Position numbers and translations under genes: made by a program
Shown: positions 1 to 64,000 of the stretch, piece by piece
How positions within the stretch are numbered: position 1 is the stretch's first letter
How the letters are laid out: every line of letters starts with the position of its first letter
Assembly: GCA_002256345.1 (NCBI GenBank)
Contig: NKIY01000005.1
Span: forward strand, 438,485 to 502,484
DNA: 64,000 bases
DNA from: Bradyrhizobiaceae bacterium PARB1
GTDB taxonomy: Bacteria; Pseudomonadota; Alphaproteobacteria; Rhizobiales; Xanthobacteraceae
Reading direction: 5' to 3'
Notes under the pieces: model-generated
Database searches by the model: none
What the model saw: the letters and a program-made list of their open reading frames with translations, nothing else
What the model was told of the DNA's origin: nothing

Positions 1-214
1 GTTCGATGGCGCGGTCGGTTTCCGATGAGGCGCGATCGGCAAGATCGGGGTGGTTCACGTTCTCCTCCTGCAGGGTCTGCAGGGTGAGCTTCGATTCGCG
101 GAGGATCTCTTCCTTCCAGGCCAGCAGCTTCGCGCGGAAGTATTCGCGCTGGCGGTCGTTCATGAAAGGCTCTTTATCGGAGGGGCGATAGCTCTTTGTC
201 TTGTCCAAGGCCAA
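1..214 (-). CDS. dksA: RNA polymerase-binding transcription factor DksA (3' end outside window)
   Basis: DksA binds the RNA polymerase secondary channel and, with ppGpp, reprograms transcription in the stringent response. Only about 71 N-terminal residues lie in the window. They include the alphaproteobacterial leader ending YRPSDKEPFMNDRQREYFR and the coiled-coil tip, where the acidic DxxDxA motif is present as HPDLADRAS. The zinc-finger half is off the left edge. The frame stays open upstream of an internal ATG at 163, and the conserved leader residues are encoded there, so I place the start at a TTG (214); a second TTG at 208 is possible and the ribosome site is weak. The family call is firm, the start is not. 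Confidence 0.88.
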   Translation of the reverse strand, partial: MALDKTKSYRPSDKEPFMNDRQREYFRAKLLAWKEEILRESKLTLQTLQEENVNHPDLADRASSETDRAIE

Positions 215-367
215 TCCATCAATGCTTGCATGGCGCCGGAAATACCCGGACGCGCGGCGCTTATATAGCCACGCGCTGTGACAGACAATAACGTCCAGGA
301 ACTACCCGGACTTGTTTCCGATAGGGTTCTCCACTGGAACTTTGGCCGGTCTCGACGGCTTTGCAGC

Positions 368-778
368 TCAGCCGCGCGCAGCCTTGGCGAGTTCGACCTC
401 AACACGGAGTTCAATTTCGGACAGTACGGCATCGAGGCCAGGATCGCCGGAACTTGCCTTCAAATCGGCCGCAGCCGAACGCAGCCGCGCTACGGTGGCC
501 GGGGTGATCGAGCCCGCCAACAGGCTGATTTTCAGCTCGTCGAGCACGTCGAGGGCACCGCGTCCGCGCTGCACTGACTTCTTTCGCCGCTCGGTGGCAT
601 CCTCGACGCTTTGCATTGCCAGCAGCGCATCAATGCTGTTCGCGGCGCGCGGAGCCGCGGCCGGACGTGCATCGGTAGCCGGGGCAGCATCGGGCAGCGA
701 GAAGGTGCTTGAACCGGTCTTCTTCGTTCCCGAGGGAGCGGTTCCAAGCGTGGTGCCGTTCGGTCCGTAAATGCGCAT
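368..778 (-). CDS. fliX: Flagellar assembly regulator FliX
   Basis: FliX is a class II flagellar trans-acting factor. In Caulobacter it couples completion of the early basal body to activity of the sigma-54 activator FlbD. The 136-residue product starts with MRIYGPNGTT, the characteristic FliX N-terminus. A low-complexity Ala/Pro linker follows, then a helical C-terminal domain (about residues 45-136). A longer reading from an upstream ATG at 835 is possible, but the conserved family start is at 778. It diverges from flgI, the same arrangement as in Caulobacter. The intergenic region holds an ftr-like element and a sigma-54 promoter. Confidence 0.85.
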   Translation of the reverse strand: MRIYGPNGTTLGTAPSGTKKTGSSTFSLPDAAPATDARPAAAPRAANSIDALLAMQSVEDATERRKKSVQRGRGALDVLDELKISLLAGSITPATVARLRSAAADLKASSGDPGLDAVLSEIELRVEVELAKAARG

Positions 779-887
779 CGGCTGGTCCAAGCGAAATGGC
801 GGCCAATTTCGGTCCGCCCAGTGGCCATTTCCCATTCCCGCGACATCTTCGCTGGAGCTGGCGGCCCTGTCTGCAACCTCGCGCCTT

Positions 888-895
888 ATGGTTAA
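888..895 (-). promoter_or_regulatory. Possible CtrA half-site TTAACCAT upstream of fliX
   Basis: The minus strand reads TTAACCAT, the 8-base CtrA motif, 110 bases upstream of the fliX start. fliX and flgI are class II genes controlled by CtrA in Caulobacter, so the placement makes sense. A single 8-mer can occur by chance. Confidence 0.4.
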
Positions 896-910
896 CCAAA
901 CGTAAACACC

Positions 911-939
911 CCGGCAAAAACTGCCGCTGGCGGCAGTTT
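911..939 (+). promoter_or_regulatory. ftr-like element (putative FlbD-binding enhancer)
   Basis: The stretch CCGGCAAAAACTGCCG is an inverted CGGCA/TGCCG pair around an A-tract. It resembles the ftr enhancer that FlbD binds upstream of sigma-54 flagellar promoters in Caulobacter. It overlaps a longer perfect inverted repeat, AAACTGCCGC-TG-GCGGCAGTTT (918-939). It lies about 85-110 bases upstream of the sigma-54 promoter at 1021, a typical enhancer distance. The match to ftr is from memory of the consensus. Confidence 0.55.
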
Positions 940-1020
940 CGACTCGGCACCGCTCAGGGCGAAACTGGCTGGCGACAAAAAATATATCTATAAATCAACA
1001 TGATAAAAGGATCGACGCGC

Positions 1021-1036
1021 TGGCACGGTCCTCGCA
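1021..1036 (+). promoter_or_regulatory. Sigma-54 (RpoN) promoter of flgI operon
   Basis: The sequence TGGCACGGTCCTCGCA matches the sigma-54 consensus TGGCACG-N4-TTGCA at every defined base but one (C for T at the second base of TTGCA), with correct GG-to-GC spacing. The expected transcription start is near 1047, leaving a leader of about 57 bases before flgI. Confidence 0.75.
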
Positions 1037-1104
1037 GAGTGATGGTCGGACATCGTCATGGGAGTGGCTGATGGTCCAAGCCTAGACCTCGCGGGGAGCA
1101 GAGG

Positions 1105-2229
1105 ATGCCGAGCCTGACTTCGATCCGATTCTATCAGACGGCCTGCGCCGCCCTCTGCGCGCTGATGCTGTCGATGGCGTCGGCCCACGCCACATCGCGG
1201 ATCAAGGATCTCGCGAATATCGAAGGTGTTCGGCAGAACCAGCTGATCGGGTACGGCCTCGTCGTCGGCCTCAACGGCACCGGCGACACCCTCAACAACA
1301 TTCCCTTCACCCGGCAGTCCCTCCAGGCGATGCTGGAACGCATGGGCGTCAATATCCGCGGCCAGACGCTGCGCACCGGCAACGTCGCCGCAGTGATGGT
1401 CACCGGCAACCTGCCTGCTTTCGGCACCCAGGGCACGCGCATGGACGTCACCGTCTCGGCGCTCGGCGATGCCAAAAACCTCACTGGTGGCACCCTGCTC
1501 GTCACCCCCCTGCTCGGCGCCGACGGCAACGTCTATGCGGTGGCCCAGGGCTCTCTCGCGATCAATGGCTTTGCCGCCGAAGGCGCCGCCGCCAGCATCA
1601 CCCGCGGCGTGCCAACGGTCGGCCGCATCGCCAATGGCGCCATCATCGAACGCGAGATCGAATTCGCGTTGAACCGGCTGCCCAATGTCCGCCTCGCGCT
1701 GCGCAATCCCGACTTCACCACTGCCAAGCGCGTCGCCGCTGCGGTGAACGATTTCCTCGGCACCAAGACCGCCGAACCGATCGATCCCTCCACCGTGCAG
1801 ATGTCGATCCCGGCCGAGTTCAAGGGCAATGTGGTCGCGCTGCTCACCGAGATCGAACAGTTGCAGGTCGAGCCGGATCTGGCCGCCAAGATCATCATCG
1901 ATGAACGCTCCGGCATCATCGTGATGGGCCGCGACGTGCGCGTTGCGACCGTCGCCGTCGCCCAGGGCAATCTCACGGTGACAATCTCCGAAAGCCTCAA
2001 TGTCAGTCAGCCCGCACCGTTCTCCAACGGCCGCACGGTGACGGCGCCCTCGACCAGAGTCGGCGTCACCGAGGACGGCAAGAAGTTCGCCATCGTGAAA
2101 GACGGCGTGTCGCTGCAGCAGCTCGTTGACGGGCTCAACGGTCTCGGCATTGGCCCACGCGACCTGATCGGCATCCTGCAGGCGATCAAGGCCGCCGGCG
2201 CGATCCAGGCCGACATCGAGGTGATGTGA
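1105..2229 (+). CDS. flgI: Flagellar basal body P-ring protein FlgI
   Basis: FlgI polymerises in the periplasm to form the P ring, the peptidoglycan-layer bushing around the rod. The 374-residue product has a Sec signal peptide ending in AHA (residues 27-29). The family-typical mature start SRIKDLANIEGVRQNQLIGY and GLVVGLNGTGD follow. The C-terminus ends with the usual GIGPRDLIGILQAIKAAGAIQADIEVM pattern. Length is normal for the family. It is the first gene of a plus-strand operon behind a sigma-54 promoter and abuts the next gene (flgJ/cheL). Confidence 0.96.
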   Translation: MPSLTSIRFYQTACAALCALMLSMASAHATSRIKDLANIEGVRQNQLIGYGLVVGLNGTGDTLNNIPFTRQSLQAMLERMGVNIRGQTLRTGNVAAVMVTGNLPAFGTQGTRMDVTVSALGDAKNLTGGTLLVTPLLGADGNVYAVAQGSLAINGFAAEGAAASITRGVPTVGRIANGAIIEREIEFALNRLPNVRLALRNPDFTTAKRVAAAVNDFLGTKTAEPIDPSTVQMSIPAEFKGNVVALLTEIEQLQVEPDLAAKIIIDERSGIIVMGRDVRVATVAVAQGNLTVTISESLNVSQPAPFSNGRTVTAPSTRVGVTEDGKKFAIVKDGVSLQQLVDGLNGLGIGPRDLIGILQAIKAAGAIQADIEVM

Positions 2230-2576
2230 TGTATGGCATCAACGCAGCCGCGGCCTATCAGGCCAAGCATCCGACCATCAATGGTCGCCCCGATCAAACG
2301 TTGATCGATGCGATGGCGAAGGTCTCGCCGCAGGCCCAGGCAAAGACGCGCAAGCAGGCAGAAGACTTCGAAGCGATGTTCCTCAACACGATGTTTTCGC
2401 AGATGACCTCGGGCATCAAGGGCGAAGGCCCGTTCGGCGAAACCACCGGCACCGGTGTCTGGCGCTCGATGCTGACCGACGAATATTCGAAGTCCTTCGC
2501 CAAGGCCGGCGGCGTCGGCATCTCCAATGAAGTGTTTCGCTCGCTCATCATCCAGCAGGCCAAAGCTTCCAACTAA
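2229..2576 (+). CDS. Rod-binding protein, FlgJ N-terminal domain only (CheL-like)
   Basis: This is a 115-residue protein of the FlgJ N-terminal family, called CheL in alphaproteobacteria. It lacks the muramidase domain found in enterobacterial FlgJ. The domain is thought to act as a rod assembly scaffold in the periplasm. The recognisable core is KQAEDFEAMFLNTMFSQM, then GPFGETTGTGVWRSMLTDEYSK and a C-terminal GVGISNEVFRSLI. It shares bases with the flgI stop; a GTG at 2226 immediately before the ATG is an alternative start. Gene order flgI-cheL-flgN-like matches Caulobacter. Confidence 0.88.
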   Translation: MYGINAAAAYQAKHPTINGRPDQTLIDAMAKVSPQAQAKTRKQAEDFEAMFLNTMFSQMTSGIKGEGPFGETTGTGVWRSMLTDEYSKSFAKAGGVGISNEVFRSLIIQQAKASN

Positions 2577-2606
2577 TTCCTCCAACCGACCGCAGAGGAC
2601 ATCGCC

Positions 2607-3098
2607 ATGAACCACGCATTGCGCCAGCAAGCTGCCCCCGCCGCACCACGCGCCGTCGCGACACCGGGCGAGGCGCGCGAGCTCGCGGATGGCCTGATGA
2701 AGGTGATGAACGATCTCCTCGCCATCATCGACCAGGAAACCGCGCTGGTTCGCGCCGGCCGCATCCGCGAGGCGATCAAGCTCGAGGCGCCGAAAGCAGA
2801 CATCTCGAAGCGCTACATCACGATGATCTCGCTGCTCAAGATCAGCCAGACCTATCTCGCCGGCACGACCCCCGATCTGCTGCAAGCGCTGCGCAAGCAT
2901 CACGATGTGTTCCGTGCGATGCTGCAGGTCAATCTCACCGTGCTCGCGACCGCGCATGCGGTGTCCGAGGGTATCGTGCGCGGCGTCAATGCGGAGATGC
3001 AGCGTCGCAACATTCCGCAGACCTACACCGCCGCCGGCCGCCAGGCGCAGCCGGGCCGTGCGAACATGACGCCCCTCGTGATGAGCCGCTCGCTGTAA
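2607..3098 (+). CDS. FlgN/FlbY-like flagellar protein
   Basis: This 163-residue, mostly helical cytoplasmic protein is third in the flgI operon, starting 30 bases after the preceding stop. The core (about residues 20-120: RELADGLMKVMNDLLAIIDQ, then ETALVRAGRI and AKADISKRYI-type segments) resembles the FlgN export-chaperone family, which keeps hook-associated proteins soluble for export. The position matches Caulobacter flbY. The C-terminal 40 residues are Arg/Gln/Pro-rich and probably disordered. FlgN-type chaperone activity is inferred from family resemblance and context. Confidence 0.7.
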   Translation: MNHALRQQAAPAAPRAVATPGEARELADGLMKVMNDLLAIIDQETALVRAGRIREAIKLEAPKADISKRYITMISLLKISQTYLAGTTPDLLQALRKHHDVFRAMLQVNLTVLATAHAVSEGIVRGVNAEMQRRNIPQTYTAAGRQAQPGRANMTPLVMSRSL

Positions 3099-3110
3099 CG
3101 AGTAATATGT

Positions 3111-3240
3111 AGGCTGGGCAAAGGCGCCCTTGCGCCGTGCCCCCCCTCTGCAGCGACGAAGGCGGCGGACGCGCTACGCTTCGCTCACCCACGGTCTGCC
3201 GCGTCATGCCGCGCGGCAGCATCGCTCGCTTTTGAATCAA
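3111..3240. repeat. Degenerate intergenic palindromic element
   Basis: The spacer after the flgI operon begins with GTAGGCTGGGCAAAGGCGC and a small GGCGC/GCGCC hairpin. It later contains GCTACGCTTCGCTCACCCAC. This resembles the degenerate 'GTAGGGTGGGCAAAG ... CTTTGCCCACCCTAC' palindromes frequent between Bradyrhizobium genes. I see no protein or RNA gene here. Confidence 0.4.
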
Positions 3241-3338
3241 ATCATCGATGGGATGTAAGCACCGAATTCAGGCGTTCGGTGCATTATTGCTGTTTGGGAA
3301 AGGGGTCGGGAAACATCAGTGGGGCCAGGAGGGCTGCC

Positions 3339-3725
3339 ATGAGTACCGACTACATGATCAAACCGGTGGGGGCACCGGTTGTGGCGCCGATTGCACGACC
3401 CGCACCAGAAGCGGTGCGCGAAGCCGTGCCTACTCAGCTGCCGCCAGACAAGACGGTGACCGCCTCTCCCGGGGTCTCGCATGTCAACATTTCACCTGCC
3501 AATTACCAGCAGGTGGACAGCGACCGCATTTCCAAAGGCGTGATCATCGATCGGGATGCGAAGGAAATCGTCTTCGTCTCCGTCGACAAGAAGACTCATC
3601 AAATCATCAACCAGTATCCGGAAGAGACCCGGCTGCGGACGCGCGCCTATCTGCGGGCGATGGACGTTGCAAAACAGGATGCGAAGCTCTACGAGCGCCG
3701 GATCGAGACCGATCGCAACGCCTGA
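3339..3725 (+). CDS. FlaG-like small flagellar protein
   Basis: This 128-residue protein is preceded by an excellent ribosome site (AGGAGG, 9 bases before the ATG), which decides the start over an upstream in-frame ATG at 3279. The N-terminal half is Pro/Ala/Val-rich and likely disordered. The C-terminal half carries FVSVDKKTHQIINQYPEE, which follows the FlaG pattern 'V.VVDKETGEVIRQIPPEE', then a basic helix. FlaG proteins influence flagellar filament length in other bacteria. The location between the flgI operon and flaF/flbT supports a flagellar role. The similarity is local, so the name is provisional. Confidence 0.55.
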   Translation: MSTDYMIKPVGAPVVAPIARPAPEAVREAVPTQLPPDKTVTASPGVSHVNISPANYQQVDSDRISKGVIIDRDAKEIVFVSVDKKTHQIINQYPEETRLRTRAYLRAMDVAKQDAKLYERRIETDRNA

Positions 3726-3727
3726 CG

Positions 3728-4087
3728 TCAGACGTCGCGCGCCGCGTAAGCCGTGTCGAGATAAGTGCTGCCGGTCGCGGCATCGGTGACGACGTTCTTG
3801 ATCGTCGCCTTGTTATTCGCCGTCATCTGGAACTTGGTGTCACCGACACGGAAGGCGTTATCCTTGATCAGCACCTGCTGATACTTCACCGTTCCTTCGC
3901 TCTGATACTTCACCTGGGCACGGAAACCATTGACCTGCGAGACGGCAATCTCGAACTTCTTGCCGTTGGCATAGGTCCCTTTCCAGCTGCCCTGATAGAG
4001 CTCCGGATCCACTGCGACATACTTCCCCGCAGTGATCGGCGTGGTCGTCTTAGCTGCGGTGGAGAGGATGCTCAGAACGTCAGCCAT
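3728..4087 (-). CDS. Conserved hypothetical protein next to flaF
   Basis: This is a 119-residue protein of unknown function. It is rich in beta-type segments and polar residues (KYVAVDPELYQGSWKGTYAN, KKFEIAVSQVNGFRAQVKYQ) and has no Cys, signal peptide or membrane segment. It looks like a small beta-barrel or lipocalin-like fold. The start is the ATG at 4087; the ORF extends to 4138, but the N-terminal extension is out of character. Its stop is only 2 bases from the stop of the convergent FlaG-like gene, and it lies 79 bases downstream of flaF on the same strand. Co-transcription with flbT-flaF is plausible. Confidence 0.6.
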   Translation of the reverse strand: MADVLSILSTAAKTTTPITAGKYVAVDPELYQGSWKGTYANGKKFEIAVSQVNGFRAQVKYQSEGTVKYQQVLIKDNAFRVGDTKFQMTANNKATIKNVVTDAATGSTYLDTAYAARDV

Positions 4088-4166
4088 ATCAGCCTCATGC
4101 ACGCAGCCTCGAATCGCCGCGCTTGGCGCATTACGCAATGCCGGACGTTAATTGATCGTTACGATC

Positions 4167-4532
4167 TCAAGGACGCCCGGATAGACCGGCAGCGATGTTG
4201 CGGTTGATATCGATCAGGGCCTGCAGATGTTCAACCTGGCGAATCTGCTGCAGCGCCGCGCACTGCGTCATCACGAAGATGCCGATATTGGCGATGTTCT
4301 GCCGGATCTCGATCTTTTCCGGGTTCTGGTCATTCATGGCGTCGCCCACGAAAATCGACCAGAGCTTGCGATTGAACAACAGCGCCTCATCGAGGCCGGC
4401 ATCGGTGGTGGACCAGTTTGCGACCACGTCCTGCAGCTTGCGTGCTGCCTTCAGAAGAGCCTGGGCTTCGATGTCTCGCGGTGATGCCGTGGTTTGAGCC
4501 GTACGCGCATAAGCCTGGGCACCGATCGACAT
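4167..4532 (-). CDS. flaF: Flagellar biosynthesis regulator FlaF
   Basis: FlaF is an alphaproteobacterial protein needed for flagellin synthesis or secretion; it works antagonistically with FlbT and has been linked to flagellin chaperoning. The 121-residue product shows the family pattern: an N-terminal AYARTAQTTASPRDIEAQAL, the central NRKLWSIFVGDAMNDQNPEK and the C-terminal ALIDINRNIAAGL. It starts 3 bases after flbT ends, so flbT-flaF form a two-gene operon as in related genomes. Confidence 0.93.
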   Translation of the reverse strand: MSIGAQAYARTAQTTASPRDIEAQALLKAARKLQDVVANWSTTDAGLDEALLFNRKLWSIFVGDAMNDQNPEKIEIRQNIANIGIFVMTQCAALQQIRQVEHLQALIDINRNIAAGLSGRP

Positions 4533-4535
4533 GCA

Positions 4536-4913
4536 CTACCTCAAGAGCTCTTCTTCCCGCTTGATCAGCGGACGCAATTCCCTGAGTGCTTTGTAGAGTT
4601 GGCCACTTAATATTAGCTTACTAATCTCACCGATAGAATCGCGATAGCTTGGAACCGCTTCGATGAGTTCCTTGATGAAGCCGAGATAGAGTTCCTGATA
4701 GGCCGGAATGTCGTTCTCCAGATACATCATCTGGACACAGAGATAGATACGCTTCACCGGTGTATTTGCAGTTTCCGCGGTAAGGATATCCTTTTCGCGC
4801 AGGATTGGCGCGTCACCGTCGATCAGGAATGCCGTGCGCGTCTCGGAATTCGTGATCACGCTCTGGCCGATGATGATTCGCTCACCGGGCTTCAGCTCGA
4901 CTCGCAATGGCAT
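4536..4913 (-). CDS. flbT: Flagellin post-transcriptional regulator FlbT
   Basis: In Caulobacter, FlbT binds the 5' leader of flagellin mRNA and promotes its decay until the hook is complete; in other species it can act positively. The 125-residue protein has the family hallmarks LKPGERIIIGQSVITNSETR near the N-terminus and RIYLCVQMMYLE in the middle, then a helical C-terminus. The ribosome site GAGAGGAGG precedes the ATG. Two flagellin genes with matching leader hairpins lie just downstream in the window and are natural candidate targets. Confidence 0.93.
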   Translation of the reverse strand: MPLRVELKPGERIIIGQSVITNSETRTAFLIDGDAPILREKDILTAETANTPVKRIYLCVQMMYLENDIPAYQELYLGFIKELIEAVPSYRDSIGEISKLILSGQLYKALRELRPLIKREEELLR

Positions 4914-5040
4914 TTGTGCCTCCTCTCGTGGCCCCGCGCGGGGCGCTGGAAAATACGACGGCTTGGCGCATAATACCAGAAGCCATCAGTGCGCGTCCGG
5001 TCGCCACAGCCCATTGAGTAGCTCGCCTAGTTTTACGAAA

Positions 5041-5064
5041 AACGGCGGGGTTTCCCCCGCCGTT
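5041..5064 (-). terminator. Rho-independent terminator of flagellin 1
   Basis: A perfect 10-base stem AACGGCGGGG / CCCCGCCGTT with a four-base loop is followed on the minus strand by GTTTTTCG. It begins 26 bases beyond the flagellin stop at 5090. Confidence 0.9.
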
Positions 5065-5089
5065 GAAACATTCGGCTCTTGCGCCAGAC

Positions 5090-6694
5090 TTACTGGAGCA
5101 GCTTGAGCACGCTCTGCTGCGACTGGTTGGCGAGCGCCAGGGCCGACACCGCAATCGACTGGCGGGTCGAGAGCGCCTGGCTGTTCGCCGCCTCTTCGTT
5201 GGTATCGGCGAGCGTCAGGTTGGACGAGCCGGTCTGCAGCACGTTGATCAGGTTCTTCGCAAAATCCTGGCGGATCTGCACGATCGACAGATTGGAGCCA
5301 AGCGCCGATGCCTGCGCGCGCAAGGTGGAACTGGCGATATTCAGCGCGCTCAGGGTATTGTTCGCCGAGGTATTGTCGAGAAAGTCCGTGCCTTTGGCGA
5401 GCTTGCTGAGACCGAGCCCTGCCGGCGTCAATGTGGTGCCAGCGATATTGAGCGTCGATTTGCCGGTCTCGTTGAAAACGAGCTTGAGCTGATCGCCACC
5501 AAGCAGGTTGATGCCGTTGAAGGACGCATCCTGCGACGTGGTCGTGATCTGGTCGATGATGTTGTTGTATTGCGCGACGAGATTGGCGCGCGATGTCTGC
5601 GACGCGAAATCCTGTACGGGCGTGGTCGGCGTCAATCCGTTGAACAGCTTGCCGGCGCCTGCCGCGGTCCCGCCGATCGTACCGATCGTCGATGACGCAG
5701 CGTCATTCGACGTGGTGATCGTCAGAAAGCCGGTCGGATCGAGAACCGCCTGCAAATTATTGGGCGCAAGCGCAGCATTGAGCTGCGCTAGAGTCGATAC
5801 CTGCCCACTCGCGGTACCGAATGTGATGTTCGTCGCCGTGCTCGAGGGGTTGGTCGCAGCGATGGTGAGGGTCAATGCAGGCGGCCCGCCCAGCGCGGTC
5901 GGACCCGCTGCCCGCTTCACATTGACCGACGTGCCGATCCCCAGCGCTGCGAGCGCTGCGGTATTTGAGCTGTCGATCTTCAGGTCCGAAGTCGTGCCGG
6001 TATGCAGCGTAATCGCACCGATGGGCGCCGCCGTGTTGACTGCGGAACCGGTGCCGCCGGACAGTGTGTCGATCTTGCTGAGCAGCGTCGCCACGCTGTC
6101 GGTGATGTTGATCTCGTTGTTACCCGAGGCCCCCGACGCCTTGAAGGTCAGGCTCTGGCCGTTCACGGTGATGGTGTCATTCACCGCGAAATTGGTAGCG
6201 ATCGAGTCGCTCGGACTCGCGCCCGAGAGCAGCGTCGCGCCGGTGATCGGAGCTGGCGCCGCAGCCTTGTTGTTAGCGATAGCGCCAACGAACGTATTGT
6301 CCAGTGGCGTGGCGGTGCCGAGCAGATTGTCAGCGGTCGCCCCCGGATTGATCGGCGTCTGGATCGTCGATTTGGCGTTGTAACCTACGGGGATCTGCAG
6401 TGCCTGATTGGCGATCGACTTCGCGGTATCCACCAACTTCTGCAACGATGTAATGCCGGTATTCGCGGCTTGCAGCACCTGCACGCCGTTTCCGATGCCG
6501 TCGAGCAGGTTATTGATGTCGCCGGCGCGGCTATCAAGGCCTGCAGCCGTGAAGAAATTCGTCGGGTTATCGAGGGCCGAATTAACCTTCTTGCCGGTCG
6601 CGAGACGGTTCTGCGTGGTCGACAGAAGATCCGCCGTCGATTGCAGCGACAGCAGGTTCTGGCGAACCGAGGCCGAGAGTACGATGCCTGACAT
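5090..6694 (-). CDS. Flagellin 1
   Basis: This 534-residue filament subunit is secreted through the flagellar export system. The N-terminal D0/D1 helix (SGIVLSASVRQNLLSLQSTA, then TQNRLATGKKVNSALDNPTN) and the C-terminal helix (LADTNEEAANSQALSTRQS through LANQSQQSVLKLLQ) are the classical polymerisation domains. The centre (about 160-400) is Thr/Ala/Ser-rich and variable, as expected for the surface-exposed part. The start is the ATG at 6694 behind the SD-like block AGGAAGG; the ORF reads upstream to 6766, but the family start is MSGIVLSASV. It is paralogous to flagellin 2 immediately upstream. Confidence 0.96.
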   Translation of the reverse strand: MSGIVLSASVRQNLLSLQSTADLLSTTQNRLATGKKVNSALDNPTNFFTAAGLDSRAGDINNLLDGIGNGVQVLQAANTGITSLQKLVDTAKSIANQALQIPVGYNAKSTIQTPINPGATADNLLGTATPLDNTFVGAIANNKAAAPAPITGATLLSGASPSDSIATNFAVNDTITVNGQSLTFKASGASGNNEINITDSVATLLSKIDTLSGGTGSAVNTAAPIGAITLHTGTTSDLKIDSSNTAALAALGIGTSVNVKRAAGPTALGGPPALTLTIAATNPSSTATNITFGTASGQVSTLAQLNAALAPNNLQAVLDPTGFLTITTSNDAASSTIGTIGGTAAGAGKLFNGLTPTTPVQDFASQTSRANLVAQYNNIIDQITTTSQDASFNGINLLGGDQLKLVFNETGKSTLNIAGTTLTPAGLGLSKLAKGTDFLDNTSANNTLSALNIASSTLRAQASALGSNLSIVQIRQDFAKNLINVLQTGSSNLTLADTNEEAANSQALSTRQSIAVSALALANQSQQSVLKLLQ

Positions 6695-6722
6695 ATGGAA
6701 ACCTTCCTGTTCCCCGCGCGGA

Positions 6723-6736
6723 CGACCTTCAGGTCG
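6723..6736 (-). promoter_or_regulatory. Leader hairpin of flagellin 1 mRNA
   Basis: On the minus strand the leader contains CGACCTGAAGGTCG, a short self-complementary stem ending 28 bases before the start codon. The flagellin 2 leader has a near-equivalent hairpin at almost the same distance, followed by a similar AGGAAGG ribosome site. A role as an FlbT-responsive element is inferred. Confidence 0.5.
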
Positions 6737-6908
6737 CGCAAGCGCATGGCGCACCTGACGAGACACATCTCGCCGCGACGCTGCCGGTTGAATTTGACGC
6801 CCTTCTGGAAGAGGAATCTCGGTCCACCTTGCGGCGATGCCCGGATTAACGCGGTCGATTCTCGACCTACCTGCTTCCTAAACGGGGCCGACTATGCGGC
6901 CGTACACC

Positions 6909-6934
6909 TTAAATTAAGGTTAACATCGTCTTAA
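6909..6934. promoter_or_regulatory. Triple CtrA half-site array upstream of flagellin 1
   Basis: Three TTAA blocks are spaced by exactly 7 bases each (TTAA-N7-TTAA-N7-TTAA; starts at 6909, 6920 and 6931). This is two overlapping perfect CtrA boxes, the first with the extra C of TTAAC. They lie 215 bases upstream of the flagellin 1 start. The stretch between the boxes and the gene (6695-6908) contains no other gene. Confidence 0.65.
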
Positions 6935-6967
6935 GAGCTTGCAGGAGGCTTGCAGCTGCGCGCAAAA

Positions 6968-6993
6968 GGCCCGGAAACGGGTGTTTCCGGGCC
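6968..6993 (-). terminator. Second hairpin behind flagellin 2
   Basis: An 11-base stem GGCCCGGAAAC / GTTTCCGGGCC is followed on the minus strand by TTTTGCG. It is in tandem with the terminator at 7016-7041 and probably acts as a backup terminator insulating flagellin 1 from flagellin 2 transcription. Confidence 0.75.
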
Positions 6994-7015
6994 CCTTGGA
7001 GCGGTCCAAACGCAA

Positions 7016-7041
7016 AAGCGGCGGGGTTTCCCCCGCCGCTT
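7016..7041 (-). terminator. Rho-independent terminator of flagellin 2
   Basis: An 11-base perfect stem AAGCGGCGGGG / CCCCGCCGCTT with a four-base loop is followed on the minus strand by TTTTGCG. It lies 33 bases after the flagellin 2 stop. The stem core is identical to the flagellin 1 terminator, consistent with gene duplication. Confidence 0.9.
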
Positions 7042-7074
7042 CGATGTCTTGCGACTGTTATCAGTGCTTCGCGA

Positions 7075-8646
7075 TTAGCGGAGCAGCTGGAGCACGCCCT
7101 GCTGCGACTGGTTGGCCAGCGACAGCGCGGAGACGGCGATCGACTGGCGGGTCGACAGCGCCTGGCTGTTGGCGGCTTCCTCGTTGGTGTCGGCGAGGGT
7201 CAGGTTCGACGCGCCGGTCTGCAGCACGTTGATCATCTGCTTCGAGAAGTCCTGACGCATCTGAACGACCGAGAGGTTCGAACCGAAGGCCGAAGCCTGC
7301 GAACGCAGCGTGGAGCTGGCGTTGTTCAGGCCGGTCAGGATCTTGTTGGTCGCAGCGTTGTCCAGGAAGTCGGTGCCCTTGGTCAGCGACTGCAGACCGA
7401 GGCCGGCCGGATCGAAGGTGACGCCGGTGATGCTCAGCTTCGACTTGCCCGTTTCGTTGAAGGTCAGGGCCAGCGTGTCGCCGTTGAGCAGGTTGACGCC
7501 GTTGAAGGACGCGTCAGCCGCGGTCGTCTTGATCTGGTCGATCACCGTGTTGTACTGCGAGACGAGGCCAGCACGGGTGTTCTGAGCGTTGACGTCAGCC
7601 ACCGGACCCGAAGTGTTCAGCGCACCGAACAGCTTGCCTGCGCCTGTCGCCGTGCCGCTGATGATGCCGCTCGCCGAGAGATCGAACGAAGCTTCATCAT
7701 TCGTGGTCTGGATCGTCAGCTTGCCGGCGGTGTCGATCGAGGCCTGCAAGTTGCTGGTCGCCAGCTTCTTGTTCAGGTCGTCGAGCGTGTTGACCTGGCC
7801 GGCACCCTTACCGAAGGTGATGGTCTGCGGAGCGCTGCCATCGATTGCACCGATCGTCAGCGCCTGACCTGCCTTCGAGCTGGTCGCTGCCGTGGTGCCG
7901 GCCGCGAGGCCCACCTTGGCAAGCGCAGAACCGCCGAGGGTGATGCTGCCCGTGGCGTTGCTGTTCGTCAGCGTGAGCTGGTTGCCCGTGATCGACGCAG
8001 CCGCGGTGCCACCACCAAGAGCCGTCTTGATCGCAGCGGTCAGGTCGTCGGTGGTCGCAGCAGTGGTCGCGGTCGTGTTCAGGTTGATGGTGCCGTCCGG
8101 ATCAGTCGTGGACGCAGCAGTGCCGGCACCTGCAGCCGTGATCTTGATCGTCGTACCATTGACGATGAGCGTATCGCCGGAAGCGAAGGAACCACCGGCT
8201 GCCGTCGTCAGGCTCGAAGCAGCAGCAAGCGTACCAGTGGCAGTACCTGTCAGCGTAGCAGCCGTATCCGGGGTGCCGAGCAGGTTGTCAGCAGTCGCGC
8301 CAGCGATCGTGGCAGAGAACTGCGACTTGGTCGAATAGCCCGAGGTCGCCTGCAGCGCCTGGTTGGCGATCGACTTGGCCGAGTCAACCAGCTTCTGCAG
8401 CGAGGTGATGCCGGTGTTGGCAGCCTGCAGGATCTGCACGCCGTTGCCGATGCCATCGAGCAGGTTGTTGATGTCGCTGGCGCGGTTGTTCAGGCCCTGG
8501 GCCGTGAAGAAGTTGGTGGGGTTGTCGAGCGCCGAGTTGACCTTGTTGCCGGTCGCGAGGCGGTTCTGGGTGGTCGAGAGAAGATCCGCGGTCGACTGCA
8601 GGGAGAGCAGGTTCTGACGGACGGATGCCGAGAGCGTAATGGACAT
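7075..8646 (-). CDS. Flagellin 2
   Basis: This 523-residue flagellin is very close to flagellin 1 in the N-terminal (SITLSASVRQNLLSLQSTA) and C-terminal (ALSTRQSIAVSALSLANQSQ, ending GVLQLLR) domains but differs strongly in the central Thr/Ala-rich region (about 130-340). The start is the ATG at 8646 with an AGGAAGG ribosome site; an upstream TTG/ATG reading to 8673 is unlikely. It has its own 5' leader with a hairpin and two terminators, so the two flagellins can be expressed independently. Whether they form one filament or two flagellar systems cannot be told from sequence. Confidence 0.96.
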   Translation of the reverse strand: MSITLSASVRQNLLSLQSTADLLSTTQNRLATGNKVNSALDNPTNFFTAQGLNNRASDINNLLDGIGNGVQILQAANTGITSLQKLVDSAKSIANQALQATSGYSTKSQFSATIAGATADNLLGTPDTAATLTGTATGTLAAASSLTTAAGGSFASGDTLIVNGTTIKITAAGAGTAASTTDPDGTINLNTTATTAATTDDLTAAIKTALGGGTAAASITGNQLTLTNSNATGSITLGGSALAKVGLAAGTTAATSSKAGQALTIGAIDGSAPQTITFGKGAGQVNTLDDLNKKLATSNLQASIDTAGKLTIQTTNDEASFDLSASGIISGTATGAGKLFGALNTSGPVADVNAQNTRAGLVSQYNTVIDQIKTTAADASFNGVNLLNGDTLALTFNETGKSKLSITGVTFDPAGLGLQSLTKGTDFLDNAATNKILTGLNNASSTLRSQASAFGSNLSVVQMRQDFSKQMINVLQTGASNLTLADTNEEAANSQALSTRQSIAVSALSLANQSQQGVLQLLR

Positions 8647-8678
8647 GTTTTGATACCTTCCTGGTAAACACAACTAAA

Positions 8679-8693
8679 CGACCTTCTTGGTCG
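8679..8693 (-). promoter_or_regulatory. Leader hairpin of flagellin 2 mRNA
   Basis: The minus strand reads CGACCAAGAAGGTCG, a CGACC/GGTCG stem with a five-base loop, 32 bases before the start. It shares the 3' arm GAAGGTCGT and distance with the flagellin 1 leader hairpin. Confidence 0.5.
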
Positions 8694-8904
8694 GTTCCGG
8701 GAAGATGCGCCCTGAGACTCTAAAACTTCGTAAAAACAACCGGCGGAATCTCGGGTAATCGCTTTATTTCCAGCCATTTCCGGCAACGTGCATACACGTC
8801 CGCGCACACGCGCATTGCGCGCGGAGATGACGTTGAAATTCCAATGATTTTGTTGAAAGCAGTGACGACCGCAACCAGAGACTGGCGGTAGTATAAAACG
8901 AAGC

Positions 8905-8922
8905 GGGGCCCGAAAGGGCCCC
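8905..8922 (-). terminator. Terminator of flgL
   Basis: A GGGGCCC / GGGCCCC stem with a GAAA loop is followed on the minus strand by GCTTCGTTTTAT. It lies 8 bases past the flgL stop. The remaining 258 bases up to the flagellin 2 start hold that gene's leader and promoter; I could not identify a clear sigma-54 or sigma-70 promoter there. Confidence 0.75.
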
Positions 8923-8929
8923 TGTCCGT

Positions 8930-10495
8930 TTATAGAAACTTAACCAGGCTCATCTGGTATAGCGTCGAGGTCGTCTGATACGACGCTTGCAGCGCTGTCT
9001 GCAGCGCAAGGATTTTGGTCGCGACTTCGTCGTTATTGATGCCTTCGATACTGTCGAGCATCGTCTGCGCCATCGCCTTGGTCTGTACCTGGCGATCGGT
9101 CGTCGATTTGATCGAGGCCTGTGCACCGGCAAAATCGGCCTGGATGTTTTCGATGCTCTGCTGCCCGGGAACATCGGCAAGGTTCGTTGCCACACGCTGG
9201 TTCAGCGCCGCAATTTGCGCGTTCGCATTCTTGGCATAGTTGGGATCGGTCAGCTTGCTGGGATCGACGGCGACGGCCGCAAACACCGCAACCGTCTGCA
9301 GCTGATTGCGCAGCGCCTGCTCGTCAGCGCGCGCGCCGTATTGCACATTGATCGAGGTATCGATCTGCGACACGGCCGATCCACGGGCCGGACCATTGGC
9401 CGCTGTGTCCTGCTCGCCTCGATACCAGATCACCGTATTGGTCGCATCGCCCGCAACCAGCGTGGTGGCCGAGCCGATCGGCGTCGAGCCGACGCGCAGC
9501 GGCGGCTGATCGAAGAAATTCTCGCCGGCCTCGATCGCCGAGGCGGCGACCATCGGACCATTGGCGAGATCCTTCATCGCGCTGCCGAGCGCCGTATTGA
9601 GGTTGGCCGCGGTCGCGGTGCTGTCGGCGCCAATCGCGAAGCTGCCCGCCGGCAGCGGCGTCTTGTCCGAGGCGGTCAGCACGATGTCTTCCGTGGTGCC
9701 ATCGGGCATCGTGAAGGTGAACTTCACCTGATCGCCGACGCTGGGATTGGTCGCCCCGAGATCCACCGACATGGACTTCTGCGCCGGCGCACCCGACGGA
9801 TCGACCGGCTGCGTCACCGTCGCACCAGGGATCGTCGTCGAGACGCCGGTCACCTTCATGCCGAACGGCTGCGCCGCGGTGGGCGGCAAAGGCGTCGTAT
9901 CTTCTTCGGTGATGGCCACCGAGGTCGCCGGCACACCGACGGCGCTGCCGACACGGCCATTGCCGTTGACGCCGAGATCCGCCGTCTTGCGTTCCGCAAT
10001 CACCTGCTTGAGGCCGGCGATGGTGGCACCGTTGCCATTCATGATCTGGTCGGCCGGCGCGACAGGCGCCGTATCGGTAGCGCGGCCGGAGAACAGATAT
10101 CGATCACCCGAGCGCGCATTGAGCATGTCGATACTGTCGAAGAAGTCGAGCGAAGCCGTTTTCTGTCCCGGCGTCTGGCCGGTATTGTCGAAATTGCTGC
10201 CGGCGCTGACGGCAGCGCCCTTCACTTCCGAGCCGATGGCGACAAGCCGCTGCAACGACAGGTTGGCCACGCCGATCCGGGTGTTGAGATTGGTCGCCGT
10301 GTCCGCATAGGACGCGACCTGGCTGATCTGCGCACGCAAGGCGATCGACAGGCTGCGCCCGCTGCCAAGCCCGGCATAGGTGTTCGCCACCTTGCCGCTC
10401 GACAACTGCTGCGTCAGCGTATCGAGCTGATTGCGCAGATCGAGAATGCCGGAGCCGATATAGGAGGTACGTCCGCTAACGCCACTGATCGTCAT
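8930..10495 (-). CDS. flgL: Flagellar hook-filament junction protein FlgL (HAP3)
   Basis: FlgL caps the hook-FlgK junction and connects it to the filament. The 521-residue product has flagellin-like termini. Near the start lies SSGKVANTYAGLGSGRSLSI, and near the end STLYQMSLVKFL. The middle contains an inserted variable domain that makes it longer than enterobacterial FlgL (about 320). It is the last gene of flgE-flgK-flgL, starting 7 bases after the flgK stop and followed by a strong hairpin. Confidence 0.93.
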   Translation of the reverse strand: MTISGVSGRTSYIGSGILDLRNQLDTLTQQLSSGKVANTYAGLGSGRSLSIALRAQISQVASYADTATNLNTRIGVANLSLQRLVAIGSEVKGAAVSAGSNFDNTGQTPGQKTASLDFFDSIDMLNARSGDRYLFSGRATDTAPVAPADQIMNGNGATIAGLKQVIAERKTADLGVNGNGRVGSAVGVPATSVAITEEDTTPLPPTAAQPFGMKVTGVSTTIPGATVTQPVDPSGAPAQKSMSVDLGATNPSVGDQVKFTFTMPDGTTEDIVLTASDKTPLPAGSFAIGADSTATAANLNTALGSAMKDLANGPMVAASAIEAGENFFDQPPLRVGSTPIGSATTLVAGDATNTVIWYRGEQDTAANGPARGSAVSQIDTSINVQYGARADEQALRNQLQTVAVFAAVAVDPSKLTDPNYAKNANAQIAALNQRVATNLADVPGQQSIENIQADFAGAQASIKSTTDRQVQTKAMAQTMLDSIEGINNDEVATKILALQTALQASYQTTSTLYQMSLVKFL

Positions 10496-10502
10496 GATCG
10501 CC

Positions 10503-12374
10503 TCAGAATGCCTGCATGAGGGATTTGTACAACTCGTTCACGGTCGACATCACGCGTGCATTGGCCGAATAGGCGTTCTGCAGCGCCAACAGATGCGCCA
10601 TCTCGTCGTCCATATTGACGCCCGAAGCATCGGACATCTTTTTATCGAGCGTATTCAGCACGACGTTCTGACCATCGGACAACTGCTTTGCTGCATCCGC
10701 CGCAGCGCCCTGCTGGCTGACGAACTGCCGCATATAGCTGAGCAGGCTGCCCGTGAACGGCGCTGTGGTGCTGCCTGTGCCGGTCTGCGCGCCGTAGGTG
10801 AAGCTCGCATTGGTGAGCTGGTTCAGCATGAAGGACGAGCGCGTGGTGTCGCCGGCTGCGGTCGATGAACTATAGCTGACGAGCTTGGAGGGATCGGCGA
10901 TCAGCGCATTGTTGACCGTGAGACGACCGGCAAGACCGGTCATCTGCGACCCGCTTCCGGTGAACGCGCCGCTATAGGCCGAACCGTTGTCGGTGAACAG
11001 CGAGAACTGCGTGCTGCCGTCAGCGAGCGTCCCCGGCGGCTGCGTCACCGTGGTGGACAGGTTGGTGATGGTCGCAAAGGCCGGATTGCTGGACACCGAC
11101 AGTGACGACAGCGACGCACCGCTGAAGGTGACATTGCCGCCGAGCGCGCTGTTGATCTGGTTCAGAATCCCGGCGGTGCCCTGCGAGAAGTCGATGCCGA
11201 TCACCTTGTCGTTGGGATTGGCGGTCGCCGTATCCGGCAACGGCAGAGCGTCCGGCGAATCCACGCGCATCAGCGAGATCTGTCGCTGCTGGCCCGTCGC
11301 CGCGTCGGTGTAAGTGAGATTGATGGTATTGCCCGGCAGCATCTTGGATGCGTCGAGCGAATAGCTGGTGGCCGGCGCCACCGGCGGCGGCGAGACTGTG
11401 GTCTTGTCCGACAGCGCGCTCGAGATCGATGCCGCAAACTGATCGAGCTGGTTCTGCGCCTCGACCAGGGTCTTGTCGCGCAGCTCGGTATAGGCGGCGA
11501 TGGTGCCGGACTTGATCGCACCGCTCGCGGTCAGGTCGATCGATCCGCCATTCGGCAGATCGATCATCACGGAGCCAAGCGTGCTCTTGTTTGGATCCGA
11601 GTTCCACGTCGTGCCCGCCGACACGGTGCCTTGCGCATTGAAGCGCAGCGTTGCCGCCTCGTTGCCGACAAGCTGCACGCCCGAACCGGTGAACACCGTC
11701 ACCTGGTTGGCACCATTGGTGGTGACGCGGATATCCATCAGCTGCGAGAGCTGATTGATATACTGATCGCGCTGATCGAGCAGCGCCGCCGTATTGGCAT
11801 CGGTGGATGTGCCGCCGAGCGGATTGGCCGTCAACTGATTGTTGATGGTCGCAATCTGCTTCATCAGATTGTTGGCGGTCGTCACCGAATCCTTGATGCC
11901 GTTCTCCGCCGCGCCGCGCAGGTTCTGAATCCCCTGCGTCATCGAATTCAGCTGCTGCGCAAGCGTCTTCGCCGCATTGAGCACGCCGGTCCGGGCCGAC
12001 GAACTGTCGGCGCTGGTCGACAGCGCCTGCACTGCCGCAGTGAGAGCATTGAACGAATATTCCAGCGATCCCACCGAACCCGGATCGCCGTACAGGCTCT
12101 GCATCTGCTGCAGGTAGTTCGATTTCAGCGATGCATAGCCCGCGCCGGACATCTCGGTGCGGAGCTGTGCCAGGATATACTGATCTAGCTCGCGGTTGAC
12201 ACCGACATTGCGAACGCTGCTGCCGTCGCCGGCATTGACCGCGACCTGATCTGTCGTCTTGCGGATGTAACCGGGGGTTTCCGCATTGGCGACGTTCGAC
12301 GAGACGAGCGACAGCGCGGCCTGATTGGCGCGCAAGCCGGCCATGGCGATGGAGAGTGCGGTGTTCAGACTCAT
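10503..12374 (-). CDS. flgK: Flagellar hook-associated protein FlgK (HAP1)
   Basis: FlgK forms the first junction ring between hook and filament. The 623-residue product has the conserved N-terminus LNTALSIAMAGLRANQAALS, then VSSNVANAETPGYIRKTTDQ (rod/hook-type N-terminal domain), and the C-terminal NAYSANARVMSTVNELYKSL. The central part is variable. Its start lies about 30 bases downstream of a terminator-like hairpin behind flgE, so read-through or a separate promoter is required. Confidence 0.95.
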   Translation of the reverse strand: MSLNTALSIAMAGLRANQAALSLVSSNVANAETPGYIRKTTDQVAVNAGDGSSVRNVGVNRELDQYILAQLRTEMSGAGYASLKSNYLQQMQSLYGDPGSVGSLEYSFNALTAAVQALSTSADSSSARTGVLNAAKTLAQQLNSMTQGIQNLRGAAENGIKDSVTTANNLMKQIATINNQLTANPLGGTSTDANTAALLDQRDQYINQLSQLMDIRVTTNGANQVTVFTGSGVQLVGNEAATLRFNAQGTVSAGTTWNSDPNKSTLGSVMIDLPNGGSIDLTASGAIKSGTIAAYTELRDKTLVEAQNQLDQFAASISSALSDKTTVSPPPVAPATSYSLDASKMLPGNTINLTYTDAATGQQRQISLMRVDSPDALPLPDTATANPNDKVIGIDFSQGTAGILNQINSALGGNVTFSGASLSSLSVSSNPAFATITNLSTTVTQPPGTLADGSTQFSLFTDNGSAYSGAFTGSGSQMTGLAGRLTVNNALIADPSKLVSYSSSTAAGDTTRSSFMLNQLTNASFTYGAQTGTGSTTAPFTGSLLSYMRQFVSQQGAAADAAKQLSDGQNVVLNTLDKKMSDASGVNMDDEMAHLLALQNAYSANARVMSTVNELYKSLMQAF

Positions 12375-12401
12375 GACTAACTGTCGCTCTCAAGGTTCGC
12401 G

Positions 12402-12424
12402 GAAAAACGGCCGCCGGGGCGGCC
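12402..12424 (-). terminator. Hairpin between flgE and flgK
   Basis: A GGCCGCC / GGCGGCC stem (12409-12424) with a tight GC-rich loop is followed on the minus strand by GTTTTTCC. It sits between flgE and flgK inside an otherwise single transcription unit. It may terminate or attenuate flgE transcripts and reduce downstream flgK-flgL expression. Confidence 0.75.
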
Positions 12425-12431
12425 TTTGGCG

Positions 12432-14294
12432 TTAGCGCATCACGTTCAGCAGGTCCTGAACCATGGTGTTGGTCGTCGTGATCACCTTGGTATTGGCCGA
12501 ATAGGCCTGCTGCGTAATGATGAGCTTGGTGAATTCGTCGGCGATGTCGGTGTTCGACGATTCCAGCGACGAGCCGGAGATGCTGCCGCCCTTGCCGTAC
12601 AGCGCTTCGCCGGACTCGTTGGTCACTTCGAATGCGCCGCCGTCGATGCGCTTGAGGAAGTTGGCGCCGTTGAACGTGGCGACGCTGACTTCGGCGAGGT
12701 CGATGTTGCGGCCGTTGGAATAGCTGCCCACCACGCGGCCTTCGTTGCTCACCGAGACGCTCTTGAGCTGACCGGCGGCATAGCCGTCCTGCTGCAGCTG
12801 GTTGACCTGCGCATTGCCGTTGGTGTCGGCGAATTGCGTGAGGCCGCCGGTGCCAAACGCCATGGTGACATTGCCGAGCGACTTGCCCGAGACGGTCAGG
12901 CCCGTGAGCGTGATCTGGCCGACGACCGGCTGCATCTGGCCGTCAGGGCCGAACTTGAAGTCGGTGCCGACATTGACCCATGCCGCCGTCGCGCCTGTTG
13001 CGGACGGATCGGTCTGATAGAACAAATTCCAGGTATCGGTGCCGCCCTGCGTCGCCGACTCCACCTTCGCCCAGCGGAATTGCAGGCTGACAGGCGCACC
13101 GTTGCCATCATAGGCGGTGGTGGCACCGCCCGCGATCGACTGATCGAGGAAAGTCTTGCTGTCGCTGCCGATCACGATGCCGGTGCCGGCCGTGCCGCCG
13201 CCCGTGCGCAGCCCCGTCACGGTGCCGGTGAAGCCCATCGCCTGGAATGCAGCGACCGCCGTAGCGGACGAACCGGCCGCGATCGTGAAGTCGTTCGCCA
13301 CGCCGGAGTTCAGAGTCACAACGCCCGTCGAGGAGATGCTCGATGGCGTTGTCGTGTTGCCGGTCAGCGTATCGATCTGCGAAAGCAGCGAACTCATCGT
13401 CGCCGTGCTCAGATCGACGAAGGTCGTACCCACGACGGGCGTGGGCGACGGCGTAACGGCGGGATCGTAGAACTGGATGGTGTTGGTGGTGGTCACACCG
13501 CCATTGGTCGTCTTCAGAACGAGCGTATCGTTATGGGCAAATGCGGCCGTCAGCGTATCGGTGCCGGCTGCGCCCTTCAGCGTCGTGGAGCCCGAGATCG
13601 GAACCGGCGTCGTCGCCGCGTTGTTACGGGCGTTACCGGCAACAGCCTTGTTACCGAACGGCGTCGCTGCGGTCCCAAGCGTGCGCGGATTCGAGATATA
13701 GTCCGCCGGCCGCAGCAATTCGGAGCCAGGCACTGCAGTCTGATGATCGGCCGTCAGCGGATAGCTGGCGAGGTTGGCGCGGTAATCGATCTTGGTGGTT
13801 GCCTGCGACGGCAGGAAGTCGTTCTGGAAGCGCAGCACTTCCGGGGTCGAGCCCGCCGGGTTGCCCGTCGAGGGATCGATCTTGACGCCCTGCAGATAGT
13901 AGCCGGCGCCGTTGACGAGGTAGCCGTTCTTGTCGAGCGAGAAGTCACCGCGGCGGGTGTATTTGTTCACGCCGTCGAAGATGGGCGTCGAGTCCGAGAC
14001 ATTGCCCGGTTTCTGTACGGCGAAGAAGCCGTCGCCATTGATCGCCATATAGGTGGCGACCGAGGCCGACTGCACCGAGCCGGCGATCGTGTTGGTGCTG
14101 CGCGATCCCGCATTCACGCTGCCCGCGAGCTGCGCATTGGTGCCGGTATCGGGGATCAGGTCGGTGAAGCTGGTGTCGATCCGCTTGAAAGCGGTGGTCT
14201 GCGAGTTGGCGATGTTGCCGGAGATGTTCTCCAGCGCATAGGAGTTCGCCCGCAGGCCCGCAACGGACGTGGTGAGAGCGCCGAAGATACCCAT
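12432..14294 (-). CDS. flgE: Flagellar hook protein FlgE
   Basis: FlgE polymerises into the hook. The 620-residue product begins MGIFGALTTSVAGLRANSYA and has the rod/hook signature ENISGNIANSQTTAFKRIDT. The internal MAINGDGFFAVQKPG segment and the C-terminal ESSNTDIADEFTKLIITQQA-YSANTKVITTTN pattern are diagnostic. It is longer than enterobacterial FlgE because of a large Thr/Ala-rich central insertion, as in other alphaproteobacteria. The ribosome site TTGGAGA precedes the ATG. It is the first gene of flgE-K-L behind a sigma-54 promoter. Confidence 0.95.
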   Translation of the reverse strand: MGIFGALTTSVAGLRANSYALENISGNIANSQTTAFKRIDTSFTDLIPDTGTNAQLAGSVNAGSRSTNTIAGSVQSASVATYMAINGDGFFAVQKPGNVSDSTPIFDGVNKYTRRGDFSLDKNGYLVNGAGYYLQGVKIDPSTGNPAGSTPEVLRFQNDFLPSQATTKIDYRANLASYPLTADHQTAVPGSELLRPADYISNPRTLGTAATPFGNKAVAGNARNNAATTPVPISGSTTLKGAAGTDTLTAAFAHNDTLVLKTTNGGVTTTNTIQFYDPAVTPSPTPVVGTTFVDLSTATMSSLLSQIDTLTGNTTTPSSISSTGVVTLNSGVANDFTIAAGSSATAVAAFQAMGFTGTVTGLRTGGGTAGTGIVIGSDSKTFLDQSIAGGATTAYDGNGAPVSLQFRWAKVESATQGGTDTWNLFYQTDPSATGATAAWVNVGTDFKFGPDGQMQPVVGQITLTGLTVSGKSLGNVTMAFGTGGLTQFADTNGNAQVNQLQQDGYAAGQLKSVSVSNEGRVVGSYSNGRNIDLAEVSVATFNGANFLKRIDGGAFEVTNESGEALYGKGGSISGSSLESSNTDIADEFTKLIITQQAYSANTKVITTTNTMVQDLLNVMR

Positions 14295-14364
14295 TACATC
14301 GTCTCCAACTTCCGGGCGGCCCGCCGGGTTTTGCCAAAGTCACGGCCGCAGTCGGGAACGATGT

Positions 14365-14380
14365 CGCAAGGCTTATGCCA
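14365..14380 (-). promoter_or_regulatory. Sigma-54 promoter of flgE
   Basis: The minus strand reads TGGCATAAGCCTTGCG, matching TGGCA-N6-TTGC with correct spacing of the GG and GC doublets. The predicted start leaves a leader of about 60 bases. Within that leader (14322-14336) a GGCAAAA...CGGCG stretch loosely resembles an ftr element, which would be a downstream enhancer. Confidence 0.75.
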
Positions 14381-14419
14381 AGAAGAATAAGTGAGAAAAA
14401 TCAGCTAACTAACGAAAAT

Positions 14420-14441
14420 GCCCCGGTCCGAAGACCGGGGC
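14420..14441 (-). terminator. Terminator of msrB
   Basis: A perfect stem GCCCCGGTC / GACCGGGGC with a CGAA loop is followed on the minus strand by ATTTTCGTT. It lies 66 bases past the msrB stop. Confidence 0.85.
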
Positions 14442-14506
14442 ACAATTGCCTAGCGGGGAAATATTTGCCGGATAGCCTCGGCGTTTTCGGCCATCTGGCC
14501 CGGCCG

Positions 14507-15013
14507 TCAGGTCGCCGATGGCGTCGCCGGTTTGAACACCATGGCAAAGCCGTCCATGCAGTAGCGCAGCCCGGTCGGCTTCGGGCCGTCGTCGAACACA
14601 TGGCCGAGATGACCGCCGCAGCGACGGCAATGGATTTCGGTGCGCACCATGCCGTAGCTGCTGTCCTTGCGTTCGCCCACCGCATTGTCGAGCGGCTTCC
14701 AGAAGCTCGGCCAGCCTGTGCCGCTCTCATATTTGGTGTCGGACGAGAACAGCGGATTGTCGCAGCCGGCGCAGGCGAAGATGCCCTTGCGCTTCTCTTT
14801 CAGCAGCGGGCTGGAGAACGGCCGCTCGGTGCCTTCCTTGCGCAGGATCTCGTATTGCTGCGGCGTCAGCTGCTTGCGCCATTCCTCGTCGGTCTTCATG
14901 ACCTCGAATTTCTCGTCGGAGGCGGCGCGCGCGGACGAGCCGGTCAGCCATTTCAGCGACAGGAGACCGCCGATACCGGCGGCGGTGGACAGAATCAGAC
15001 GGCGGTCGATCAT
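14507..15013 (-). CDS. msrB: Peptide-methionine (R)-S-oxide reductase MsrB, exported
   Basis: MsrB reduces the R form of methionine sulfoxide in oxidised proteins. The 168-residue product starts with a Tat-like signal ([16 protein letters not shown]) ending near ARA (residue 30), so it should act in the periplasm. Zinc ligands are two CxxC pairs (Cys81/Cys84 and Cys129/Cys132). The catalytic cysteine is Cys152 in LRYCMDG. The family usually has RYCxN; here Asp replaces Asn. The start at 15013 is chosen over 15031 because of the RR signal and a GGAGA ribosome site. Confidence 0.93.
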
Positions 15014-15211
15014 GGTTGGTCTCCATCCCAAGCCGGAAGCGAGCTTTCAGCAAAACTACGGACGACAGCTGCCTTCGTTACAATCGCGCGGGGGCACTTC
15101 GCTCACGTTTCCGCGAGGCTAACCCCTCTCTCGTCTGCAAGGTGGAAATTGAGGGAACTCGGCCCGCAAGTCAAAGCCGAGCCCCAACGGCGCCGGAGCA
15201 CCGGATTCGCG

Positions 15212-15553
15212 TCAATCCACAGTCGGCGCTTCATCGGACAAACGCAGCGCCAGCAGCGAATGAGCCAGCGTGCCGCCGGCCTTGACCGCTGCAGCCACAA
15301 ACGCGAGCTCCGCCAGTTCCTCGCGGCTCACACCGTGGACGCTGGCCGATCGGGTATGGACATCGATGCAATAGGAACATTGGGTCGTGAGGGCGACTGC
15401 TACGGCAATCATTTCCCTGTATTTGCGCGGAATTGCGCCATCGGCCCGTTCCGCGGCGCGATTGAACGCCAGAAACGCCTGCCCCTCATACGGCGCCAGA
15501 GCAATGAGCGCTGCGCCGGTCGCGATGTCGCTTCGTCTTTGATAGTCTGTCAT
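15212..15553 (-). CDS. AhpD-like carboxymuconolactone decarboxylase-family protein
   Basis: This 113-residue all-helical protein of the CMD/AhpD family carries the redox CxxC-xxxH motif as CSYCIDVH (Cys59, Cys62, His66), preceded by the typical PRKYREMIAVAVAL helix. Such proteins act as thiol peroxidase partners or peroxidases; true decarboxylases lack the CxxC. The ribosome site GAGAGGA precedes the ATG. It is separated from msrB by about 200 bases, so co-transcription is uncertain. The substrate is unknown. Confidence 0.85.
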   Translation of the reverse strand: MTDYQRRSDIATGAALIALAPYEGQAFLAFNRAAERADGAIPRKYREMIAVAVALTTQCSYCIDVHTRSASVHGVSREELAELAFVAAAVKAGGTLAHSLLALRLSDEAPTVD

Positions 15554-15649
15554 TTGGTCCTCTCACCGTTCTTAACGATCATGAGAGGCCGCGAGCTTGC
15601 AAAAGGGTTCGCTGCTGAATCTGATTTCATCGACCGGGATCGCAACAAA

Positions 15650-15868
15650 TCAGTCGACCGCGCTGGTGCCACGGCGACGCAGCGACGCCGTTCCGATCAG
15701 GCCCATCAGCCAGCACATGGGACAGCCACGCAGCAGCAGCAGCGCGCCGATCAGCAGCGGCGGCAGCAACCAGACGCGCTCGCTGCCCGACATCAGCGCC
15801 AGGACGATAAGGACAGCTCCGCCAAGCCCGCGCAGCAAATGAATCGATAGTGATCGACTGCAAAACAT
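15650..15868 (-). CDS. Small membrane protein with CPMC motif downstream of ECF sigma factor
   Basis: This 72-residue protein has two hydrophobic segments (about 12-28 and 33-48). A GCPMCWLMGL motif (Cys49, Cys52) follows, then a basic tail. A good ribosome site (GGGAAG) precedes the ATG. It is the third gene of a three-gene unit with a DUF2892-type protein and an ECF sigma factor. Both small proteins carry C-P-M-C after the second hydrophobic segment, so they may be distant relatives or functional partners. Roles as a redox or metal sensor or anti-sigma partner are conceivable but unproven. Confidence 0.65.
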   Translation of the reverse strand: MFCSRSLSIHLLRGLGGAVLIVLALMSGSERVWLLPPLLIGALLLLRGCPMCWLMGLIGTASLRRRGTSAVD

Positions 15869-15883
15869 CGCGCTTCCCGCTGG

Positions 15884-16426
15884 CTAGGTTGTTGTTGACG
15901 CCAGATAGCCACCTGCAAGCAGATGCTCGCGGATCATCGACCGCGCCCGATGCAGCCGGCTTTTGACGGCATCCACCGAGATGTTCAGATTCTCGGCAGC
16001 CTCCTGCGCCGTCACCTCATCAATATCGCGCAAGATCAGAATCTCTCTGTAAGAAGCCGGGAGCGCTGCAATCGCGGCAGTCAGATCCTTGCGGAGTTCG
16101 AGCGGAAGCGGATCCTGCCGCAACGTGTCCTCGAGCGATCGGTCGAAGGATCGCAGCCGGTTGCGGGCACGAAAGAGCCGATAGCATTCGCGCTCAATGA
16201 TTCTGAAAATCCAGGATGCAAAGGTCGCAGCCGTTCGCAATGCACCAATCTTGCGGTAGAGCTGCCACAGCGCGATCTGGACCGCATCTTCTGCGTCTTC
16301 GCTTGTGGAGCAGGTGCGACGCGCAAAGCGCCGCAAGTCCGGCTGACAGACGACCAGCAGTTTCTCAACAGCCCCGGTATCGCCGGCACATGCGGCGGCG
16401 ACCAATCCGCGCTCGACGGTCCTCAT
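15884..16426 (-). CDS. ECF-type RNA polymerase sigma factor
   Basis: This 180-residue sigma-70-family factor has only regions 2 and 4. Region 2 is at about residues 30-90 (TSEDAEDAVQIALWQLYRKI, then FASWIFRIIERECYRLFR). Region 4 is at about 120-170 (LPASYREILILRDIDEVTAQ, with the EAAENLNISVDAVKSRLHRA helix-turn-helix). The start at 16426 follows an AAGGCGG ribosome site and overlaps the upstream gene by 4 bases; a longer ORF to 16606 is out of character. No anti-sigma factor with a recognisable zinc-binding or FecR-like domain is adjacent; instead two small CPMC membrane proteins flank it. Confidence 0.9.
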   Translation of the reverse strand: MRTVERGLVAAACAGDTGAVEKLLVVCQPDLRRFARRTCSTSEDAEDAVQIALWQLYRKIGALRTAATFASWIFRIIERECYRLFRARNRLRSFDRSLEDTLRQDPLPLELRKDLTAAIAALPASYREILILRDIDEVTAQEAAENLNISVDAVKSRLHRARSMIREHLLAGGYLASTTT

Positions 16427-16635
16427 GTGTCCGCCTTGATATGTCTGCGGCCAACCATTGCGCACATCGGGCAGAATCCCACAAAGCCCGTGCCGGCAGA
16501 AACAAGACCTCCGGCGATTCCGGCCCAGGTCATCCAGGCTACCGGCGCAAACAATGCCGCAAGGCACAGCCCGATTCCAAAGATCAATCTGACGGCTCGC
16601 TCCCACACAGGAAGGTTGTTCTTGAAGTACAGCAT
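16423..16635 (-). CDS. DUF2892-like small inner-membrane protein
   Basis: This 70-residue protein begins MLYFKNNLPVWERAVRLIFG, typical of the DUF2892 / YgaP-transmembrane family. It has two hydrophobic helices (about 14-30 and 35-54) and a terminal FCPMCAMVG motif (Cys55, Cys58); the family usually ends with a CP-containing turn. It is the first gene of the ECF sigma operon and overlaps the sigma gene by 4 bases, implying translational coupling. The start at 16635 is chosen by family match; the upstream ORF extension is shadow coding. Confidence 0.75.
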   Translation of the reverse strand: MLYFKNNLPVWERAVRLIFGIGLCLAALFAPVAWMTWAGIAGGLVSAGTGFVGFCPMCAMVGRRHIKADT

Positions 16636-16696
16636 TCGGGAACCCTCGTTTGTTGACGTCCAGCCATCAGGAGGGGCCTGGATCGAAAAAGGGTTC

Positions 16697-16720
16697 GCAG
16701 CATTTGCGGATTTTTGCTGC
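16697..16720. repeat. Inverted repeat between FAD oxidoreductase and ECF operon
   Basis: GCAGCA and TGCTGC arms are separated by an AT-rich 12-base spacer, just after the oxidoreductase stop and upstream of the DUF2892-like gene. It could be a weak hairpin or an operator for the ECF operon. Confidence 0.35.
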
Positions 16721-16723
16721 GAC

Positions 16724-18097
16724 CTAGCCGGACCGCGGACCGCGGGCCTCGGCACGGGCATTGGCCTCCGCAAGCCGGGCCTCGCGGATCTGCTCCCGCT
16801 CCCCGGCCCGCTCGCGATAGCGCGCCAGCCTGCCTTCCAGGGCTGAAACCTGACGCTGCCAGACCCATACCCCATGGCCGACAATGCGACCCAGCCTGCC
16901 GCCTGCCCAGACCAGTTCGAACGGAGCGAACAACCTGGTGCGGTCGTCGCGGGCGATCATGCCGCGCGCGATCAGTTGCCCGGCCATGGCCGTTGTGTTC
17001 AGCCCCTGATGGCCGAAGCCGCTCGCGACCCACAGGCCCGGCCGCAGTTGCCCGATCTGCGGCATGCCATGAACGGTCTGCCCCATCGCGCCACCAAAAG
17101 TCTCGGTGACGGCGACCTTGCCGAGCTGCGGAAACACCGCCCGGATTTGCCGCGCGATCTTGCGCGCAAAGCGCTCCGGTTTGACTGCCCATGTCGTTTC
17201 CGGGCTCGACCACATCAGGCGGTCGCCATCCACGACGCGGAAGTGATCCACGCCGTCGCTGTCGCTCACGGAGCCCTGAAAGGCGATCGCTTCCGCCAGT
17301 CGCTCGCCGAGCGGTTCGGTGACGCCGGCATAGCGCCAGATCGGCAGCAACGTGTCGGAGAGCCGCTGCGCCGGCGAGCCCAGATGCACATTGCCGGCCA
17401 GCACCACATGCTGCGCACGCAGTTGAGCCGAAGGCGTGACGATGCGCTTCATCACGCCGGCGGCGTCGAGGCTCATGGCCGGCGTATCCTCGAAGATACG
17501 CACGCCCGCCTGCTTTGCCAGCGCCGCGAGGCCCATCAGATATTTGCGAGCGTCGATCTGGAACGCCTTCGGATAATGAACGCCGTGGAAGTAACGTTGC
17601 GTCTTCAGCGCCTCGCGCACGCGCTCGATCTGCCAGCCTTCGGCAACCGTGTCGAAATCCTCGTTGAGCATCTGCAGCCGCGCGATCAGCTTGTCGCCGA
17701 CATCGACATTGGACACTTCGAGCGCCCCCTCGCTGAACGCGAGATCCGGAATGGCATCTCCCGTCGCGCGCGCGCGGACAGCTTCGGCGCCCTGTTGCGA
17801 CAGCGCCCACATCTCCCGGGCATCCTCCAGCCCGACCCGCGCAATCAGGTCGGCGACCGGCAGGCCGAAGCCCGGCATCACCGTGCCCAGCTGGTGACCG
17901 GATGCGTTCCAGCCGACATGACGGCCTTCCAACACCGCCACACTGGCGCCGAGCTTGGCGGCCTCCAGCGCGATCGACAGCCCGGCGAGCCCGGCGCCTA
18001 TCACGCAAACATCCGTATCCAGCGGATGGGCCAGCCGCACGCGGTCCTGGTCAGCCACGTCGGGTCCAAATGTCACGCTTGCAGAAGCTGCGGTCAT
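16724..18097 (-). CDS. FAD-dependent oxidoreductase (DAO family, PuuB-like)
   Basis: This 457-residue protein of the D-amino-acid oxidase / glycine oxidase fold has a classical dinucleotide-binding motif (DVCVIGAGLAGLSIALEA, near residue 30). The downstream GRHVGWNASGHQLGTVMPGF and the C-terminal GGAMGQTVHGMPQIGQLRPG, then ASGFGHQGLNTTAMAGQLIA, are typical of gamma-glutamylputrescine oxidase-like enzymes, which oxidise an amine with O2. The start at 18097 is chosen for its TAGGAAA ribosome site over 18115. No other putrescine-pathway gene is nearby, so the substrate is open. Confidence 0.82.
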   Translation of the reverse strand: MTAASASVTFGPDVADQDRVRLAHPLDTDVCVIGAGLAGLSIALEAAKLGASVAVLEGRHVGWNASGHQLGTVMPGFGLPVADLIARVGLEDAREMWALSQQGAEAVRARATGDAIPDLAFSEGALEVSNVDVGDKLIARLQMLNEDFDTVAEGWQIERVREALKTQRYFHGVHYPKAFQIDARKYLMGLAALAKQAGVRIFEDTPAMSLDAAGVMKRIVTPSAQLRAQHVVLAGNVHLGSPAQRLSDTLLPIWRYAGVTEPLGERLAEAIAFQGSVSDSDGVDHFRVVDGDRLMWSSPETTWAVKPERFARKIARQIRAVFPQLGKVAVTETFGGAMGQTVHGMPQIGQLRPGLWVASGFGHQGLNTTAMAGQLIARGMIARDDRTRLFAPFELVWAGGRLGRIVGHGVWVWQRQVSALEGRLARYRERAGEREQIREARLAEANARAEARGPRSG

Positions 18098-18196
18098 GCC
18101 GTTTCCTACGGGCAAGTGGGGCGCTTGTCACGTTGTCCTCATGGTCCGCGTCCATTAATCCGCAATACCCCCGCTGCCCAACGAATCGAGATCCGA

Positions 18197-18742
18197 ATGC
18201 GCCGATTGATGCTGCTCCGTCACGCCAAAACCGAAACGGATGCACCCAGCGGCAAGGACTTCGACCGGCGTCTGGACGAGCGCGGGCGCCATGACGCCCC
18301 GATGATCGGGGCGTGGCTGAACAGCCACCCGCCGCATCCCGACATGGTCTGCGTATCCACCGCGATGCGCACGCGCCAGACCTGGGATCTCGTTTCCGCC
18401 GCGATGCCGTCCAACAAGCCGACGGTCGAGCATGTGGACGAACTTTACGGCGCCGGCCTCGAGGAATTGCTCGCGGTGATCCGCGATGCCGCAGTGCAGG
18501 ACCCGCGCCGGCTGATGTTGATCGGCCACAATCCCGGCCTGCATGAAATGGCGCTCGGCCTGATCAAGGACGGCAAGCAGGGAGGCGACGCCACCGGTCG
18601 CAAGGCGCTGACCGACAATCTGCCCACCGGCAGCATCGCCATCATCGATTTCGACATCGACGACTGGAACGACATCGCCTTCCGCTCCGGCGTACTGGTG
18701 CAATTCGTCAGCCCGAAGCTGCTGAAAGACATCGGTCAATAA
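18197..18742 (+). CDS. SixA-like phosphohistidine phosphatase
   Basis: This 181-residue histidine phosphatase superfamily protein has the catalytic LMLLRHAKTE (RHG-type motif, His9) and the second active-site motif LMLIGHNPGLHE. SixA proteins dephosphorylate phosphohistidine on phosphotransfer proteins. The reading frame is open far upstream (to 16874) only because it runs antisense to the oxidoreductase gene; the family start is at 18197. It lies head-to-head with that gene, 99 bases apart. Confidence 0.85.
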   Translation: MRRLMLLRHAKTETDAPSGKDFDRRLDERGRHDAPMIGAWLNSHPPHPDMVCVSTAMRTRQTWDLVSAAMPSNKPTVEHVDELYGAGLEELLAVIRDAAVQDPRRLMLIGHNPGLHEMALGLIKDGKQGGDATGRKALTDNLPTGSIAIIDFDIDDWNDIAFRSGVLVQFVSPKLLKDIGQ

Positions 18743-18799
18743 GTCGCCTGCAGCCGCACCTCGATCGTGCTACACTCCGCCAGACGGTGGAGGTGCAAC

Positions 18800-19225
18800 A
18801 TGTACAAATCCATTCTGGTCCCGATCGATCTCACCGAGATCGACCTCGCAAAGCCGGCGATCGCGCAGGCCGGCCTGTTCTCCAAAACCTTCGACGCCCG
18901 GGTGCGGCTGCTCAATGTGATGCCGCTGACGCCGGTGATGCTGGCGGAATATGTGCCGGCGGATTTCGACACCCAGCAACGCGACAGTTCGGAACTCGCG
19001 CTCGCTGCCGTTGCCCGCGACTGCGGCATCGACGGCGCGCATGTATCGAGCGTGGTGCGCCAGGGCGGCATCTATCACGAGATCCTCGAAGAGGCGGCGG
19101 CCATCAAGGCCGACCTCATCGTGATGACCTCGCACCGCCCGGCCATGCGCACCTATTTTCTCGGCTCCAATGCCGGGCATGTGGTCCGCTACGCGAAGTG
19201 CTCGGTACTGGTGGTGCGGCAGTGA
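18800..19225 (+). CDS. Universal stress protein (UspA family)
   Basis: This 141-residue UspA-fold protein starts MYKSILVPIDLTE behind a GGAGGTG ribosome site and ends with GSNAGHVVRYAKCSVLVVRQ. The ATP-binding pattern G-x2-G-x9-G-S/T is incomplete: where a GxxG is expected it reads SHRPAMR. It may therefore belong to the non-ATP-binding group. It follows the SixA-like gene by 57 bases on the same strand. Confidence 0.88.
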   Translation: MYKSILVPIDLTEIDLAKPAIAQAGLFSKTFDARVRLLNVMPLTPVMLAEYVPADFDTQQRDSSELALAAVARDCGIDGAHVSSVVRQGGIYHEILEEAAAIKADLIVMTSHRPAMRTYFLGSNAGHVVRYAKCSVLVVRQ

Positions 19226-19232
19226 CCCTGCT

Positions 19233-19286
19233 TTCCCTCCCACCCTATACAGCTTCGCTGTGCTTAGGGGAGAAGGAAGGAGGACG
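19233..19286. repeat. Short intergenic inverted element
   Basis: The gap between uspA and the convergent gene has CTTTCCCTCC facing GGAAGGAGG around a small ACAGC-TTC-GCTGT hairpin. It may serve as a bidirectional terminator or be a remnant of a genome-wide repeat. Confidence 0.35.
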
Positions 19287-19883
19287 CTACTGCAGCAGAT
19301 CCTTCGGCATGTCATCGAATGTGTAGCTGCGCGGCCTGTTGCGGCGGAGGAAATCCCACCCCTGCCAGCCGAACAGTGCGCCCAGCAAGACGATAAAGAC
19401 CACACCTGCGAATTCGCCAACAAATAGCGCGCGGATCAGCAACGCCGCCATCGCAAGGCCCAGGAGGGCGAGCGCGGTCACCAGCACGTTGAAGGTCAGC
19501 GGCTTGATGCCGGCGCGCAATGTCGCCGTGCTGCCCGCTTCCGCCAGCCGTTCATGCAGAGTCGTGATGAAAGCCGGATATCCGAATTGCGGCTCCATCA
19601 GCGCTGCTGTCTGTTTCGATGTGGAGAACATCCTGAGCCGGCGGCCATCGCGATTGCGGATATCGGCACTGAAGCGGCGGCGCTGCATGGCCATCGGCCG
19701 GTAGGACAGCCGCACTGACGCGATATCCGCATAGGGCCAGATGCCCGACCGGCGCCCGATCTTCCAGACCAGCCCGTCATCGGTCAATTCGAACCGATAG
19801 GCCGGCCCCATCAGCGATGCGCGATAGAAATAGGTTCGCCCGTCGCTTGCTTCGCCCGGCCTGTTCAGCAGTGAACCCAACAC
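19287..19883 (-). CDS. Hypothetical membrane protein
   Basis: This is a 198-residue protein of unknown function. The N-terminal 120 residues are soluble and beta-rich with a PH-like feel (YRFELTDDGLVWKIGRRSGI, then WPYADIASVRLSYRP). Two transmembrane helices follow (about 127-147 and 152-172), then a short basic tail. A GTG start at 19883 follows a GGAGACGAGGA ribosome site. The layout (a PH-like domain reading out next to two membrane helices) is common in Hyphomicrobiales but I know no function. Confidence 0.7.
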   Translation of the reverse strand: MLGSLLNRPGEASDGRTYFYRASLMGPAYRFELTDDGLVWKIGRRSGIWPYADIASVRLSYRPMAMQRRRFSADIRNRDGRRLRMFSTSKQTAALMEPQFGYPAFITTLHERLAEAGSTATLRAGIKPLTFNVLVTALALLGLAMAALLIRALFVGEFAGVVFIVLLGALFGWQGWDFLRRNRPRSYTFDDMPKDLLQ

Positions 19884-19944
19884 GTCCTCGTCTCCGCCGC
19901 GCCGCAGCTTGCGCGGGCGCCTCTCCGTCCCTTACAAGCTCCTC

Positions 19945-20379
19945 ATGGCCGAGACGACCATTTTTCCGCACCGCCTGATTCTGGCCGGCGCGACGATTTC
20001 GGGGGTGATGCTGGCGCTCGCCGTGCACATGCTCGGCCAGCGCTTCGGTCTCGACCTCGGCGGCCTCTGGCAGGGTGCCCCCGCCAATTTCATGCCCGCC
20101 GGCTCCGCCATCGCGTGGTGGCTGATCGCCGCGATGGGTTTTGTGAGCGGCTATGTCACCGCCAATCTGATGGACAGCGCCGCATCCGGCCGTATCCCGC
20201 GCCGCATGCGCTACTTCCTGATCGGCATCGGCGTGCTGGTGCTGGCCGGCGCCGGTCAGGCGGCTTCAGCTCCTAACGCGATCCCGACCGCCTCCGGCGT
20301 CATCGCCGGCCTGATCGCTCTCGTCCTCGGCGGCATTATGGCCTTCTGCGGTGCACATTTCGCGTTGAAGAAGGTTTAG
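19945..20379 (+). CDS. Hypothetical four-helix membrane protein
   Basis: This 144-residue, strongly hydrophobic protein has four predicted membrane spans (about 10-28, 50-70, 84-104 and 115-138). The start at 19945 gives a usual short cytoplasmic N-terminus (MAETTIFPHR); an upstream in-frame start at 19909 is less likely. It diverges from the preceding hypothetical gene with a 61-base gap. No family was recognised. Confidence 0.6.
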   Translation: MAETTIFPHRLILAGATISGVMLALAVHMLGQRFGLDLGGLWQGAPANFMPAGSAIAWWLIAAMGFVSGYVTANLMDSAASGRIPRRMRYFLIGIGVLVLAGAGQAASAPNAIPTASGVIAGLIALVLGGIMAFCGAHFALKKV

Positions 20380-20782
20380 GCGATCAGCCGCACGGTGGCA
20401 CCCAAGGCAGACTCCATCCGCATATTGTGTCGTTTAGCCGCGTCTCATTCGGTTGCAGATACCACCGCTATCCGGTCACTTCGGGACATGTTCCTGGCGA
20501 CGGACGCATCCGGTATGGAACGTCAGGCTTTCAGGCCTATATCAAGGCGGAAGCAGAGACCTCGGCCTATCGTGCAAATTCAGGCAGATTTCAGCTATGG
20601 CGGGAATGTGACGAGATCGCGTTCCGGCATTAACGCTGGTGCTGTCAAGGGCTGCACAATGCAGTGTTTTTGCCGTAAGGGTTTGGCCGAGATGAGTGAA
20701 CGTCGCGTATGAGTGAATCGGCCAGCGTCTGCCCCATGCATAGATCGGCTTTCCCTTTGTTCGCGCTCCGCCGGGAGGACGA
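20380..20782. other. 403-base intergenic region without a recognisable gene
   Basis: No convincing ORF, repeat or RNA structure is seen. Short ORFs here (for example 20427-20633) have no family resemblance and no good ribosome site. The last 20 bases provide the GGGAGGA ribosome site of the following gene. Confidence 0.5.
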
Positions 20783-21862
20783 ATGTTTCGATTGCTGACC
20801 GCGCTCGGGCGTGGCTTCAGGCAACATGTCGGCTGGAAACGGCTGGGTGTTGTGGCAAGCCTGATCGTCATCGGCCTCGCCATCTGGCATCTGGTGACGA
20901 CGCTGAAGGGGCTCAACGCCGCCGATATCCTGACGGCGATGGCAGCCAAGTCCACGATGCAGATCGCTCTGGCGACACTGTGCGTGATCGGCGCCTTCTG
21001 CACCCTCACCTTCTATGACTATTTTGCATTGCGAACGATCGGCAAGAAGCACGTTCCCTATCGCATTGCTGCGCTGTCGAGCTTCACCAGCTACACGATC
21101 GGCCACAATCTCGGCGCGACGGTCTTTACCGGCGGTGCGATCCGGTTCCGGATCTACTCCGACTATGGTCTTACCGCCATCGATGTCGCCAAGATCTGCT
21201 TCATTTCCGGCCTGACCTTCTGGCTCGGCAACTGCTTCGTGCTGGGCATCGGCATGGTGTGGCATCCACAGGCGGCTTCGGCCATCGACCAGCTGCCCGA
21301 TGCGATCAATCGTCTGATCGGCCTCGGCTGTCTCGCCGGGATTGCCGGATATCTGGTCTGGATCACGACCGGCAAGGAGCGCCGCCAGCTCGGCCAGAAC
21401 GGCTGGAAAGTCGTACTGCCGTCGGCGCCGCTGACCCTGCTGCAGATCGCGATCGGCGTGGTCGATCTCGGCTTCTGCGCGCTGGCCTTTTATCTGCTGA
21501 TGCCCGACACGCCCTATGTGGATTTCGTATCGGTCGCAGTGGTGTTCATTCTCGCCACCCTGCTCGGCTTTGCCAGCCATGCGCCGGGCAGCCTCGGCGT
21601 GTTCGACGCTGCCATGCTGGTGGCGCTGCCACAGTTCAAGCAGGAAGAGCTCATCGCCACCGTGGTGATGTTCCGCATCCTGTATTTCATGATCCCGTTC
21701 GCGATCTCGATCTGCATCATGGGCACACGCGAGCTGTGGCTGAGCGTGATCAAGCCGTGGTACCACCGCAAGACAAATGGGTCGGTCAGCGAGCGCCGCG
21801 GTGGCGAGCCGGCCCCGGTGATCGCGCACCAGCAGCCGCTGAAGCGTCAGTCGCAGGGGTGA
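20783..21862 (+). CDS. LPG synthase-type flippase domain protein (UPF0104 / YbhN family)
   Basis: This 359-residue polytopic membrane protein resembles the N-terminal integral-membrane domain of MprF lysylphosphatidylglycerol synthases, without the aminoacyl-transferase domain. Seven or eight hydrophobic segments are visible. Recognisable blocks are LSSFTSYTIGHNLGATVFTG, GGAIRFRIYSDYGL and ATLLGFASHAPGSLGVFDAA. Stand-alone members are proposed lipid flippases. The ribosome site GGGAGGACGA directly precedes the ATG. Confidence 0.8.
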   Translation: MFRLLTALGRGFRQHVGWKRLGVVASLIVIGLAIWHLVTTLKGLNAADILTAMAAKSTMQIALATLCVIGAFCTLTFYDYFALRTIGKKHVPYRIAALSSFTSYTIGHNLGATVFTGGAIRFRIYSDYGLTAIDVAKICFISGLTFWLGNCFVLGIGMVWHPQAASAIDQLPDAINRLIGLGCLAGIAGYLVWITTGKERRQLGQNGWKVVLPSAPLTLLQIAIGVVDLGFCALAFYLLMPDTPYVDFVSVAVVFILATLLGFASHAPGSLGVFDAAMLVALPQFKQEELIATVVMFRILYFMIPFAISICIMGTRELWLSVIKPWYHRKTNGSVSERRGGEPAPVIAHQQPLKRQSQG

Positions 21863-21894
21863 AACGGGGCTTTTATCTGCGCTGCCCTCTTCTT

Positions 21895-21993
21895 GTCGTC
21901 CCCGCCTGGCGCACCGAAGGTGCGCGCGGAGCGAGGATCCAGTAAACGGCAGCGTCACAGCTCCATCACAAACAGCAGTGTTTACTGGATCGC
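21895..21993. repeat. Intergenic repeat with GATCCAGTAAAC inverted arms
   Basis: The 12-base arms GATCCAGTAAAC (21936-21947) and GTTTACTGGATC (21980-21991) face each other, preceded by a small GCGCACC-GAA-GGTGCGC hairpin (about 21909-21926). The arrangement resembles a dispersed repeat family of Bradyrhizobium-type genomes. It follows the flippase gene and may act as its terminator. Confidence 0.6.
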
Positions 21994-22111
21994 CCGGTCA
22001 GGCCAAGCGACGACAGCAAGGTGTGCCTGCTCAAATCTCATTGATCCCGCTACGAACCTCCTGCGCGGAACGCGGCCGGCATGCTAGGCGTTTCTTACTT
22101 CCGCCCCATAC

Positions 22112-24079
22112 GTGACGTTCAAAACCCCCATGTACTCCGCTTCCGCCACCGCCCTGTTCGGACGTTCGTTTCTCGTCGCCGCGACGCTTGCCGGCATGCT
22201 GGCGGCATGGCCGCAACAACCGGCCGCCGCGCAGACGGGTGCCGCCAACATCCAGATCTCCTGGGAAGTCCGCAATCGCTTCCGCCTGTTTCGCGAGGAG
22301 CGCGACTTCCAGCTTCACGTCGAGGCCATGCGCAATCGTAGCGTGCTCGCATCGGAACAGGCCCTTGGCATCCAGAGCGACGGTCGCGGCTGGGCCCGCA
22401 ACACCGTCAACCGGCTGTGCATCGATCTCGCCGGCAAGGTCAGCGAGCCCTGCATGCGCGAAGGCACCAGGGAGAGCTATCTGACGCCGTCCGATCATCC
22501 GGTTACCGTCCGCCTCACCGGCGAGGTGCCGGTCGGCGCCGTCTGCGCCTGGACCTTTGACGATGGCGAGGGTCCGCGTCAATCCACGCTCGACTGCGCC
22601 GAGCCGATCAACTTCCGCGCCCTCTATGGCCGCCGCACCGTGGCCACCGTGGACGTCTCCAGCGGCGACGGTCCGATGCGCACCTCCACCGACATCGTGG
22701 TGCGCGACATCCTGATCGCCGGCCTCGGCGACTCCATCGCGTCCGGCGAGGGCAATCCGGACCGTCCTGTCGCATTGTCCGACGATGGCTTCTGCTTCCG
22801 CTCCTATTCGGGCGGCCCCACCGCGCAGTATTACCGGCCGAGCCGCGCCGGCTTCAAAGGTGGCCGCTCCTGCGATTCCTACGAATCGCTGCAAGCCTGG
22901 CAGCGCGCCGGGGCGCAGTGGCTCAACGCCGCCTGCCATCGCTCGCTCTACAGCTACCAGACCCGCGCCGCTCTCGCGCTCGCCGTCCAGTATCCGCATA
23001 TCGCGGTGACCTATCTGCCGCTCGCCTGCTCCGGCGCGACTATCCCCGATGGCCTGCTCGGCAGCCAGCGCGCGCGTGAATGCCTGACCACGAAGAATGC
23101 CTCGACCTGCGCCGGGAGCGTCAACGGACAGGTCGCCGAACTGCGCGAGGCGATGAGCGCCGTGAAGCGCCGCCAGCCGAACCGCCGGCTCGATCTGGTC
23201 CTTCTGTCCATCGGCGCCAATGACATCGACTTCTCCGGCCTCGTCGCCGACGTCATCGTCGAGAACGGCACCGAACGCACGCTGTTCAAGCGCGCCGGCC
23301 TGCTCGGCTCCGTAGAGGATTCCCGCAACGCCCTGGTCCGCGATCTCCCCGCCGCCTTCGGCAAGCTGCGCGAACAACTCAAGCCGCTGGTCGGCGGCGA
23401 CATGGGCCGCGTGGTGTTTGCTGCCTATGCCAATCCGGCGCTCGTCAATGGCGGCCCCTGCCCTGGTGGCCCCGCCGGCTTCGACGTGCATCCGTCCTTC
23501 TCTGCCGATGCGCGCCGTCTCGCCAATGTGACCAGTTTCGTGGATCGGGAATTCCTGCCCCGTCTGCGCTCCGTTGCGCTGTGCGAGGGCGGCGTGCTGT
23601 GCCGCAATCCGGAAGCAGATCGCATGACCTTCGTCGATGCACATCAGCAGACCTTCGCCAATCACGGCTTCTGCGCCCGCGCATCGAGCGATCCCGAATT
23701 CGATCGTGCCTGCTTCTCGCCCAAGGGCGACAGTTTCGAGACCAGCCTCGTGGAAGCCGCTCAGCAGCCGATGGTGTGCGGCCGCGGCGCCAGCGAATTC
23801 CGCGCCTATCTGCCCCGCGCCCGCTGGATTCGCGACGCCAATGACAGCTATTTCGCCGCGATGACCTATCCGCAGGGTTACTCGGCGGCCGTGCAGCCGT
23901 CGGATATCCACGACGCCACCTGGGGCGTGCTCTCCGCCGTCTATGGCGGCGCCATCCATCCGACCGGCGAAGGCCATGCCGCGATGGCGGATGCGGTCGT
24001 TCCCGCAGCAGCAAACGTGCTGCGCTTGAGTGCTGAAGCGGAGGTTTCGCAGGAGCCACTCGCGCCGGTTCAACAGTAA
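22112..24079 (+). CDS. Secreted SGNH/GDSL-type hydrolase, large
   Basis: This 655-residue exported protein has a signal peptide ending near residue 41 (AAAQ). An about 150-residue beta-type N-terminal domain precedes an SGNH hydrolase domain. Block I is LGDSIASGEGNPDRP (Ser208), block III is SIGANDIDFSG (Asn near 370), and block V is AIHPTGEGH (His616). The Asp usual three residues before the His is not there, as in some Ser-His dyad esterases. At least ten cysteines suggest disulfides in the periplasm or outside. The substrate (ester lipid, polysaccharide acetyl) is unknown. Confidence 0.78.
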   Translation: MTFKTPMYSASATALFGRSFLVAATLAGMLAAWPQQPAAAQTGAANIQISWEVRNRFRLFREERDFQLHVEAMRNRSVLASEQALGIQSDGRGWARNTVNRLCIDLAGKVSEPCMREGTRESYLTPSDHPVTVRLTGEVPVGAVCAWTFDDGEGPRQSTLDCAEPINFRALYGRRTVATVDVSSGDGPMRTSTDIVVRDILIAGLGDSIASGEGNPDRPVALSDDGFCFRSYSGGPTAQYYRPSRAGFKGGRSCDSYESLQAWQRAGAQWLNAACHRSLYSYQTRAALALAVQYPHIAVTYLPLACSGATIPDGLLGSQRARECLTTKNASTCAGSVNGQVAELREAMSAVKRRQPNRRLDLVLLSIGANDIDFSGLVADVIVENGTERTLFKRAGLLGSVEDSRNALVRDLPAAFGKLREQLKPLVGGDMGRVVFAAYANPALVNGGPCPGGPAGFDVHPSFSADARRLANVTSFVDREFLPRLRSVALCEGGVLCRNPEADRMTFVDAHQQTFANHGFCARASSDPEFDRACFSPKGDSFETSLVEAAQQPMVCGRGASEFRAYLPRARWIRDANDSYFAAMTYPQGYSAAVQPSDIHDATWGVLSAVYGGAIHPTGEGHAAMADAVVPAAANVLRLSAEAEVSQEPLAPVQQ

Positions 24080-24091
24080 TGCCCGGCTTGC

Positions 24092-24124
24092 AGGATGGGT
24101 TGAGCGTAGCGGTACCCGTCCTAT
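24092..24124. repeat. GGATGGGTTGAGCGTAGC repeat (single degenerate copy)
   Basis: AGGATGGGTTGAGCGTAGCG faces ACCCGTCCTAT. This is the same family as the longer element at 39995-40101. It sits in the gap between convergent genes. Confidence 0.6.
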
Positions 24125-24166
24125 CGCGCCTCTGGCTTCATGTTCGATACATCGTCGAAGCGAAAG

Positions 24167-24712
24167 CTATGCCTCCAGCGTATCCACAATCTGCCTGAGA
24201 TAGCCCATGAAGCGCTTCTGGTCCGCCTTGGGCAGAGCTTGCAGGATTGCACGCTCCAGCGCTCCATCCCTGACCATGACGCGGTCGAGCACGGCGGCGC
24301 CATCGGGCGCCAGAAACAGTTTATAGGCGCGCCGATCTTCCGGCGACGACCGCCGCTCGATCAGTCGGCGCGCGACCAGCCGCTTGACCATTTCGGCAAC
24401 GGTGTTGCGATCCAGGAAAAGATGTCCGGCCAGCATGTTCTGGTTGAGGCCGGGGCTCTGATAGATGGCAATCAGCGTCGCCTTCTGCCGCGGCGTGATC
24501 CGCTCGTCGGCAAACTCGCTGGCGAATTTCTCCTCGGCCGCAAAATGTGCCCGGCGCAGCAGATGTGAAACGACATCGTCGAGCCGGAAGCGATCGAGTA
24601 TGGACCGTACTTCGGGCGTCAACGTGGGCTCGGCCTTGCCAGGCCGCGCGACCGTCCGCTTGCGCGTTGCACCAGAGGTCCTACTCCGGCGCTTGATAGG
24701 CGTGCTGCTCAT
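24167..24712 (-). CDS. MarR family transcriptional regulator
   Basis: This 181-residue protein has a basic N-terminal tail and a winged-helix MarR domain. The recognition region is GLNQNMLAGHLFLDRNTVAE, the wing follows at RLIERRSSPEDRRAYKLFLA, and dimerisation helices are at both ends. MarR proteins usually repress neighbouring genes and are released by small aromatic ligands. It is divergent from a RidA-like gene; the 267-base intergenic region contains a sigma-70-like promoter and a TGTA..TACA palindrome that could be its operator. Confidence 0.9.
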   Translation of the reverse strand: MSSTPIKRRSRTSGATRKRTVARPGKAEPTLTPEVRSILDRFRLDDVVSHLLRRAHFAAEEKFASEFADERITPRQKATLIAIYQSPGLNQNMLAGHLFLDRNTVAEMVKRLVARRLIERRSSPEDRRAYKLFLAPDGAAVLDRVMVRDGALERAILQALPKADQKRFMGYLRQIVDTLEA

Positions 24713-24860
24713 GATCGTTCGACGGTCATCTTCGTTGCTTGATTGGGCATGTCCTCACTCTGACATCGCATGAGATGCTCAACAAGAGAGCTGGAGCTTG
24801 GTGCGAAACGATGCCCCGCATTGCTGTCGTCCAGTGATCAAACTGCCCCATGACGATTCC

Positions 24861-24913
24861 TTGACATCAATCCGCGCGCTCGCTAGCCTTTTGAAATAGG
24901 CTGTATACGTACA
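24861..24913 (+). promoter_or_regulatory. Sigma-70-like promoter and putative MarR operator
   Basis: TTGACA (24861-24866) and TAGCCT (24884-24889) are separated by 17 bases. The imperfect palindrome TGTATACGTACA (24902-24913) lies at the expected transcription start, where a bound repressor would block initiation. The assignment to the adjacent MarR protein is inferred. Confidence 0.5.
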
Positions 24914-24979
24914 AATTTCTGTGAGAGTTGATTACGTAACAGTTGATGATTGCGCATGAAGCGCAACGAGGAGGGGCAT

Positions 24980-25411
24980 ATGGCCGTCGATCATCGCGGG
25001 ATAGTCATCGAGGGACTGGCAAAACCGCGAGGCCGTTATCCGCATCTCCGACGCGCCGGAGACTTCGTCTTCGTATCCGGAACCAGCGCGCGACAGGCTG
25101 ACAATACGATCGCAGGCGCCCAAGCCGATGCCCTGGGCACGTTGACGGTCGACATCCGGGCTCAGACCCGCGCCGTCATCGAGAACATCGCCAAGATACT
25201 GGGTGAGGTCGGCGGAACGCTGTCCGACCTCGTCGAGGTCAGTACGTTCCTCGTCAACATGAATGATTTCGGCGGCTACAACGACGTTTACGGCACGTAT
25301 TTCGGACCCGAGGGACCTGCGCGCACCACGGTTGCCGTGCATCAACTTCCGCATCCACATCTGCTGATCGAGATCAAAGCTATCGCTTACATACCGCTCC
25401 CCCGCAACTGA
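24980..25411 (+). CDS. RidA / YjgF family protein, 2-aminomuconate deaminase-like
   Basis: This 143-residue Rid-family protein starts behind a GAGGAGGGG ribosome site. The GDFVFVSGTSARQADNTIAG and EVSTFLVNMNDFGGYNDVYG blocks are typical of the subgroup that includes 2-aminomuconate deaminase (hydrolytic deamination in 2-aminophenol or tryptophan catabolism). It is followed after 19 bases by a Bug-type binding protein and is divergent from a MarR regulator. The rest of an aminomuconate pathway is not in the window, so substrate assignment is tentative. Confidence 0.8.
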   Translation: MAVDHRGIVIEGLAKPRGRYPHLRRAGDFVFVSGTSARQADNTIAGAQADALGTLTVDIRAQTRAVIENIAKILGEVGGTLSDLVEVSTFLVNMNDFGGYNDVYGTYFGPEGPARTTVAVHQLPHPHLLIEIKAIAYIPLPRN

Positions 25412-25430
25412 CACCGTACGAGGAACGTCC

Positions 25431-26402
25431 ATGCGCCTGACGCGTCGCCACCTGCTGCAGGGAGCAGCCGCTTCCACCGTCGCCTGGGCCCATGGCGCGC
25501 AGGCGCGGCCGGCGCTGGCACGGATCATGGTCGGTTTCGCGGCCGGAGGAACGCTGGATGTGATCGCTCGCCGGATCGCCGATCAGCTCAGCGGACAGTT
25601 CGCCGATTCAGTGATCGTCGAAGGCCGGACCGGCGCCGGGGGACGCGTCGCCATTGACGCCACCAAGATCGCCGCCCCGGATGGCACGACCATCGTGCTG
25701 TCGCCGTCGTCGCCGATCGTCATCTTCCCGCATGTCTACAAGAAGCTGAGCTACGATCCTGTCACTGATCTGATCCCGATCACGCCGGTCTGCTCCAATG
25801 CGCAGACTTTTGTCGTCGGACGCAGTGTGCCTGAGTCAGTCAGGACGCTGCAGGATTTCGTCTCCTGGGCGAAGACCAACAAGACCTTCTATGCGACCCC
25901 GGCCGCCGGATCGATCATGCATTTTCAGGGCTGGGCTTTCGTCCGGCAGGCCGGCATCGAAATGACCCATGTCCCCTATCGTGGCATGGCGGCGATCGTG
26001 CCCGACATCGTGTCCGGAGCGGTGCCAACCTCGATGGCCGTCACAGGCGACATTCGCCAGCTTGTCGAAGCCGGCACCCTGCGCGCGCTCGCGGTGACGA
26101 GCGCACAGCGATCGCGCTTCCTCCCGAATGTGCCGACATTCGCCGAACTCGGCTATGATCAGGTCACCGGTGTCGATTGGTACGGCCTATTTGCCCCCGC
26201 CAAGACGCCACAACCGGTCGTCGAGCAGTTGCAGCAGATGATTCATGCGGCGATGAAGGCGAAGCCGGTCGGTGATTTCCTCGAGCAGATGGGCTTCGAC
26301 AGTTACACGCTGGATTCCGCGCAGCTCGCAAGTCGCATTCGCGAGGAGACCGCGCGCTGGACCCCGATCGTCAAGCAGTCAGGCTTCGAACTCGACAACT
26401 GA
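25431..26402 (+). CDS. Bug-family periplasmic substrate-binding protein (tripartite tricarboxylate type)
   Basis: This 323-residue TctC/Bug-family receptor has a twin-arginine-like signal (RLTRRHLLQGAAAS) cleaved near ARA-R (residue 27). The family core includes MVGFAAGGTLDVIARRIADQ, DPVTDLIPITPV and LPNVPTFAELGYDQVTGVDW. Bug proteins bind small carboxylates or amides. No TctA/TctB membrane subunits are adjacent, which is common for this family. It is in an operon with the RidA-like gene, hinting that ligand and deaminase substrate may be related. Confidence 0.88.
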   Translation: MRLTRRHLLQGAAASTVAWAHGAQARPALARIMVGFAAGGTLDVIARRIADQLSGQFADSVIVEGRTGAGGRVAIDATKIAAPDGTTIVLSPSSPIVIFPHVYKKLSYDPVTDLIPITPVCSNAQTFVVGRSVPESVRTLQDFVSWAKTNKTFYATPAAGSIMHFQGWAFVRQAGIEMTHVPYRGMAAIVPDIVSGAVPTSMAVTGDIRQLVEAGTLRALAVTSAQRSRFLPNVPTFAELGYDQVTGVDWYGLFAPAKTPQPVVEQLQQMIHAAMKAKPVGDFLEQMGFDSYTLDSAQLASRIREETARWTPIVKQSGFELDN

Positions 26403-26426
26403 TCAAGCGACGATTTCCCAGTACAG

Positions 26427-26460
26427 TCGTAGGGCGGATGAATACGAACCCACCCTACGA
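26427..26460. repeat. TCGTAGGG..CCCTACGA palindrome
   Basis: 8-base arms TCGTAGGG (26427-26434) and CCCTACGA (26453-26460) bound GCGGATGAATACGAACCCA. The element resembles the other GTAGG-type palindromes of this window and lies between convergent genes. Confidence 0.6.
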
Positions 26461-26556
26461 ATTTGCGAATCATTTCGACTTTCGGCGTTTTGCGCCAAGG
26501 CTAGGCCGTTAATTTTATTCACGTCGGAAATCGCAGAAATCGAAAGATAAAGAGCT

Positions 26557-28095
26557 CTATGGCTGCGCGCTACATTGCGGGCGAGTGTGACCGGTCGCAC
26601 GCGTCCGCAGCGGCACGCCAAAGATCGCAAAGCTGATCCCGGCCAATATCCACACGCTCACGCCGCCATAGAGAAGCACCCAGCCAAAACCATCCGTCAA
26701 AGCCTGACGAACGACGGCAGCCGGCACGTGATGCTCGGGCGCAATTGCCGTGCCCGCGGCAACGCTTTCCGCAAGCGAGCGCAGCGTTCCGGTATCAGCC
26801 ACGCCCGGCAGAGCCGCCTGCAGCGATGCGCGAACGCCTTCGACGAGAATGAGTCCCATCAAAGCGATATTGATCGCCAGCGAAATCATGCGCGCGCTCA
26901 TATCGATGCCGGATGCCATCCCTGCGCGCTCCGCCGCGACCGATCCGGTGGTCGTATTGGTCACCGGCGTATTGGTCATGCCGAGACCGACGCCTGCGAG
27001 AATGCAGCCGGGCAGCATTGTCAGCCAGCTCGGATGATCGACCGAACTGCCGAGCTTCATCAACATGAAGCCCAGCCCGATCGCAAACAGGCCGAGCGGA
27101 ATGATCAGGCCCGCGTGATAACGAAGCGCCAGGCGTTCGGCCACTGGCGGCACCACCAGGGTCGGCAATGTGTAGGCCAGCAGCGACAGGCCGGCACCGA
27201 CGCTGTCATAGCCAAGACCGGCCTGAAAATAGATCGGCAGATAGATCATGAACGGCCAGAAGCTGAAATTCATCGCCATCGATCCGATCAGCGCGCCGGA
27301 GAAAGTGCGGATCCGGAACACGCTGAAATCGAACATCGGCCGCGGGCTGGTCCGCTCCGCGATGATGAAGCCGACGAAGCTCGCGGCGAACACGGCGATC
27401 ACCGCGAGGGCGGCCCAACTATCAAAACCGAGATCCGGTCCCTGCGTGATGAAGAATGCGAGGCAGAACACCGCGAGCGACAGCGTGACAATGCCCGCGA
27501 GATCCAGCGTGCTGGCGCCAGGGTCGCGCGACTCGCGAACCCCGCTTGCTGCGAGGAACAGCGAGATCGCTGCCAGCGGGACGTGAACGAGAAACACCCA
27601 CTCCCAACTCGACAGGGCGACAATCGCGCCGCCGACGATCGGGCCGAAGCCGAGACCGATGCCGAAGATGATGCCCCACCATCCGAAGGCAACGGCGCGT
27701 GTGCGGCCGGCCTGAAACTGGTGCGACAGCACGGCGATCTGGCAGATCAGCATCGCGCCGCCGCTCATGCCCTGAAGAAACCGGGCCACGATCAGAACTG
27801 ACGCATCCCGCGCCAGACCGCAGACCAGCGACGACACCGCAAATGCGATGATCGCGCCGATATAGACGCGTTTGCGGCCGTAGCGATCCGCGAGCGCGCC
27901 GGTGGCCATCAGCACCGTCGTGACGGCGATCGTGTAGGCGTTCATCACCCATTGCAGCTGCTTGAAGTCGGCGCGCAGCACCGTTTCGAGCGTGGGCAGG
28001 ATCGCAGGGATGCTGGAGATTTCGAGGCCGAACATCAGGGATGTCAGACAGACGGCCGCCAGGGCCAACGTGCCCTGTCGGGATTCGGAATGCAT
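26557..28095 (-). CDS. MFS transporter, DHA2 family (14-helix multidrug-type)
   Basis: This 512-residue drug:H+ antiporter-2 type permease has about 14 hydrophobic segments. Motif A is present as GALADRYGRKRVY, motif C-like as GIGLGFGPIVGGAIV, and an early ILPTLETVLRADFKQLQWVM-type segment is typical of EmrB/QacA proteins. The start at 28095 follows a GAAAGG ribosome site; a GTG at 28110 is the alternative. It is divergent from a LysR-family gene, with a perfect palindrome in between, implying LysR control of export. Confidence 0.88.
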   Translation of the reverse strand: MHSESRQGTLALAAVCLTSLMFGLEISSIPAILPTLETVLRADFKQLQWVMNAYTIAVTTVLMATGALADRYGRKRVYIGAIIAFAVSSLVCGLARDASVLIVARFLQGMSGGAMLICQIAVLSHQFQAGRTRAVAFGWWGIIFGIGLGFGPIVGGAIVALSSWEWVFLVHVPLAAISLFLAASGVRESRDPGASTLDLAGIVTLSLAVFCLAFFITQGPDLGFDSWAALAVIAVFAASFVGFIIAERTSPRPMFDFSVFRIRTFSGALIGSMAMNFSFWPFMIYLPIYFQAGLGYDSVGAGLSLLAYTLPTLVVPPVAERLALRYHAGLIIPLGLFAIGLGFMLMKLGSSVDHPSWLTMLPGCILAGVGLGMTNTPVTNTTTGSVAAERAGMASGIDMSARMISLAINIALMGLILVEGVRASLQAALPGVADTGTLRSLAESVAAGTAIAPEHHVPAAVVRQALTDGFGWVLLYGGVSVWILAGISFAIFGVPLRTRATGHTRPQCSAQP

Positions 28096-28143
28096 AGTGT
28101 CGCCTTTCACTTAGGGTCAGGCGGAACATAGGCGGCAGTTGAC

Positions 28144-28160
28144 CATCCGATAATCGGATG
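28144..28160. promoter_or_regulatory. Palindromic operator between MFS and LysR genes
   Basis: The perfect 17-base palindrome CATCCGATAATCGGATG contains the T-N11-A pattern of LysR-type binding sites. It lies 49 bases from the MFS start and 39 bases from the LysR start. Confidence 0.7.
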
Positions 28161-28198
28161 ATTGATTATTTCAGAAACAACAAATTCGGATAGATGAC

Positions 28199-29056
28199 AT
28201 GAGCGCCCTGGACGTCGAGGCCGTGCAGGCTTTCGTGACCATCGCCGACCTGCAGAGTTTTACCCGCGCAGCCGATGCGCTCGGCACGACTCAGGGGGCG
28301 ATCAGCGTGAAGCTGAAGCGGCTGGAAGAGCGTCTCGGCCACAGGCTGATCGAACGCACACCGCGGCAGGTCCGGCTGTCCGCCCAAGGCGCGGTTTTCG
28401 TCGATGCGGCGCGCGATTTCCTCGCCGCGCATGATCGCGCCATTGCTGCGCTGACCTCGACACGCCGCCGTTTCACGCTCGGCATCGCTGCGCATGTGGT
28501 GGGACCGGAAGTGCCGACATTGCTGGCGCGGCTCAATGCGCATGATCCCTCGCTGACCATCGAGGTGCGGCTCGACAATTCGCCAAAGCTGCTGGAGTGG
28601 TTCGATCGCGGCGAGATCGATGCGGCGATCATTCGCCGCGAGGAAGATCGCCGCGATGCCGAGGTGCTGGCACCAGAAGATTTTGGCTGGTTCGCCACGC
28701 CGGACTTCGCACATCGTCCGGGCGAGCCGCTTCGCCTGGCTGCACTGTCACCGCTCTGCGGCGTCCGCGACATCGCCATTCATGCGCTGGATGCGGCGGG
28801 CATTCCGTGGACGGAAGTGTTTCTCGGCGGTGGATCGTCGGTGGTCGCAAATGCGGTCTCGGCCGGGCTCGCAACTGCCGTGTTCTCGTGCCGGGTCGCG
28901 CCACCCGGCACGATCGAGATCAGCCGGAAGTTCGGCCTGCCGTCGCTGCCCTCTTCGGAAATCGTGTTGCTCTCGACACTGTCGGATCAGCAATCACGCA
29001 AGGCGCTTCGCACCGTCGCCGCGGCATTCCGCGAACATCGCAGCACGGCCGCATAA
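28199..29056 (+). CDS. LysR family transcriptional regulator
   Basis: This 285-residue LTTR has an N-terminal winged helix (DVEAVQAFVTIADLQSFTRA, then ADALGTTQGAISVKLKRLEE, residues 5-45) and a periplasmic-binding-like effector domain (about 90-280). It is divergent from the MFS exporter and probably regulates it through the palindrome between them. The stop is followed by a strong bidirectional terminator shared with the convergent DUF2147 gene. Confidence 0.93.
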   Translation: MSALDVEAVQAFVTIADLQSFTRAADALGTTQGAISVKLKRLEERLGHRLIERTPRQVRLSAQGAVFVDAARDFLAAHDRAIAALTSTRRRFTLGIAAHVVGPEVPTLLARLNAHDPSLTIEVRLDNSPKLLEWFDRGEIDAAIIRREEDRRDAEVLAPEDFGWFATPDFAHRPGEPLRLAALSPLCGVRDIAIHALDAAGIPWTEVFLGGGSSVVANAVSAGLATAVFSCRVAPPGTIEISRKFGLPSLPSSEIVLLSTLSDQQSRKALRTVAAAFREHRSTAA

Positions 29057-29075
29057 TCAAGGTCGCATCAACAAA

Positions 29076-29110
29076 AAGGCGGGCCAGGCGCGATCACGCC
29101 TGCCCGCCTT
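29076..29110. terminator. Bidirectional terminator (LysR gene / DUF2147 gene)
   Basis: A long stem AAGGCGGGCCAGGCG / CGCCTGCCCGCCTT with one bulged C is flanked by an A-run on its left, giving a T-tract for minus-strand transcripts. It lies between two convergent stops. Confidence 0.85.
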
Positions 29111-29125
29111 GAATTGCAGAACCGA

Positions 29126-29770
29126 TCAGCGCTGCTGCTGCGTCGGTGTGGCGCTTGCCTTTCGCATCGGCTGCGGCTTCGGCACGACGCTTCCTACCGT
29201 CGGCGGCTGCTTGGCCGCCACCGTCTGGTTCGGGAAGTACTTTGCTGTCACGCTCGGATCGAGCGATGCCATCTGCGCATCGGGCAGGCGGTACCAGGTC
29301 TCGTCCTTGCCGAGGAGCGCGATGCCCCAATAGCCACGGACGGTGAGCGCGCGACCATCCGAACTGACGCTCATCTTGGCCTTGTAGACCTTGCCGTCGC
29401 GCGGATCGAGAATGTTACCGTTCTCGTATTTCAGACCCTGCTGCTGCATGTTGCGGATGAAGGAGATTCCCAGCACGGGCTGCCCCTTACGATCATCGAC
29501 GCATTTACTGCAGATATCGTCGCCGGGTTTGTCGTCGGCGCTCGGGAACGTCTTGGCGATGGCGCCCTCATAGATACCACCGTGATCGACCACCAACACC
29601 CAGACGACCGGCTTGCCGTCCTCGAGCTTCTGCCAGAGACCGGCTGCGGTCGGGCCGGCAGCAGCGGGAGCGGGAGCGGCCACGACCTGTTCGGCGGCGA
29701 AACCCGGCGTGGCGAGCAGCGTGGCAGCGGTTGCCATTACGGCAAGCTGGCGGGATCGAAACTGGACCAT
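29126..29770 (-). CDS. DUF2147 domain exported protein
   Basis: This 214-residue protein has a signal peptide ([20 protein letters not shown], cleaved near FAA). The DUF2147 domain (about residues 45-165) starts at [20 protein letters not shown], with CSKC and the typical [20 protein letters not shown] and [20 protein letters not shown] blocks. The C-terminal 50 residues are Pro/Gln/Lys-rich. The family function is unknown; it has a lipocalin-like beta pattern. The start at 29770 is set by a GAAGGGG ribosome site. Confidence 0.85.
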
Positions 29771-30135
29771 CAATATCCCCTTCGCAGTTCGTCGTCCGGC
29801 AACCAAGCGGTTGCGCAGACTATCAATCTTGCGCGACGAAAGAGTGACCCCGCTTGATGGCTTTTGCAAGATTGCCGATCGCGCTTAGAGGTTTCCATTC
29901 ATTGCCGGTGCCGCAATGCTGCCACAAGAAAGGTAGCCGGATGTCGCTGGAAGGCGTCCAGAACTTGCGGCAATCTTGCGGCGGCTGCGGCAACCGTGAG
30001 GCAGCGACCGGCTCCATCGTCGTTAAGGAAACGTAGCGGAGGTTAGTTAACAGCAGGCTTCGATCCCGCGCGGCACCCTTGCCTGTCGTGTTCAACTACG
30101 CTGTAACCGCAGCAAGCAAGCTGGAGACCTGTGAC

Positions 30136-30588
30136 GTGAATGCCCCCACCCGCGCGCCTGCGCCGATCCTCGACGACTATCCGTTTCGCCTGACGGACAA
30201 TGTGCGCTTTATGGATCTCGATCCCAACAATCACGTCAACAACGCGATCTATTCCAGCTATTTCGAGACCAGCCGGGTGATGCTCACCAAGGACTCGGCC
30301 TACGGCCTGACACCGGAAGGGCTGAGCTGGGTGCTGGCACGGCTCGATATTCATTTTCGTGCCGAGTTGCACTGGCCCAATGTGATTGAACTCGGCACCG
30401 GCATCGAAAAAGTCGGCCGCACCTCGCTGACATTCGCGCAGGTGGTGTTCTGCGGCGGCAAATGCATCGCTTCGGCCAGTGCGACCACCGTGATGATCGG
30501 CCTCGACAGCCGCCAGCCGACCGCGATCCCGCCCGAGGTGATCGAGAAGATGCAGCCATGGATGATGCGCAACAGCGGAGCCACCTGA
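30136..30588 (+). CDS. Hot-dog fold acyl-CoA thioesterase (4HBT family)
   Basis: This 150-residue single hot-dog protein of the 4-hydroxybenzoyl-CoA thioesterase / YbgC group has the active-site pattern FMDLDPNNHVNNAIYSSYFE (Asp of the family motif). The start is a GTG at 30136 with GGAG upstream; a TTG at 30079 is a longer alternative. The stop overlaps the start of the next gene by one base (TGATG), so the pair is translationally coupled to an exported alpha/beta hydrolase. Confidence 0.82.
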   Translation: MNAPTRAPAPILDDYPFRLTDNVRFMDLDPNNHVNNAIYSSYFETSRVMLTKDSAYGLTPEGLSWVLARLDIHFRAELHWPNVIELGTGIEKVGRTSLTFAQVVFCGGKCIASASATTVMIGLDSRQPTAIPPEVIEKMQPWMMRNSGAT

Positions 30589-31697
30589 TGCGCCCTCTCC
30601 TCCTCGCTATCGCTGCCCTGTGCTGCGTCGCTTCGGCTGCGATCGCACAGGAGCCGGTGCGCGAGGAGCTGCGTATTCCATTCTCTGCCGCAGGGCCGCG
30701 CGGTCTGGAGGCGGTGTTGCTGAAACCGCCGGGGACGCGGCGATTTCCGCTCGCGCTGCTCAGCCACGGTGCGCCGCGGGATGGCGCCGATCGTCCCGCC
30801 ATGAATCCATCGCGCGCGCATGCGCAAGCAATGGAATTCGTCCGCCGCGGCTTTGCTGCCCTCGTGGTGATGCGGCGCGGCTACGGCACATCCGATGGCG
30901 CTTTCGTCGAACGCGCCGGACCTTGTGAAAAGCGTGACTATTTCACCGCCGGCAATATTTCCTCCGACGACTTGCGGGCAGCTATCGATTCGATGAGCGG
31001 GCGCACGGATGTGACAACCCAGGGCATGATCGCCGTCGGCATCTCCGCCGGCGGCTTTGCCAGCGTGGCGCTTGCGGCCCGTCCGCCGCCGGGCCTTGAC
31101 GCCGTGATCAGTTTTGCCGGCGGTCGCGGCTCGCGCAGCGACAATGACGTGTGCTCCCCCGACGCGCTGGTCGCTGCCTTTGCCAGCTACGGCAAGACGG
31201 CACGCGTCCCGATGCTTTGGATCTATGCGCAGAACGACAAGTATTTCGGCCCCGACCTTGCCCGCCGGATGCATGCGGCTTTCATCGGAGCGGGCGGCCG
31301 CGCACAACTGATCGAGGCGCCGGCCTTCGGCGAGGATGGCCATGCGCTCTACTCGGCGCGCGGAATCCCGCTCTGGACGCCGATGGTCGATCGGTTCCTG
31401 CGCGAGCAGAATCTCGGTACCCGCGATCTGATAGAGGTATCCGCGCCAAGCCTGATACCGCCGCCACAACTCGGCGAGAATGGTCGCTCCAATTTTGCAA
31501 GCTATCTGGCAAGCGGCCCGCACAAGGCCTTTGCTGTGTCGCCGCGCGGCGCGTTTGCACACCGGGCCGGTCGTCGCAGCGAGCAGGAGGCACGCGACGA
31601 CGCGCTCGCCGCCTGCGCCAAATATGCCAAGGATTGTGCGATCTATGCGATCGACGACAAGCTTGCCGGCGCCGCCACGGCAGCCGGCCCGCGCTAG
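30588..31697 (+). CDS. Exported alpha/beta hydrolase (dienelactone hydrolase-like)
   Basis: This 369-residue secreted protein has a signal peptide of about 21 residues ending AIAQ. The alpha/beta hydrolase core has the nucleophile elbow VGISAGGFASVAL (Ser), an LWIYAQNDKYFGP block carrying the likely acid residue, and a His in EDGHALYS. The C-terminal 80 residues (SNFASYLASGPHKAFAVSPR and following) look like an appended DUF4189-type domain and may be a separate module. It is translationally coupled to the thioesterase gene. The substrate is unknown. Confidence 0.78.
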   Translation: MRPLLLAIAALCCVASAAIAQEPVREELRIPFSAAGPRGLEAVLLKPPGTRRFPLALLSHGAPRDGADRPAMNPSRAHAQAMEFVRRGFAALVVMRRGYGTSDGAFVERAGPCEKRDYFTAGNISSDDLRAAIDSMSGRTDVTTQGMIAVGISAGGFASVALAARPPPGLDAVISFAGGRGSRSDNDVCSPDALVAAFASYGKTARVPMLWIYAQNDKYFGPDLARRMHAAFIGAGGRAQLIEAPAFGEDGHALYSARGIPLWTPMVDRFLREQNLGTRDLIEVSAPSLIPPPQLGENGRSNFASYLASGPHKAFAVSPRGAFAHRAGRRSEQEARDDALAACAKYAKDCAIYAIDDKLAGAATAAGPR

Positions 31698-31778
31698 AGC
31701 GTTTTCGCTGCCGGTTCGCGTCGCGAAAACGCGTCAAACTAAAAGGCTGGAGCTTCGGTTCTGTTTCGATCAGAACCG
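31697..31778. repeat. Double hairpin intergenic repeat
   Basis: Two inverted repeats occur in tandem: GCGTTTTCGC / GCGAAAACGC (31697-31730) and TTCGGTTCTG / CAGAACCGAA (31752-31778). This 'GCGTTTTC ... GGTTCTGAT' element is recalled as very common between genes in Bradyrhizobium-type genomes. It separates two convergent genes and may terminate both. Confidence 0.7.
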
Positions 31779-31791
31779 AAAAGCCCCTGGA

Positions 31792-32112
31792 TCAGGCCTG
31801 ACGCTCCGGCGTGATCACGACCAGACCGTCCAGCGTATCGGAGACCTTGATCTGGCACGAAAGACGCGAGTTCGGCTTGATGTCATAGCCGAAGTCCAGC
31901 ATGTCCTCTTCCATCGGGGTCGGCGCGCCGACCTTTTCCATCCAGGCATCGTCCACATAGACGTGGCAGGTCGCGCAGGCGCAGGCGCCGCCGCATTCCG
32001 CTTCGATGCCAGGGATGGCATTGCGGATCGCCACTTCCATCACGGTGGAGCCGACATCCGCATCCACGGTGCGGGTTTCGCCGGAATGATCGACAAAGTT
32101 GATTTTGGCCAT
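31792..32112 (-). CDS. 2Fe-2S ferredoxin, adrenodoxin type
   Basis: This 106-residue ferredoxin has the cluster ligands Cys40-x5-Cys46-x2-Cys49 ... Cys86, the vertebrate adrenodoxin / rhodocoxin / ISC-Fdx spacing, within [14 protein letters not shown]. The acidic helix MEEDMLDF is the usual partner-binding surface. It transfers electrons from a ferredoxin reductase to a P450, hydroxylase or Fe-S assembly system; no isc genes or P450 are adjacent, so the partner is unknown. Confidence 0.93.
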
Positions 32113-32213
32113 GATGCTCGCGTCGCCGGGGAGAAAGATACGGCTGTCCTATAACGGGTCGATCCACGCAGCGCCAGCGCTCCGCCGCAAAACCGTCATC
32201 TGGAAATGGGGGC

Positions 32214-32591
32214 TTACGACCGCTTGAGCAGGCCGTCGATCTCTTCGCGTGCCTCGAGCACGGCGTCGGTCAGGCTCATCAGCGCCTCGGTATTGTCGCT
32301 GTTGTCCCGCAGACAGTTTTCCAGCCATTCGGCCGCATCGATTACACGGAAAGCACCGACCGCCTCCGCAGAGCCGCGGAGCTTGTGCGCCAGCCGGTCC
32401 ACATTGTCCGGCATTTTCACGATTTTCTCGATCAACTCGCTCGCCTGGGCCGCGAACATGGCCAGGACCTCACGCTCCAGCGACGCATCGCCCATGGTCA
32501 TGCGCTTGAGGTGATCGAAATCGAAAGGCCCGTCATCGGGAACCAGCGGCGGTGACGGCATCCATTGAACCCGTTCGAGATGAAGCGGCAT
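32214..32591 (-). CDS. Histidine phosphotransfer (Hpt) domain protein
   Basis: This stand-alone Hpt protein of about 125 residues has a four-helix bundle with the phospho-acceptor His69 in LAHKLRGSAEAVGAFRVIDA. It would relay phosphate between a hybrid kinase and a response regulator, neither adjacent. The start is uncertain: 32591 is used, but ATGs at 32624 and 32561 and a GTG at 32642 are possible and none has a well-placed ribosome site. It is divergent from the GPR-like gene, with CtrA-type sites in the 411-base gap. Confidence 0.8.
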   Translation of the reverse strand: MPLHLERVQWMPSPPLVPDDGPFDFDHLKRMTMGDASLEREVLAMFAAQASELIEKIVKMPDNVDRLAHKLRGSAEAVGAFRVIDAAEWLENCLRDNSDNTEALMSLTDAVLEAREEIDGLLKRS

Positions 32592-32752
32592 TGATATTGG
32601 CCCAGAATTCCCTCCGCCGGTCATTCCGGCGGCAATTTTCACGAGCCAAACACGGAATTGGTTAACGGAACGTGTTGTGCACGATCCGGCATTCCGCCGC
32701 CATTTTGACGAAAACTCGCCACGATTCCGGGGCCAATCGCGATATTCGTGGC

Positions 32753-32805
32753 TTAACAGATAGTTACCGGGAGAAGCCGTTAACTATCATTAAGAATGTC
32801 TTAAC
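32753..32805. promoter_or_regulatory. Pair of CtrA boxes upstream of the GPR-like gene
   Basis: The perfect box TTAA-N7-TTAAC (32790-32805, TTAAGAATGTCTTAAC) has a further TTAA at 32780. A near-perfect box TTAA-N7-TTAC lies at 32753-32767. A TTAACCAA (minus strand, around 32658-32665) sits closer to the Hpt gene. The rest of the 411-base gap (32592-33002) shows no ORF. Confidence 0.65.
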
Positions 32806-33002
32806 CGGAAGCATTTCATTCGCGCGACCAAGCCAATAGGATGTTTGCGGGAAGTAGCGGACAAGCTGAGCGACCGGCAGTCCGCGATCGTGGGACGGGG
32901 TGTATTCCGCGTTACGGCAGAGGGGCCGTGGCGGGGGACAGCGAACACGACTCGTGCGGGAACTTCCGTAGTATTGCGTAACAGGGGACGCGTGGAACGA
33001 GC

Positions 33003-36000
33003 ATGGCAAACAATTCAAAGAAGGCCAAGGATCCGACCGAAGTCGCTCTCTCTGCCATTCAGGAGGCGCTCAATGTGGACGGAGCGCGAGAGCCCAATCT
33101 GCGCGCCGACAACGCACCGGCCACCAGCCCCGTAGATCTCGACGAACCCCGCTTCGATTCCCGCGTCACTGCAGAACGTCCCGCCTTCGAGCCGGTTGAG
33201 GAGCCACGCTTCGGTCGCCGCGCCGCCAATGACGATCGCGAGACCATTGGCCAGATCTTGCAGGCGCTGCAGAAGAACCGCCCGTCCCGCAACGTCTACA
33301 CCCTCGCCACGCTGTTTGCCGGCGTCTGGGTGATCGCCGCCGCTTTCCTTGCTTTCGCCTTCCTGCCGTCGCTGCAGGCCATGGCCGGCCAGGGCTCCGG
33401 CGGTACGCTGGCGCTTGTCGGCCTCGCCGCAGCGCTGGTCGCACCGATCCTCCTGTTCTATTTCCTCGCGGCACTCGCCTGGCGTGGCCAGGAAATGCGC
33501 ATGATCGCCCAGTCGATGGCGCAGGTCGCGATCCGCTTCTCGGAGCCGGAAGGCTCATCCAGCGATGCCATGGTCACCGTCGGCCAGGCTATCCGCCGCG
33601 AAGTCGCCGCCATGGGCGACGGCATCGAGCGCGCCATCGCGCGCGCCGGCGAACTGGAATCCCTCGTCGCCAACGAAGTCTCGGCGCTGGAGCGCGCCTA
33701 TTCGGACAACGAAGTGCGCATCCGCGCGCTGCTGCAGGACATCGCCCATCAGCGCGACAACCTCGTCGGCCAGGCCGAACAGGTCCGCTCGGCGATTTCC
33801 GGCGTGCAGATCGATCTCCGCCACGACATCGCACTGATCTCCGACGCCATTGCGTCGCGCGTCGATGACGTCGCCAAGAGCATCACGAGCGCACTCGAAG
33901 AGCGCGGCGAACACATCACCTCGGCCCTTGGCCGCGCCGGCGACAACATGATTCTCGCCCTCGGCGAGCGCGGCGGCGACCTGCTCGACCGCCTGGAAGA
34001 AGCCAGCGGCGAGACCACCCGTGCCGTGCTGGAAGCCTCGGAGCGTCTGACCACCAGCCTCAACTTCAAGACCGGCCATGTCCACGACGAGTTCGTCGAT
34101 CTCGCCGATCGTGTCCACGAGATGCTCAACGAGCGCATCGACCGCATCACCAACGATTTCGAACAGCGCTCCGCCTCGATCGTCGATCGCGTTTCCGATC
34201 GCACCGAGCAGGTCCACGATACGCTGAAGAACTCCAGCGACAGCCTGTTGCTCGAACTCGAGTTGCGCAGCAACGACCTCTCCAGCCGCATCGACGATGC
34301 CGGCAATCGTCTCGCCACGCAGGTCCTCACCTCCGGGGACAAGGCGAGCGAGTCGCTCGAAGCCACCGTCACCGCCCTTGCCGCCAAGGTCGCGAGCCAG
34401 ACTGAGAGCGCGCACGATACGCTCAGCCTCCAGATGAGCGCTTTCGAACAGCTCGTGAAGGATCAGGGCCTCGAGCTTGCCGAGCGCTTCTCGCGCGACA
34501 GCGGCAATCTCGGTGCCATCATCACCAAGCACATCTCTGAATTCGACCGCACCGTGAAGACCTTCGGTGGCGAAGTGGTCGAGCGTCTCGGTCAGCGTAC
34601 CGAGGACATCAACAATACGCTGAAGACCTATGTGGACGGCTTCGACGCCCGCGTGACCTCCAATATCGGCGGCATCACCGACACGCTCGACGGTCGCCTC
34701 GCCCATTTCGAAACGACGTTCGAGAACCGCGTCAACAGCCTCGACTCGTCGCTCGACAGCCGCATGCAGTCGTTCGACCAGACCGTCGACAACCGCCTCA
34801 AGGGCCTCGAAGAAACGTTCGACCAGCGCGCGCAGTCGGTCACCGCGATCGTTGAAGCACGCCTGCAGTCGCTGCAGTCGACGCTCACCGACGGCGCCGA
34901 GCGTGCGGTCGACACGGTGGATGCGCGCCTGACCCATCTCACCACCTCGCTGACCGAAGGCACCACCCGTGCCGTCGCGACCATCGACACCCGCCTGACC
35001 CACCTCACCAATTCGCTCACCGAAGGCGCGGTGCAGGCGATCCATTCCATCGACGACCGCCTGTCGTTCCTCACGACCTCGCTTACCGAAGGCACCGTGC
35101 AGGCGATCGGCGCCATCGATCACCGCATTACAGGGGTCACCCTGGCCATCGATGATCGCAGCAACAGCCTTGCCGACAAGATCACCGCACGTTTCCAGAG
35201 CATCCATCAGGGTGTCGAGACCCGCGCCGGCGCCATCGCAAACGAGATCGAAACCCGCGTCGAACAGTTCGAGGAATTGCTCGGTTCGCGTATCGAGGCC
35301 GTCGCCGGCCGCATCGAGACCTCGGGCCGTACCGCCAGCGACCAGCTCATGGCCCGCGCCGAAGAACTCTCGGTCGGCATCAAGAGCCATGTGGACGATG
35401 CCGAGCGCGTGCTCACCCATCTCATGGTCAACACCAGCGAGACGATCCAGGCCGGCGCCCGCGCCGCGCAAGAGTCTCTCGTTTCGGTCTCGACCGACGT
35501 CGGCGCGCAGCTGCGCCTGACTGCGAGCGATATCGAAAGCTCGCTCACCGCCATCGGCACCAATGCCGCCGGCGCCATCGTATCGAGCGCACGCGAGGCA
35601 CAGACCACTCTCATCACCGCGTCGAGCGACGCCGCCGAGCAGGTCAAGACACTGTCCGCCGATGTCGAGCGCACGCTCACCAGCGCCGGCACGACCACCG
35701 CCGCCTCGATCCTGGCCGGCGCCCGCGACGCCCAGACCACCCTCGTCTCGACCTCGACCGAGGTCACGACCCACGTCCAGACGCTATCGGCCGATATCGA
35801 GCGCACGCTCACGACCGCCGGCACCGCAACGGCCGACGCCATGCTGTCCGGCGCCCGTGCCGCACAGTCCACGCTGGTCACCGCCTCGACCGACGCGACA
35901 CAGCAGGTCCGCTCTCTCGCGGCCGATGTGGAGCGCACGCTGGTCGCTGCCGGCAATGCGAGCGCGGAATCCATCCTCGCCTCGACCCGCAACGTGCAGT

Positions 36001-38531
36001 CTTCGCTCATCGAGGCCTCGACCGAAGCCGCCAACCAGGTGCGCACGCTCGCAGCCGATGTGGAGCGCAGCATCACCGCGGCCGGCGCGGCCACCGCGAA
36101 TTCGATCGTCACCGGCGCCCGCGAAGCGCACAACACGCTGGTTCTCGCCTCCTCGGAAGCCACGACTCATGTGCAGACGCTCTCGGCCGACATGGAGCGC
36201 AGCATCACCGCCGCGAGCAGTGCGACCGCCGACGCGATCGTCAGCCATGCCCGCGAGGCACAGTCGGCCCTGATCGCGGCTTCGACCGAGACCACCTCGA
36301 CCGTCCGCAACCTCGCAACCGACGTCGAGCGCACGCTCACCGCGGTGGGTGCCGATGCGGCCGCCTCGATCCTGTCGAGCGCCCGGGAAGTGCAGACCTC
36401 GCTCACCACCTCGTCGGCTGACGCCGCGTCGCAGATCAAGTCGATCTCGGCCGAGATGGAACGGTCGCTGGCCGCCGTCACCGCCAACACCACCGACAAC
36501 ATTAAGTCGACCGCCGTCGGCGCGCAGCAGACGCTGATCGCGGCTTCGACCGAAGTCGTCACCCGCATCAAGACCACCTCGTCGGAGATCGAGCGCTCGG
36601 TATTCACCGCCTCGGGATCGTTCGGCACTACCATGAGCGCGAAGACCGACGAAATCGTCGGCTATGTGCAGCAGCAGACCGACCGCCTGTCGCAGATGGT
36701 GGACGCCAAGCGCGGCTCGCTGGTCGATGCACTCGGCTCGAAGGCCAACCAGCTGACGGTCGACATGGACCGCGTGACGGTGGATGCGCTGAAGGCGATC
36801 GAAAGCCGCAGCCAGACCTTCTCGCAGACGCTCGCCACCAGCGGCGTCGATGTCGCCCGCGCCATCACCACGGCTGGCGAACTCGCCGCCGGCGCCGTCA
36901 ACAAGTCGCTCAAGGACCTCGAGACCTCGTCGCGTTCAGCCATCGAGCAGTCGCGTCAGGTGTCGATCACCGCGGTCACCGAAATGCAGGAGACCAGCAA
37001 GATCCTACGCACCGACACGGTGGCGCTGTTCGAGCGGCTGCGTGAAGGCAACATCCTGCTGCAGGAGGTGCTCACCGGCGCCCACGACAACCTCAACTCG
37101 CTGGAGCGTGCACTCGTCACCCGCGTGGCCGACTTCGTCGCCACCATGAACGACGTGACGTCGCGCAACGGCGTCGCGACCCAGACACTGGAAGAGCAGC
37201 TCACCGTCTTCACCGCCAGGTCGGAGAAGGCGCTGGAGGATCTCGGCGAACTCTCGACCCAGTTCGAGGCGCATGGTCACGCGCTGGTGGATGCCGCAGC
37301 CCTGGTCGAACAGAGCAACCGCTCGACCCTCACCTCGGTCGGCGACAAGAAGGCGGCGCTGGAATCGCTCGTCACAACCATCGACAGCCGCACCAGCGAT
37401 CTCGACGCACGCCTGTCCCGCTTCACCGGCCTGCTCGACGAGTCGCTGGCCGCTGCGGAAGAGCGTGCGCGCGACATCGCCCGTGTCGTGGCAGAGACGG
37501 CTGGCGCCGGATCGTCGGCGATCACCCGGCAGTTCGAAGCCGTGCGCAGTGCGGCGGAAGACGAGCGCCGCGCCACCACCGATGCGATGGCCGAAATCTA
37601 TCAGCAGGGCACCCGCGAAGCGGAAGCCATGTTCAAGACCTCGGCGGACAAGTTCGCCTCCATGGTCGTGAGCATGAAGGCGATGGCCGCCGAAATGCAG
37701 AACGAGCTCGAAAGCACCCGCACGGAACTCCGCCGCGGCGTTTTCGAGATGCCGCAGGAGGCCGCCGAGAGCACCGCGCAGATGCGCAAGGTGATCGTCG
37801 ACCAGATCGAGGCGCTGGCCGAGCTCAACCGCATCGTGGCCCGCCATGGCCGCGGCATGGATGTCGTCTCAACCGCCACCCGCAGCGCGCCACAGCGCGA
37901 ACGCGAGCCAGAGCCTGTGATGGCCACCGTCAGCGCCAGCCGCGTGGAAGCCCGCGCCGAAGCACCGCGTGCGGAAGCGCCACGCACGGAGGCACCGCGT
38001 CGTTCGTCGATCGGCACAGCGTCGAGCCTGCCCACTGCAGACTTCGGCAGCCCGTCGCGCCGCACCGAGGCGCCGTCGGTCGCACCGGCCGCTGAAGGAC
38101 GAGGTGATGGCTGGTTGAGCGATCTGCTCGGCCGCGCCGAGGACGAAGAGGAAGAAGCGCCGCGCGCCCGCGCGCCGCAGCCGGCAGCCCCCAGCAATCC
38201 GCTGGAGTCGCTGTCGCTCGACATCAGCCGCCTGATGGACCGCAATCTCGCCGCCGAGATGTGGGATCGCTACCAGCGCGGCGAGCGCAAGGCCTTCAGC
38301 AAGCGCCTCTACACGCCAGCCGGCCAGAAGGCGTTCGATGAAGTGGCCCGCAAGTATCGCGCCGACCGCGCTTTCAAAGGCACGGTGGATCGCTACATCA
38401 CCGAGTTCGAGCGCCTGCTCGACGAAGTGGCCCGCGACGAGCGCGGTCCGGCGGCGCTGCGCGCGCACCTGACCTCGGAGACGGGTCTGGTCTACACGCT
38501 GCTGGCCCATGCCGCGGGGCGGCTGGGGTAA
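33003..38531 (+). CDS. Giant GPR-like (growth pole ring) membrane coiled-coil protein
   Basis: The product has 1842 residues. The N-terminal 95 residues are polar and cytosolic. Two transmembrane helices follow (about 100-121 and 132-157), then about 1500 residues of continuous helical, apolipoprotein-like sequence. Four 22-residue units occur at 618-705 (pattern D-RLTHLTTSLTEG--AI) and eight 44-residue units at 842-1193 (pattern AD-ERTLTAAG--), with a ninth degenerate one. A charged Pro/Ala/Arg linker (about 1630-1730) precedes a globular C-terminus with AEMWDRYQRGERKAFSKRLY. The layout matches the Growth Pole Ring protein of Agrobacterium, required for polar growth. GPR identity is inferred from architecture and size, not alignment. 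Confidence 0.75.
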   Translation: MANNSKKAKDPTEVALSAIQEALNVDGAREPNLRADNAPATSPVDLDEPRFDSRVTAERPAFEPVEEPRFGRRAANDDRETIGQILQALQKNRPSRNVYTLATLFAGVWVIAAAFLAFAFLPSLQAMAGQGSGGTLALVGLAAALVAPILLFYFLAALAWRGQEMRMIAQSMAQVAIRFSEPEGSSSDAMVTVGQAIRREVAAMGDGIERAIARAGELESLVANEVSALERAYSDNEVRIRALLQDIAHQRDNLVGQAEQVRSAISGVQIDLRHDIALISDAIASRVDDVAKSITSALEERGEHITSALGRAGDNMILALGERGGDLLDRLEEASGETTRAVLEASERLTTSLNFKTGHVHDEFVDLADRVHEMLNERIDRITNDFEQRSASIVDRVSDRTEQVHDTLKNSSDSLLLELELRSNDLSSRIDDAGNRLATQVLTSGDKASESLEATVTALAAKVASQTESAHDTLSLQMSAFEQLVKDQGLELAERFSRDSGNLGAIITKHISEFDRTVKTFGGEVVERLGQRTEDINNTLKTYVDGFDARVTSNIGGITDTLDGRLAHFETTFENRVNSLDSSLDSRMQSFDQTVDNRLKGLEETFDQRAQSVTAIVEARLQSLQSTLTDGAERAVDTVDARLTHLTTSLTEGTTRAVATIDTRLTHLTNSLTEGAVQAIHSIDDRLSFLTTSLTEGTVQAIGAIDHRITGVTLAIDDRSNSLADKITARFQSIHQGVETRAGAIANEIETRVEQFEELLGSRIEAVAGRIETSGRTASDQLMARAEELSVGIKSHVDDAERVLTHLMVNTSETIQAGARAAQESLVSVSTDVGAQLRLTASDIESSLTAIGTNAAGAIVSSAREAQTTLITASSDAAEQVKTLSADVERTLTSAGTTTAASILAGARDAQTTLVSTSTEVTTHVQTLSADIERTLTTAGTATADAMLSGARAAQSTLVTASTDATQQVRSLAADVERTLVAAGNASAESILASTRNVQSSLIEASTEAANQVRTLAADVERSITAAGAATANSIVTGAREAHNTLVLASSEATTHVQTLSADMERSITAASSATADAIVSHAREAQSALIAASTETTSTVRNLATDVERTLTAVGADAAASILSSAREVQTSLTTSSADAASQIKSISAEMERSLAAVTANTTDNIKSTAVGAQQTLIAASTEVVTRIKTTSSEIERSVFTASGSFGTTMSAKTDEIVGYVQQQTDRLSQMVDAKRGSLVDALGSKANQLTVDMDRVTVDALKAIESRSQTFSQTLATSGVDVARAITTAGELAAGAVNKSLKDLETSSRSAIEQSRQVSITAVTEMQETSKILRTDTVALFERLREGNILLQEVLTGAHDNLNSLERALVTRVADFVATMNDVTSRNGVATQTLEEQLTVFTARSEKALEDLGELSTQFEAHGHALVDAAALVEQSNRSTLTSVGDKKAALESLVTTIDSRTSDLDARLSRFTGLLDESLAAAEERARDIARVVAETAGAGSSAITRQFEAVRSAAEDERRATTDAMAEIYQQGTREAEAMFKTSADKFASMVVSMKAMAAEMQNELESTRTELRRGVFEMPQEAAESTAQMRKVIVDQIEALAELNRIVARHGRGMDVVSTATRSAPQREREPEPVMATVSASRVEARAEAPRAEAPRTEAPRRSSIGTASSLPTADFGSPSRRTEAPSVAPAAEGRGDGWLSDLLGRAEDEEEEAPRARAPQPAAPSNPLESLSLDISRLMDRNLAAEMWDRYQRGERKAFSKRLYTPAGQKAFDEVARKYRADRAFKGTVDRYITEFERLLDEVARDERGPAALRAHLTSETGLVYTLLAHAAGRLG
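34854..35117 (+). repeat. Four 66-base (22-residue) repeats inside the GPR-like gene
   Basis: Units start at 34854, 34920, 34986 and 35052. Each encodes -ARL-SL-STLTDG---AVD-V type sequence. 22 residues is the period of apolipoprotein amphipathic helices. Confidence 0.85.
35526..36581 (+). repeat. Eight 132-base (44-residue) tandem repeats inside the GPR-like gene
   Basis: Units begin every 132 bases from 35526 (residue 842). Each carries (A/S)D-ER(T/S)LTAAG, then a central (A/S)AREAQ(T/S)(T/A)LI and (A/S)STEA---V-(T/S)L. The register is exact through 36582, where a degenerate ninth unit begins. DNA identity between units is moderate, so this is an old expansion under selection rather than a fresh duplication. 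Confidence 0.9.
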
Positions 38532-38555
38532 GGCCCGGCGGAAATCGAAAAGCGA

Positions 38556-38586
38556 AAGCGGAGGCAGCGATGCCTCCGCTTTTTTG
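38556..38586 (+). terminator. Terminator of the GPR-like gene
   Basis: An 11-base perfect stem AAGCGGAGGCA / TGCCTCCGCTT with a GCGA loop is followed by TTTTTGTTTT, 24 bases after the stop. Confidence 0.93.
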
Positions 38587-38670
38587 TTTTGGACCTACTG
38601 CGGGATAGATTGGGTACCGGCGGCCCTCCCCGAAGCGAAGCCGTTCCGCTATCACGCGCTTTCCGACGGG

Positions 38671-39051
38671 CTACGGCGCCCGCTCAACCAGATGCGCGCG
38701 CGACGCCGACGGCGCAAAACCATCGGTGAAATACTGCGTTTCTTCGATCACACGGCCGTCGCTGAATTGCATGATGCTCACCGCATAGGACGGCACGCCG
38801 TCATAGCTCAGCGTGAACTCGGTCACCCACAGATCGCCGCTACCGACGATACGTCGGACGGCAAAGCGCTTGTGGTTCGGTTGCAGGGCGCGGCTCTCGC
38901 GAATCCTGTGGCGGCCACGGATACGCTCACCGGATTGCGGATAAGTGAGTATGGCATCATCATGATAGATGTCATGCTCTGCCGCGAAATCGTTGGCGTC
39001 CGCGGCATCCCAATGACAATGCAGCGCCCGGCGCAGGGATTGCTCGTCCAT
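38671..39051 (-). CDS. SnoaL-like / NTF2-like fold protein
   Basis: This 126-residue protein has the cone-shaped NTF2-like fold pattern: an N-terminal helix, YHDDAILTYPQSGERIRGRH, then beta strands ending VSIMQFSDGRVIEETQYFTD. SnoaL-like proteins include polyketide cyclases, isomerases and many of unknown role. No active-site assignment is possible. It ends 85 bases from the terminator of the GPR-like gene and is followed upstream by an aldose-epimerase-like gene on the same strand. Confidence 0.8.
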   Translation of the reverse strand: MDEQSLRRALHCHWDAADANDFAAEHDIYHDDAILTYPQSGERIRGRHRIRESRALQPNHKRFAVRRIVGSGDLWVTEFTLSYDGVPSYAVSIMQFSDGRVIEETQYFTDGFAPSASRAHLVERAP

Positions 39052-39108
39052 GACAGCCTCCGGTCATTCGACTGGCGAATACAGCGAATATAGGAGCGTT
39101 CCTGCGGA

Positions 39109-39981
39109 TTACACAAATCCGATCCGCTGTGTGAAGCTGCGTGTCTCACCTGCCGCGATGTGCATCACGCCGGGCTTGTTGGCGAACTCGCCGTCAAAAT
39201 CGACCGGGCTGGCATAACCATGCCACGGCTCGATACACAGGAACGCCGCCCCCGACGGTTTTGACCAGATGCCGAGCTGCGGGAACCCGTCCCAGGCGAA
39301 GGTGATCGTCGGAGCTCCTGGCGCCTGATAGCGGAGCGACCTGCTGGCGATTTGATCGAAGATCATTGCATCGCTGGCGAAAAGCGCTTCGGACAGCGCA
39401 AGCGTATCGCCCCGCACCGCCGTCGCTTCCGGCTCCGGCAGCAACAGCCCCCCAGCGAGACGGCGGATCGGCGCGGGCTCGGGCTTGGCGAACACGATGC
39501 TGTGCGCGTCCTTGGCGATGCCTTCGGCCAGCGGCCAGTGGAACGCCGGATGCGCGCCAATGGAGGCCGGCAGCATCTCGTCACCGGTATTGGTGATCGC
39601 ATAGCCGATCACCAATTCATCACCTTCGACGACGTAGGAGACATCCAGCCGGAACGCGAACGGATATTTCGCCCTGCTCTCCACACTATCCGCCAGAGAC
39701 AGCACGCATAGCGTCTTCTCCCGAGCGGTCCAGGCAAAGCGCTGATCGCGGGCGAAACCGTGCTGGGTCATCGGATAGGTCTGGCCACGGTGCTTCAGCA
39801 CGTCGCCCTTCAGGCGCCCGACGATAGGAAACAGGATCGGCGCATGGCGCGGCCATTCGGGGCCGGCCTGCCAGAGCACTTCCTGCCCGTCCGCATTCTT
39901 CAGCGAGCAGAGTTCGGCGCCATCGGCCTTGATGGTGGCCATCACCCGGCCGTTGCTGATGGTGAAACGATCGTCGGACAT
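39109..39981 (-). CDS. Aldose 1-epimerase family protein (LacX-like)
   Basis: This 290-residue galactose-mutarotase-fold protein has the substrate-pocket motifs APILFPIVGRLKGD, QHGFARD (His), SIGAHPAFHWPL (His) and WSKPSGAAFLCIEPWHGYAS. These match the YeaD/LacX-like branch of hexose epimerases, which equilibrate alpha and beta anomers of sugars or sugar phosphates. It is cytoplasmic, with no signal. The substrate is unknown. Confidence 0.88.
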   Translation of the reverse strand: MSDDRFTISNGRVMATIKADGAELCSLKNADGQEVLWQAGPEWPRHAPILFPIVGRLKGDVLKHRGQTYPMTQHGFARDQRFAWTAREKTLCVLSLADSVESRAKYPFAFRLDVSYVVEGDELVIGYAITNTGDEMLPASIGAHPAFHWPLAEGIAKDAHSIVFAKPEPAPIRRLAGGLLLPEPEATAVRGDTLALSEALFASDAMIFDQIASRSLRYQAPGAPTITFAWDGFPQLGIWSKPSGAAFLCIEPWHGYASPVDFDGEFANKPGVMHIAAGETRSFTQRIGFV

Positions 39982-39994
39982 TAGGGGCTCCCGC

Positions 39995-40101
39995 GTAGGA
40001 TGGGTTGAACGTAGCGAAAACCCATCCTGTCCGTCGATAGGGCAAACTCCGCTGATGGGTTGTCGCTCCGGCGCTTCGCGCCTACGCTCAACCCATCCTA
40101 C
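39995..40101. repeat. 107-base palindromic element with GTAGGATGGGTTGA ends
   Basis: The perfect 14-base arms GTAGGATGGGTTGA (39995-40008) and TCAACCCATCCTAC (40088-40101) bound an internal structure with further partial copies (CCCATCCTGT, GATGGGTT). This is the fullest copy of the family also seen at 24092 and, degenerate, elsewhere. It is probably a REP/MITE-like dispersed element. Confidence 0.8.
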
Positions 40102-40114
40102 ATGAGTTCCTTCA

Positions 40115-41023
40115 TCAGCGCCGACGCTGCTGCGGCGGCGGTTGCTGCTGCGGGGGCGGTGCCTGTTGCGAGCTGGAGCTCGGACCGAACAGCAGACGTG
40201 TCGGGTTGCGGTCGAGATTGTTCACCGCGCGGCTGACGTCACCCAGCGTCCGGCTGGCATCGCCGAGGGTGCGGCGGCCATCGACGATCAACTGCCCGGT
40301 GCGCTTGTCCAGATTCTCCGTCAGCTCATGGAACGACTTCACCGCCGCCGTCAGTGCGCCGCCATCCTTGCCGCCGGCCAGCGTATCGAGGCCGAGCATG
40401 ATATTGTCGGTCTTGGCGACGACGCCATCGGCCTTGCCCATGATGCTGTCGATCTTTTTCATGATGCCGTCGATCGACTCGGCATTGCGCGCGAGCACGC
40501 CCGTGAAGGCCTCGACATTGCTGATGGCGCCCTTCAGCGCCTCCTGATTGTCGGAGACCAGTCGGTTGACGTTCTGCAACGTGGCGCGCACGGCCTCGCC
40601 GATATCCCGGGTGGCATCGGGATCGGCGGTGAGCACCGGCACGCCATCGGTATCGAGCGGCACTTCCGCCGCATCCGGTGCGCCACCCTTCAGCGAGATC
40701 GCGGAAACGCCGGTAAGACCCTGGAATTCGAGGCCGGCCAGTGTGTCCTTGCGGATCGGCGCCACGGTGTCGATCATCGCCAGCGCCACCACGCGGCGCG
40801 GATTGTCGAGCTTCACCGAGACCACCTCGCCGACACGGATGCCGTTGAAGTTGACATTGCCGCCATTGCGCAGGCCCGAGGCCGAGCCCTCGAACACGAT
40901 GCGCAGCGGCGTGCGCTGCTTGCCCGAATTCAGGTTCTGGGACCACATTACGAAACCGATGACGGCGGCGATCACCGCCAGCGTGAAGGTTCCGATCAGG
41001 ACGTAATTCGCCCGCGTTTCCAT
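40115..41023 (-). CDS. MlaD-family MCE protein (lipid transport, substrate-binding)
   Basis: This 302-residue protein has one N-terminal membrane anchor (about 8-28) and one MCE domain (about 38-118: LRIVFEGSASGLRNGGNVNF, then NGIRVGEVVSVKLDN). A long helical region follows, then a Pro/Gln-rich tail. MlaD hexamers in the periplasm carry phospholipid between the outer membrane and the MlaFE permease. It is the third gene of the mlaE-mlaF-mlaD operon, starting 3 bases after mlaF ends. No MlaC or MlaA gene is adjacent. Confidence 0.9.
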   Translation of the reverse strand: METRANYVLIGTFTLAVIAAVIGFVMWSQNLNSGKQRTPLRIVFEGSASGLRNGGNVNFNGIRVGEVVSVKLDNPRRVVALAMIDTVAPIRKDTLAGLEFQGLTGVSAISLKGGAPDAAEVPLDTDGVPVLTADPDATRDIGEAVRATLQNVNRLVSDNQEALKGAISNVEAFTGVLARNAESIDGIMKKIDSIMGKADGVVAKTDNIMLGLDTLAGGKDGGALTAAVKSFHELTENLDKRTGQLIVDGRRTLGDASRTLGDVSRAVNNLDRNPTRLLFGPSSSSQQAPPPQQQPPPQQRRR

Positions 41024-41026
41024 CGT

Positions 41027-41827
41027 TCAGACTCCACTCAACCCCGTCACGGCGCGTGCGCGCTTGCCGTGGAAATATTCACGTAGCCAGGGATGCGTCG
41101 ATGCCTGCATATCGGCCATCGTTCCCTGAGCGATGATCTTGCCGCTGCCGAGCACGGCGATGCGGTCGCAGGCGGTGTGCAGGCTGTCGAGGTCATGGGT
41201 CACCATGAACACCGTGAGCCCGAGCGTCCGCTGCAGCGTACGAACCAGTTCGTCGAAATCGCCGGCGCCGATCGGATCGAGGCCGGAGGTCGGCTCGTCG
41301 AGAAACACGATTTCCGGATCAAGGGCGAGCGCACGCGCCAGAGCGACGCGCTTGATCATGCCGCCGGAGAGTTCCGACGGATAGCGCTCGACCACCTCCG
41401 GCTTCAGGCCGACCATGGCGAGCTTGGCCATGGTGATCTCGTCGAGCAGGCGCTGCGAGACTTTCAAATATTCGCGCACCGGAAACTGGATGTTCTGTCG
41501 CACATTCAGCGACGAGAACAGCGCACCATGCTGAAACAGGATGCCCCAACGGCGTTCGATGCTGCGGCGTTCCCTTTCGCTGCTGTCGAGATCGGTGCCG
41601 AACACCTTGATCTTGCCTGCCACTTTCGGCACGAGGCCGATGATGGTGCGCATCAGCACCGACTTGCCGGCGCCTGATGCGCCGACAAAGCCCAGGATTT
41701 CGCCGCGCGCGACATCGAGGTTAAGGCCATCCAGCACCTTGCGGCTGCCGAAGGCGACGGTGAGATCGCGAACGCGAATGATGGCGTCGCTCATGGGCGG
41801 TGCGATGTAAGTATCTGCCAAGGCCAT
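41027..41827 (-). CDS. MlaF-family ABC transporter ATPase
   Basis: This 266-residue nucleotide-binding subunit has Walker A GASGAGKS (49-56), the Q-loop in ILFQHGALF, the ABC signature LSGGMIKR, Walker B IVFLDEPTSGLDP and the switch His in VMVTHDLDS. It powers phospholipid movement through MlaE/MlaD. The start is the ATG at 41827, 2 bases after the mlaE stop; an internal start at 41794 is possible. The frame is open to 42460, but that upstream part is antisense-like shadow over mlaE. Confidence 0.93.
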   Translation of the reverse strand: MALADTYIAPPMSDAIIRVRDLTVAFGSRKVLDGLNLDVARGEILGFVGASGAGKSVLMRTIIGLVPKVAGKIKVFGTDLDSSERERRSIERRWGILFQHGALFSSLNVRQNIQFPVREYLKVSQRLLDEITMAKLAMVGLKPEVVERYPSELSGGMIKRVALARALALDPEIVFLDEPTSGLDPIGAGDFDELVRTLQRTLGLTVFMVTHDLDSLHTACDRIAVLGSGKIIAQGTMADMQASTHPWLREYFHGKRARAVTGLSGV

Positions 41828-41829
41828 GA

Positions 41830-42957
41830 TCAGATCCCGAGCGCCGCGAAGAAGATGGCGAACACCCCGTCCATCACGATGACAAAGAAAATGCCCTTCA
41901 CCACCGAAGCAGTGGTGTGCTGGCCCAGCGATTCCGCGCTGCCCCTCACGGCAAGACCTTCGACACAGGCGACGATCCCGATCATCAGCGCCATCACCGG
42001 CGCCTTCACCATGCCGACGATGAAATGATTGATCGAGATCTCGCGCAGGCGCGCGAGGAACGACGTCGGATCGACGCCGCCATAGAGCCACGCGACCAGC
42101 CCGCCGCCATACAGCGCCGCCATGGCGCCGATGAAAGCGAGGATCGGCATCGCCAGCGTCAAGGCCATCATGCGCGGCAGGATCAGCACTTCGACCGGAT
42201 CGAAGCCCATGGTGCGCAAGGCATCGATTTCCTCGCGCATCTTCATAGAGCCGAGCTCGGCCGTATAGGCGCTGCCGGAGCGGCCGGCGACCATGATGGC
42301 AACCAGCAGCACGCCAAGTTCGCGCAGCACCAGAATTCCCAGCATGTCGACGACGATGACATCGGCGCCGAAACGGCGGAAATGGAAGATGCCCTGCTGG
42401 GCAACGATGCAGCCGATCAGGAAGGTGATCAGCACGATGATCGGGACTGCGTTCCAGCACACCTGCTGCAGATGATGCACCATCGAGGTCAGCCGGAAGC
42501 GTGACGGATGCAGCCAGACCCGAAACCAGGCAGCGATCACCGCGCCAATCATGTCCACCAGCGACAGCAGCGTCTCGCCGATGCCATAGACATTGCGGCC
42601 GATGCCGTCGAGTGCCAGGACGATGCCGTTCGGCCCACGCCCGGGCGCCGGCTGCGGCTTCACCTTACGAACCTCGTCCACGAGGCTGGCATAGTTTTCG
42701 GAAAGGCCGGCGATCCTGATGTCCTGCCCGCCCGCCGCAAGCGCGCGACGCAACCGCTCGATCAGCCAGGCCCCGAACGTATCGAGTTTGGAGACATCGG
42801 AAACATCGATGGAAATATTCGCCCGGGTGCGGGCTAGCTTTTCGGCATCGGCGACCAGTTTTTCCAGCGCAGGCGCGGACGTAGCCGTCCACGGGCCGGC
42901 TGCGCACAGCGCGAGCCGATCGCCCTTGTCGATCTTTGCGAGTGTCGGACCGCTCAC
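41830..42957 (-). CDS. MlaE-family permease with fused N-terminal STAS (MlaB-like) domain
   Basis: This 375-residue protein has an N-terminal STAS-like domain (about 10-105, ISIDVSDVSKLDTFGAWLIE) fused to an MlaE permease (about 125-375) with five or six membrane helices. The conserved block is GSMKMREEIDALRTMGFDP. In enterobacteria MlaB is a separate subunit; here it is fused, which explains the missing mlaB gene. The GTG start at 42957 has an AAGG ribosome site. It is first in the mlaE-F-D operon. Confidence 0.92.
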   Translation of the reverse strand: MSGPTLAKIDKGDRLALCAAGPWTATSAPALEKLVADAEKLARTRANISIDVSDVSKLDTFGAWLIERLRRALAAGGQDIRIAGLSENYASLVDEVRKVKPQPAPGRGPNGIVLALDGIGRNVYGIGETLLSLVDMIGAVIAAWFRVWLHPSRFRLTSMVHHLQQVCWNAVPIIVLITFLIGCIVAQQGIFHFRRFGADVIVVDMLGILVLRELGVLLVAIMVAGRSGSAYTAELGSMKMREEIDALRTMGFDPVEVLILPRMMALTLAMPILAFIGAMAALYGGGLVAWLYGGVDPTSFLARLREISINHFIVGMVKAPVMALMIGIVACVEGLAVRGSAESLGQHTTASVVKGIFFVIVMDGVFAIFFAALGI

Positions 42958-43051
42958 AGCGGGCCTTCAGGAGGGGTCAAACGAGACATGAACAAAGTCT
43001 TAACACGCCATTATAGCGATTTGAGAAACTCAATTGGACCAACACGATGCT

Positions 43052-43059
43052 ATGGTTAA
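43052..43059 (-). promoter_or_regulatory. Possible CtrA half-site upstream of mlaE
   Basis: The minus strand reads TTAACCAT, 95 bases upstream of the mlaE start. This is a single 8-mer, so support is limited. The intergenic region (42958-43190) also serves the divergent epimerase gene. Confidence 0.3.
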
Positions 43060-43190
43060 CAGCGCGTCAACGGTGCCCGGAGACCTCTTCTCAAGCACTG
43101 CAATACGTCGCAAACAAGTTCACGCCGGTCACTTAAACTTATAGAGACCGGACCAAATTCAAGCTTTGTTTCAACCCGAAGGACGCCTGC

Positions 43191-44192
43191 TTGCCCGCTG
43201 CAGTCCCTGCCCCTGCGAAACTGACCACCCGTATCGAATCCTGGCCAATCGCCGGCAGTTTCACCATCAGCCGCGGCGCCAAGACCGAGGCGGTGGTGGT
43301 GGTGGCCGAGATCAGCCGTGGCGGCCAGACCGGCCGCGGCGAATGCGTGCCCTATGCGCGCTATAGCGAGACGCCCGACGCGACGCTGGCGGCGATCCAG
43401 GCCATGGCCGGCGCATTTGCCGCGGGGCTCAGCCGCGACGCCCTGCAAGCCGCCATGCCGCATGGAGCGGCGCGCAATGCCGTTGACTGCGCCCTGCTCG
43501 ATCTCGAAGCCAAGGAGAGCGGCCTGCGCATCTGGGACCTGCTGCAACGACCGGCGCCAGTCCCCTGCACCACCGCCTATACGATTTCGCTCGGCACGCC
43601 CGACGCGATGGCGGCGGCGACCGCGAAAGCTGCCCATCGGCCATTGCTCAAGATCAAGCTCGGCAGCGACGATGACATGGCGCGCATCGCCGCCGTGCGC
43701 AGTGCCGCGCCGAAGGCGAAGCTCATCGTCGACGCCAATGAGGGATGGACGACGGACAACCTCGCGGCCAATCTCGACGCCTGCCACCGCGCCGGCGTCA
43801 CGCTGGTCGAACAGCCGCTGCCCGCTGGGAATGACGACGCACTGATGCATGTGCAGCGACCGATTCCGGTCTGTGCCGACGAGAGCGTGCACGACCTCGC
43901 CTCGCTGCCCGCGCTTGCAGGCCGCTATGACGCGCTCAACATCAAGCTCGACAAGGCCGGCGGCCTCACTGAGGCATTGAGGATGGGGGATGCGGCGCAT
44001 GCCATGGGCCTCGACATCATGGTGGGCTGCATGGTGGCGACCTCACTGGCCATGGCGCCAGCAATGCTCATCGCGCAAAGCGCGACGTTTGTCGATCTAG
44101 ATGGCCCACTGCTGCTGGCGAAAGACCGCGATGGCGGACTGCGCTATGAGGGCAGCACCGTGTATCCGCCGGAGAAGGAACTGTGGGGGTGA
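43191..44192 (+). CDS. L-Ala-D/L-Glu (dipeptide) epimerase, enolase superfamily
   Basis: This 333-residue enolase-superfamily enzyme belongs to the MLE/dipeptide epimerase subgroup. Catalytic and metal residues are visible: KIKLG (Lys154/Lys156), VDANEGW (Asp181), VEQPLP (Glu207), CADES (Asp230) and NIKLDKAGG (Lys252). Such enzymes invert the second residue of L-Ala-Glu from murein peptide breakdown, so a peptidoglycan recycling role is likely. The TTG start at 43191 follows an AAGGA ribosome site at 9 bases. Confidence 0.88.
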   Translation: MPAAVPAPAKLTTRIESWPIAGSFTISRGAKTEAVVVVAEISRGGQTGRGECVPYARYSETPDATLAAIQAMAGAFAAGLSRDALQAAMPHGAARNAVDCALLDLEAKESGLRIWDLLQRPAPVPCTTAYTISLGTPDAMAAATAKAAHRPLLKIKLGSDDDMARIAAVRSAAPKAKLIVDANEGWTTDNLAANLDACHRAGVTLVEQPLPAGNDDALMHVQRPIPVCADESVHDLASLPALAGRYDALNIKLDKAGGLTEALRMGDAAHAMGLDIMVGCMVATSLAMAPAMLIAQSATFVDLDGPLLLAKDRDGGLRYEGSTVYPPEKELWG

Positions 44193-44252
44193 ACGCAGGG
44201 CGGACTGACGAAGCGTAATCCGCAGCGGAATCTCCGCCATGAGCTCGTACGG
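44193..44252. repeat. GCAGGGCGGACTGACGAAGC-type intergenic element
   Basis: The 60-base gap between convergent genes has GGCGGACTGACGAAGCG, then AATCCGC and GCGGAATCTCCGCC. These small inverted pairs (AATCCGC / GCGGATT-like) resemble the degenerate ends of the GTAGG-type repeats. Confidence 0.35.
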
Positions 44253-45440
44253 CTACGCCACGTTGCTCAACCGCTGCTCCACACGCTTGCGGCCGAACCA
44301 GATCACTGCCGCCCCGCACGCCCCGAGCATCGCCATTACGTAATACACACCCTCACCGTAGCGCGCGTATATCGTACCGGAGAGGAGCGCCATGGCGCTG
44401 GTCACAAGGCCGGTGCAAGCGGTGACATAGCCCTGAGCCCGCGCCATCACATGCTGCGGGACGTGATGCAGCAGCAGCCCCATCATGCCGAGCTGGGTCA
44501 AGCCGAACGTAGCGCCATGCAGGAGCTGCACCACAACGAGGGCCGGCAGCGGCAGCGTCTGCGCGGTCAACGTCCAGCGCAGCAGCGCCGCGAGCCCGCC
44601 GAGGATCACCATCGTGACCGGCGTCAGCGTCAACCGCGGCGACAGCGCGAACAACACGATCTCGGCGAGCACGCCGAGCGTCCACAGGCCGGCGATGGTG
44701 AGGCCGTCGAGGCCCGCTGCCTGCCAGGTGATCGACGCAAATGTGTAGTAGCCGGCATGACTGCCCTGGATCAGCCCCGCGGAGGCGGCGATGGCGAGAA
44801 AACCAGGATCGCGCAGCAGCCCGCTAGCACCGGACAGCGCCTTGCCGTCGCCGGCCGGCGCCCCGAGCGGCTGCAGACCGAGACTGGCCACCGCCGACAA
44901 CATCATGGCCCCGACGATGACCCAGATCAGATGCACTTCGCTGAGCCAACCCACCACCAGCCCGCATACCAGCGCGCCTGCCACATAGGCCGCCGAGCCC
45001 CATAGCCGCAATGGCCCATAGTCGAAGCCGAACCGCACCACACCTTTCAGCGCATAGCCATCAGTCAGCGCGGTGAGCGGTGTCCACACCACCGCGGTCA
45101 GCGCGAAGGCTATCAGCAGGGCCAACGGCGCATGCAGCGTCGCGACGATGGCAAAGCCGATCATGGTGAGGAACGAACAGACAATCATCGCCTGACGCAG
45201 CGCATGGCGCCGCTCGGCCATCGCCGCGATGACAGGCAGCGTGGTGAACCGCGTCAACGCCGGCGCCGCGATAATGGCCCCGATCCAGACCGGATCAATC
45301 CCGATCGCCTTCAGCCACACCGGAAAGAACGGTTGATAGAAGCCGCTGGAGCCGAACACCGTGCCGTAGAACATGGCCAGCCGCTGCGCGAATTTGCGTG
45401 CCACGCGCGGGGCGATATGGGGGGCGGTTTCAGGTATCAT
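44253..45440 (-). CDS. MFS transporter, MFS_1-like (HcaT/LacY-type) subgroup
   Basis: This 395-residue permease has about 12 hydrophobic segments. The N-terminal KFAQRLAMFYGTVFGSSGFY, then QPFFPVWLKAIGIDPVWIGA, and DYGPLRLWGSAAYVAGAL are typical of the phenylpropionate permease / nucleoside-symporter-like group. The start at 45440 is chosen because the upstream ORF extension is hydrophilic and atypical. It is divergent from the unknown 404-residue gene, with the 5' ends only 76 bases apart. The substrate is unknown. Confidence 0.83.
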   Translation of the reverse strand: MIPETAPHIAPRVARKFAQRLAMFYGTVFGSSGFYQPFFPVWLKAIGIDPVWIGAIIAAPALTRFTTLPVIAAMAERRHALRQAMIVCSFLTMIGFAIVATLHAPLALLIAFALTAVVWTPLTALTDGYALKGVVRFGFDYGPLRLWGSAAYVAGALVCGLVVGWLSEVHLIWVIVGAMMLSAVASLGLQPLGAPAGDGKALSGASGLLRDPGFLAIAASAGLIQGSHAGYYTFASITWQAAGLDGLTIAGLWTLGVLAEIVLFALSPRLTLTPVTMVILGGLAALLRWTLTAQTLPLPALVVVQLLHGATFGLTQLGMMGLLLHHVPQHVMARAQGYVTACTGLVTSAMALLSGTIYARYGEGVYYVMAMLGACGAAVIWFGRKRVEQRLSNVA

Positions 45441-45516
45441 CGGGCGGGTTGCGATTCGTGCGGGATCGTTGCCATGCTGACATAGCGCGCCTTCCTGCGC
45501 ACCGCGAGTTGACCTG

Positions 45517-46731
45517 ATGGCCGAAGAAGCATTTGCCCTGTCGCCGATCAATGCCCGTCCGAATGTGCCGGGCGAGGCCGACTATGAGGCGATCCGCGAG
45601 GCTTTCATGGAGACCGCGCGCGGTCGCTGGTTTCTCGCCGAATACACCAAGCGCAATCGCAACGCCGATACCAATCTCCTGCTCGAAGCCGTATCGCGGC
45701 TGGAGGCCGGTCTCGCCGCGCAGAAGCACCAACCGCAGGGGCTGAGCCTCACGGCAGCGCTCGGTGCGATCCGCTCCGCCGTTCGCCAGGCCAAGGCCAC
45801 CGCCATCGAGGTGCTGCCGCGCAGTGACGATGGCAATGTCCAGACCGCCGCGCGCAATGGTGCCCGTATCGTTCGCGAGATCGCCATGACGATGCGCGAA
45901 TGCGGCGCCGATGTGCGCATCTGTGATCTGCTCGACACCCAGGTAAAAGCCATCGAGGCCGGCAACGACGCGCTGCAGGCGCAAGTAACCGAGAACGGCC
46001 GCGACGCCGTGCTGGCAAGCTACGACGCCCTGATGGAGCGCATCGAGGCGCTTCCCGATGGCACCCCCGCGCCCGCCACGCAGGCCGAAGAGCCCGTCGC
46101 TGCTGCGCAGGCGCCCGAGCCGCGCGAAGCCTCGGTAACGCCGCTGTTCAAGGCGCCCGCGAACGAGCCGGTTGCCGAAGTCCCCGCCGAGACGATCCCC
46201 GCGGCCAAGCCTGCATTCACCCCTGCGCCGGTCGAAGAAGCGCTCTCGGCCGCAGAGGCCTTCGCCGAAGCAGCGGAGGCGATGATCCATAGCTCTGCGG
46301 AAAGGCCCACCGAAGCGGTGACGACGTTGGACGCGAGCTTTGACGCTGACGAAGCCGAAGACCTCGCCGTGCTCGATGCAGTCGCCATGGAAATGGGAGC
46401 CATCGATCTCGACGAGACCGACGAACTTTTCGCGCTGGCCGCGGAGACAATGCCGGCGGAGACAGCCGAAGCAGAGGCGAGCGAACCGGTTTATCACGCT
46501 CCGGTCACGCAGCCACCCGTCGCAGGCGAGATGACGCTGGCTCAGATCACCGAAGCCGCTCTGACGCCCGAGCCGCTGCATGCGGCGCCGATGGCGCAGG
46601 CTTCCGCGCCGTCACTCGGCGCGGCACTGATCGCCAATGGCGTCATCGCCAATCCGGCGAGGTCTGTATCTGACCCGCTGGCACCGATCCGCCGGATGAC
46701 CCAGGCCGAGAAGATCGCATTCTTTTCGTAA
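45517..46731 (+). CDS. Unknown Ala/Glu/Pro-rich protein
   Basis: This 404-residue cytoplasmic-looking protein of unknown function has a helical N-terminal domain (about 1-180, with EADYEAIREAFMETARGRWF and VQTAARNGARIVREIAMTMR). A long acidic, low-complexity Ala/Pro/Glu region follows (about 185-370). It ends with a conserved-looking basic tail (SDPLAPIRRMTQAEKIAFFS). No catalytic motif, signal or membrane span is visible. The tail could be a docking peptide. Resemblance of the helical domain to chemotaxis phosphatases (CheZ) was considered but not supported. Confidence 0.6.
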   Translation: MAEEAFALSPINARPNVPGEADYEAIREAFMETARGRWFLAEYTKRNRNADTNLLLEAVSRLEAGLAAQKHQPQGLSLTAALGAIRSAVRQAKATAIEVLPRSDDGNVQTAARNGARIVREIAMTMRECGADVRICDLLDTQVKAIEAGNDALQAQVTENGRDAVLASYDALMERIEALPDGTPAPATQAEEPVAAAQAPEPREASVTPLFKAPANEPVAEVPAETIPAAKPAFTPAPVEEALSAAEAFAEAAEAMIHSSAERPTEAVTTLDASFDADEAEDLAVLDAVAMEMGAIDLDETDELFALAAETMPAETAEAEASEPVYHAPVTQPPVAGEMTLAQITEAALTPEPLHAAPMAQASAPSLGAALIANGVIANPARSVSDPLAPIRRMTQAEKIAFFS

Positions 46732-46761
46732 GGCGCCGTAGCCCGGATGAAGCGCTGCCTC

Positions 46762-47748
46762 TCAGGCGCTGATCACCTTCGCATACAGCTCAGCATCGAC
46801 ATTGCCGCCGGAGAGCACGATCACCACCGTCTTGTTGCGCGCGTCGATTTTGCCTTTCAGCAGCGCCGCCAGCGCCACGGCGCCGCCGGGCTCGACCACC
46901 AGCTTCAATTCGTTGAACGCGAAGGCCATTGCTTCCATCACTTCCTGATCGGTGGCGCTGACGGCGCCGGCGAGCAGGTACTTGTTGACGGCAAAGGCGA
47001 TGTCGCCGGGCTGTTGCGCCATCAGGGCGTCGCAGATGGTGCGGCCACTATTGCCATGGGCAACGGGCTTGCCCGCTTTGAGCGAGAGTTCGTGGTCGTG
47101 ATATCCTGCGGGCTCCGCGACGATGATCGCCGCATCGGCAAAGCGCGACTTCACTGCGACCGCGATGCCGCCGATCAAACCTCCACCCGAGGCCTGCGCC
47201 GAGACGATATCCGGCACCACAGCAAGCGCCGCCAGATCCTCTGCAATTTCGCGGCCCACAGTGCCCTGCCCGGCCATCACGAATGCATCGTCATAGGGCG
47301 GCACCACGGTGGCACCGCTGTCGCCGGAGATTTTTCGTGCAATGGCTTCGCGGTCCTCCTTGTCGCGATCATAGAGCACGACCTCGGCACCGTAGCCGCG
47401 CGTGCGCGCCACCTTCATCGCCGGCGCGTCGGACGGCATCACGATGGTCGCCTTCATGCCAAGGATCTGTGCGGCAGCAGCAACGCCCTGAGCATGATTG
47501 CCGGACGAGAAGGCGACGACGCCCTTGCCGCGTTCGTCCTGCGGGATTGACGACAGCTTGTTGAACGCGCCGCGGAATTTGAACGAGCCGGTCCGCTGCA
47601 GCACTTCCGGTTTGACGAAGATGCGCCCGCCCGTCAGCGCATCGAGCGCGGGTGACGGCAGCAGCGGCGTGCGCACTGCATAGGGCGCAATGACCCGGGC
47701 GGCGGCATCGATATCGGCGGCGGAGATTGGGAGAGCTGTGTTTGTCAT
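46762..47748 (-). CDS. Threonine/serine dehydratase-like PLP enzyme
   Basis: This 328-residue fold-type II PLP enzyme has the Schiff-base Lys57 in GSFKFRGAFNKL, the phosphate-binding SGGGLIGG loop and a short C-terminus without an ACT regulatory domain. Members deaminate L-threonine or L-serine to 2-oxo acids (catabolic type) or racemise serine. The ATG start at 47748 gives a normal family N-terminus. Confidence 0.87.
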   Translation of the reverse strand: MTNTALPISAADIDAAARVIAPYAVRTPLLPSPALDALTGGRIFVKPEVLQRTGSFKFRGAFNKLSSIPQDERGKGVVAFSSGNHAQGVAAAAQILGMKATIVMPSDAPAMKVARTRGYGAEVVLYDRDKEDREAIARKISGDSGATVVPPYDDAFVMAGQGTVGREIAEDLAALAVVPDIVSAQASGGGLIGGIAVAVKSRFADAAIIVAEPAGYHDHELSLKAGKPVAHGNSGRTICDALMAQQPGDIAFAVNKYLLAGAVSATDQEVMEAMAFAFNELKLVVEPGGAVALAALLKGKIDARNKTVVIVLSGGNVDAELYAKVISA

Positions 47749-47796
47749 GCCCGCATGCTAGGCGCGCGCAGCATTCCCGACAAGGGCAAGCGATGC

Positions 47797-48846
47797 TCAG
47801 GCGACGACGGGCGGACTTCCTGTCACGGGCTTGACCTTAAGATGCAGCTCGGCACGCGCCTGGGTGATATTGCCGACAAAGGCGCGCGCTGAGGCTTCCC
47901 AGGTATGGTCAGCAGCGAAATCGAGACATGCCTGCCGCTCAATCCGCAGTGCCTGCACGCAGGCTGCCTGCAAGTCGTCCGACAGCACGCCCACGGGCGC
48001 CGAGCCGATCACATCCTTTGGCCCGGTCACCGGCAGCGCCGCCACCGGCACGCCGCTGGCCAGCGCCTCTAGCAGCACGAGGCCGTAAGTATCGGTCTTG
48101 CTCGGGAATACGAACACATCGGCGCCGGAATAGACCCGCGCCAGATCCTCCCCCTGCAGGGAGCCGAGAAACACCACATTCGGATATTTGGTTTGCAGTT
48201 CGGCGCGCGCAGGACCGTCGCCGACGACGACCTTGGTGCCCGGCAGATCGAGCGACAGAAAAGCTTCCAGATTCTTTTCGACGGCAACACGGCCGACCGA
48301 GAGAAACACCGGCTTCTCGTAGCCGAGATCGACATCGCGCGGCTTGAACAGATGACCATCGACTCCGCGCGGCCACAGCACGACATTCTTGAAGCCCCGG
48401 TCGCGCAATTCGTTGGCAAGCGCCGGCGTTGCCGCCATCACCGCAGCGCTCGCGCCATGGAACCAGCGCAACCCGGCCCAGACCCACGCTTCCGGAATCG
48501 GAAAACGCGCCGAGATATATTCCGGGAAACGCGTGTGAAAACTCGTGGTAAAGGGAATGCCACGGCGGCGACAGTAAGAGCGTGCCGCGAAGCCGATCGG
48601 GCCTTCAGTGGCAATGTGAATGTTGTCGGGCCTCGCCGCCTCGATCATCTGCGCGATACGGCGGCGACGCGGGATGGCAACGCGCAGATCGCGATAGCTC
48701 GGAAGACCGAATGTATGAAAGGTCTCCGGCGTCAGAAACGACACATCGACGCCAAATGTCCTGGCGGCTTCGGCCATCATGGTCAGCGTACGAACGACGC
48801 CGTTGACTTGCGGGTGCCAGGCGTCGGTCGCGACCAGGATGCGCAT
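47797..48846 (-). CDS. Glycosyltransferase family 4 (GT-B), lipid-type
   Basis: This 349-residue GT-B enzyme has the N-terminal RILVATDAWHPQVNGVVRTL loop typical of alpha-mannosyl/glucuronosyl diacylglycerol synthases. It has a TSFHTRFPEYISARFPIP segment, and the C-terminal donor site carries FVFPSKTDTYGLVLLEALAS (E-x7-E-type). It is encoded immediately after an LpxH-like phosphatase, with PmtA further upstream on the same strand, suggesting envelope glycolipid synthesis. The start at 48846 has a GAAGG ribosome site. Confidence 0.87.
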   Translation of the reverse strand: MRILVATDAWHPQVNGVVRTLTMMAEAARTFGVDVSFLTPETFHTFGLPSYRDLRVAIPRRRRIAQMIEAARPDNIHIATEGPIGFAARSYCRRRGIPFTTSFHTRFPEYISARFPIPEAWVWAGLRWFHGASAAVMAATPALANELRDRGFKNVVLWPRGVDGHLFKPRDVDLGYEKPVFLSVGRVAVEKNLEAFLSLDLPGTKVVVGDGPARAELQTKYPNVVFLGSLQGEDLARVYSGADVFVFPSKTDTYGLVLLEALASGVPVAALPVTGPKDVIGSAPVGVLSDDLQAACVQALRIERQACLDFAADHTWEASARAFVGNITQARAELHLKVKPVTGSPPVVA

Positions 48847-48860
48847 CAAGCGGCCTTCTT

Positions 48861-49658
48861 TCAAGCTGCCTTGGCAGGAGCAAGCGTCCGCACCGGCTCA
48901 TCCTTCTTGGCGACATCGGTCCAGGTGAGGATTTCGAAACGGCCGTCCTCATGCTCGACCAGCGCCGTGCAGCTCTCGACCCAGTCGCCGCAATTCATGT
49001 AGCGGATGCCATGTTCATCGCGGATCGCGGCGTAGTGAATGTGCCCGCAGATCACGCCATCGGCACCGTGCCGACGCGCTTCGCCGGCCAGCGTCTCCTC
49101 GAACGCGCCGATATAGTTCACCGCGTTCTTCACCTTCATCTTGGCCCACTTCGAGAGCGACCAGTAGGGGAAACCAAACAGGCGGCGGAACATGTTGACC
49201 AGACGGTTCATCTGGATCGCGAAGTCATAGGCCTTGTCGCCGAGATGAGCGAGCCAGCGTGCATTCTGCACCACGAGGTCGAAGATATCGCCATGGATGA
49301 CGAGATACTTCTTGCCGTCCACGCCTTCATGCATCGCCGTCTCGACGACCTCGATGCCGCCGAAATGCGTGCCGTAATAGTTGCGCAGAAACTCGTCGTG
49401 ATTGCCGGGAATGTAGATGATACGGGCGCCCTTGCGGACCTTGCGCAGCATCTTCTGCACGAAGTCGTTATGCGACTGCGGCCAGTGCCAGCCTGATTTC
49501 AGCGCCCAGCCATCGACGATGTCGCCGACGAGATAGATCGTATCGGCATCGTGGACGCGGAGAAAATCGAGCAGCTTTTCAGCCTGCGAGCCCCGTGCTC
49601 CGAGATGCACGTCGGAGATAAACAAGGTGCGAAAGCGGTGTTCGTTGCCTTCACTCAT
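48861..49658 (-). CDS. LpxH-like metallophosphatase
   Basis: This 265-residue calcineurin-like phosphoesterase has a dimetal site built from SDVHLGARG, VGDIVDGW, IPGNHDE, IHGD and CGHIH. It resembles UDP-2,3-diacylglucosamine pyrophosphatase (LpxH) and its paralogues. In many Hyphomicrobiales LpxI performs the lipid A step, so this protein may act on another lipid-linked diphosphate. The start at 49658 is chosen over 49673. It precedes the glycosyltransferase gene by 14 bases. Confidence 0.85.
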   Translation of the reverse strand: MSEGNEHRFRTLFISDVHLGARGSQAEKLLDFLRVHDADTIYLVGDIVDGWALKSGWHWPQSHNDFVQKMLRKVRKGARIIYIPGNHDEFLRNYYGTHFGGIEVVETAMHEGVDGKKYLVIHGDIFDLVVQNARWLAHLGDKAYDFAIQMNRLVNMFRRLFGFPYWSLSKWAKMKVKNAVNYIGAFEETLAGEARRHGADGVICGHIHYAAIRDEHGIRYMNCGDWVESCTALVEHEDGRFEILTWTDVAKKDEPVRTLAPAKAA

Positions 49659-49712
49659 CGCGTGTCTTTCCATGTCAGGCGGCTAGCAAAGTTGCATGAC
49701 CGGACGATGACG

Positions 49713-50372
49713 TTAGGCCGCCAGCGCCGGTGCGGTTCTTTCAAAGGTCACGAGCGTATAAATGCCGAACGGCCGCAGCTTGCGGCGCTCGACGAGAATG
49801 CTGTCGGCATTCGCCTGCGACCACGCTTGCAGCCGCGCGAACGGGAATTCGGGGCGCAGGCCGAGCGAACGCGTCTTCTCCGCAGCCCAGCGCTCTAGCG
49901 CCGCTGCCCAGCCGGTTTCCGAATACAGATGATTGACGAGAATGATGCGGCCGCCCGGCTTCACCACCCGGTGGCATTCGGACAGCACCTGCTCGGGATT
50001 TTCCACGAGAGTGATAACGAATTGCGCGACCACACAATCGAACGTGGAGTCCGCGAAATCCATCGCATGGGCGTCCATCTGGCGGACTTCCTTGACCCAT
50101 GGAAAACGGCCGGACGCCATCTTGGCACGAGCCTTGGCGAGCATCGGCTCGGACAGATCGATCCCCGTGACGTCGGTGCTGCTGTCGTAATCCTCGAAGG
50201 AGAGCCCGGTACCGACGCCGACCTCTAGCACCTTGCCCCCGACAGCGCGCGCGGCTTCTGCAGCAGCGCGGCGGCCCTTAAGCATCACCGGCCCGCAGAC
50301 GGCATCATAGATCGGCGCCCAGCGGGCATAGGCCGTTTCAACAATGGACTTCTCGAGATCCAGCGTCGTCAT
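49713..50372 (-). CDS. pmtA: Phospholipid N-methyltransferase (PmtA-like)
   Basis: This 219-residue SAM-dependent methyltransferase has motif I as VLEVGVGTGLSFEDY and the post-motif FDCVVAQFVITLVENPEQVL. It matches the Rhodobacter-type PmtA family, which methylates phosphatidylethanolamine stepwise to phosphatidylcholine. It lies 54 bases upstream of the LpxH-like gene on the same strand, so the three may form one envelope-lipid unit. A perfect palindrome lies just upstream of the start. Confidence 0.83.
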   Translation of the reverse strand: MTTLDLEKSIVETAYARWAPIYDAVCGPVMLKGRRAAAEAARAVGGKVLEVGVGTGLSFEDYDSSTDVTGIDLSEPMLAKARAKMASGRFPWVKEVRQMDAHAMDFADSTFDCVVAQFVITLVENPEQVLSECHRVVKPGGRIILVNHLYSETGWAAALERWAAEKTRSLGLRPEFPFARLQAWSQANADSILVERRKLRPFGIYTLVTFERTAPALAA

Positions 50373-50390
50373 CGATGGTTCCGTCCAGCC

Positions 50391-50409
50391 TGTCCGATGG
50401 AATCGGACA
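50391..50409. promoter_or_regulatory. Palindrome upstream of pmtA
   Basis: TGTCCGAT-GGA-ATCGGACA is a perfect 8-base inverted repeat 18 bases upstream of the start, consistent with an operator overlapping the leader. The regulator is unknown. Confidence 0.5.
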
Positions 50410-50638
50410 ACCCATGTGCTGTTCGGCTGATATCAACGGGGGATGACAATCCGGCGACACAACGCCGCGCGTTGCGAAGTCACACACAGGCGAGACCGAC
50501 CGGCGCGTGCAAAGTCATTACAACCAAAAGGACGCACCACACATAATACTACCTATGGTTTTACATGCAATTAAGCACCAGATGCAAAAGTCGTTGGACG
50601 AGTCGTCACAGACGTGACCCAGATAGCTAGAGGATCGA

Positions 50639-52366
50639 ATGTCATTTCTCGCCCGCTTCAAGATACTCACCAAGATTCTTGCGATCGTCGCATTGATGAC
50701 ATCCATCTCCATCGCTCTCAGCTGGCTTGGCATCAGCGCCATGTCCCGTCTCGATGAGGACGCGACAAATATGAGCAGAGCGTCCAAACGTGCGCTGACC
50801 GGGGCACGTGCCAATCAGGAGGTCATCGGGCTCAACCGCGCCGAATTCCGCATCGCACTCGATCCGCGCCCCGCAAATGTCGAGCAAACCAAGAAGGACA
50901 TCGACGCCCAACTGAAAGCGCTCGAGGATGGCATCGCAAGTATCGGCGAGACCCGTGACGAGCAGGCGCGTGCGATGCTTCCCGCTGTGAACGAAGCTCT
51001 GACGGCGTACAAGAACGGCCTCGCTGAGACGGTCCGGCTCGCGAGCACCGCCACCGAGGTTTCGCTCGATCCGCAGACCGTACGCCTGCGCGACTCCGCA
51101 GTCGCCAGCCGTCAGGCTGCGGAGCGACTGCGCAACGCCATGCGCGACGTCTCCAACCGGCTGCTCGAGCGCGTGGATCTCTACACCCAGGCTGCATCGG
51201 AAGAATATGTCTGGACCTCACGCCTGATGCTGGTCGCGACGGTTATCGGCCTCGTGCTGGGTCTGGTTTCCGGATGGCTGATCGGCCGCTTCGGGATCGT
51301 GAAGCCAATGGCGGATCTCGTGGACGATTCCGTGCGGCTATCAAATGGCGATACCGCAGCGCGTTTCGAAACTGCGCAACGCTGCGACGAGATCGGTACC
51401 GTCGCGGGGGCCGTCGCCCGCTTCCGCGACAATGTGATCGCGCAACAGGAGGCCGCGACAAAGGCCGCCGCCGAGGTCGTGGCACGGGAAGCGCGCAATC
51501 GGCACATCGAGAACACCGTCGAGAATTTCCGCATCACTGCCGAGCAGTTGCTGTCGACCGTCGATCAAAACGCCGGAGCGCTCAAGCAAACTGCGCAATC
51601 GCTCACTGGGATCGCCGGCGATGCCGCGCAGCAGGCCGTCTCGGCAGCAGGCGCCTCGGAGCAGACGGCGACAAATGTCCAGACCGTGGCATCCGCCGCA
51701 GAAGAACTCTCGAGCTCCATCTCGGAGATCGGCCGCCAGATCGAACGCGCAACGATGACCGTACAGAGCGCCGGAGAAACGACGTCACGCTCGGAATCCG
51801 AGATCGAAGGCCTCGCCGATGCCGCACAACGCATCGGCTCGGTGGTCGATCTGATCCAGGCCATCGCCGCACAAACCAATCTTCTAGCGCTGAATGCGAC
51901 CATCGAAGCGGCTCGTGCCGGCGAGGCGGGACGCGGCTTTGCCGTGGTGGCCGCAGAGGTCAAGTCGCTGGCGAGCCAGACCGCAAAGGCGACCGGTGAC
52001 ATCGCCCAACAGGTCTCCGGCATCCAGGCGACAACAGCCAATGCCGTGGCTTCCGTGAAAGAGATCGCACATGCGATGCGCGAGATCGACGAAGTCACCA
52101 CCGCGATCGCCAGCGCTATGGAAGAACAGGGAGCCGCAACGCGCGAAATCTCGCAGAACGTCCAGATGGCCGCATCTGGCACGCAATTGCTGGCATCGAA
52201 CATCTCGGCGGTAAACAGAGCCATCGGGGAAACCAATCGCTCCGCCGATGACGTCTCCGGCGCCTCCGGCAATGTCTCATCGGCGGCCGGCGACCTCTCT
52301 GCTCAGGTCAAACTGTTTTTTGCCGCCCTGCGCCAGGAGCCTGTCGGCCACGCCAAGGCGGCGTGA
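50639..52366 (+). CDS. Methyl-accepting chemotaxis protein
   Basis: This 575-residue transmembrane chemoreceptor has TM1 at about 11-32 and a helical periplasmic sensor of about 160 residues. TM2 (about 197-217) is followed by HAMP (about 218-270). The signalling domain has the tip sequence [20 protein letters not shown] near 410-430. It lacks a C-terminal pentapeptide for CheR/CheB docking, so adaptation probably relies on other receptors. The start follows a weak GAGGATCGA ribosome site. The ligand is unknown. Confidence 0.93.
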
Positions 52367-52435
52367 CCGCGACTTCAGCAGGTGGCAGCGGACGATATGT
52401 CCGCCGCCATCGCCGTCTCTGATCAACGGGCGATG

Positions 52436-53236
52436 TCAGTAATAAGGATGGAAGTGATGCACCGGGCCGTGCCCGTGTCCAACCGTAAACTTGTCGGCTG
52501 CCGCAATCGCCGCGGTGACATAAGCCTTGGCGGAGCGCACCGCGATTTCCATGTCCTCGCCCTTCGCGAGGCATGCTGCGATCGCTGACGAGAGCGTGCA
52601 ACCGGTGCCGTGGGTATTCTTCGTCAGCACGCGAGAGGCCGGCAGCGCCACCGCCCCCTTCCCGGTGACGAAGTAATCAGTGCTTTCCGGCCCGTCGCCG
52701 TGCCCGCCCTTGATCAGCACGGCCTTGCAGCCCAGCCCGAGCAACCGCTTGCCCTGCGCCTCGATCTCGGCCTCGCCCTTTGCCATCGGCTCATCGAGCA
52801 GCGCAGCCGCTTCAGGCAGATTTGGCGTGATGATATCTGCGCAAGGGATTAGCACCTTGCGCAGAGCGTCGATCGCATCGGGCACCAGCAGGCGATCGCC
52901 CGACGTCGCCACCATCACCGGGTCGAGCACCACATATTTCGGCTTCCATTTGGCGAGGCCGGCCGCGATCGCCTCGATGACGTCGCGCTGCGCCACCATG
53001 CCGATCTTCACGGCCCCGACCGCGAGATCGACGAACACTGCATCGATCTGGTCGCTGACAAATGCGGCCGGCACCTGATGGATGCCGGTGACGCCATGGG
53101 TGTTCTGCGAGGTCAGCGCCGCGATGGCCGAGGCGCCATAGACGCCGAGCGCGGCAAAGGTCTTGAGGTCTGCCTGGATCCCCGCTCCCCCCGAAGAATC
53201 GGAGCCGGCAATAGTCAGGGCAACGGGCGTTGGCAT
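52436..53236 (-). CDS. thiD: Hydroxymethylpyrimidine/phosphomethylpyrimidine kinase
   Basis: ThiD phosphorylates HMP and HMP-P in thiamin biosynthesis and salvage. The 266-residue ribokinase-fold protein has the N-terminal [20 protein letters not shown], then [20 protein letters not shown] and the C-terminal catalytic-anion-hole motif [15 protein letters not shown]. Length is normal. It stands alone, tail-to-tail with the chemoreceptor gene. Confidence 0.95.
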
Positions 53237-53428
53237 CGAAAACTCACGTCAAATCAAGCGGGAAGCAGGTTCACAGTGGTACTCCACCGCAGCCGGACCG
53301 GCAACCGCACGGCAACAGCCGCTTTGCGCCCCCTACGAAATGCTCAATGCGCCAAACTGTCCCGCGCTCACGCATGGCGAAGCTGCGTGCAATGCGATAC
53401 CGTCGCGAAAAATCAGGAGGAGACAAAA

Positions 53429-54418
53429 ATGACCAATCATTTCAACCGCCGCCATTTCCTGGCCGCCGGCTCAGCTGCCGCCGCGATGCCATTTCTGGCG
53501 CGAAACGCCTCCGCCCAGGCCGCCTGGCCGTCGAAACAGATCCGCATGGTCTGCAGCTATCCAGCGGGCGGGCAGACCGACCTGCTGGCGCGCTCGTTCG
53601 GCGAGTATATCGGCAAGCAGATCGGCCAGACCGTCGTGGTCGAAAACAAGGCCGGCGCATCCGGCGCCATCGGCACCGCGGAAGTCGCCCGCGCTGAGCC
53701 CGATGGCCACACCATCCTGTGCTCGATCTCCACGACCTATGTGATGAACCGGGTAATGCTGAAGACCCCCGGCTACGACATGGACAAGGACCTCACATTG
53801 GTCAGCGTCGTTCCCGGCGCCGGGCTTCTGCTGGTCGCGAATCCCTCATCGGGCGTGAAGTCGCTGGAAGATTTCGTCGCCTTCGCCAAGAAGAAGGACA
53901 AGGTGAATTTCGGCACCTACAGCGTCGGCTCGGCGCCGCATTTCACGGTCAATGAGCTCAACAAACAATACGGTCTCAAGATCGAGCCGATCCATTACCG
54001 CGGCGAAGCGCCGATGTGGACCGGCCTTGCGGACGGCTCGCTGGATTTCGCCATGGGCAGCTACACTGCCGCGCAATCGGTGCTGCAGAGCAATCGCGGC
54101 GTGGTGTTTGCCGTGCATTCGAAGAAGGTCGATGCGATCCCGGAGGTGAAGACGCTGCCGGAACAGGGCGCGACGTCGAAATTCTTCACGGTCAGCGGCT
54201 TCTCCGGCTGGGCCGTGCCAAAGGCGACGCCGCAGCCGATCGTCGACAAGCTGGCCGCACTCTTCGTTCAGGCCAATAACGATCCGAAGATCAAGGAGGT
54301 CCTCAAGACCGTGGCGCTGGAGCCGGCGCTCGGCTTCAAGGAGACCAATGCGCTGTATCAGCGCGAGCTTCCAGTCTGGCTCGAAGCGGCGCAGGCGCTG
54401 GGTCTGCAGCCGGCCTGA
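53429..54418 (+). CDS. Bug-family periplasmic substrate-binding protein
   Basis: This 329-residue TctC/Bug-type receptor has a twin-arginine signal ([15 protein letters not shown], cleaved near ASA-Q). The family blocks [40 protein letters not shown] and [20 protein letters not shown] are present. A strong AGGAGGAG ribosome site fixes the start. No TctAB membrane genes are near. It is followed after 97 bases by a stand-alone RAM-domain gene. Confidence 0.9.
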
Positions 54419-54515
54419 CGAGACGCCCAAGGTGGCAGCCGGCGGTTCCCGCCGGTCTTGCCACGCTGGCGGTTTTGCGCTTGATGGTCTCAATCCCTGC
54501 TTCCGGAGACCGTCG

Positions 54516-54752
54516 ATGATCCCCTTCTTTGTCCAGATCAAGTGCAAGCTTGGCCAGTCCTACATCGTGGCCAATGCCCTGGCTGAGGCCGAGATCGCCT
54601 CGGAGATCTATTCCACCGCCGGCCATTACGACCTGCTCGTGAAGTTCTATGTCGACAAGGAAACCGACATCGGCCACTTCGTGAATGAAAAGGTTCAAAT
54701 GCTGCCGGGCATCCAGGACACCCACACGATCATCACGTTCAAGGCTTTTTGA
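54516..54752 (+). CDS. Stand-alone Lrp/AsnC ligand-binding (RAM) domain protein
   Basis: This 78-residue protein consists only of the RAM domain of Lrp/AsnC regulators (VQIKCKLGQSYIVANALAEA, then STAGHYDLLVKFYVDKETDI) and has no DNA-binding half. Such proteins may sense amino acids or form hetero-oligomers with full Lrp proteins. A CCGGAGA ribosome site precedes the ATG. It is convergent with an MdeB-like gene, whose divergent Lrp regulator lies about 2.5 kb away. Confidence 0.88.
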   Translation: MIPFFVQIKCKLGQSYIVANALAEAEIASEIYSTAGHYDLLVKFYVDKETDIGHFVNEKVQMLPGIQDTHTIITFKAF

Positions 54753-54785
54753 TCTGTCGTCCCGGTGTTCCCCGGGACGACATGG

Positions 54786-57149
54786 CTACACCGCCATCTT
54801 CCGGTGCCGCACTGGCACCGCCGGGCTCAGGCTTTCCGCCGCATCGATGATTGAATTCGCGTCGATGCCGTGATGGCGATAGAGATCCCCGATCGTGCCG
54901 GTCTGGCCGAAATGCTCGACGCCGAGCGCCTCCAGCCGATGGCCATGTACGGCACCGATCCAGCCAAGCGTCGCCGGATGGCCGTCGAGCACGGTGACGA
55001 TGCCGCAGTCGCGTGGCAGCGGAGCAAGCAGCTTTTCGATATGGCTTTGCTGCGGTACCCGCTGCTCGCGGCGAACACGACGCGCTGCGGTCCAGCCTGC
55101 ATGCAGCCGATCCGCTGAGGTGATCGCCAGCAGGCCGATATCGCGATGGCTCTCGCCAAGCAGCCCCGTCGCCTCGATCGCTTCAGGCGCCAGCGCGCCT
55201 GTATAGGCAATCACCAGATCGCAATTGTCGCCCGGCTTGCGCAGCCAGTAGGCGCCGTCCGCGATATGCTGCTGCAGCTCCGGCGTCATGATGCGCTTCG
55301 GCTGCTCGATGGTCCGCGTCGAGAGCCGCAGATAGCATGAACCGCCCTCGCCCGCCTCGCGCTGCATGTGCGCGAAACCCCAGCGCATGATGACAGCGAG
55401 TTCATCGACGAAGGCCGGCTCATAGGATGCGAGCCCGTCCTGCGCCATGCCGATCAGCGGCGTTGCGATCGACTGATGCGCGCCGCCTTCCGGCGCCAGC
55501 GTGATGCCTGACGGCGTCGCCGCCACCATGAAACGCGCATCCTGATAACAGGCATAGTTCAGGGCATCGAGCCCGCGCTCGATGAACGGATCATAGAGCG
55601 TCGCAATCGGCAGCAGCCGCGCGCCATTGATCGCATGCGACAGGCCGAGCGCGGACATCATGATGAAGAGATTCATCTCGGCGATCCCCAGCTCCATATG
55701 CTGGCCCCTCGGCGAATAATCCCATGCAAAAGTCGACGGGATCTTCTCCTGCCGGAACAGATCGGCATTTTCCGCCTTGGCGAACAGACCCCGACGATTG
55801 ACCCAGGCACCGAGATTGGTCGAGACGGTGACGTCAGGCGAAGCCGTGACGATGCGTGACGCCAGCTCGGTCTCGCTGCGCGCGAGTTCGTTGAGGATCA
55901 AGCCAAAGCCCTGCTGCGTGGACATCTCCGCGGCAGGCTTGAATTGCAACGTATCAGGCACGTCGATAGTCGGCGCGTCGAGCCGGCGGCGGCCCTGCTG
56001 CACGAACGGCACCTGCTTCAGGAACGCTTCCAGCGTCGCGGCATCCTGCGTCAGGCCTTCGAACTTGTCCCACTCGTGTCCGGGCCGGATGTTCTGGCTC
56101 GCGCGCCATTTCTCCATCTGCGCCGGCGTCATCAGGCCGGCGTGATTGTCCTTGTGCCCCTGGAATGGCAGGCCGACGCCCTTGATTGTATAGGCGATGA
56201 AGCAGACCGGGCGATCGTGATCAATGGCTTCGAAAGCTGCGAGCATGCTGCCCATGTCGTGGCCGCCGAGATTGGACATCAGCGCCAGCAATTCATCGTC
56301 ACTGCGCCGGTCGATCAACGCGGTGACATCGCCCTGATCGCCGATTTCGTCATGCAGGCGCTTGCGGAACGCAGCGCCGCCCTGGAAGCAGAGCGCCGCA
56401 TAGCGCTGGTTCGGGCAGTTGTCGATCCAGGTCTTCAGTGCAGCGCCACCGGGCTCGGCAAACGCGGCATCCATCAGCCGGCCGTATTTGACGATGACCA
56501 CGTCCCAACCGAAATTGCGGAACATGGCTTCGAACTTCTCCCAGAGCCCCTCGCGCACGACGGCATCGAGGCTCTGGCGATTGTAGTCGATGATCCACCA
56601 GCAATTGCGCAGTCCATGTTTCCAGCCTTCGACCAGCGCCTCGAAGATGTTGCCCTCGTCCATCTCGGCATCGCCGACCAGCGCGATCATGCGGCCCTCG
56701 CGACGATCTTTCATCAGGCCATGGGCCGAGACATAGTCCTGCACCAGCGACGAGAACAGCGTCTGCGCAACGCCGAGACCAACCGAGCCGGTGGAAAAAT
56801 CGACGTCATCGACATCCTTCGTACGTGACGGATAGCTCTGCGCCCCCTTGAAGCCGCGGAAATTCTCCAGCTTCTCGCGCGTCTGGTTGCCGAACAGATA
56901 CTGGATGGCATGGAAGATCGGCGATGCATGCGGCTTCACGGCAACGCGGTCTTCCGGCTTCAGTACCGAGAAATACAGCGCCGACATGATGGTCGCGAGC
57001 GATGCGCTCGATGCCTGATGGCCGCCGACCTTGAGGCCATCGGCATTGGGACGGATGTGATTGGCGTTGTGGATGGTCCATGACGAGAGCCAGAGCGCCT
57101 TCTTCGCCAGCGCCGTCAGCGTCTGCAGGCGGCTGTCATCGATCGACAT
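54786..57149 (-). CDS. 2-oxoacid dehydrogenase E1, single-chain AceE/MdeB type
   Basis: This 787-residue thiamin-diphosphate enzyme belongs to the homodimeric E1 family. The TPP/Mg motif is GDAEMDEGNIFEALVEGW...DYNRQSLD, and a transketolase-like central domain carries HMELGIAEMNLFIMMSALGL. It is about 100 residues shorter than AceE and best resembles MdeB, the 2-oxobutyrate dehydrogenase of methionine catabolism, which is also paired with an Lrp regulator. No E2/E3 genes or methionine gamma-lyase lie in the window. It is divergent from an Lrp-family gene. Confidence 0.78.
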   Translation of the reverse strand: MSIDDSRLQTLTALAKKALWLSSWTIHNANHIRPNADGLKVGGHQASSASLATIMSALYFSVLKPEDRVAVKPHASPIFHAIQYLFGNQTREKLENFRGFKGAQSYPSRTKDVDDVDFSTGSVGLGVAQTLFSSLVQDYVSAHGLMKDRREGRMIALVGDAEMDEGNIFEALVEGWKHGLRNCWWIIDYNRQSLDAVVREGLWEKFEAMFRNFGWDVVIVKYGRLMDAAFAEPGGAALKTWIDNCPNQRYAALCFQGGAAFRKRLHDEIGDQGDVTALIDRRSDDELLALMSNLGGHDMGSMLAAFEAIDHDRPVCFIAYTIKGVGLPFQGHKDNHAGLMTPAQMEKWRASQNIRPGHEWDKFEGLTQDAATLEAFLKQVPFVQQGRRRLDAPTIDVPDTLQFKPAAEMSTQQGFGLILNELARSETELASRIVTASPDVTVSTNLGAWVNRRGLFAKAENADLFRQEKIPSTFAWDYSPRGQHMELGIAEMNLFIMMSALGLSHAINGARLLPIATLYDPFIERGLDALNYACYQDARFMVAATPSGITLAPEGGAHQSIATPLIGMAQDGLASYEPAFVDELAVIMRWGFAHMQREAGEGGSCYLRLSTRTIEQPKRIMTPELQQHIADGAYWLRKPGDNCDLVIAYTGALAPEAIEATGLLGESHRDIGLLAITSADRLHAGWTAARRVRREQRVPQQSHIEKLLAPLPRDCGIVTVLDGHPATLGWIGAVHGHRLEALGVEHFGQTGTIGDLYRHHGIDANSIIDAAESLSPAVPVRHRKMAV

Positions 57150-57256
57150 GGTGAGCTCCCTTAACTCCAGCCGGCTGAATCCGGTCGTGAATTGGGCGCT
57201 ATTCTAGCAGTGCCGATTTCGGGATTTTCTCAATTCATGGCGACAGACACCCACGA

Positions 57257-57306
57257 ATTGGGATAAACGGATTGTTCAGCCTTCAATTTTGCGGATTTAT
57301 CCCAAT
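57257..57306. promoter_or_regulatory. Inverted repeat between MdeB-like and Lrp genes
   Basis: The perfect 11-base arms ATTGGGATAAA (57257-57267) and TTTATCCCAAT (57296-57306) are 39 bases apart centre to centre. The second includes the A of the Lrp start codon. A further CAATTC/GAATTG pair (57231-57236 and 57255-57260) overlaps the first arm. This is a likely operator for the Lrp regulator, controlling both genes. Confidence 0.65.
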
Positions 57307-57766
57307 GTCAGCTCTGGATGCCATCGACCGCAGAATCCTCGCCGCTCTGCAGGCGGACAGCCGCATCACCATGCAGGAGCTGGCAGACAAGGTCGGTCTC
57401 TCGATCTCGCCATGCCATCGCCGGGTCAAGCTGCTTGAGCAGCGCGGCGTGATCTCCGGCTATATGGCGCTGGTAGACCAGAAGGCGGTCGGCTTGCCGG
57501 TCAGCGTGTTCATCTCGATCAAACTGGTCAGGCAGAAGGAAGAAGACCTCAACCGCTTCGCCAGGGCGATTGCAAAATGGGACGAGGTGCTGGAATGCTA
57601 TCTGATGACCGGCAACCGTGATTATCTGCTCCGCGTGGTCGCTGCCGATCTCGCCTCCTATGAAGCATTCCTGAAGAACAAGCTGACGCGACTCGACGGC
57701 ATCGCGTCGATTGAATCGAGCTTCGCGCTCAGCCAGGTAAAATATTCGATCGCATTGCCGGTGTGA
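57305..57766 (+). CDS. Lrp/AsnC family transcriptional regulator
   Basis: This 153-residue Lrp-family protein has an N-terminal helix-turn-helix (MSALDAIDRRILAALQADSR, then ELADKVGLSISPCHRRVKLL) and a C-terminal RAM domain (about 65-150). It is divergent from the MdeB-like dehydrogenase gene and most likely controls it, as MdeR does mdeAB in Pseudomonas. The start at 57305 is the family start; the upstream ORF begins at 57272 without support. Confidence 0.9.
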   Translation: MSALDAIDRRILAALQADSRITMQELADKVGLSISPCHRRVKLLEQRGVISGYMALVDQKAVGLPVSVFISIKLVRQKEEDLNRFARAIAKWDEVLECYLMTGNRDYLLRVVAADLASYEAFLKNKLTRLDGIASIESSFALSQVKYSIALPV

Positions 57767-57774
57767 CGAGGCGA

Positions 57775-60192
57775 TCAGCTCGCCCGCTTCACCTCGAGCG
57801 CACTACCTTTTCCCGTTGCGACGACCTTACGATAGTGGTCGATGGGATAAGGCCGGCCGATCAGGTAGCCCTGAAGCTCCGCACATCCCTCGGCCGCAAG
57901 AAATGCCTGCTGCGCCGGCGTCTCGACGCCCTCGGCGATGACAGGCAGTTTCAGAGAACGGCCGAGACCGATGATCGCATGTACGATCGCGGCCGATTGC
58001 GGATTGGTCTCCAGCTTCATCACAAAGGTCTGGTCGATCTTGATCTTGTCGAACGGGAAAGCCTGCAGATAACTGAGGCTCGAATAGCCGGTGCCGAAAT
58101 CGTCCATGGCAACGCGGACGCCGAGCGCCTTGATATCGCGCAGGATCGCGATTGCGCCGGCGAAATCGTCGATCAACACACCTTCGGTGATCTCGATCTC
58201 GACGCGTTCGGGCGCAAGCCCGGTCTCCTTCAGGACCGAAGCGAGCATAACCGGCACGTCGCTGGTACGAAAATCCACCGGCGACAGGTTGATGGCGATG
58301 GATAGCGGATTGTGCCAGGTCGCCGCCTCGCGGCATGCCGCGCGTAGCACCCAGGCATCGATGGGACCGATCAAGCCGGTTTCTTCGGCGAGCGGTATGA
58401 AAACGGCAGGCGAGACGATGCCGCGCTCCGGATGTCGCCAGCGCAACAGTACCTCGAAAGCCACGATAGCGCCCTCAGCAGAGGCCTGCGGCTGAAAATA
58501 AAGTTCGAACTGCTCATTCTCGAGCGCAACGACGAGGTCGCGCTGCAACAGGCGCTTCTCGCGGATCTGCTGATCCATCTCCGGCTCGAAGAAACGGATC
58601 GTGCCGCGCTCCTCCGCCTTGGCACGGTCCAGTGCAAGATCGGCGTGTGCGATAAGGCTCTCGGTATCCTTGCCATCCTGCGGATAGATAGAAATGCCGA
58701 TGCTGCAGCGGACGCGAACACTTTGCCTGTCAATCTGCAACATGTTGTCGAGTACCGCTGACAGCCGCGCGCTGAGATCATCCACGGTTTGCGGTTCGGC
58801 GCCGAGATGTGTGACGATGGAAAAGATATCGCCGCTCGGCCGTGCCAAGAATGCGCCATTGCTTGCCGTCGTCAGGCGCCTCGCAACCTCGGCCAGCACC
58901 GCGTCGCCCATCGCCTGGCCAAACACTTCGTTGATCTCACGGAAGCGATCGATATCGATGCGCACGACGGCAAAGGAACCGTGACCCGCCGAGGCCTCGC
59001 TGAACACCCGTGCGAGATATTCATTAAAAGCCACCCGGTTCGGCAGATCGGTGATCGGATCGTGGCGTGCCAGGTGCACGATGCGCGCTTCAGTCAGCTT
59101 GCGGTCGGTGATGTCGGCATGGATCACAACCCAGCCGCCGCTATCCATCGGGCGATACTGGACATTGACGGTGCGGCCGTCCGGCAGCTCGGCATTCTGG
59201 CTCGCGGGCTTGCGAGCGGCTATCGCCACTTCCATTTGCGCATCATAGCGCTCTTGATCGACAAACAGCATGCCGACCTCGCCGCGCAACTTCACAACCT
59301 CCGCCATGCTGGCGCCGAGGGCCATCTTTTCCGGCGGGATGCGATACATGCGAAGGTAGCTATCGTTCCACAGTTCCAACCCGCCTTGAGCATCATACAT
59401 GCACAGGCCTTGCCCCATATTGTTGAGTGCGGCGTCGAGTTGCATGTTGCGCTGGCGCATGCTGCGGCGGCTGCGTTGGTCCGAGATCGCGACGACGAGA
59501 CCGGCAATGACCACGGTGACGGTGAATGCGGCGATGGCCAGCGACAACTCAATCGGCGACAGCAGGCTTTCATTGCCGTCGATGGCAGCCTTGTAAGTGA
59601 GGTTGATGGCACCCATGGCAACGAAGTGATGCACGCAAATGGCCAGCGTCAGCAACAATGCAGCGCCGAGCAGCTGGGCAGGCCTATCGGCGGCCTGCGC
59701 CACCAGCATCGCCAGCGCGCCGATCGCCATACCGCCGACAATCGATGCCGTGACGAGATCGGGCATCCATTCGATGATGGCGGGAATACGCAACGACGCC
59801 ATGCCCATGTAGTGCATGCACGCGATGCCGAGGCCGATGACCGCGCCGCCCATCAATGCGTTCTGCCTGTCGCGGCGGAACAACGCGATAGCGAAACCGG
59901 CAGTCGTCATCACCGCCGAGGCAACGAGCGAGCACGCAGTGATGATGAGGTCGTAGTGCAGATCGAAGCCCGGGGTATAAGCCAGCATCGCGATGAAATG
60001 CGTCGCCCAGGTGCCAAAACCGGTGACGACGCCAGCCGTAATCAGCCAGGCGAGCCGGGTGTCCGGTGACGCCGTGCGCGCGCGCGTGAACAGATTGACC
60101 GCGGCGAGGCTGGTGAGAAAGCACACCGCCGCCGCCAGCAGAATCTGCCGCCAGTCATGCTGCGTCTCGATGCAGTTCCAAACTCTCAGCAT
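57775..60192 (-). CDS. MHYT-PAS-GGDEF-EAL cyclic-di-GMP protein
   Basis: This 805-residue membrane protein has an N-terminal MHYT sensor (about 10-220; repeated H-x-(I/M/V)-(A/G)-M as THFIAM, MHYMGM and HHFVAM, thought to bind metal or gas). A PAS domain (about 245-350), GGDEF (about 370-525) and EAL (about 545-785) follow. The GGDEF signature is degenerate (RPSGDIFSIV), so synthase activity is unlikely. The EAL domain keeps EVLLRW, EITEG, DDFGTGYSS and EGVE, so it is probably a phosphodiesterase. The start is placed at 60192; an ORF extension to 60348 is possible. Confidence 0.9.
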   Translation of the reverse strand: MLRVWNCIETQHDWRQILLAAAVCFLTSLAAVNLFTRARTASPDTRLAWLITAGVVTGFGTWATHFIAMLAYTPGFDLHYDLIITACSLVASAVMTTAGFAIALFRRDRQNALMGGAVIGLGIACMHYMGMASLRIPAIIEWMPDLVTASIVGGMAIGALAMLVAQAADRPAQLLGAALLLTLAICVHHFVAMGAINLTYKAAIDGNESLLSPIELSLAIAAFTVTVVIAGLVVAISDQRSRRSMRQRNMQLDAALNNMGQGLCMYDAQGGLELWNDSYLRMYRIPPEKMALGASMAEVVKLRGEVGMLFVDQERYDAQMEVAIAARKPASQNAELPDGRTVNVQYRPMDSGGWVVIHADITDRKLTEARIVHLARHDPITDLPNRVAFNEYLARVFSEASAGHGSFAVVRIDIDRFREINEVFGQAMGDAVLAEVARRLTTASNGAFLARPSGDIFSIVTHLGAEPQTVDDLSARLSAVLDNMLQIDRQSVRVRCSIGISIYPQDGKDTESLIAHADLALDRAKAEERGTIRFFEPEMDQQIREKRLLQRDLVVALENEQFELYFQPQASAEGAIVAFEVLLRWRHPERGIVSPAVFIPLAEETGLIGPIDAWVLRAACREAATWHNPLSIAINLSPVDFRTSDVPVMLASVLKETGLAPERVEIEITEGVLIDDFAGAIAILRDIKALGVRVAMDDFGTGYSSLSYLQAFPFDKIKIDQTFVMKLETNPQSAAIVHAIIGLGRSLKLPVIAEGVETPAQQAFLAAEGCAELQGYLIGRPYPIDHYRKVVATGKGSALEVKRAS

Positions 60193-60384
60193 AACGATAC
60201 CAACGCTTGTGAAGGCTATTGGATCATAACGCGTCTCACGTTTGTATTGCTTAAAACACGCGGCAAACGTGCGCGGAACAAGCTTTATTATTAAGCTGCA
60301 ATGAAACCAATTGAATCTGAGTATCATGCTCCGCACGATGCGCATCATGATGCCGCACGCTATCTCGCGTGCCTTATGGGTTCA

Positions 60385-61356
60385 TCACGAAGTCGGATAG
60401 GGCTCCGCAGGCACCGCGATCTTTGCGCGGCGTATACGCTCACGATGTGCGGTATAAACACCGGACGCGATAATGATTGCAGCGCCGGCAAAGGTCCACA
60501 TGTCCGGAATTTCGCCAAACACGAAGAAGCCCAGCAGTGTCACCCACATCAGTTGGATGTAGGAAAATGGCGCCAGCACCGATGCATCGGCGTAACGAAA
60601 TGCGAGCACAACAATCCAGTGGCCCACAGTGGAGGATATGCCGATCGCAACGCCGAGTCCGAGCTGCGTCCATGTCGGCTGCGACCAATAGAACGGCACG
60701 AACACGCTGAGCACGAGGAAACCGACAATGGCGGAATAGGCCATTGTCGTGATCGGATGATCCGCACCACTCATCTTTCGCGTCAACACCAGCGCACTGG
60801 CCCAGCCTAATGCGGAGATGATGGGGAACAGCGCTGCGGGATGAAACGCCGACGTACCCGGGCGAACGATGACGAGCACACCGATAAGCCCGACAATGGT
60901 GGCCGTCCAGCGACGCAGACCGACCTTCTCACCGAGAAAGATGATCGAGAGCGCGGTAACGAACAGAGGTGAAATGAAGCCGGTCGCCGTCGCCTCGGCG
61001 ATTGGCAGGAAGCTGAGGCCAATGATGAAGAAGATCGACGAACCGAGCAATCCGAGCCCGCGGAACACCTGCAGCAGCGGCCGGCTGGATCGCAGCATCC
61101 TGCCGCCGGACGGGATCATCACGATCGGCAGCATGATCAGCAGAAAAACCGAGAAACGGATCCAGGCGATCTCCACCGGCGCCATACCGCCACGAGCGAG
61201 ATACTTGGCCATCGCGTCCGACGATCCCAGAAAGCCCGTCGAGCAGATCACGAGCAGGATACCGAGAAACGGCTTGTCGAGATGACGGGTTGCCGGAGCG
61301 CGAGCGGATGAAAGCACGCCTACGCTAACCTTGGGCGGCGGAACATGAGTGGTCAC
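60385..61356 (-). CDS. EamA/DMT-family transporter
   Basis: This 323-residue drug/metabolite transporter has ten hydrophobic helices and two EamA halves (GFLGSSDAMAKYLARGGMAP, GEKVGLRRWTATIVGLIGVL; and GEIPDMWTFAGAAIIIASGV near the end). The substrate is unknown. The start is uncertain: a GTG at 61356 is used; a TTG at 61386 would add ten residues. It is followed upstream by the aldo/keto reductase gene on the same strand. Confidence 0.85.
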   Translation of the reverse strand: MTTHVPPPKVSVGVLSSARAPATRHLDKPFLGILLVICSTGFLGSSDAMAKYLARGGMAPVEIAWIRFSVFLLIMLPIVMIPSGGRMLRSSRPLLQVFRGLGLLGSSIFFIIGLSFLPIAEATATGFISPLFVTALSIIFLGEKVGLRRWTATIVGLIGVLVIVRPGTSAFHPAALFPIISALGWASALVLTRKMSGADHPITTMAYSAIVGFLVLSVFVPFYWSQPTWTQLGLGVAIGISSTVGHWIVVLAFRYADASVLAPFSYIQLMWVTLLGFFVFGEIPDMWTFAGAAIIIASGVYTAHRERIRRAKIAVPAEPYPTS

Positions 61357-61533
61357 GGATGGGAACCGGCTGTCTGGGCCCGGCAAAATGGGCGGACCGA
61401 ATCTGGATCCTCACCAAACGCCCTTCGCGCGCCGGGGACAACCTCCGATAACAGGACCGCGATATGCAACAGACGCCGCTGCGCGATCGACCGCACACGA
61501 TCGTGCGCTGCAACATACGCCCCCGCGCCACTA

Positions 61534-62373
61534 TCACAGCATCGGCAGGCTGGACGGCTCGCGGCCGCGTGGAAATGCCTTGTCGAGCGCGGCGACCTCG
61601 GCGTCGTTCAGCGCGAGACCGCCGGCTGCAGCATTGTCCGCCGCGTGTGCGGCGGACGACGACTTCGGGATCGCGAATACAGAGGCATTCCGGGTGAGAA
61701 AGGCCAACGCGACCTGACGCGGACTGGCGCCATGGGCCGCAGCCACGTCCGCCAGCAGCTTACCGCCGGGCAAACGCGGAGACGGAAAGTCGTTGTGACC
61801 GAATGGCGAGTAAGCCACGACTGCGACGCCATAGCGCTCACACCACGGGATCACGCGATGCTCGATGGCACGCTCCTGAAGATGATAAAGCACCTGATTG
61901 CAGGCGATCGCCCCGTTGGGCGCGACCCGCAACAATTCACCGAGATCATCGGAATCAAAATTGCTGACACCCCAGGACGCGATCTTGCCGGCGGATTTCA
62001 ACTCCTCGAAGGCGGCGACCGTCTCGGCCAGCGGAACCTGCCCCCGCCAGTGTAGCAGATAGCAATCGAGCCGATCCGTATTCAGCCGCTTCAGCGAGCG
62101 CTCGCAGGCACTGATGGTGCCTTTACGCGACGCATTGCTCGGCAACACTTTCGAGACGAGGAACACTTCGTCACGACGGCCAGAGATCGCCTCAGCCACC
62201 ACAGGCTCCGCATCACCATACATTTCGGCGGTGTCGATATGGCTCATGCCCGCATCGAGCCCAGCCTGCAGCGCCCTGACAGCCGTAGCGCGGTCGCCAT
62301 GGTCGATGTACCAGGTCCCCTGCCCGATCACCGACACATCGCGCCCGGTAGCTCCGAATGGATTTTGTCGCAT
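61534..62373 (-). CDS. Aldo/keto reductase
   Basis: This 279-residue NADPH-dependent reductase has the catalytic tetrad visible as DTAEMYG (Asp, Tyr), VSKVLPS (Lys) and CYLLHWRG (His), plus the C-terminal NADP-binding VFAIPKSSSAAHA. It is of the YdhF/YtbE-like group that reduces aldehydes and ketones. The physiological substrate is unknown. Confidence 0.93.
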   Translation of the reverse strand: MRQNPFGATGRDVSVIGQGTWYIDHGDRATAVRALQAGLDAGMSHIDTAEMYGDAEPVVAEAISGRRDEVFLVSKVLPSNASRKGTISACERSLKRLNTDRLDCYLLHWRGQVPLAETVAAFEELKSAGKIASWGVSNFDSDDLGELLRVAPNGAIACNQVLYHLQERAIEHRVIPWCERYGVAVVAYSPFGHNDFPSPRLPGGKLLADVAAAHGASPRQVALAFLTRNASVFAIPKSSSAAHAADNAAAGGLALNDAEVAALDKAFPRGREPSSLPML

Positions 62374-62438
62374 GACTGCGCCTCCGCCTGCCCCGCGAAA
62401 TGCGCGGAAGTGAACGATAGCGCATCACCGCAACGGTG

Positions 62439-62795
62439 TCAGTGGCTGATCATCCATGGCCGCGCGGTCGGGAAGCTCTTGGCGCCGGTTGCACTTTTCT
62501 TCACGAGCCGTGACGGCTTGTCGCCGGAACAGCAGCCGCAGCCGGCCCCGTGTTTAGCCCTTTCCTGCCCGGCTTTATATTGCGCCATGGTCTTCGGCGC
62601 GTTGCGACTCTGCTCATTGGTAGCGTGTGCCTTGCGCTTGTCCGAGGGCATGCAGAAGAACGCGGGCGCCGTCAGCATCACCCGGGGGGCCGATGCCGCA
62701 CAGTGCGGACAATCCTGCGGATCGTCGCATTCGGCCATCGGCCGCATGTCGGTGAAGGGCCCGCAATCGTCGCAGAGATATTCGTAGACCGGCAT
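62439..62795 (-). CDS. fmdB: FmdB-type zinc ribbon protein
   Basis: This 118-residue protein has a zinc ribbon at the N-terminus (MPVYEYLCDDCGPFT ... CPHC, four cysteines) and a second Cys cluster in GCGCCSGD. FmdB proteins accompany fmdA, the formamidase gene, and are proposed to regulate its expression. It is 75 bases downstream of fmdA on the same strand. The start at 62795 is the family start; the ORF extends 4 codons upstream. Confidence 0.88.
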   Translation of the reverse strand: MPVYEYLCDDCGPFTDMRPMAECDDPQDCPHCAASAPRVMLTAPAFFCMPSDKRKAHATNEQSRNAPKTMAQYKAGQERAKHGAGCGCCSGDKPSRLVKKSATGAKSFPTARPWMISH

Positions 62796-62869
62796 AACCG
62801 CCCTCATCGCAAGAAGAGAAAAGGCAGCCGCGGCGCCGATGACATGGCCCCGCGGCCGAGTTGGCCGTG

Positions 62870-64000
62870 TTACTTATCCGGCGACAGCGGCATCTGGATC
62901 GAACCGTCGATATGTTTGATCGGCCCGGCCGCCCCCGGCATGATGTCGAAGTCGAAGATCTCCGTCGGCAGCCACAGAGTGGCGCAAGCATTCGGCACGT
63001 CAACCACGCCGGAGATATGGCCCTGACACGGCGCGGTGCCGAGGATCGAGTAGGCCTGCGCACCGGAATAGCCGAACTTCTTCAGATACTCGATCGCGTT
63101 CAGACAGGCCTGACGGTAGGCGATGTGGACGTCGAGGTAATGCTGCTTGCCGGCCTCGTCGACAGAGATGCCCTCGAAGATCAGGAAATCCTTGTAATTC
63201 GGCGTCATCGGCGACGGCTTGAACACGGGGTTCTTGATGCCGTATTTCGACACGCCGTCCTTGATGATGTCGACCTTGATGTGCAACCAGCCCGCCATTT
63301 CGATGGCGCCGCAGAAGGTGATTTCACCGTCGCCCTGCGAGAAGTGCAGATCGCCCATGGAGAGACCGCCGCCGGGCACATAGACCGGGAAATAGACCTT
63401 GGAGCCGCGCGAAAGGTCCTTGATGTCGCAATTGCCGCCATGTTCGCGCGGTGGCACGGTGCGGGCGCCTTCGGCGGCGGCCTTGTCGCGGGCTTCGCCC
63501 TTGAGGCGTCCCATATGTGCGGTCGGCCCGAAGGGCGGATTGGCGAGACCGGGCACGCGGGTGGGATTAGTGTCGATCAGCGCCTGCTCACGCTCGTTCC
63601 AGGTCGCGAGCAATTTCGGATCGGGCAGACAGCCGATCAGACCGGGATGGATCAGACCGGCAAAGTTCACGCCGGGGATGTGGCGCGACGAGGTGTACAT
63701 GCCCTTGAAGTCCCAGATCGACTTCTGCGCCTGCGGAAAGTGATCGGTCAGGAATCCGCCGCCATTCTGCTTGGAGAAGAAGCCGTTAAAGCCCCACTGG
63801 CTGTCCTTCATCGGGCCGACATCGAGCAGATCGACGACCAGGAGATCACCAGGCTCGGCGCCCTTCACGCCGATCGGGCCGGACAGGAAATGCACGATCG
63901 ACAGATCGATATCGCGCACGTCGTCGGCGCTGTCATTGTTCTTGATGAAGCCGCCGGTCCAGTCATAGGTCTCGACGATGAAGTCATCGCCGGGATTGAC
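62870..64000 (-). CDS. fmdA: Formamidase / acetamidase (5' end outside window)
   Basis: FmdA hydrolyses formamide to formate and ammonia. About 376 C-terminal residues are present and the frame continues open off the right edge (VNPGDDFIVETYDWTGGFIK near the edge); a full protein is about 410. Recognisable blocks are GVKGAEPGDLLVVDLLDVGP, PGLIGCLPDPKLLATWN and GGNCDIKDLSRGSKVYFPVY. It is paired with fmdB. The GTG at 63919 is an internal codon, not the start. Confidence 0.93.
   Translation of the reverse strand, partial: VNPGDDFIVETYDWTGGFIKNNDSADDVRDIDLSIVHFLSGPIGVKGAEPGDLLVVDLLDVGPMKDSQWGFNGFFSKQNGGGFLTDHFPQAQKSIWDFKGMYTSSRHIPGVNFAGLIHPGLIGCLPDPKLLATWNEREQALIDTNPTRVPGLANPPFGPTAHMGRLKGEARDKAAAEGARTVPPREHGGNCDIKDLSRGSKVYFPVYVPGGGLSMGDLHFSQGDGEITFCGAIEMAGWLHIKVDIIKDGVSKYGIKNPVFKPSPMTPNYKDFLIFEGISVDEAGKQHYLDVHIAYRQACLNAIEYLKKFGYSGAQAYSILGTAPCQGHISGVVDVPNACATLWLPTEIFDFDIMPGAAGPIKHIDGSIQMPLSPDK

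Follow-up and report, generated by a model that had tools for sequence, protein, structure and literature searches.

Gene organisation and domain structure

The window, a 64,000-nucleotide stretch of DNA, originates from Bradyrhizobiaceae bacterium PARB1, whose genome shares its GTDB genus with Tardiphaga sp. 709; at NCBI, Tardiphaga is placed in the Nitrobacteraceae, Hyphomicrobiales. Positions 33003..38531 of the + strand encode a protein of 1842 residues, the length given in the initial annotation. Judged from the reading frame, the match to PF01442 and the matches of its N- and C-terminal domains, the protein is an orthologue of GPR/RgsE.

The N-terminal domain (residues 61-200, 33183..33602, +; alignment A2) features a nearly invariant ANDD motif at residues 75-78, a transmembrane hairpin and the helix that follows it. 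Hydropathy analysis located the two expected membrane helices at residues 103-121 (33309..33365, +) and 136-154 (33408..33464, +), counted from the methionine after subtraction of the seven preceding residues of the hydropathy frame. The subsequent rod spans residues 183-1583 (33549..37751, +) and comprises 1401 residues without proline; the first proline after it is residue 1584. PF01442 (Apolipoprotein) is the only Pfam family above its cut-off in the protein (175.9 bits, cut-off 90), in agreement with the very long apolipoprotein-like helices described initially. The C-terminal domain comprises residues ~1733-1842 (38199..38528, +; alignment A1). Structure modelling was restricted to this domain, and the model, based on 34 sequences (mean pLDDT 70, pTM 0.61), is helical from fragment residue 33 onward. 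A fold search of the PDB with the model yielded no match at E ≤ 0.001, and the best hits of the profiles in PDB sequence searches had E values of 0.12 (C-terminal) and 0.68 (N-terminal). An open reading frame of 194 codons after the stop codon of the GPR gene has a counterpart in only one other locus.

A gene for a single-domain Hpt protein (32214..32642, −; PF01627, E = 1.3e-9) is divergently oriented to the GPR gene and encodes a histidine of the phosphoacceptor type (AHKLRG). Upstream of it lies a 2Fe-2S ferredoxin-like gene (31792..32112, −), assigned via its antisense frame, which takes the place of the Fer2 (PF00111) neighbour in Sinorhizobium meliloti. The ORF 31480-32154 (+) was considered as a conserved gene but discarded: it shadows the ferredoxin-like gene in antisense. 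The (2Fe-2S)-binding gene, Hpt and RgsE of S. meliloti are arranged as in the window, and in a record of Sphingomonas parapaucimobilis Hpt adjoins a GPR-like protein of 774 aa. Downstream of and convergent with the GPR gene are genes for an MlaD/MCE lipid-transport protein (40115..41023, −; PF02470, E = 1.9e-14), an ORF containing an MlaF-type ABC ATPase (41027..42460, −; PF00005 at residues 242-391), the true start of which probably lies inside the ORF, and an MlaE permease (41830..42957, −; PF02405, E = 2.4e-67).

Orthology to GPR and RgsE

The resemblance to GPR noted initially was to be judged by comparing the terminal domains with GPR proteins, and both domains gave significant matches. 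Identity to the protein of an Agrobacterium tumefaciens metagenome-assembled genome (MAG) is 33% over 135 columns for the N-terminal domain (E = 5e-18 in a single comparison) and 49% over 152 columns for the C-terminal domain (E = 4e-48). BLASTP against the RgsE record of S. meliloti aligned both ends of the protein, with 27% identity in a stretch of 868 columns and 35% in one of 384. This record (CP090106, labelled 'kinesin') has exactly 2089 aa, the length published for RgsE, SMc00190 (PMC7327166). For GPR, Atu1348, a length of 2115 aa was published (PMC8262873); counted from methionine to stop, this length is one option in A. arsenijevicii, while the A. tumefaciens MAG permits 2120-2132 aa.

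The profiles A1 (C-terminal) and A2 (N-terminal) were built from the window protein and from relatives within its family and elsewhere in the order, and contain no rows from the family of the Agrobacterium-like genomes (f24). When named genomes were scanned with an Agrobacterium-like query, at least 596 stretches were obtained, at least 528 of which encode a relative. The best 80 of these at least 528 were kept and, together with the S. meliloti record L201, constitute the Rhizobiaceae loci; the 80 are titled Agrobacterium, Rhizobium, Sinorhizobium, Shinella and others, some only 'Rhizobiales bacterium' or 'Proteobacteria bacterium'. Profile A1 matched these loci (best 80 of at least 528) with E values of 1e-59 to 1e-64, and A2 matched those with an intact N-terminus with about 1e-33 to 1e-39. 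Of the 80 frames kept as the best of at least 528, A2 recognised 78 at E < 1e-3; contig ends truncate the remaining two. In L109 the N-terminus is split; in L120, L126 and L155 it is cut off.

The C-terminal query matched in all 41 genomes searched, including that of PARB1. The latter encodes one protein with both domains; the second match (E = 0.0026) covers only part of the rod, and a better GPR orthologue was not found in the search of this genome. Collinear homology of the rod itself cannot be proven, given how repetitive it is. A long coiled-coil protein, for instance ZorA-like or SMC-like, might have merely converged on the GPR architecture, and weak matches to the ZorA and SpiroCoCo profiles were indeed obtained in the rod. 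However, the ZorA match of 29.9 bits is below the NCBIfam cut-off of 190, both non-repetitive end domains match GPR/RgsE strongly and the upstream neighbours agree. Convergence is thus extremely improbable, and at the sequence level the window protein is a GPR/RgsE orthologue, a new member of an already known family.

Distribution and co-occurrence with MreB

Of 297 genomes of the order, 291 contain the C-terminal domain, initially described as conserved in appearance; 11 of these positives are themselves rows of the profile, among them G025 from an MreB-bearing genome. A full-length MreB match (E < 1e-100; next best 1.8e-18) was obtained in 33 of the 297 genomes, and the GPR domain is present in all 33. 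The N-terminal domain was found in 29/29 testable MreB-bearing genomes, the four remaining ones with fragmentary frames having been skipped. No MreB at E < 1e-100 was detected in the six genomes of the order that lack the GPR domain. PMC7327166 reports that four Rhizobiales species bear MreB but lack Rgs homologues, and from this calls Rgs proteins and MreB mutually exclusive. For RgsE within the order, our counts (33/33) disagree with this printed statement.

The genome of PARB1 was found to encode no true MreB: the matches above the cut-off are HSP70 (650 aa) and FtsA (450 aa), and a third match of 20.5 bits is below it. This identification of weak MreB matches was made in the PARB1 genome only. 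For most rows of the own genus and own family and for all 80 Rhizobiaceae loci, absence of MreB was assumed, not measured.

Outside the order, 109 of 285 genomes of the class contain the C-terminal domain (E ≤ 0.001; two weaker than 1e-6). MreB matches with E < 1e-100 were obtained in 105 of these, one genome yielded 2.7e-58 and three yielded none. The N-terminal profile was significant in 11 of the 21 outside proteins tested, so that roughly half can be taken as secure homologues over their full architecture. RgsE homologues outside Rhizobiales were already reported in PMC7327166, and their coexistence with MreB there is thereby implied in print.

Repeat structure and history of the rod

The four annotated 22-residue units at residues 618-705 (34854-35117, +) were recovered, with a lag-22 identity of 0.61 compared to a mean of 0.08 for lags that are not multiples of 11. 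Weaker, degenerate 22-mers flank them on both sides, so that the repeats span residues 574-771 overall (34722..35315, +). The eight units of 44 residues at 842-1193 (35526..36581, +) likewise withstood analysis: their mean pairwise identity is 0.47, and the lag-44 identity of 0.474 was reached in 0/500 shuffles that kept the composition of the 11-residue columns. At the DNA level, TRF reported arrays with periods of 66 and 132. The degenerate ninth unit that had been claimed precedes the array at residues 798-841 (35394..35525, +), with a mean identity of 0.355 that none of 2000 shuffles attained. Residues 1194-1237 were rejected as a candidate for this unit, as their identity of 0.128 was reached by 110/2000 shuffles.

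The initial suggestion that the 44-residue unit arose by doubling of a 22-mer gained support, though not strong support. Identity between the halves of the unit is 19.9%, compared to a mean of 10.6% (sd 1.6%) for the other 42 circular shifts, and the 22-mers align best in register with the second half. Both observations fit a doubling, and in sequence terms the 44-residue unit is probably a doubled 22-mer.

With the best score in shuffled copies as detection threshold, 8-12 units of 44 residues were counted in the 16 closest proteins and 10 units in a genome of another genus (g25) of the own family. This variation would suit a recent, species-specific expansion homogenised by gene conversion, as would the sister-genus protein L049, which has recent duplicates, its own paralogues being up to 82% identical. 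In the window protein, however, each of the nine units finds a partner with 95-100% identity in another species, while none of the other units in its array is more than 66% identical to it. A recent expansion is hence very unlikely. As far as can be read from these identities, the array is ancient and conserved by position, whole units having been gained and lost. Rods of other lineages feature other lags, namely 33/66/99 in L091, 40/80/120 in L100 and 88 in L096 and L115.

Phase of the rod and nature of its hydrophobic stripe

The hydrophobic signal of the window rod peaks at 98.4 degrees per residue, close to three turns per 11 residues (98.18). Values were 98.4 for the own-genus set (n = 16), 98.3-98.8 for other members of the order (n = 28) and 98.5-98.9 for the Rhizobiaceae loci (n = 80, the best of at least 528). 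MreB-bearing members of the order range from 98.6 to 99.9 (n = 29, median 99.2) and short MreB-less members from 98.6 to 99.7 (n = 17, median 99.2). Outside the order, the range is 99.6-101.2 (n = 21) with a median of 100.7, close to seven turns per 25 residues (100.8). In line with this, lag-25 identity exceeds lag-22 identity in 19/21 proteins outside the order versus 3/170 inside (own-genus set 0/16, other order members 1/28, Rhizobiaceae 0/80 with the best 80 of at least 528, MreB-bearing 1/29, short MreB-less 1/17).

Three hydrophobicity scales combined with two other window lengths shifted the medians by ≤0.4 degrees. The outside group did not overlap with the own-genus set, the other order members or the Rhizobiaceae loci (best 80 of at least 528) in any setting; single MreB-bearing members reached 102.5 in one setting. 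The greater the length, the lower the phase (Spearman −0.70; Rhizobiaceae rows excluded, relatedness uncorrected). Within the window protein, the 44-residue array is at 98.2 and residues 1400-1600 are at 99.7.

MreB was considered as a driver of rod length and phase. A follow-up on frame length covered 80 genomes of the order, some 60 further ones whose length the domain search did not give being left out; a GPR frame of ≥1500 aa is absent from all 33 MreB-bearing genomes (four of their frames are fragments). Outside the order, 17/109 domain-bearing genomes have a frame of this length and all 17 bear MreB. As the median phase is 99.2 both in short MreB-less and in MreB-bearing members and the 17 long outside frames occur together with MreB, a driving role of MreB was rejected.

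In the 44-residue array, one hendecad position is occupied by Ile, Leu, Val or Met in 32/32 repeats, and two further positions are aliphatic in 78% and 66%, much of that being Ala. In the rods of the window protein and of its counterparts from the A. tumefaciens MAG and S. meliloti, bulky hydrophobics fill 80-100 degrees, with 1-4% charged residues in this sector. The rod contains 2.2% Lys and 37% Ala, Ser and Thr. Helical periods of 11 and 22 residues are typical of apolipoproteins, which are small secreted lipid carriers, and the rod could accordingly be conceived as a true apolipoprotein-like lipid binder with helices lying flat on the membrane of the growth pole, shaping or feeding it. Besides the period, the PF01442 score of 175.9 bits, the matches to apolipoprotein A-IV chains (3s84 and 9hx4, E about 2e-5) and the Mla lipid-transport genes downstream in many relatives are in favour of this idea. 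The stripe, on the other hand, is narrow (bins above half maximum span 100 degrees, measured on GPR-type rods only), and the low Lys content, the high share of Ala, Ser and Thr and the aliphatic occupancy of the three hendecad positions also speak against it. A lipid-binding rod is therefore quite unlikely in our view, and by its residue pattern the stripe appears more like the seam of a hendecad coiled coil.

Conservation of the neighbouring genes

Hpt counts are based on loci with ≥900 bases upstream and Mla counts on loci with ≥2.5 kb downstream sequence; the Hpt, phase and Mla counts exclude loci whose frame is <600 aa or whose flank is too short. Two loci of the order, L058 and L097, are from the same genome (G034), which can therefore be included twice in the Hpt, phase, Mla and box counts, and L049 (G022) belongs to the sister genus and is counted with the own genus.

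A divergent Hpt gene was found in 117/126 loci of the order and not found in 9/126 (the Rhizobiaceae part being from the best 80 of at least 528): in the window itself, in 17/22 loci of the own genus and family, 21/25 in the remaining order and 78/78 in Rhizobiaceae (best 80 of at least 528). Outside the order, it was found in seven and not found in 14 of 21 loci. In L096, the Hpt-like frame has the opposite orientation. The presumed phospho-acceptor column holds His in 108 of 124 aligned copies (Rhizobiaceae again from the best 80 of at least 528); the sphingomonad-type copies L196 and L202 are without it. A pairing of Hpt with RgsE was not found in the literature searched, as far as its text was accessible.

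MlaD or MlaE is located downstream in 14/15 loci of the own-genus set, 6/8 of the family, 11/25 of the order, 47/78 of Rhizobiaceae (best 80 of at least 528) and 0/2 outside the order. Two outside loci with a shorter flank, L181 and L183, have an MlaD-like frame about 700 bases from GPR. Neither gene was detected beside GPR in A. tumefaciens, A. pusense, A. arsenijevicii or the two S. meliloti loci.

The intergenic region between Hpt and GPR contains the motif TTAA-N7-TTAAC (32790..32805, no strand assigned), which we take to be a CtrA-type box. The box was searched in the 900 bases upstream of the N-terminal domain, both domains being required in one frame; loci with fewer than 900 bases before this domain were dropped. 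It is present in all 14 testable loci of the own-genus set (13 of the own genus including the window, one of the sister genus), 1/8 of the family, 5/19 of the order, 22/78 of Rhizobiaceae (best 80 of at least 528) and 1/11 outside, counts that are non-independent owing to the kinship of the loci. The box was found in 0/27 MreB-bearing and 0/17 MreB-less short-rod genomes of the order. By chance, 0.02-0.24 boxes are expected per group (shuffles keeping base composition only), and the background in the rest of the loci, mostly coding sequence, is 0.0018 per 900 bases.

Proposed function and significance

Taken together, we consider it likely that the protein is the GPR/RgsE orthologue of the genus Tardiphaga in the form of a membrane-anchored hendecad rod with a docking C-terminus, timed by CtrA and partnered by Hpt. 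The two N-terminal transmembrane helices would anchor it in the inner membrane. The following ~1,400 residues would form a single cytoplasmic helical rod of 11-residue repeats, which, going by the phase, would oligomerise as a right-handed (hendecad) coiled coil via its narrow aliphatic stripe. Agrobacterium GPR lacking 221 or 332 C-terminal residues fails to complement (PMC8262873), and by analogy the simplest role to infer for the C-terminal domain is the docking of other components of polar growth. The rod was probably lengthened by tandem copying, initially of 22-residue and then of 44-residue blocks. CtrA probably times GPR production via the upstream box, with the divergent Hpt protein as a probable signalling partner.

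A broader reading would see GPR as an ancient alphaproteobacterial membrane-anchored rod and not as a replacement for MreB in polar growers. It joins several parts: an ancestral, near-straight rod with a 25-residue (7+7+11) period might have coexisted with MreB; the repeat of Hyphomicrobiales might have been purified to 11 residues, turning the predicted supercoil right-handed, with lengthening by block copying; several lineages might have gained the CtrA-type box next to the Hpt partner; and rod length might set the size of the polar growth zone in the manner of a ruler. With a helix rise of 0.15 nm per residue, the 1401 rod residues correspond to ~210 nm, which is near the published ring diameter of 200 nm. 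We put this reading forward tentatively; that all of its parts hold jointly is rather unlikely.

With regard to how MreB-less Hyphomicrobiales localise wall growth, GPR/RgsE was described as the scaffold of unipolar growth (PMC8262873, PMC7327166). The conservation of GPR in Rhizobiales is already published. The present analysis gives domain limits, namely a domain of ANDD motif and transmembrane hairpin and a helical C-terminal domain of ~110 residues, together with a natural series of rod lengths and a phase difference that predicts different rod geometries. With the conserved Hpt neighbour and, in some lineages, the CtrA-type box, the timing of polar growth becomes directly testable. No earlier account of four points was found in the accessible text of the literature searched: the joint occurrence of GPR and MreB within the order, the difference in rod phase, the neighbouring Hpt gene and the presence of a CtrA-type box. 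All four are correlations drawn from sequence.

Comparison with known systems

Apolipoprotein A-IV (3s84, 9hx4) is a weak sequence match that has the 11/22-residue periodicity, whereas the window rod is anchored by transmembrane helices, is poor in Lys and has a narrow stripe. TipN of Caulobacter crescentus (882 aa) is called similar or analogous to GPR in PMC8546619 and PMC13170164; the likeness is known to us from printed description only and is regarded as a lead.

RgsE is homologous to the window protein at both ends and also has the divergent Hpt and the (2Fe-2S)-binding gene upstream. The protein of S. meliloti 4H41 has its top lag at 22, not at 44 as in the window, and neither S. meliloti locus is adjoined by MlaD or MlaE, in contrast to the window.

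Published GPR is 273 residues longer than the window protein. Lag 22 prevails in the Agrobacterium rod, while the window array consists of 44-mers, and MlaD and MlaE of the window have no equivalent alongside Agrobacterium GPR. The transmembrane hairpin, the proline-poor rod, the C-terminal domain, the 11-residue phase and the Hpt neighbour are common to the window protein and that of the A. tumefaciens MAG.

CtrA-type sites and gene calls in the window

Besides the TTAA-N7-TTAAC box between the Hpt and GPR genes (32790-32805), the 64-kb window contains sites of this type only at 6909-6935, where two overlapping copies start at 6909 and 6919. A conserved gene at 31480-32154 (+), as suggested by BLAST, was rejected, the frame being an antisense shadow of the ferredoxin-like gene (31792-32112, -).

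Variation of GPR in other genomes

Rod periods that are not multiples of 11 were observed in different lineages, with 40 residues at locus L100 (genome G063) and 29 residues at L203 (G318) and L204 (G252). The latter two genomes, MreB-bearing members of family f31, also feature second, shorter frames with the C-terminal domain (443 aa on G318:C5 and 448 aa on G252:C26). Two genomes of the window's own genus carry a partial second GPR C-terminus about 2.3-3.2 kb past the GPR gene, located at G005:C11:82944-83057, with a stop inside the piece, and at G016:C1:1622418-1622519 (L044:15452-15823). Genome G020 features the C-terminus twice, on contigs C2 and C4 (L053, L066), with one copy at a contig end.

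The N-terminus of GPR and the rod fall into separate reading frames in the assemblies of G006 (L047) and Shinella sp. UYSO24 (L109). In the S. meliloti record CP090106.1 (L201), RgsE is labelled 'kinesin'; this 3.7-Mb record is named plasmid pSymB and looks like a mislabelled chromosome.
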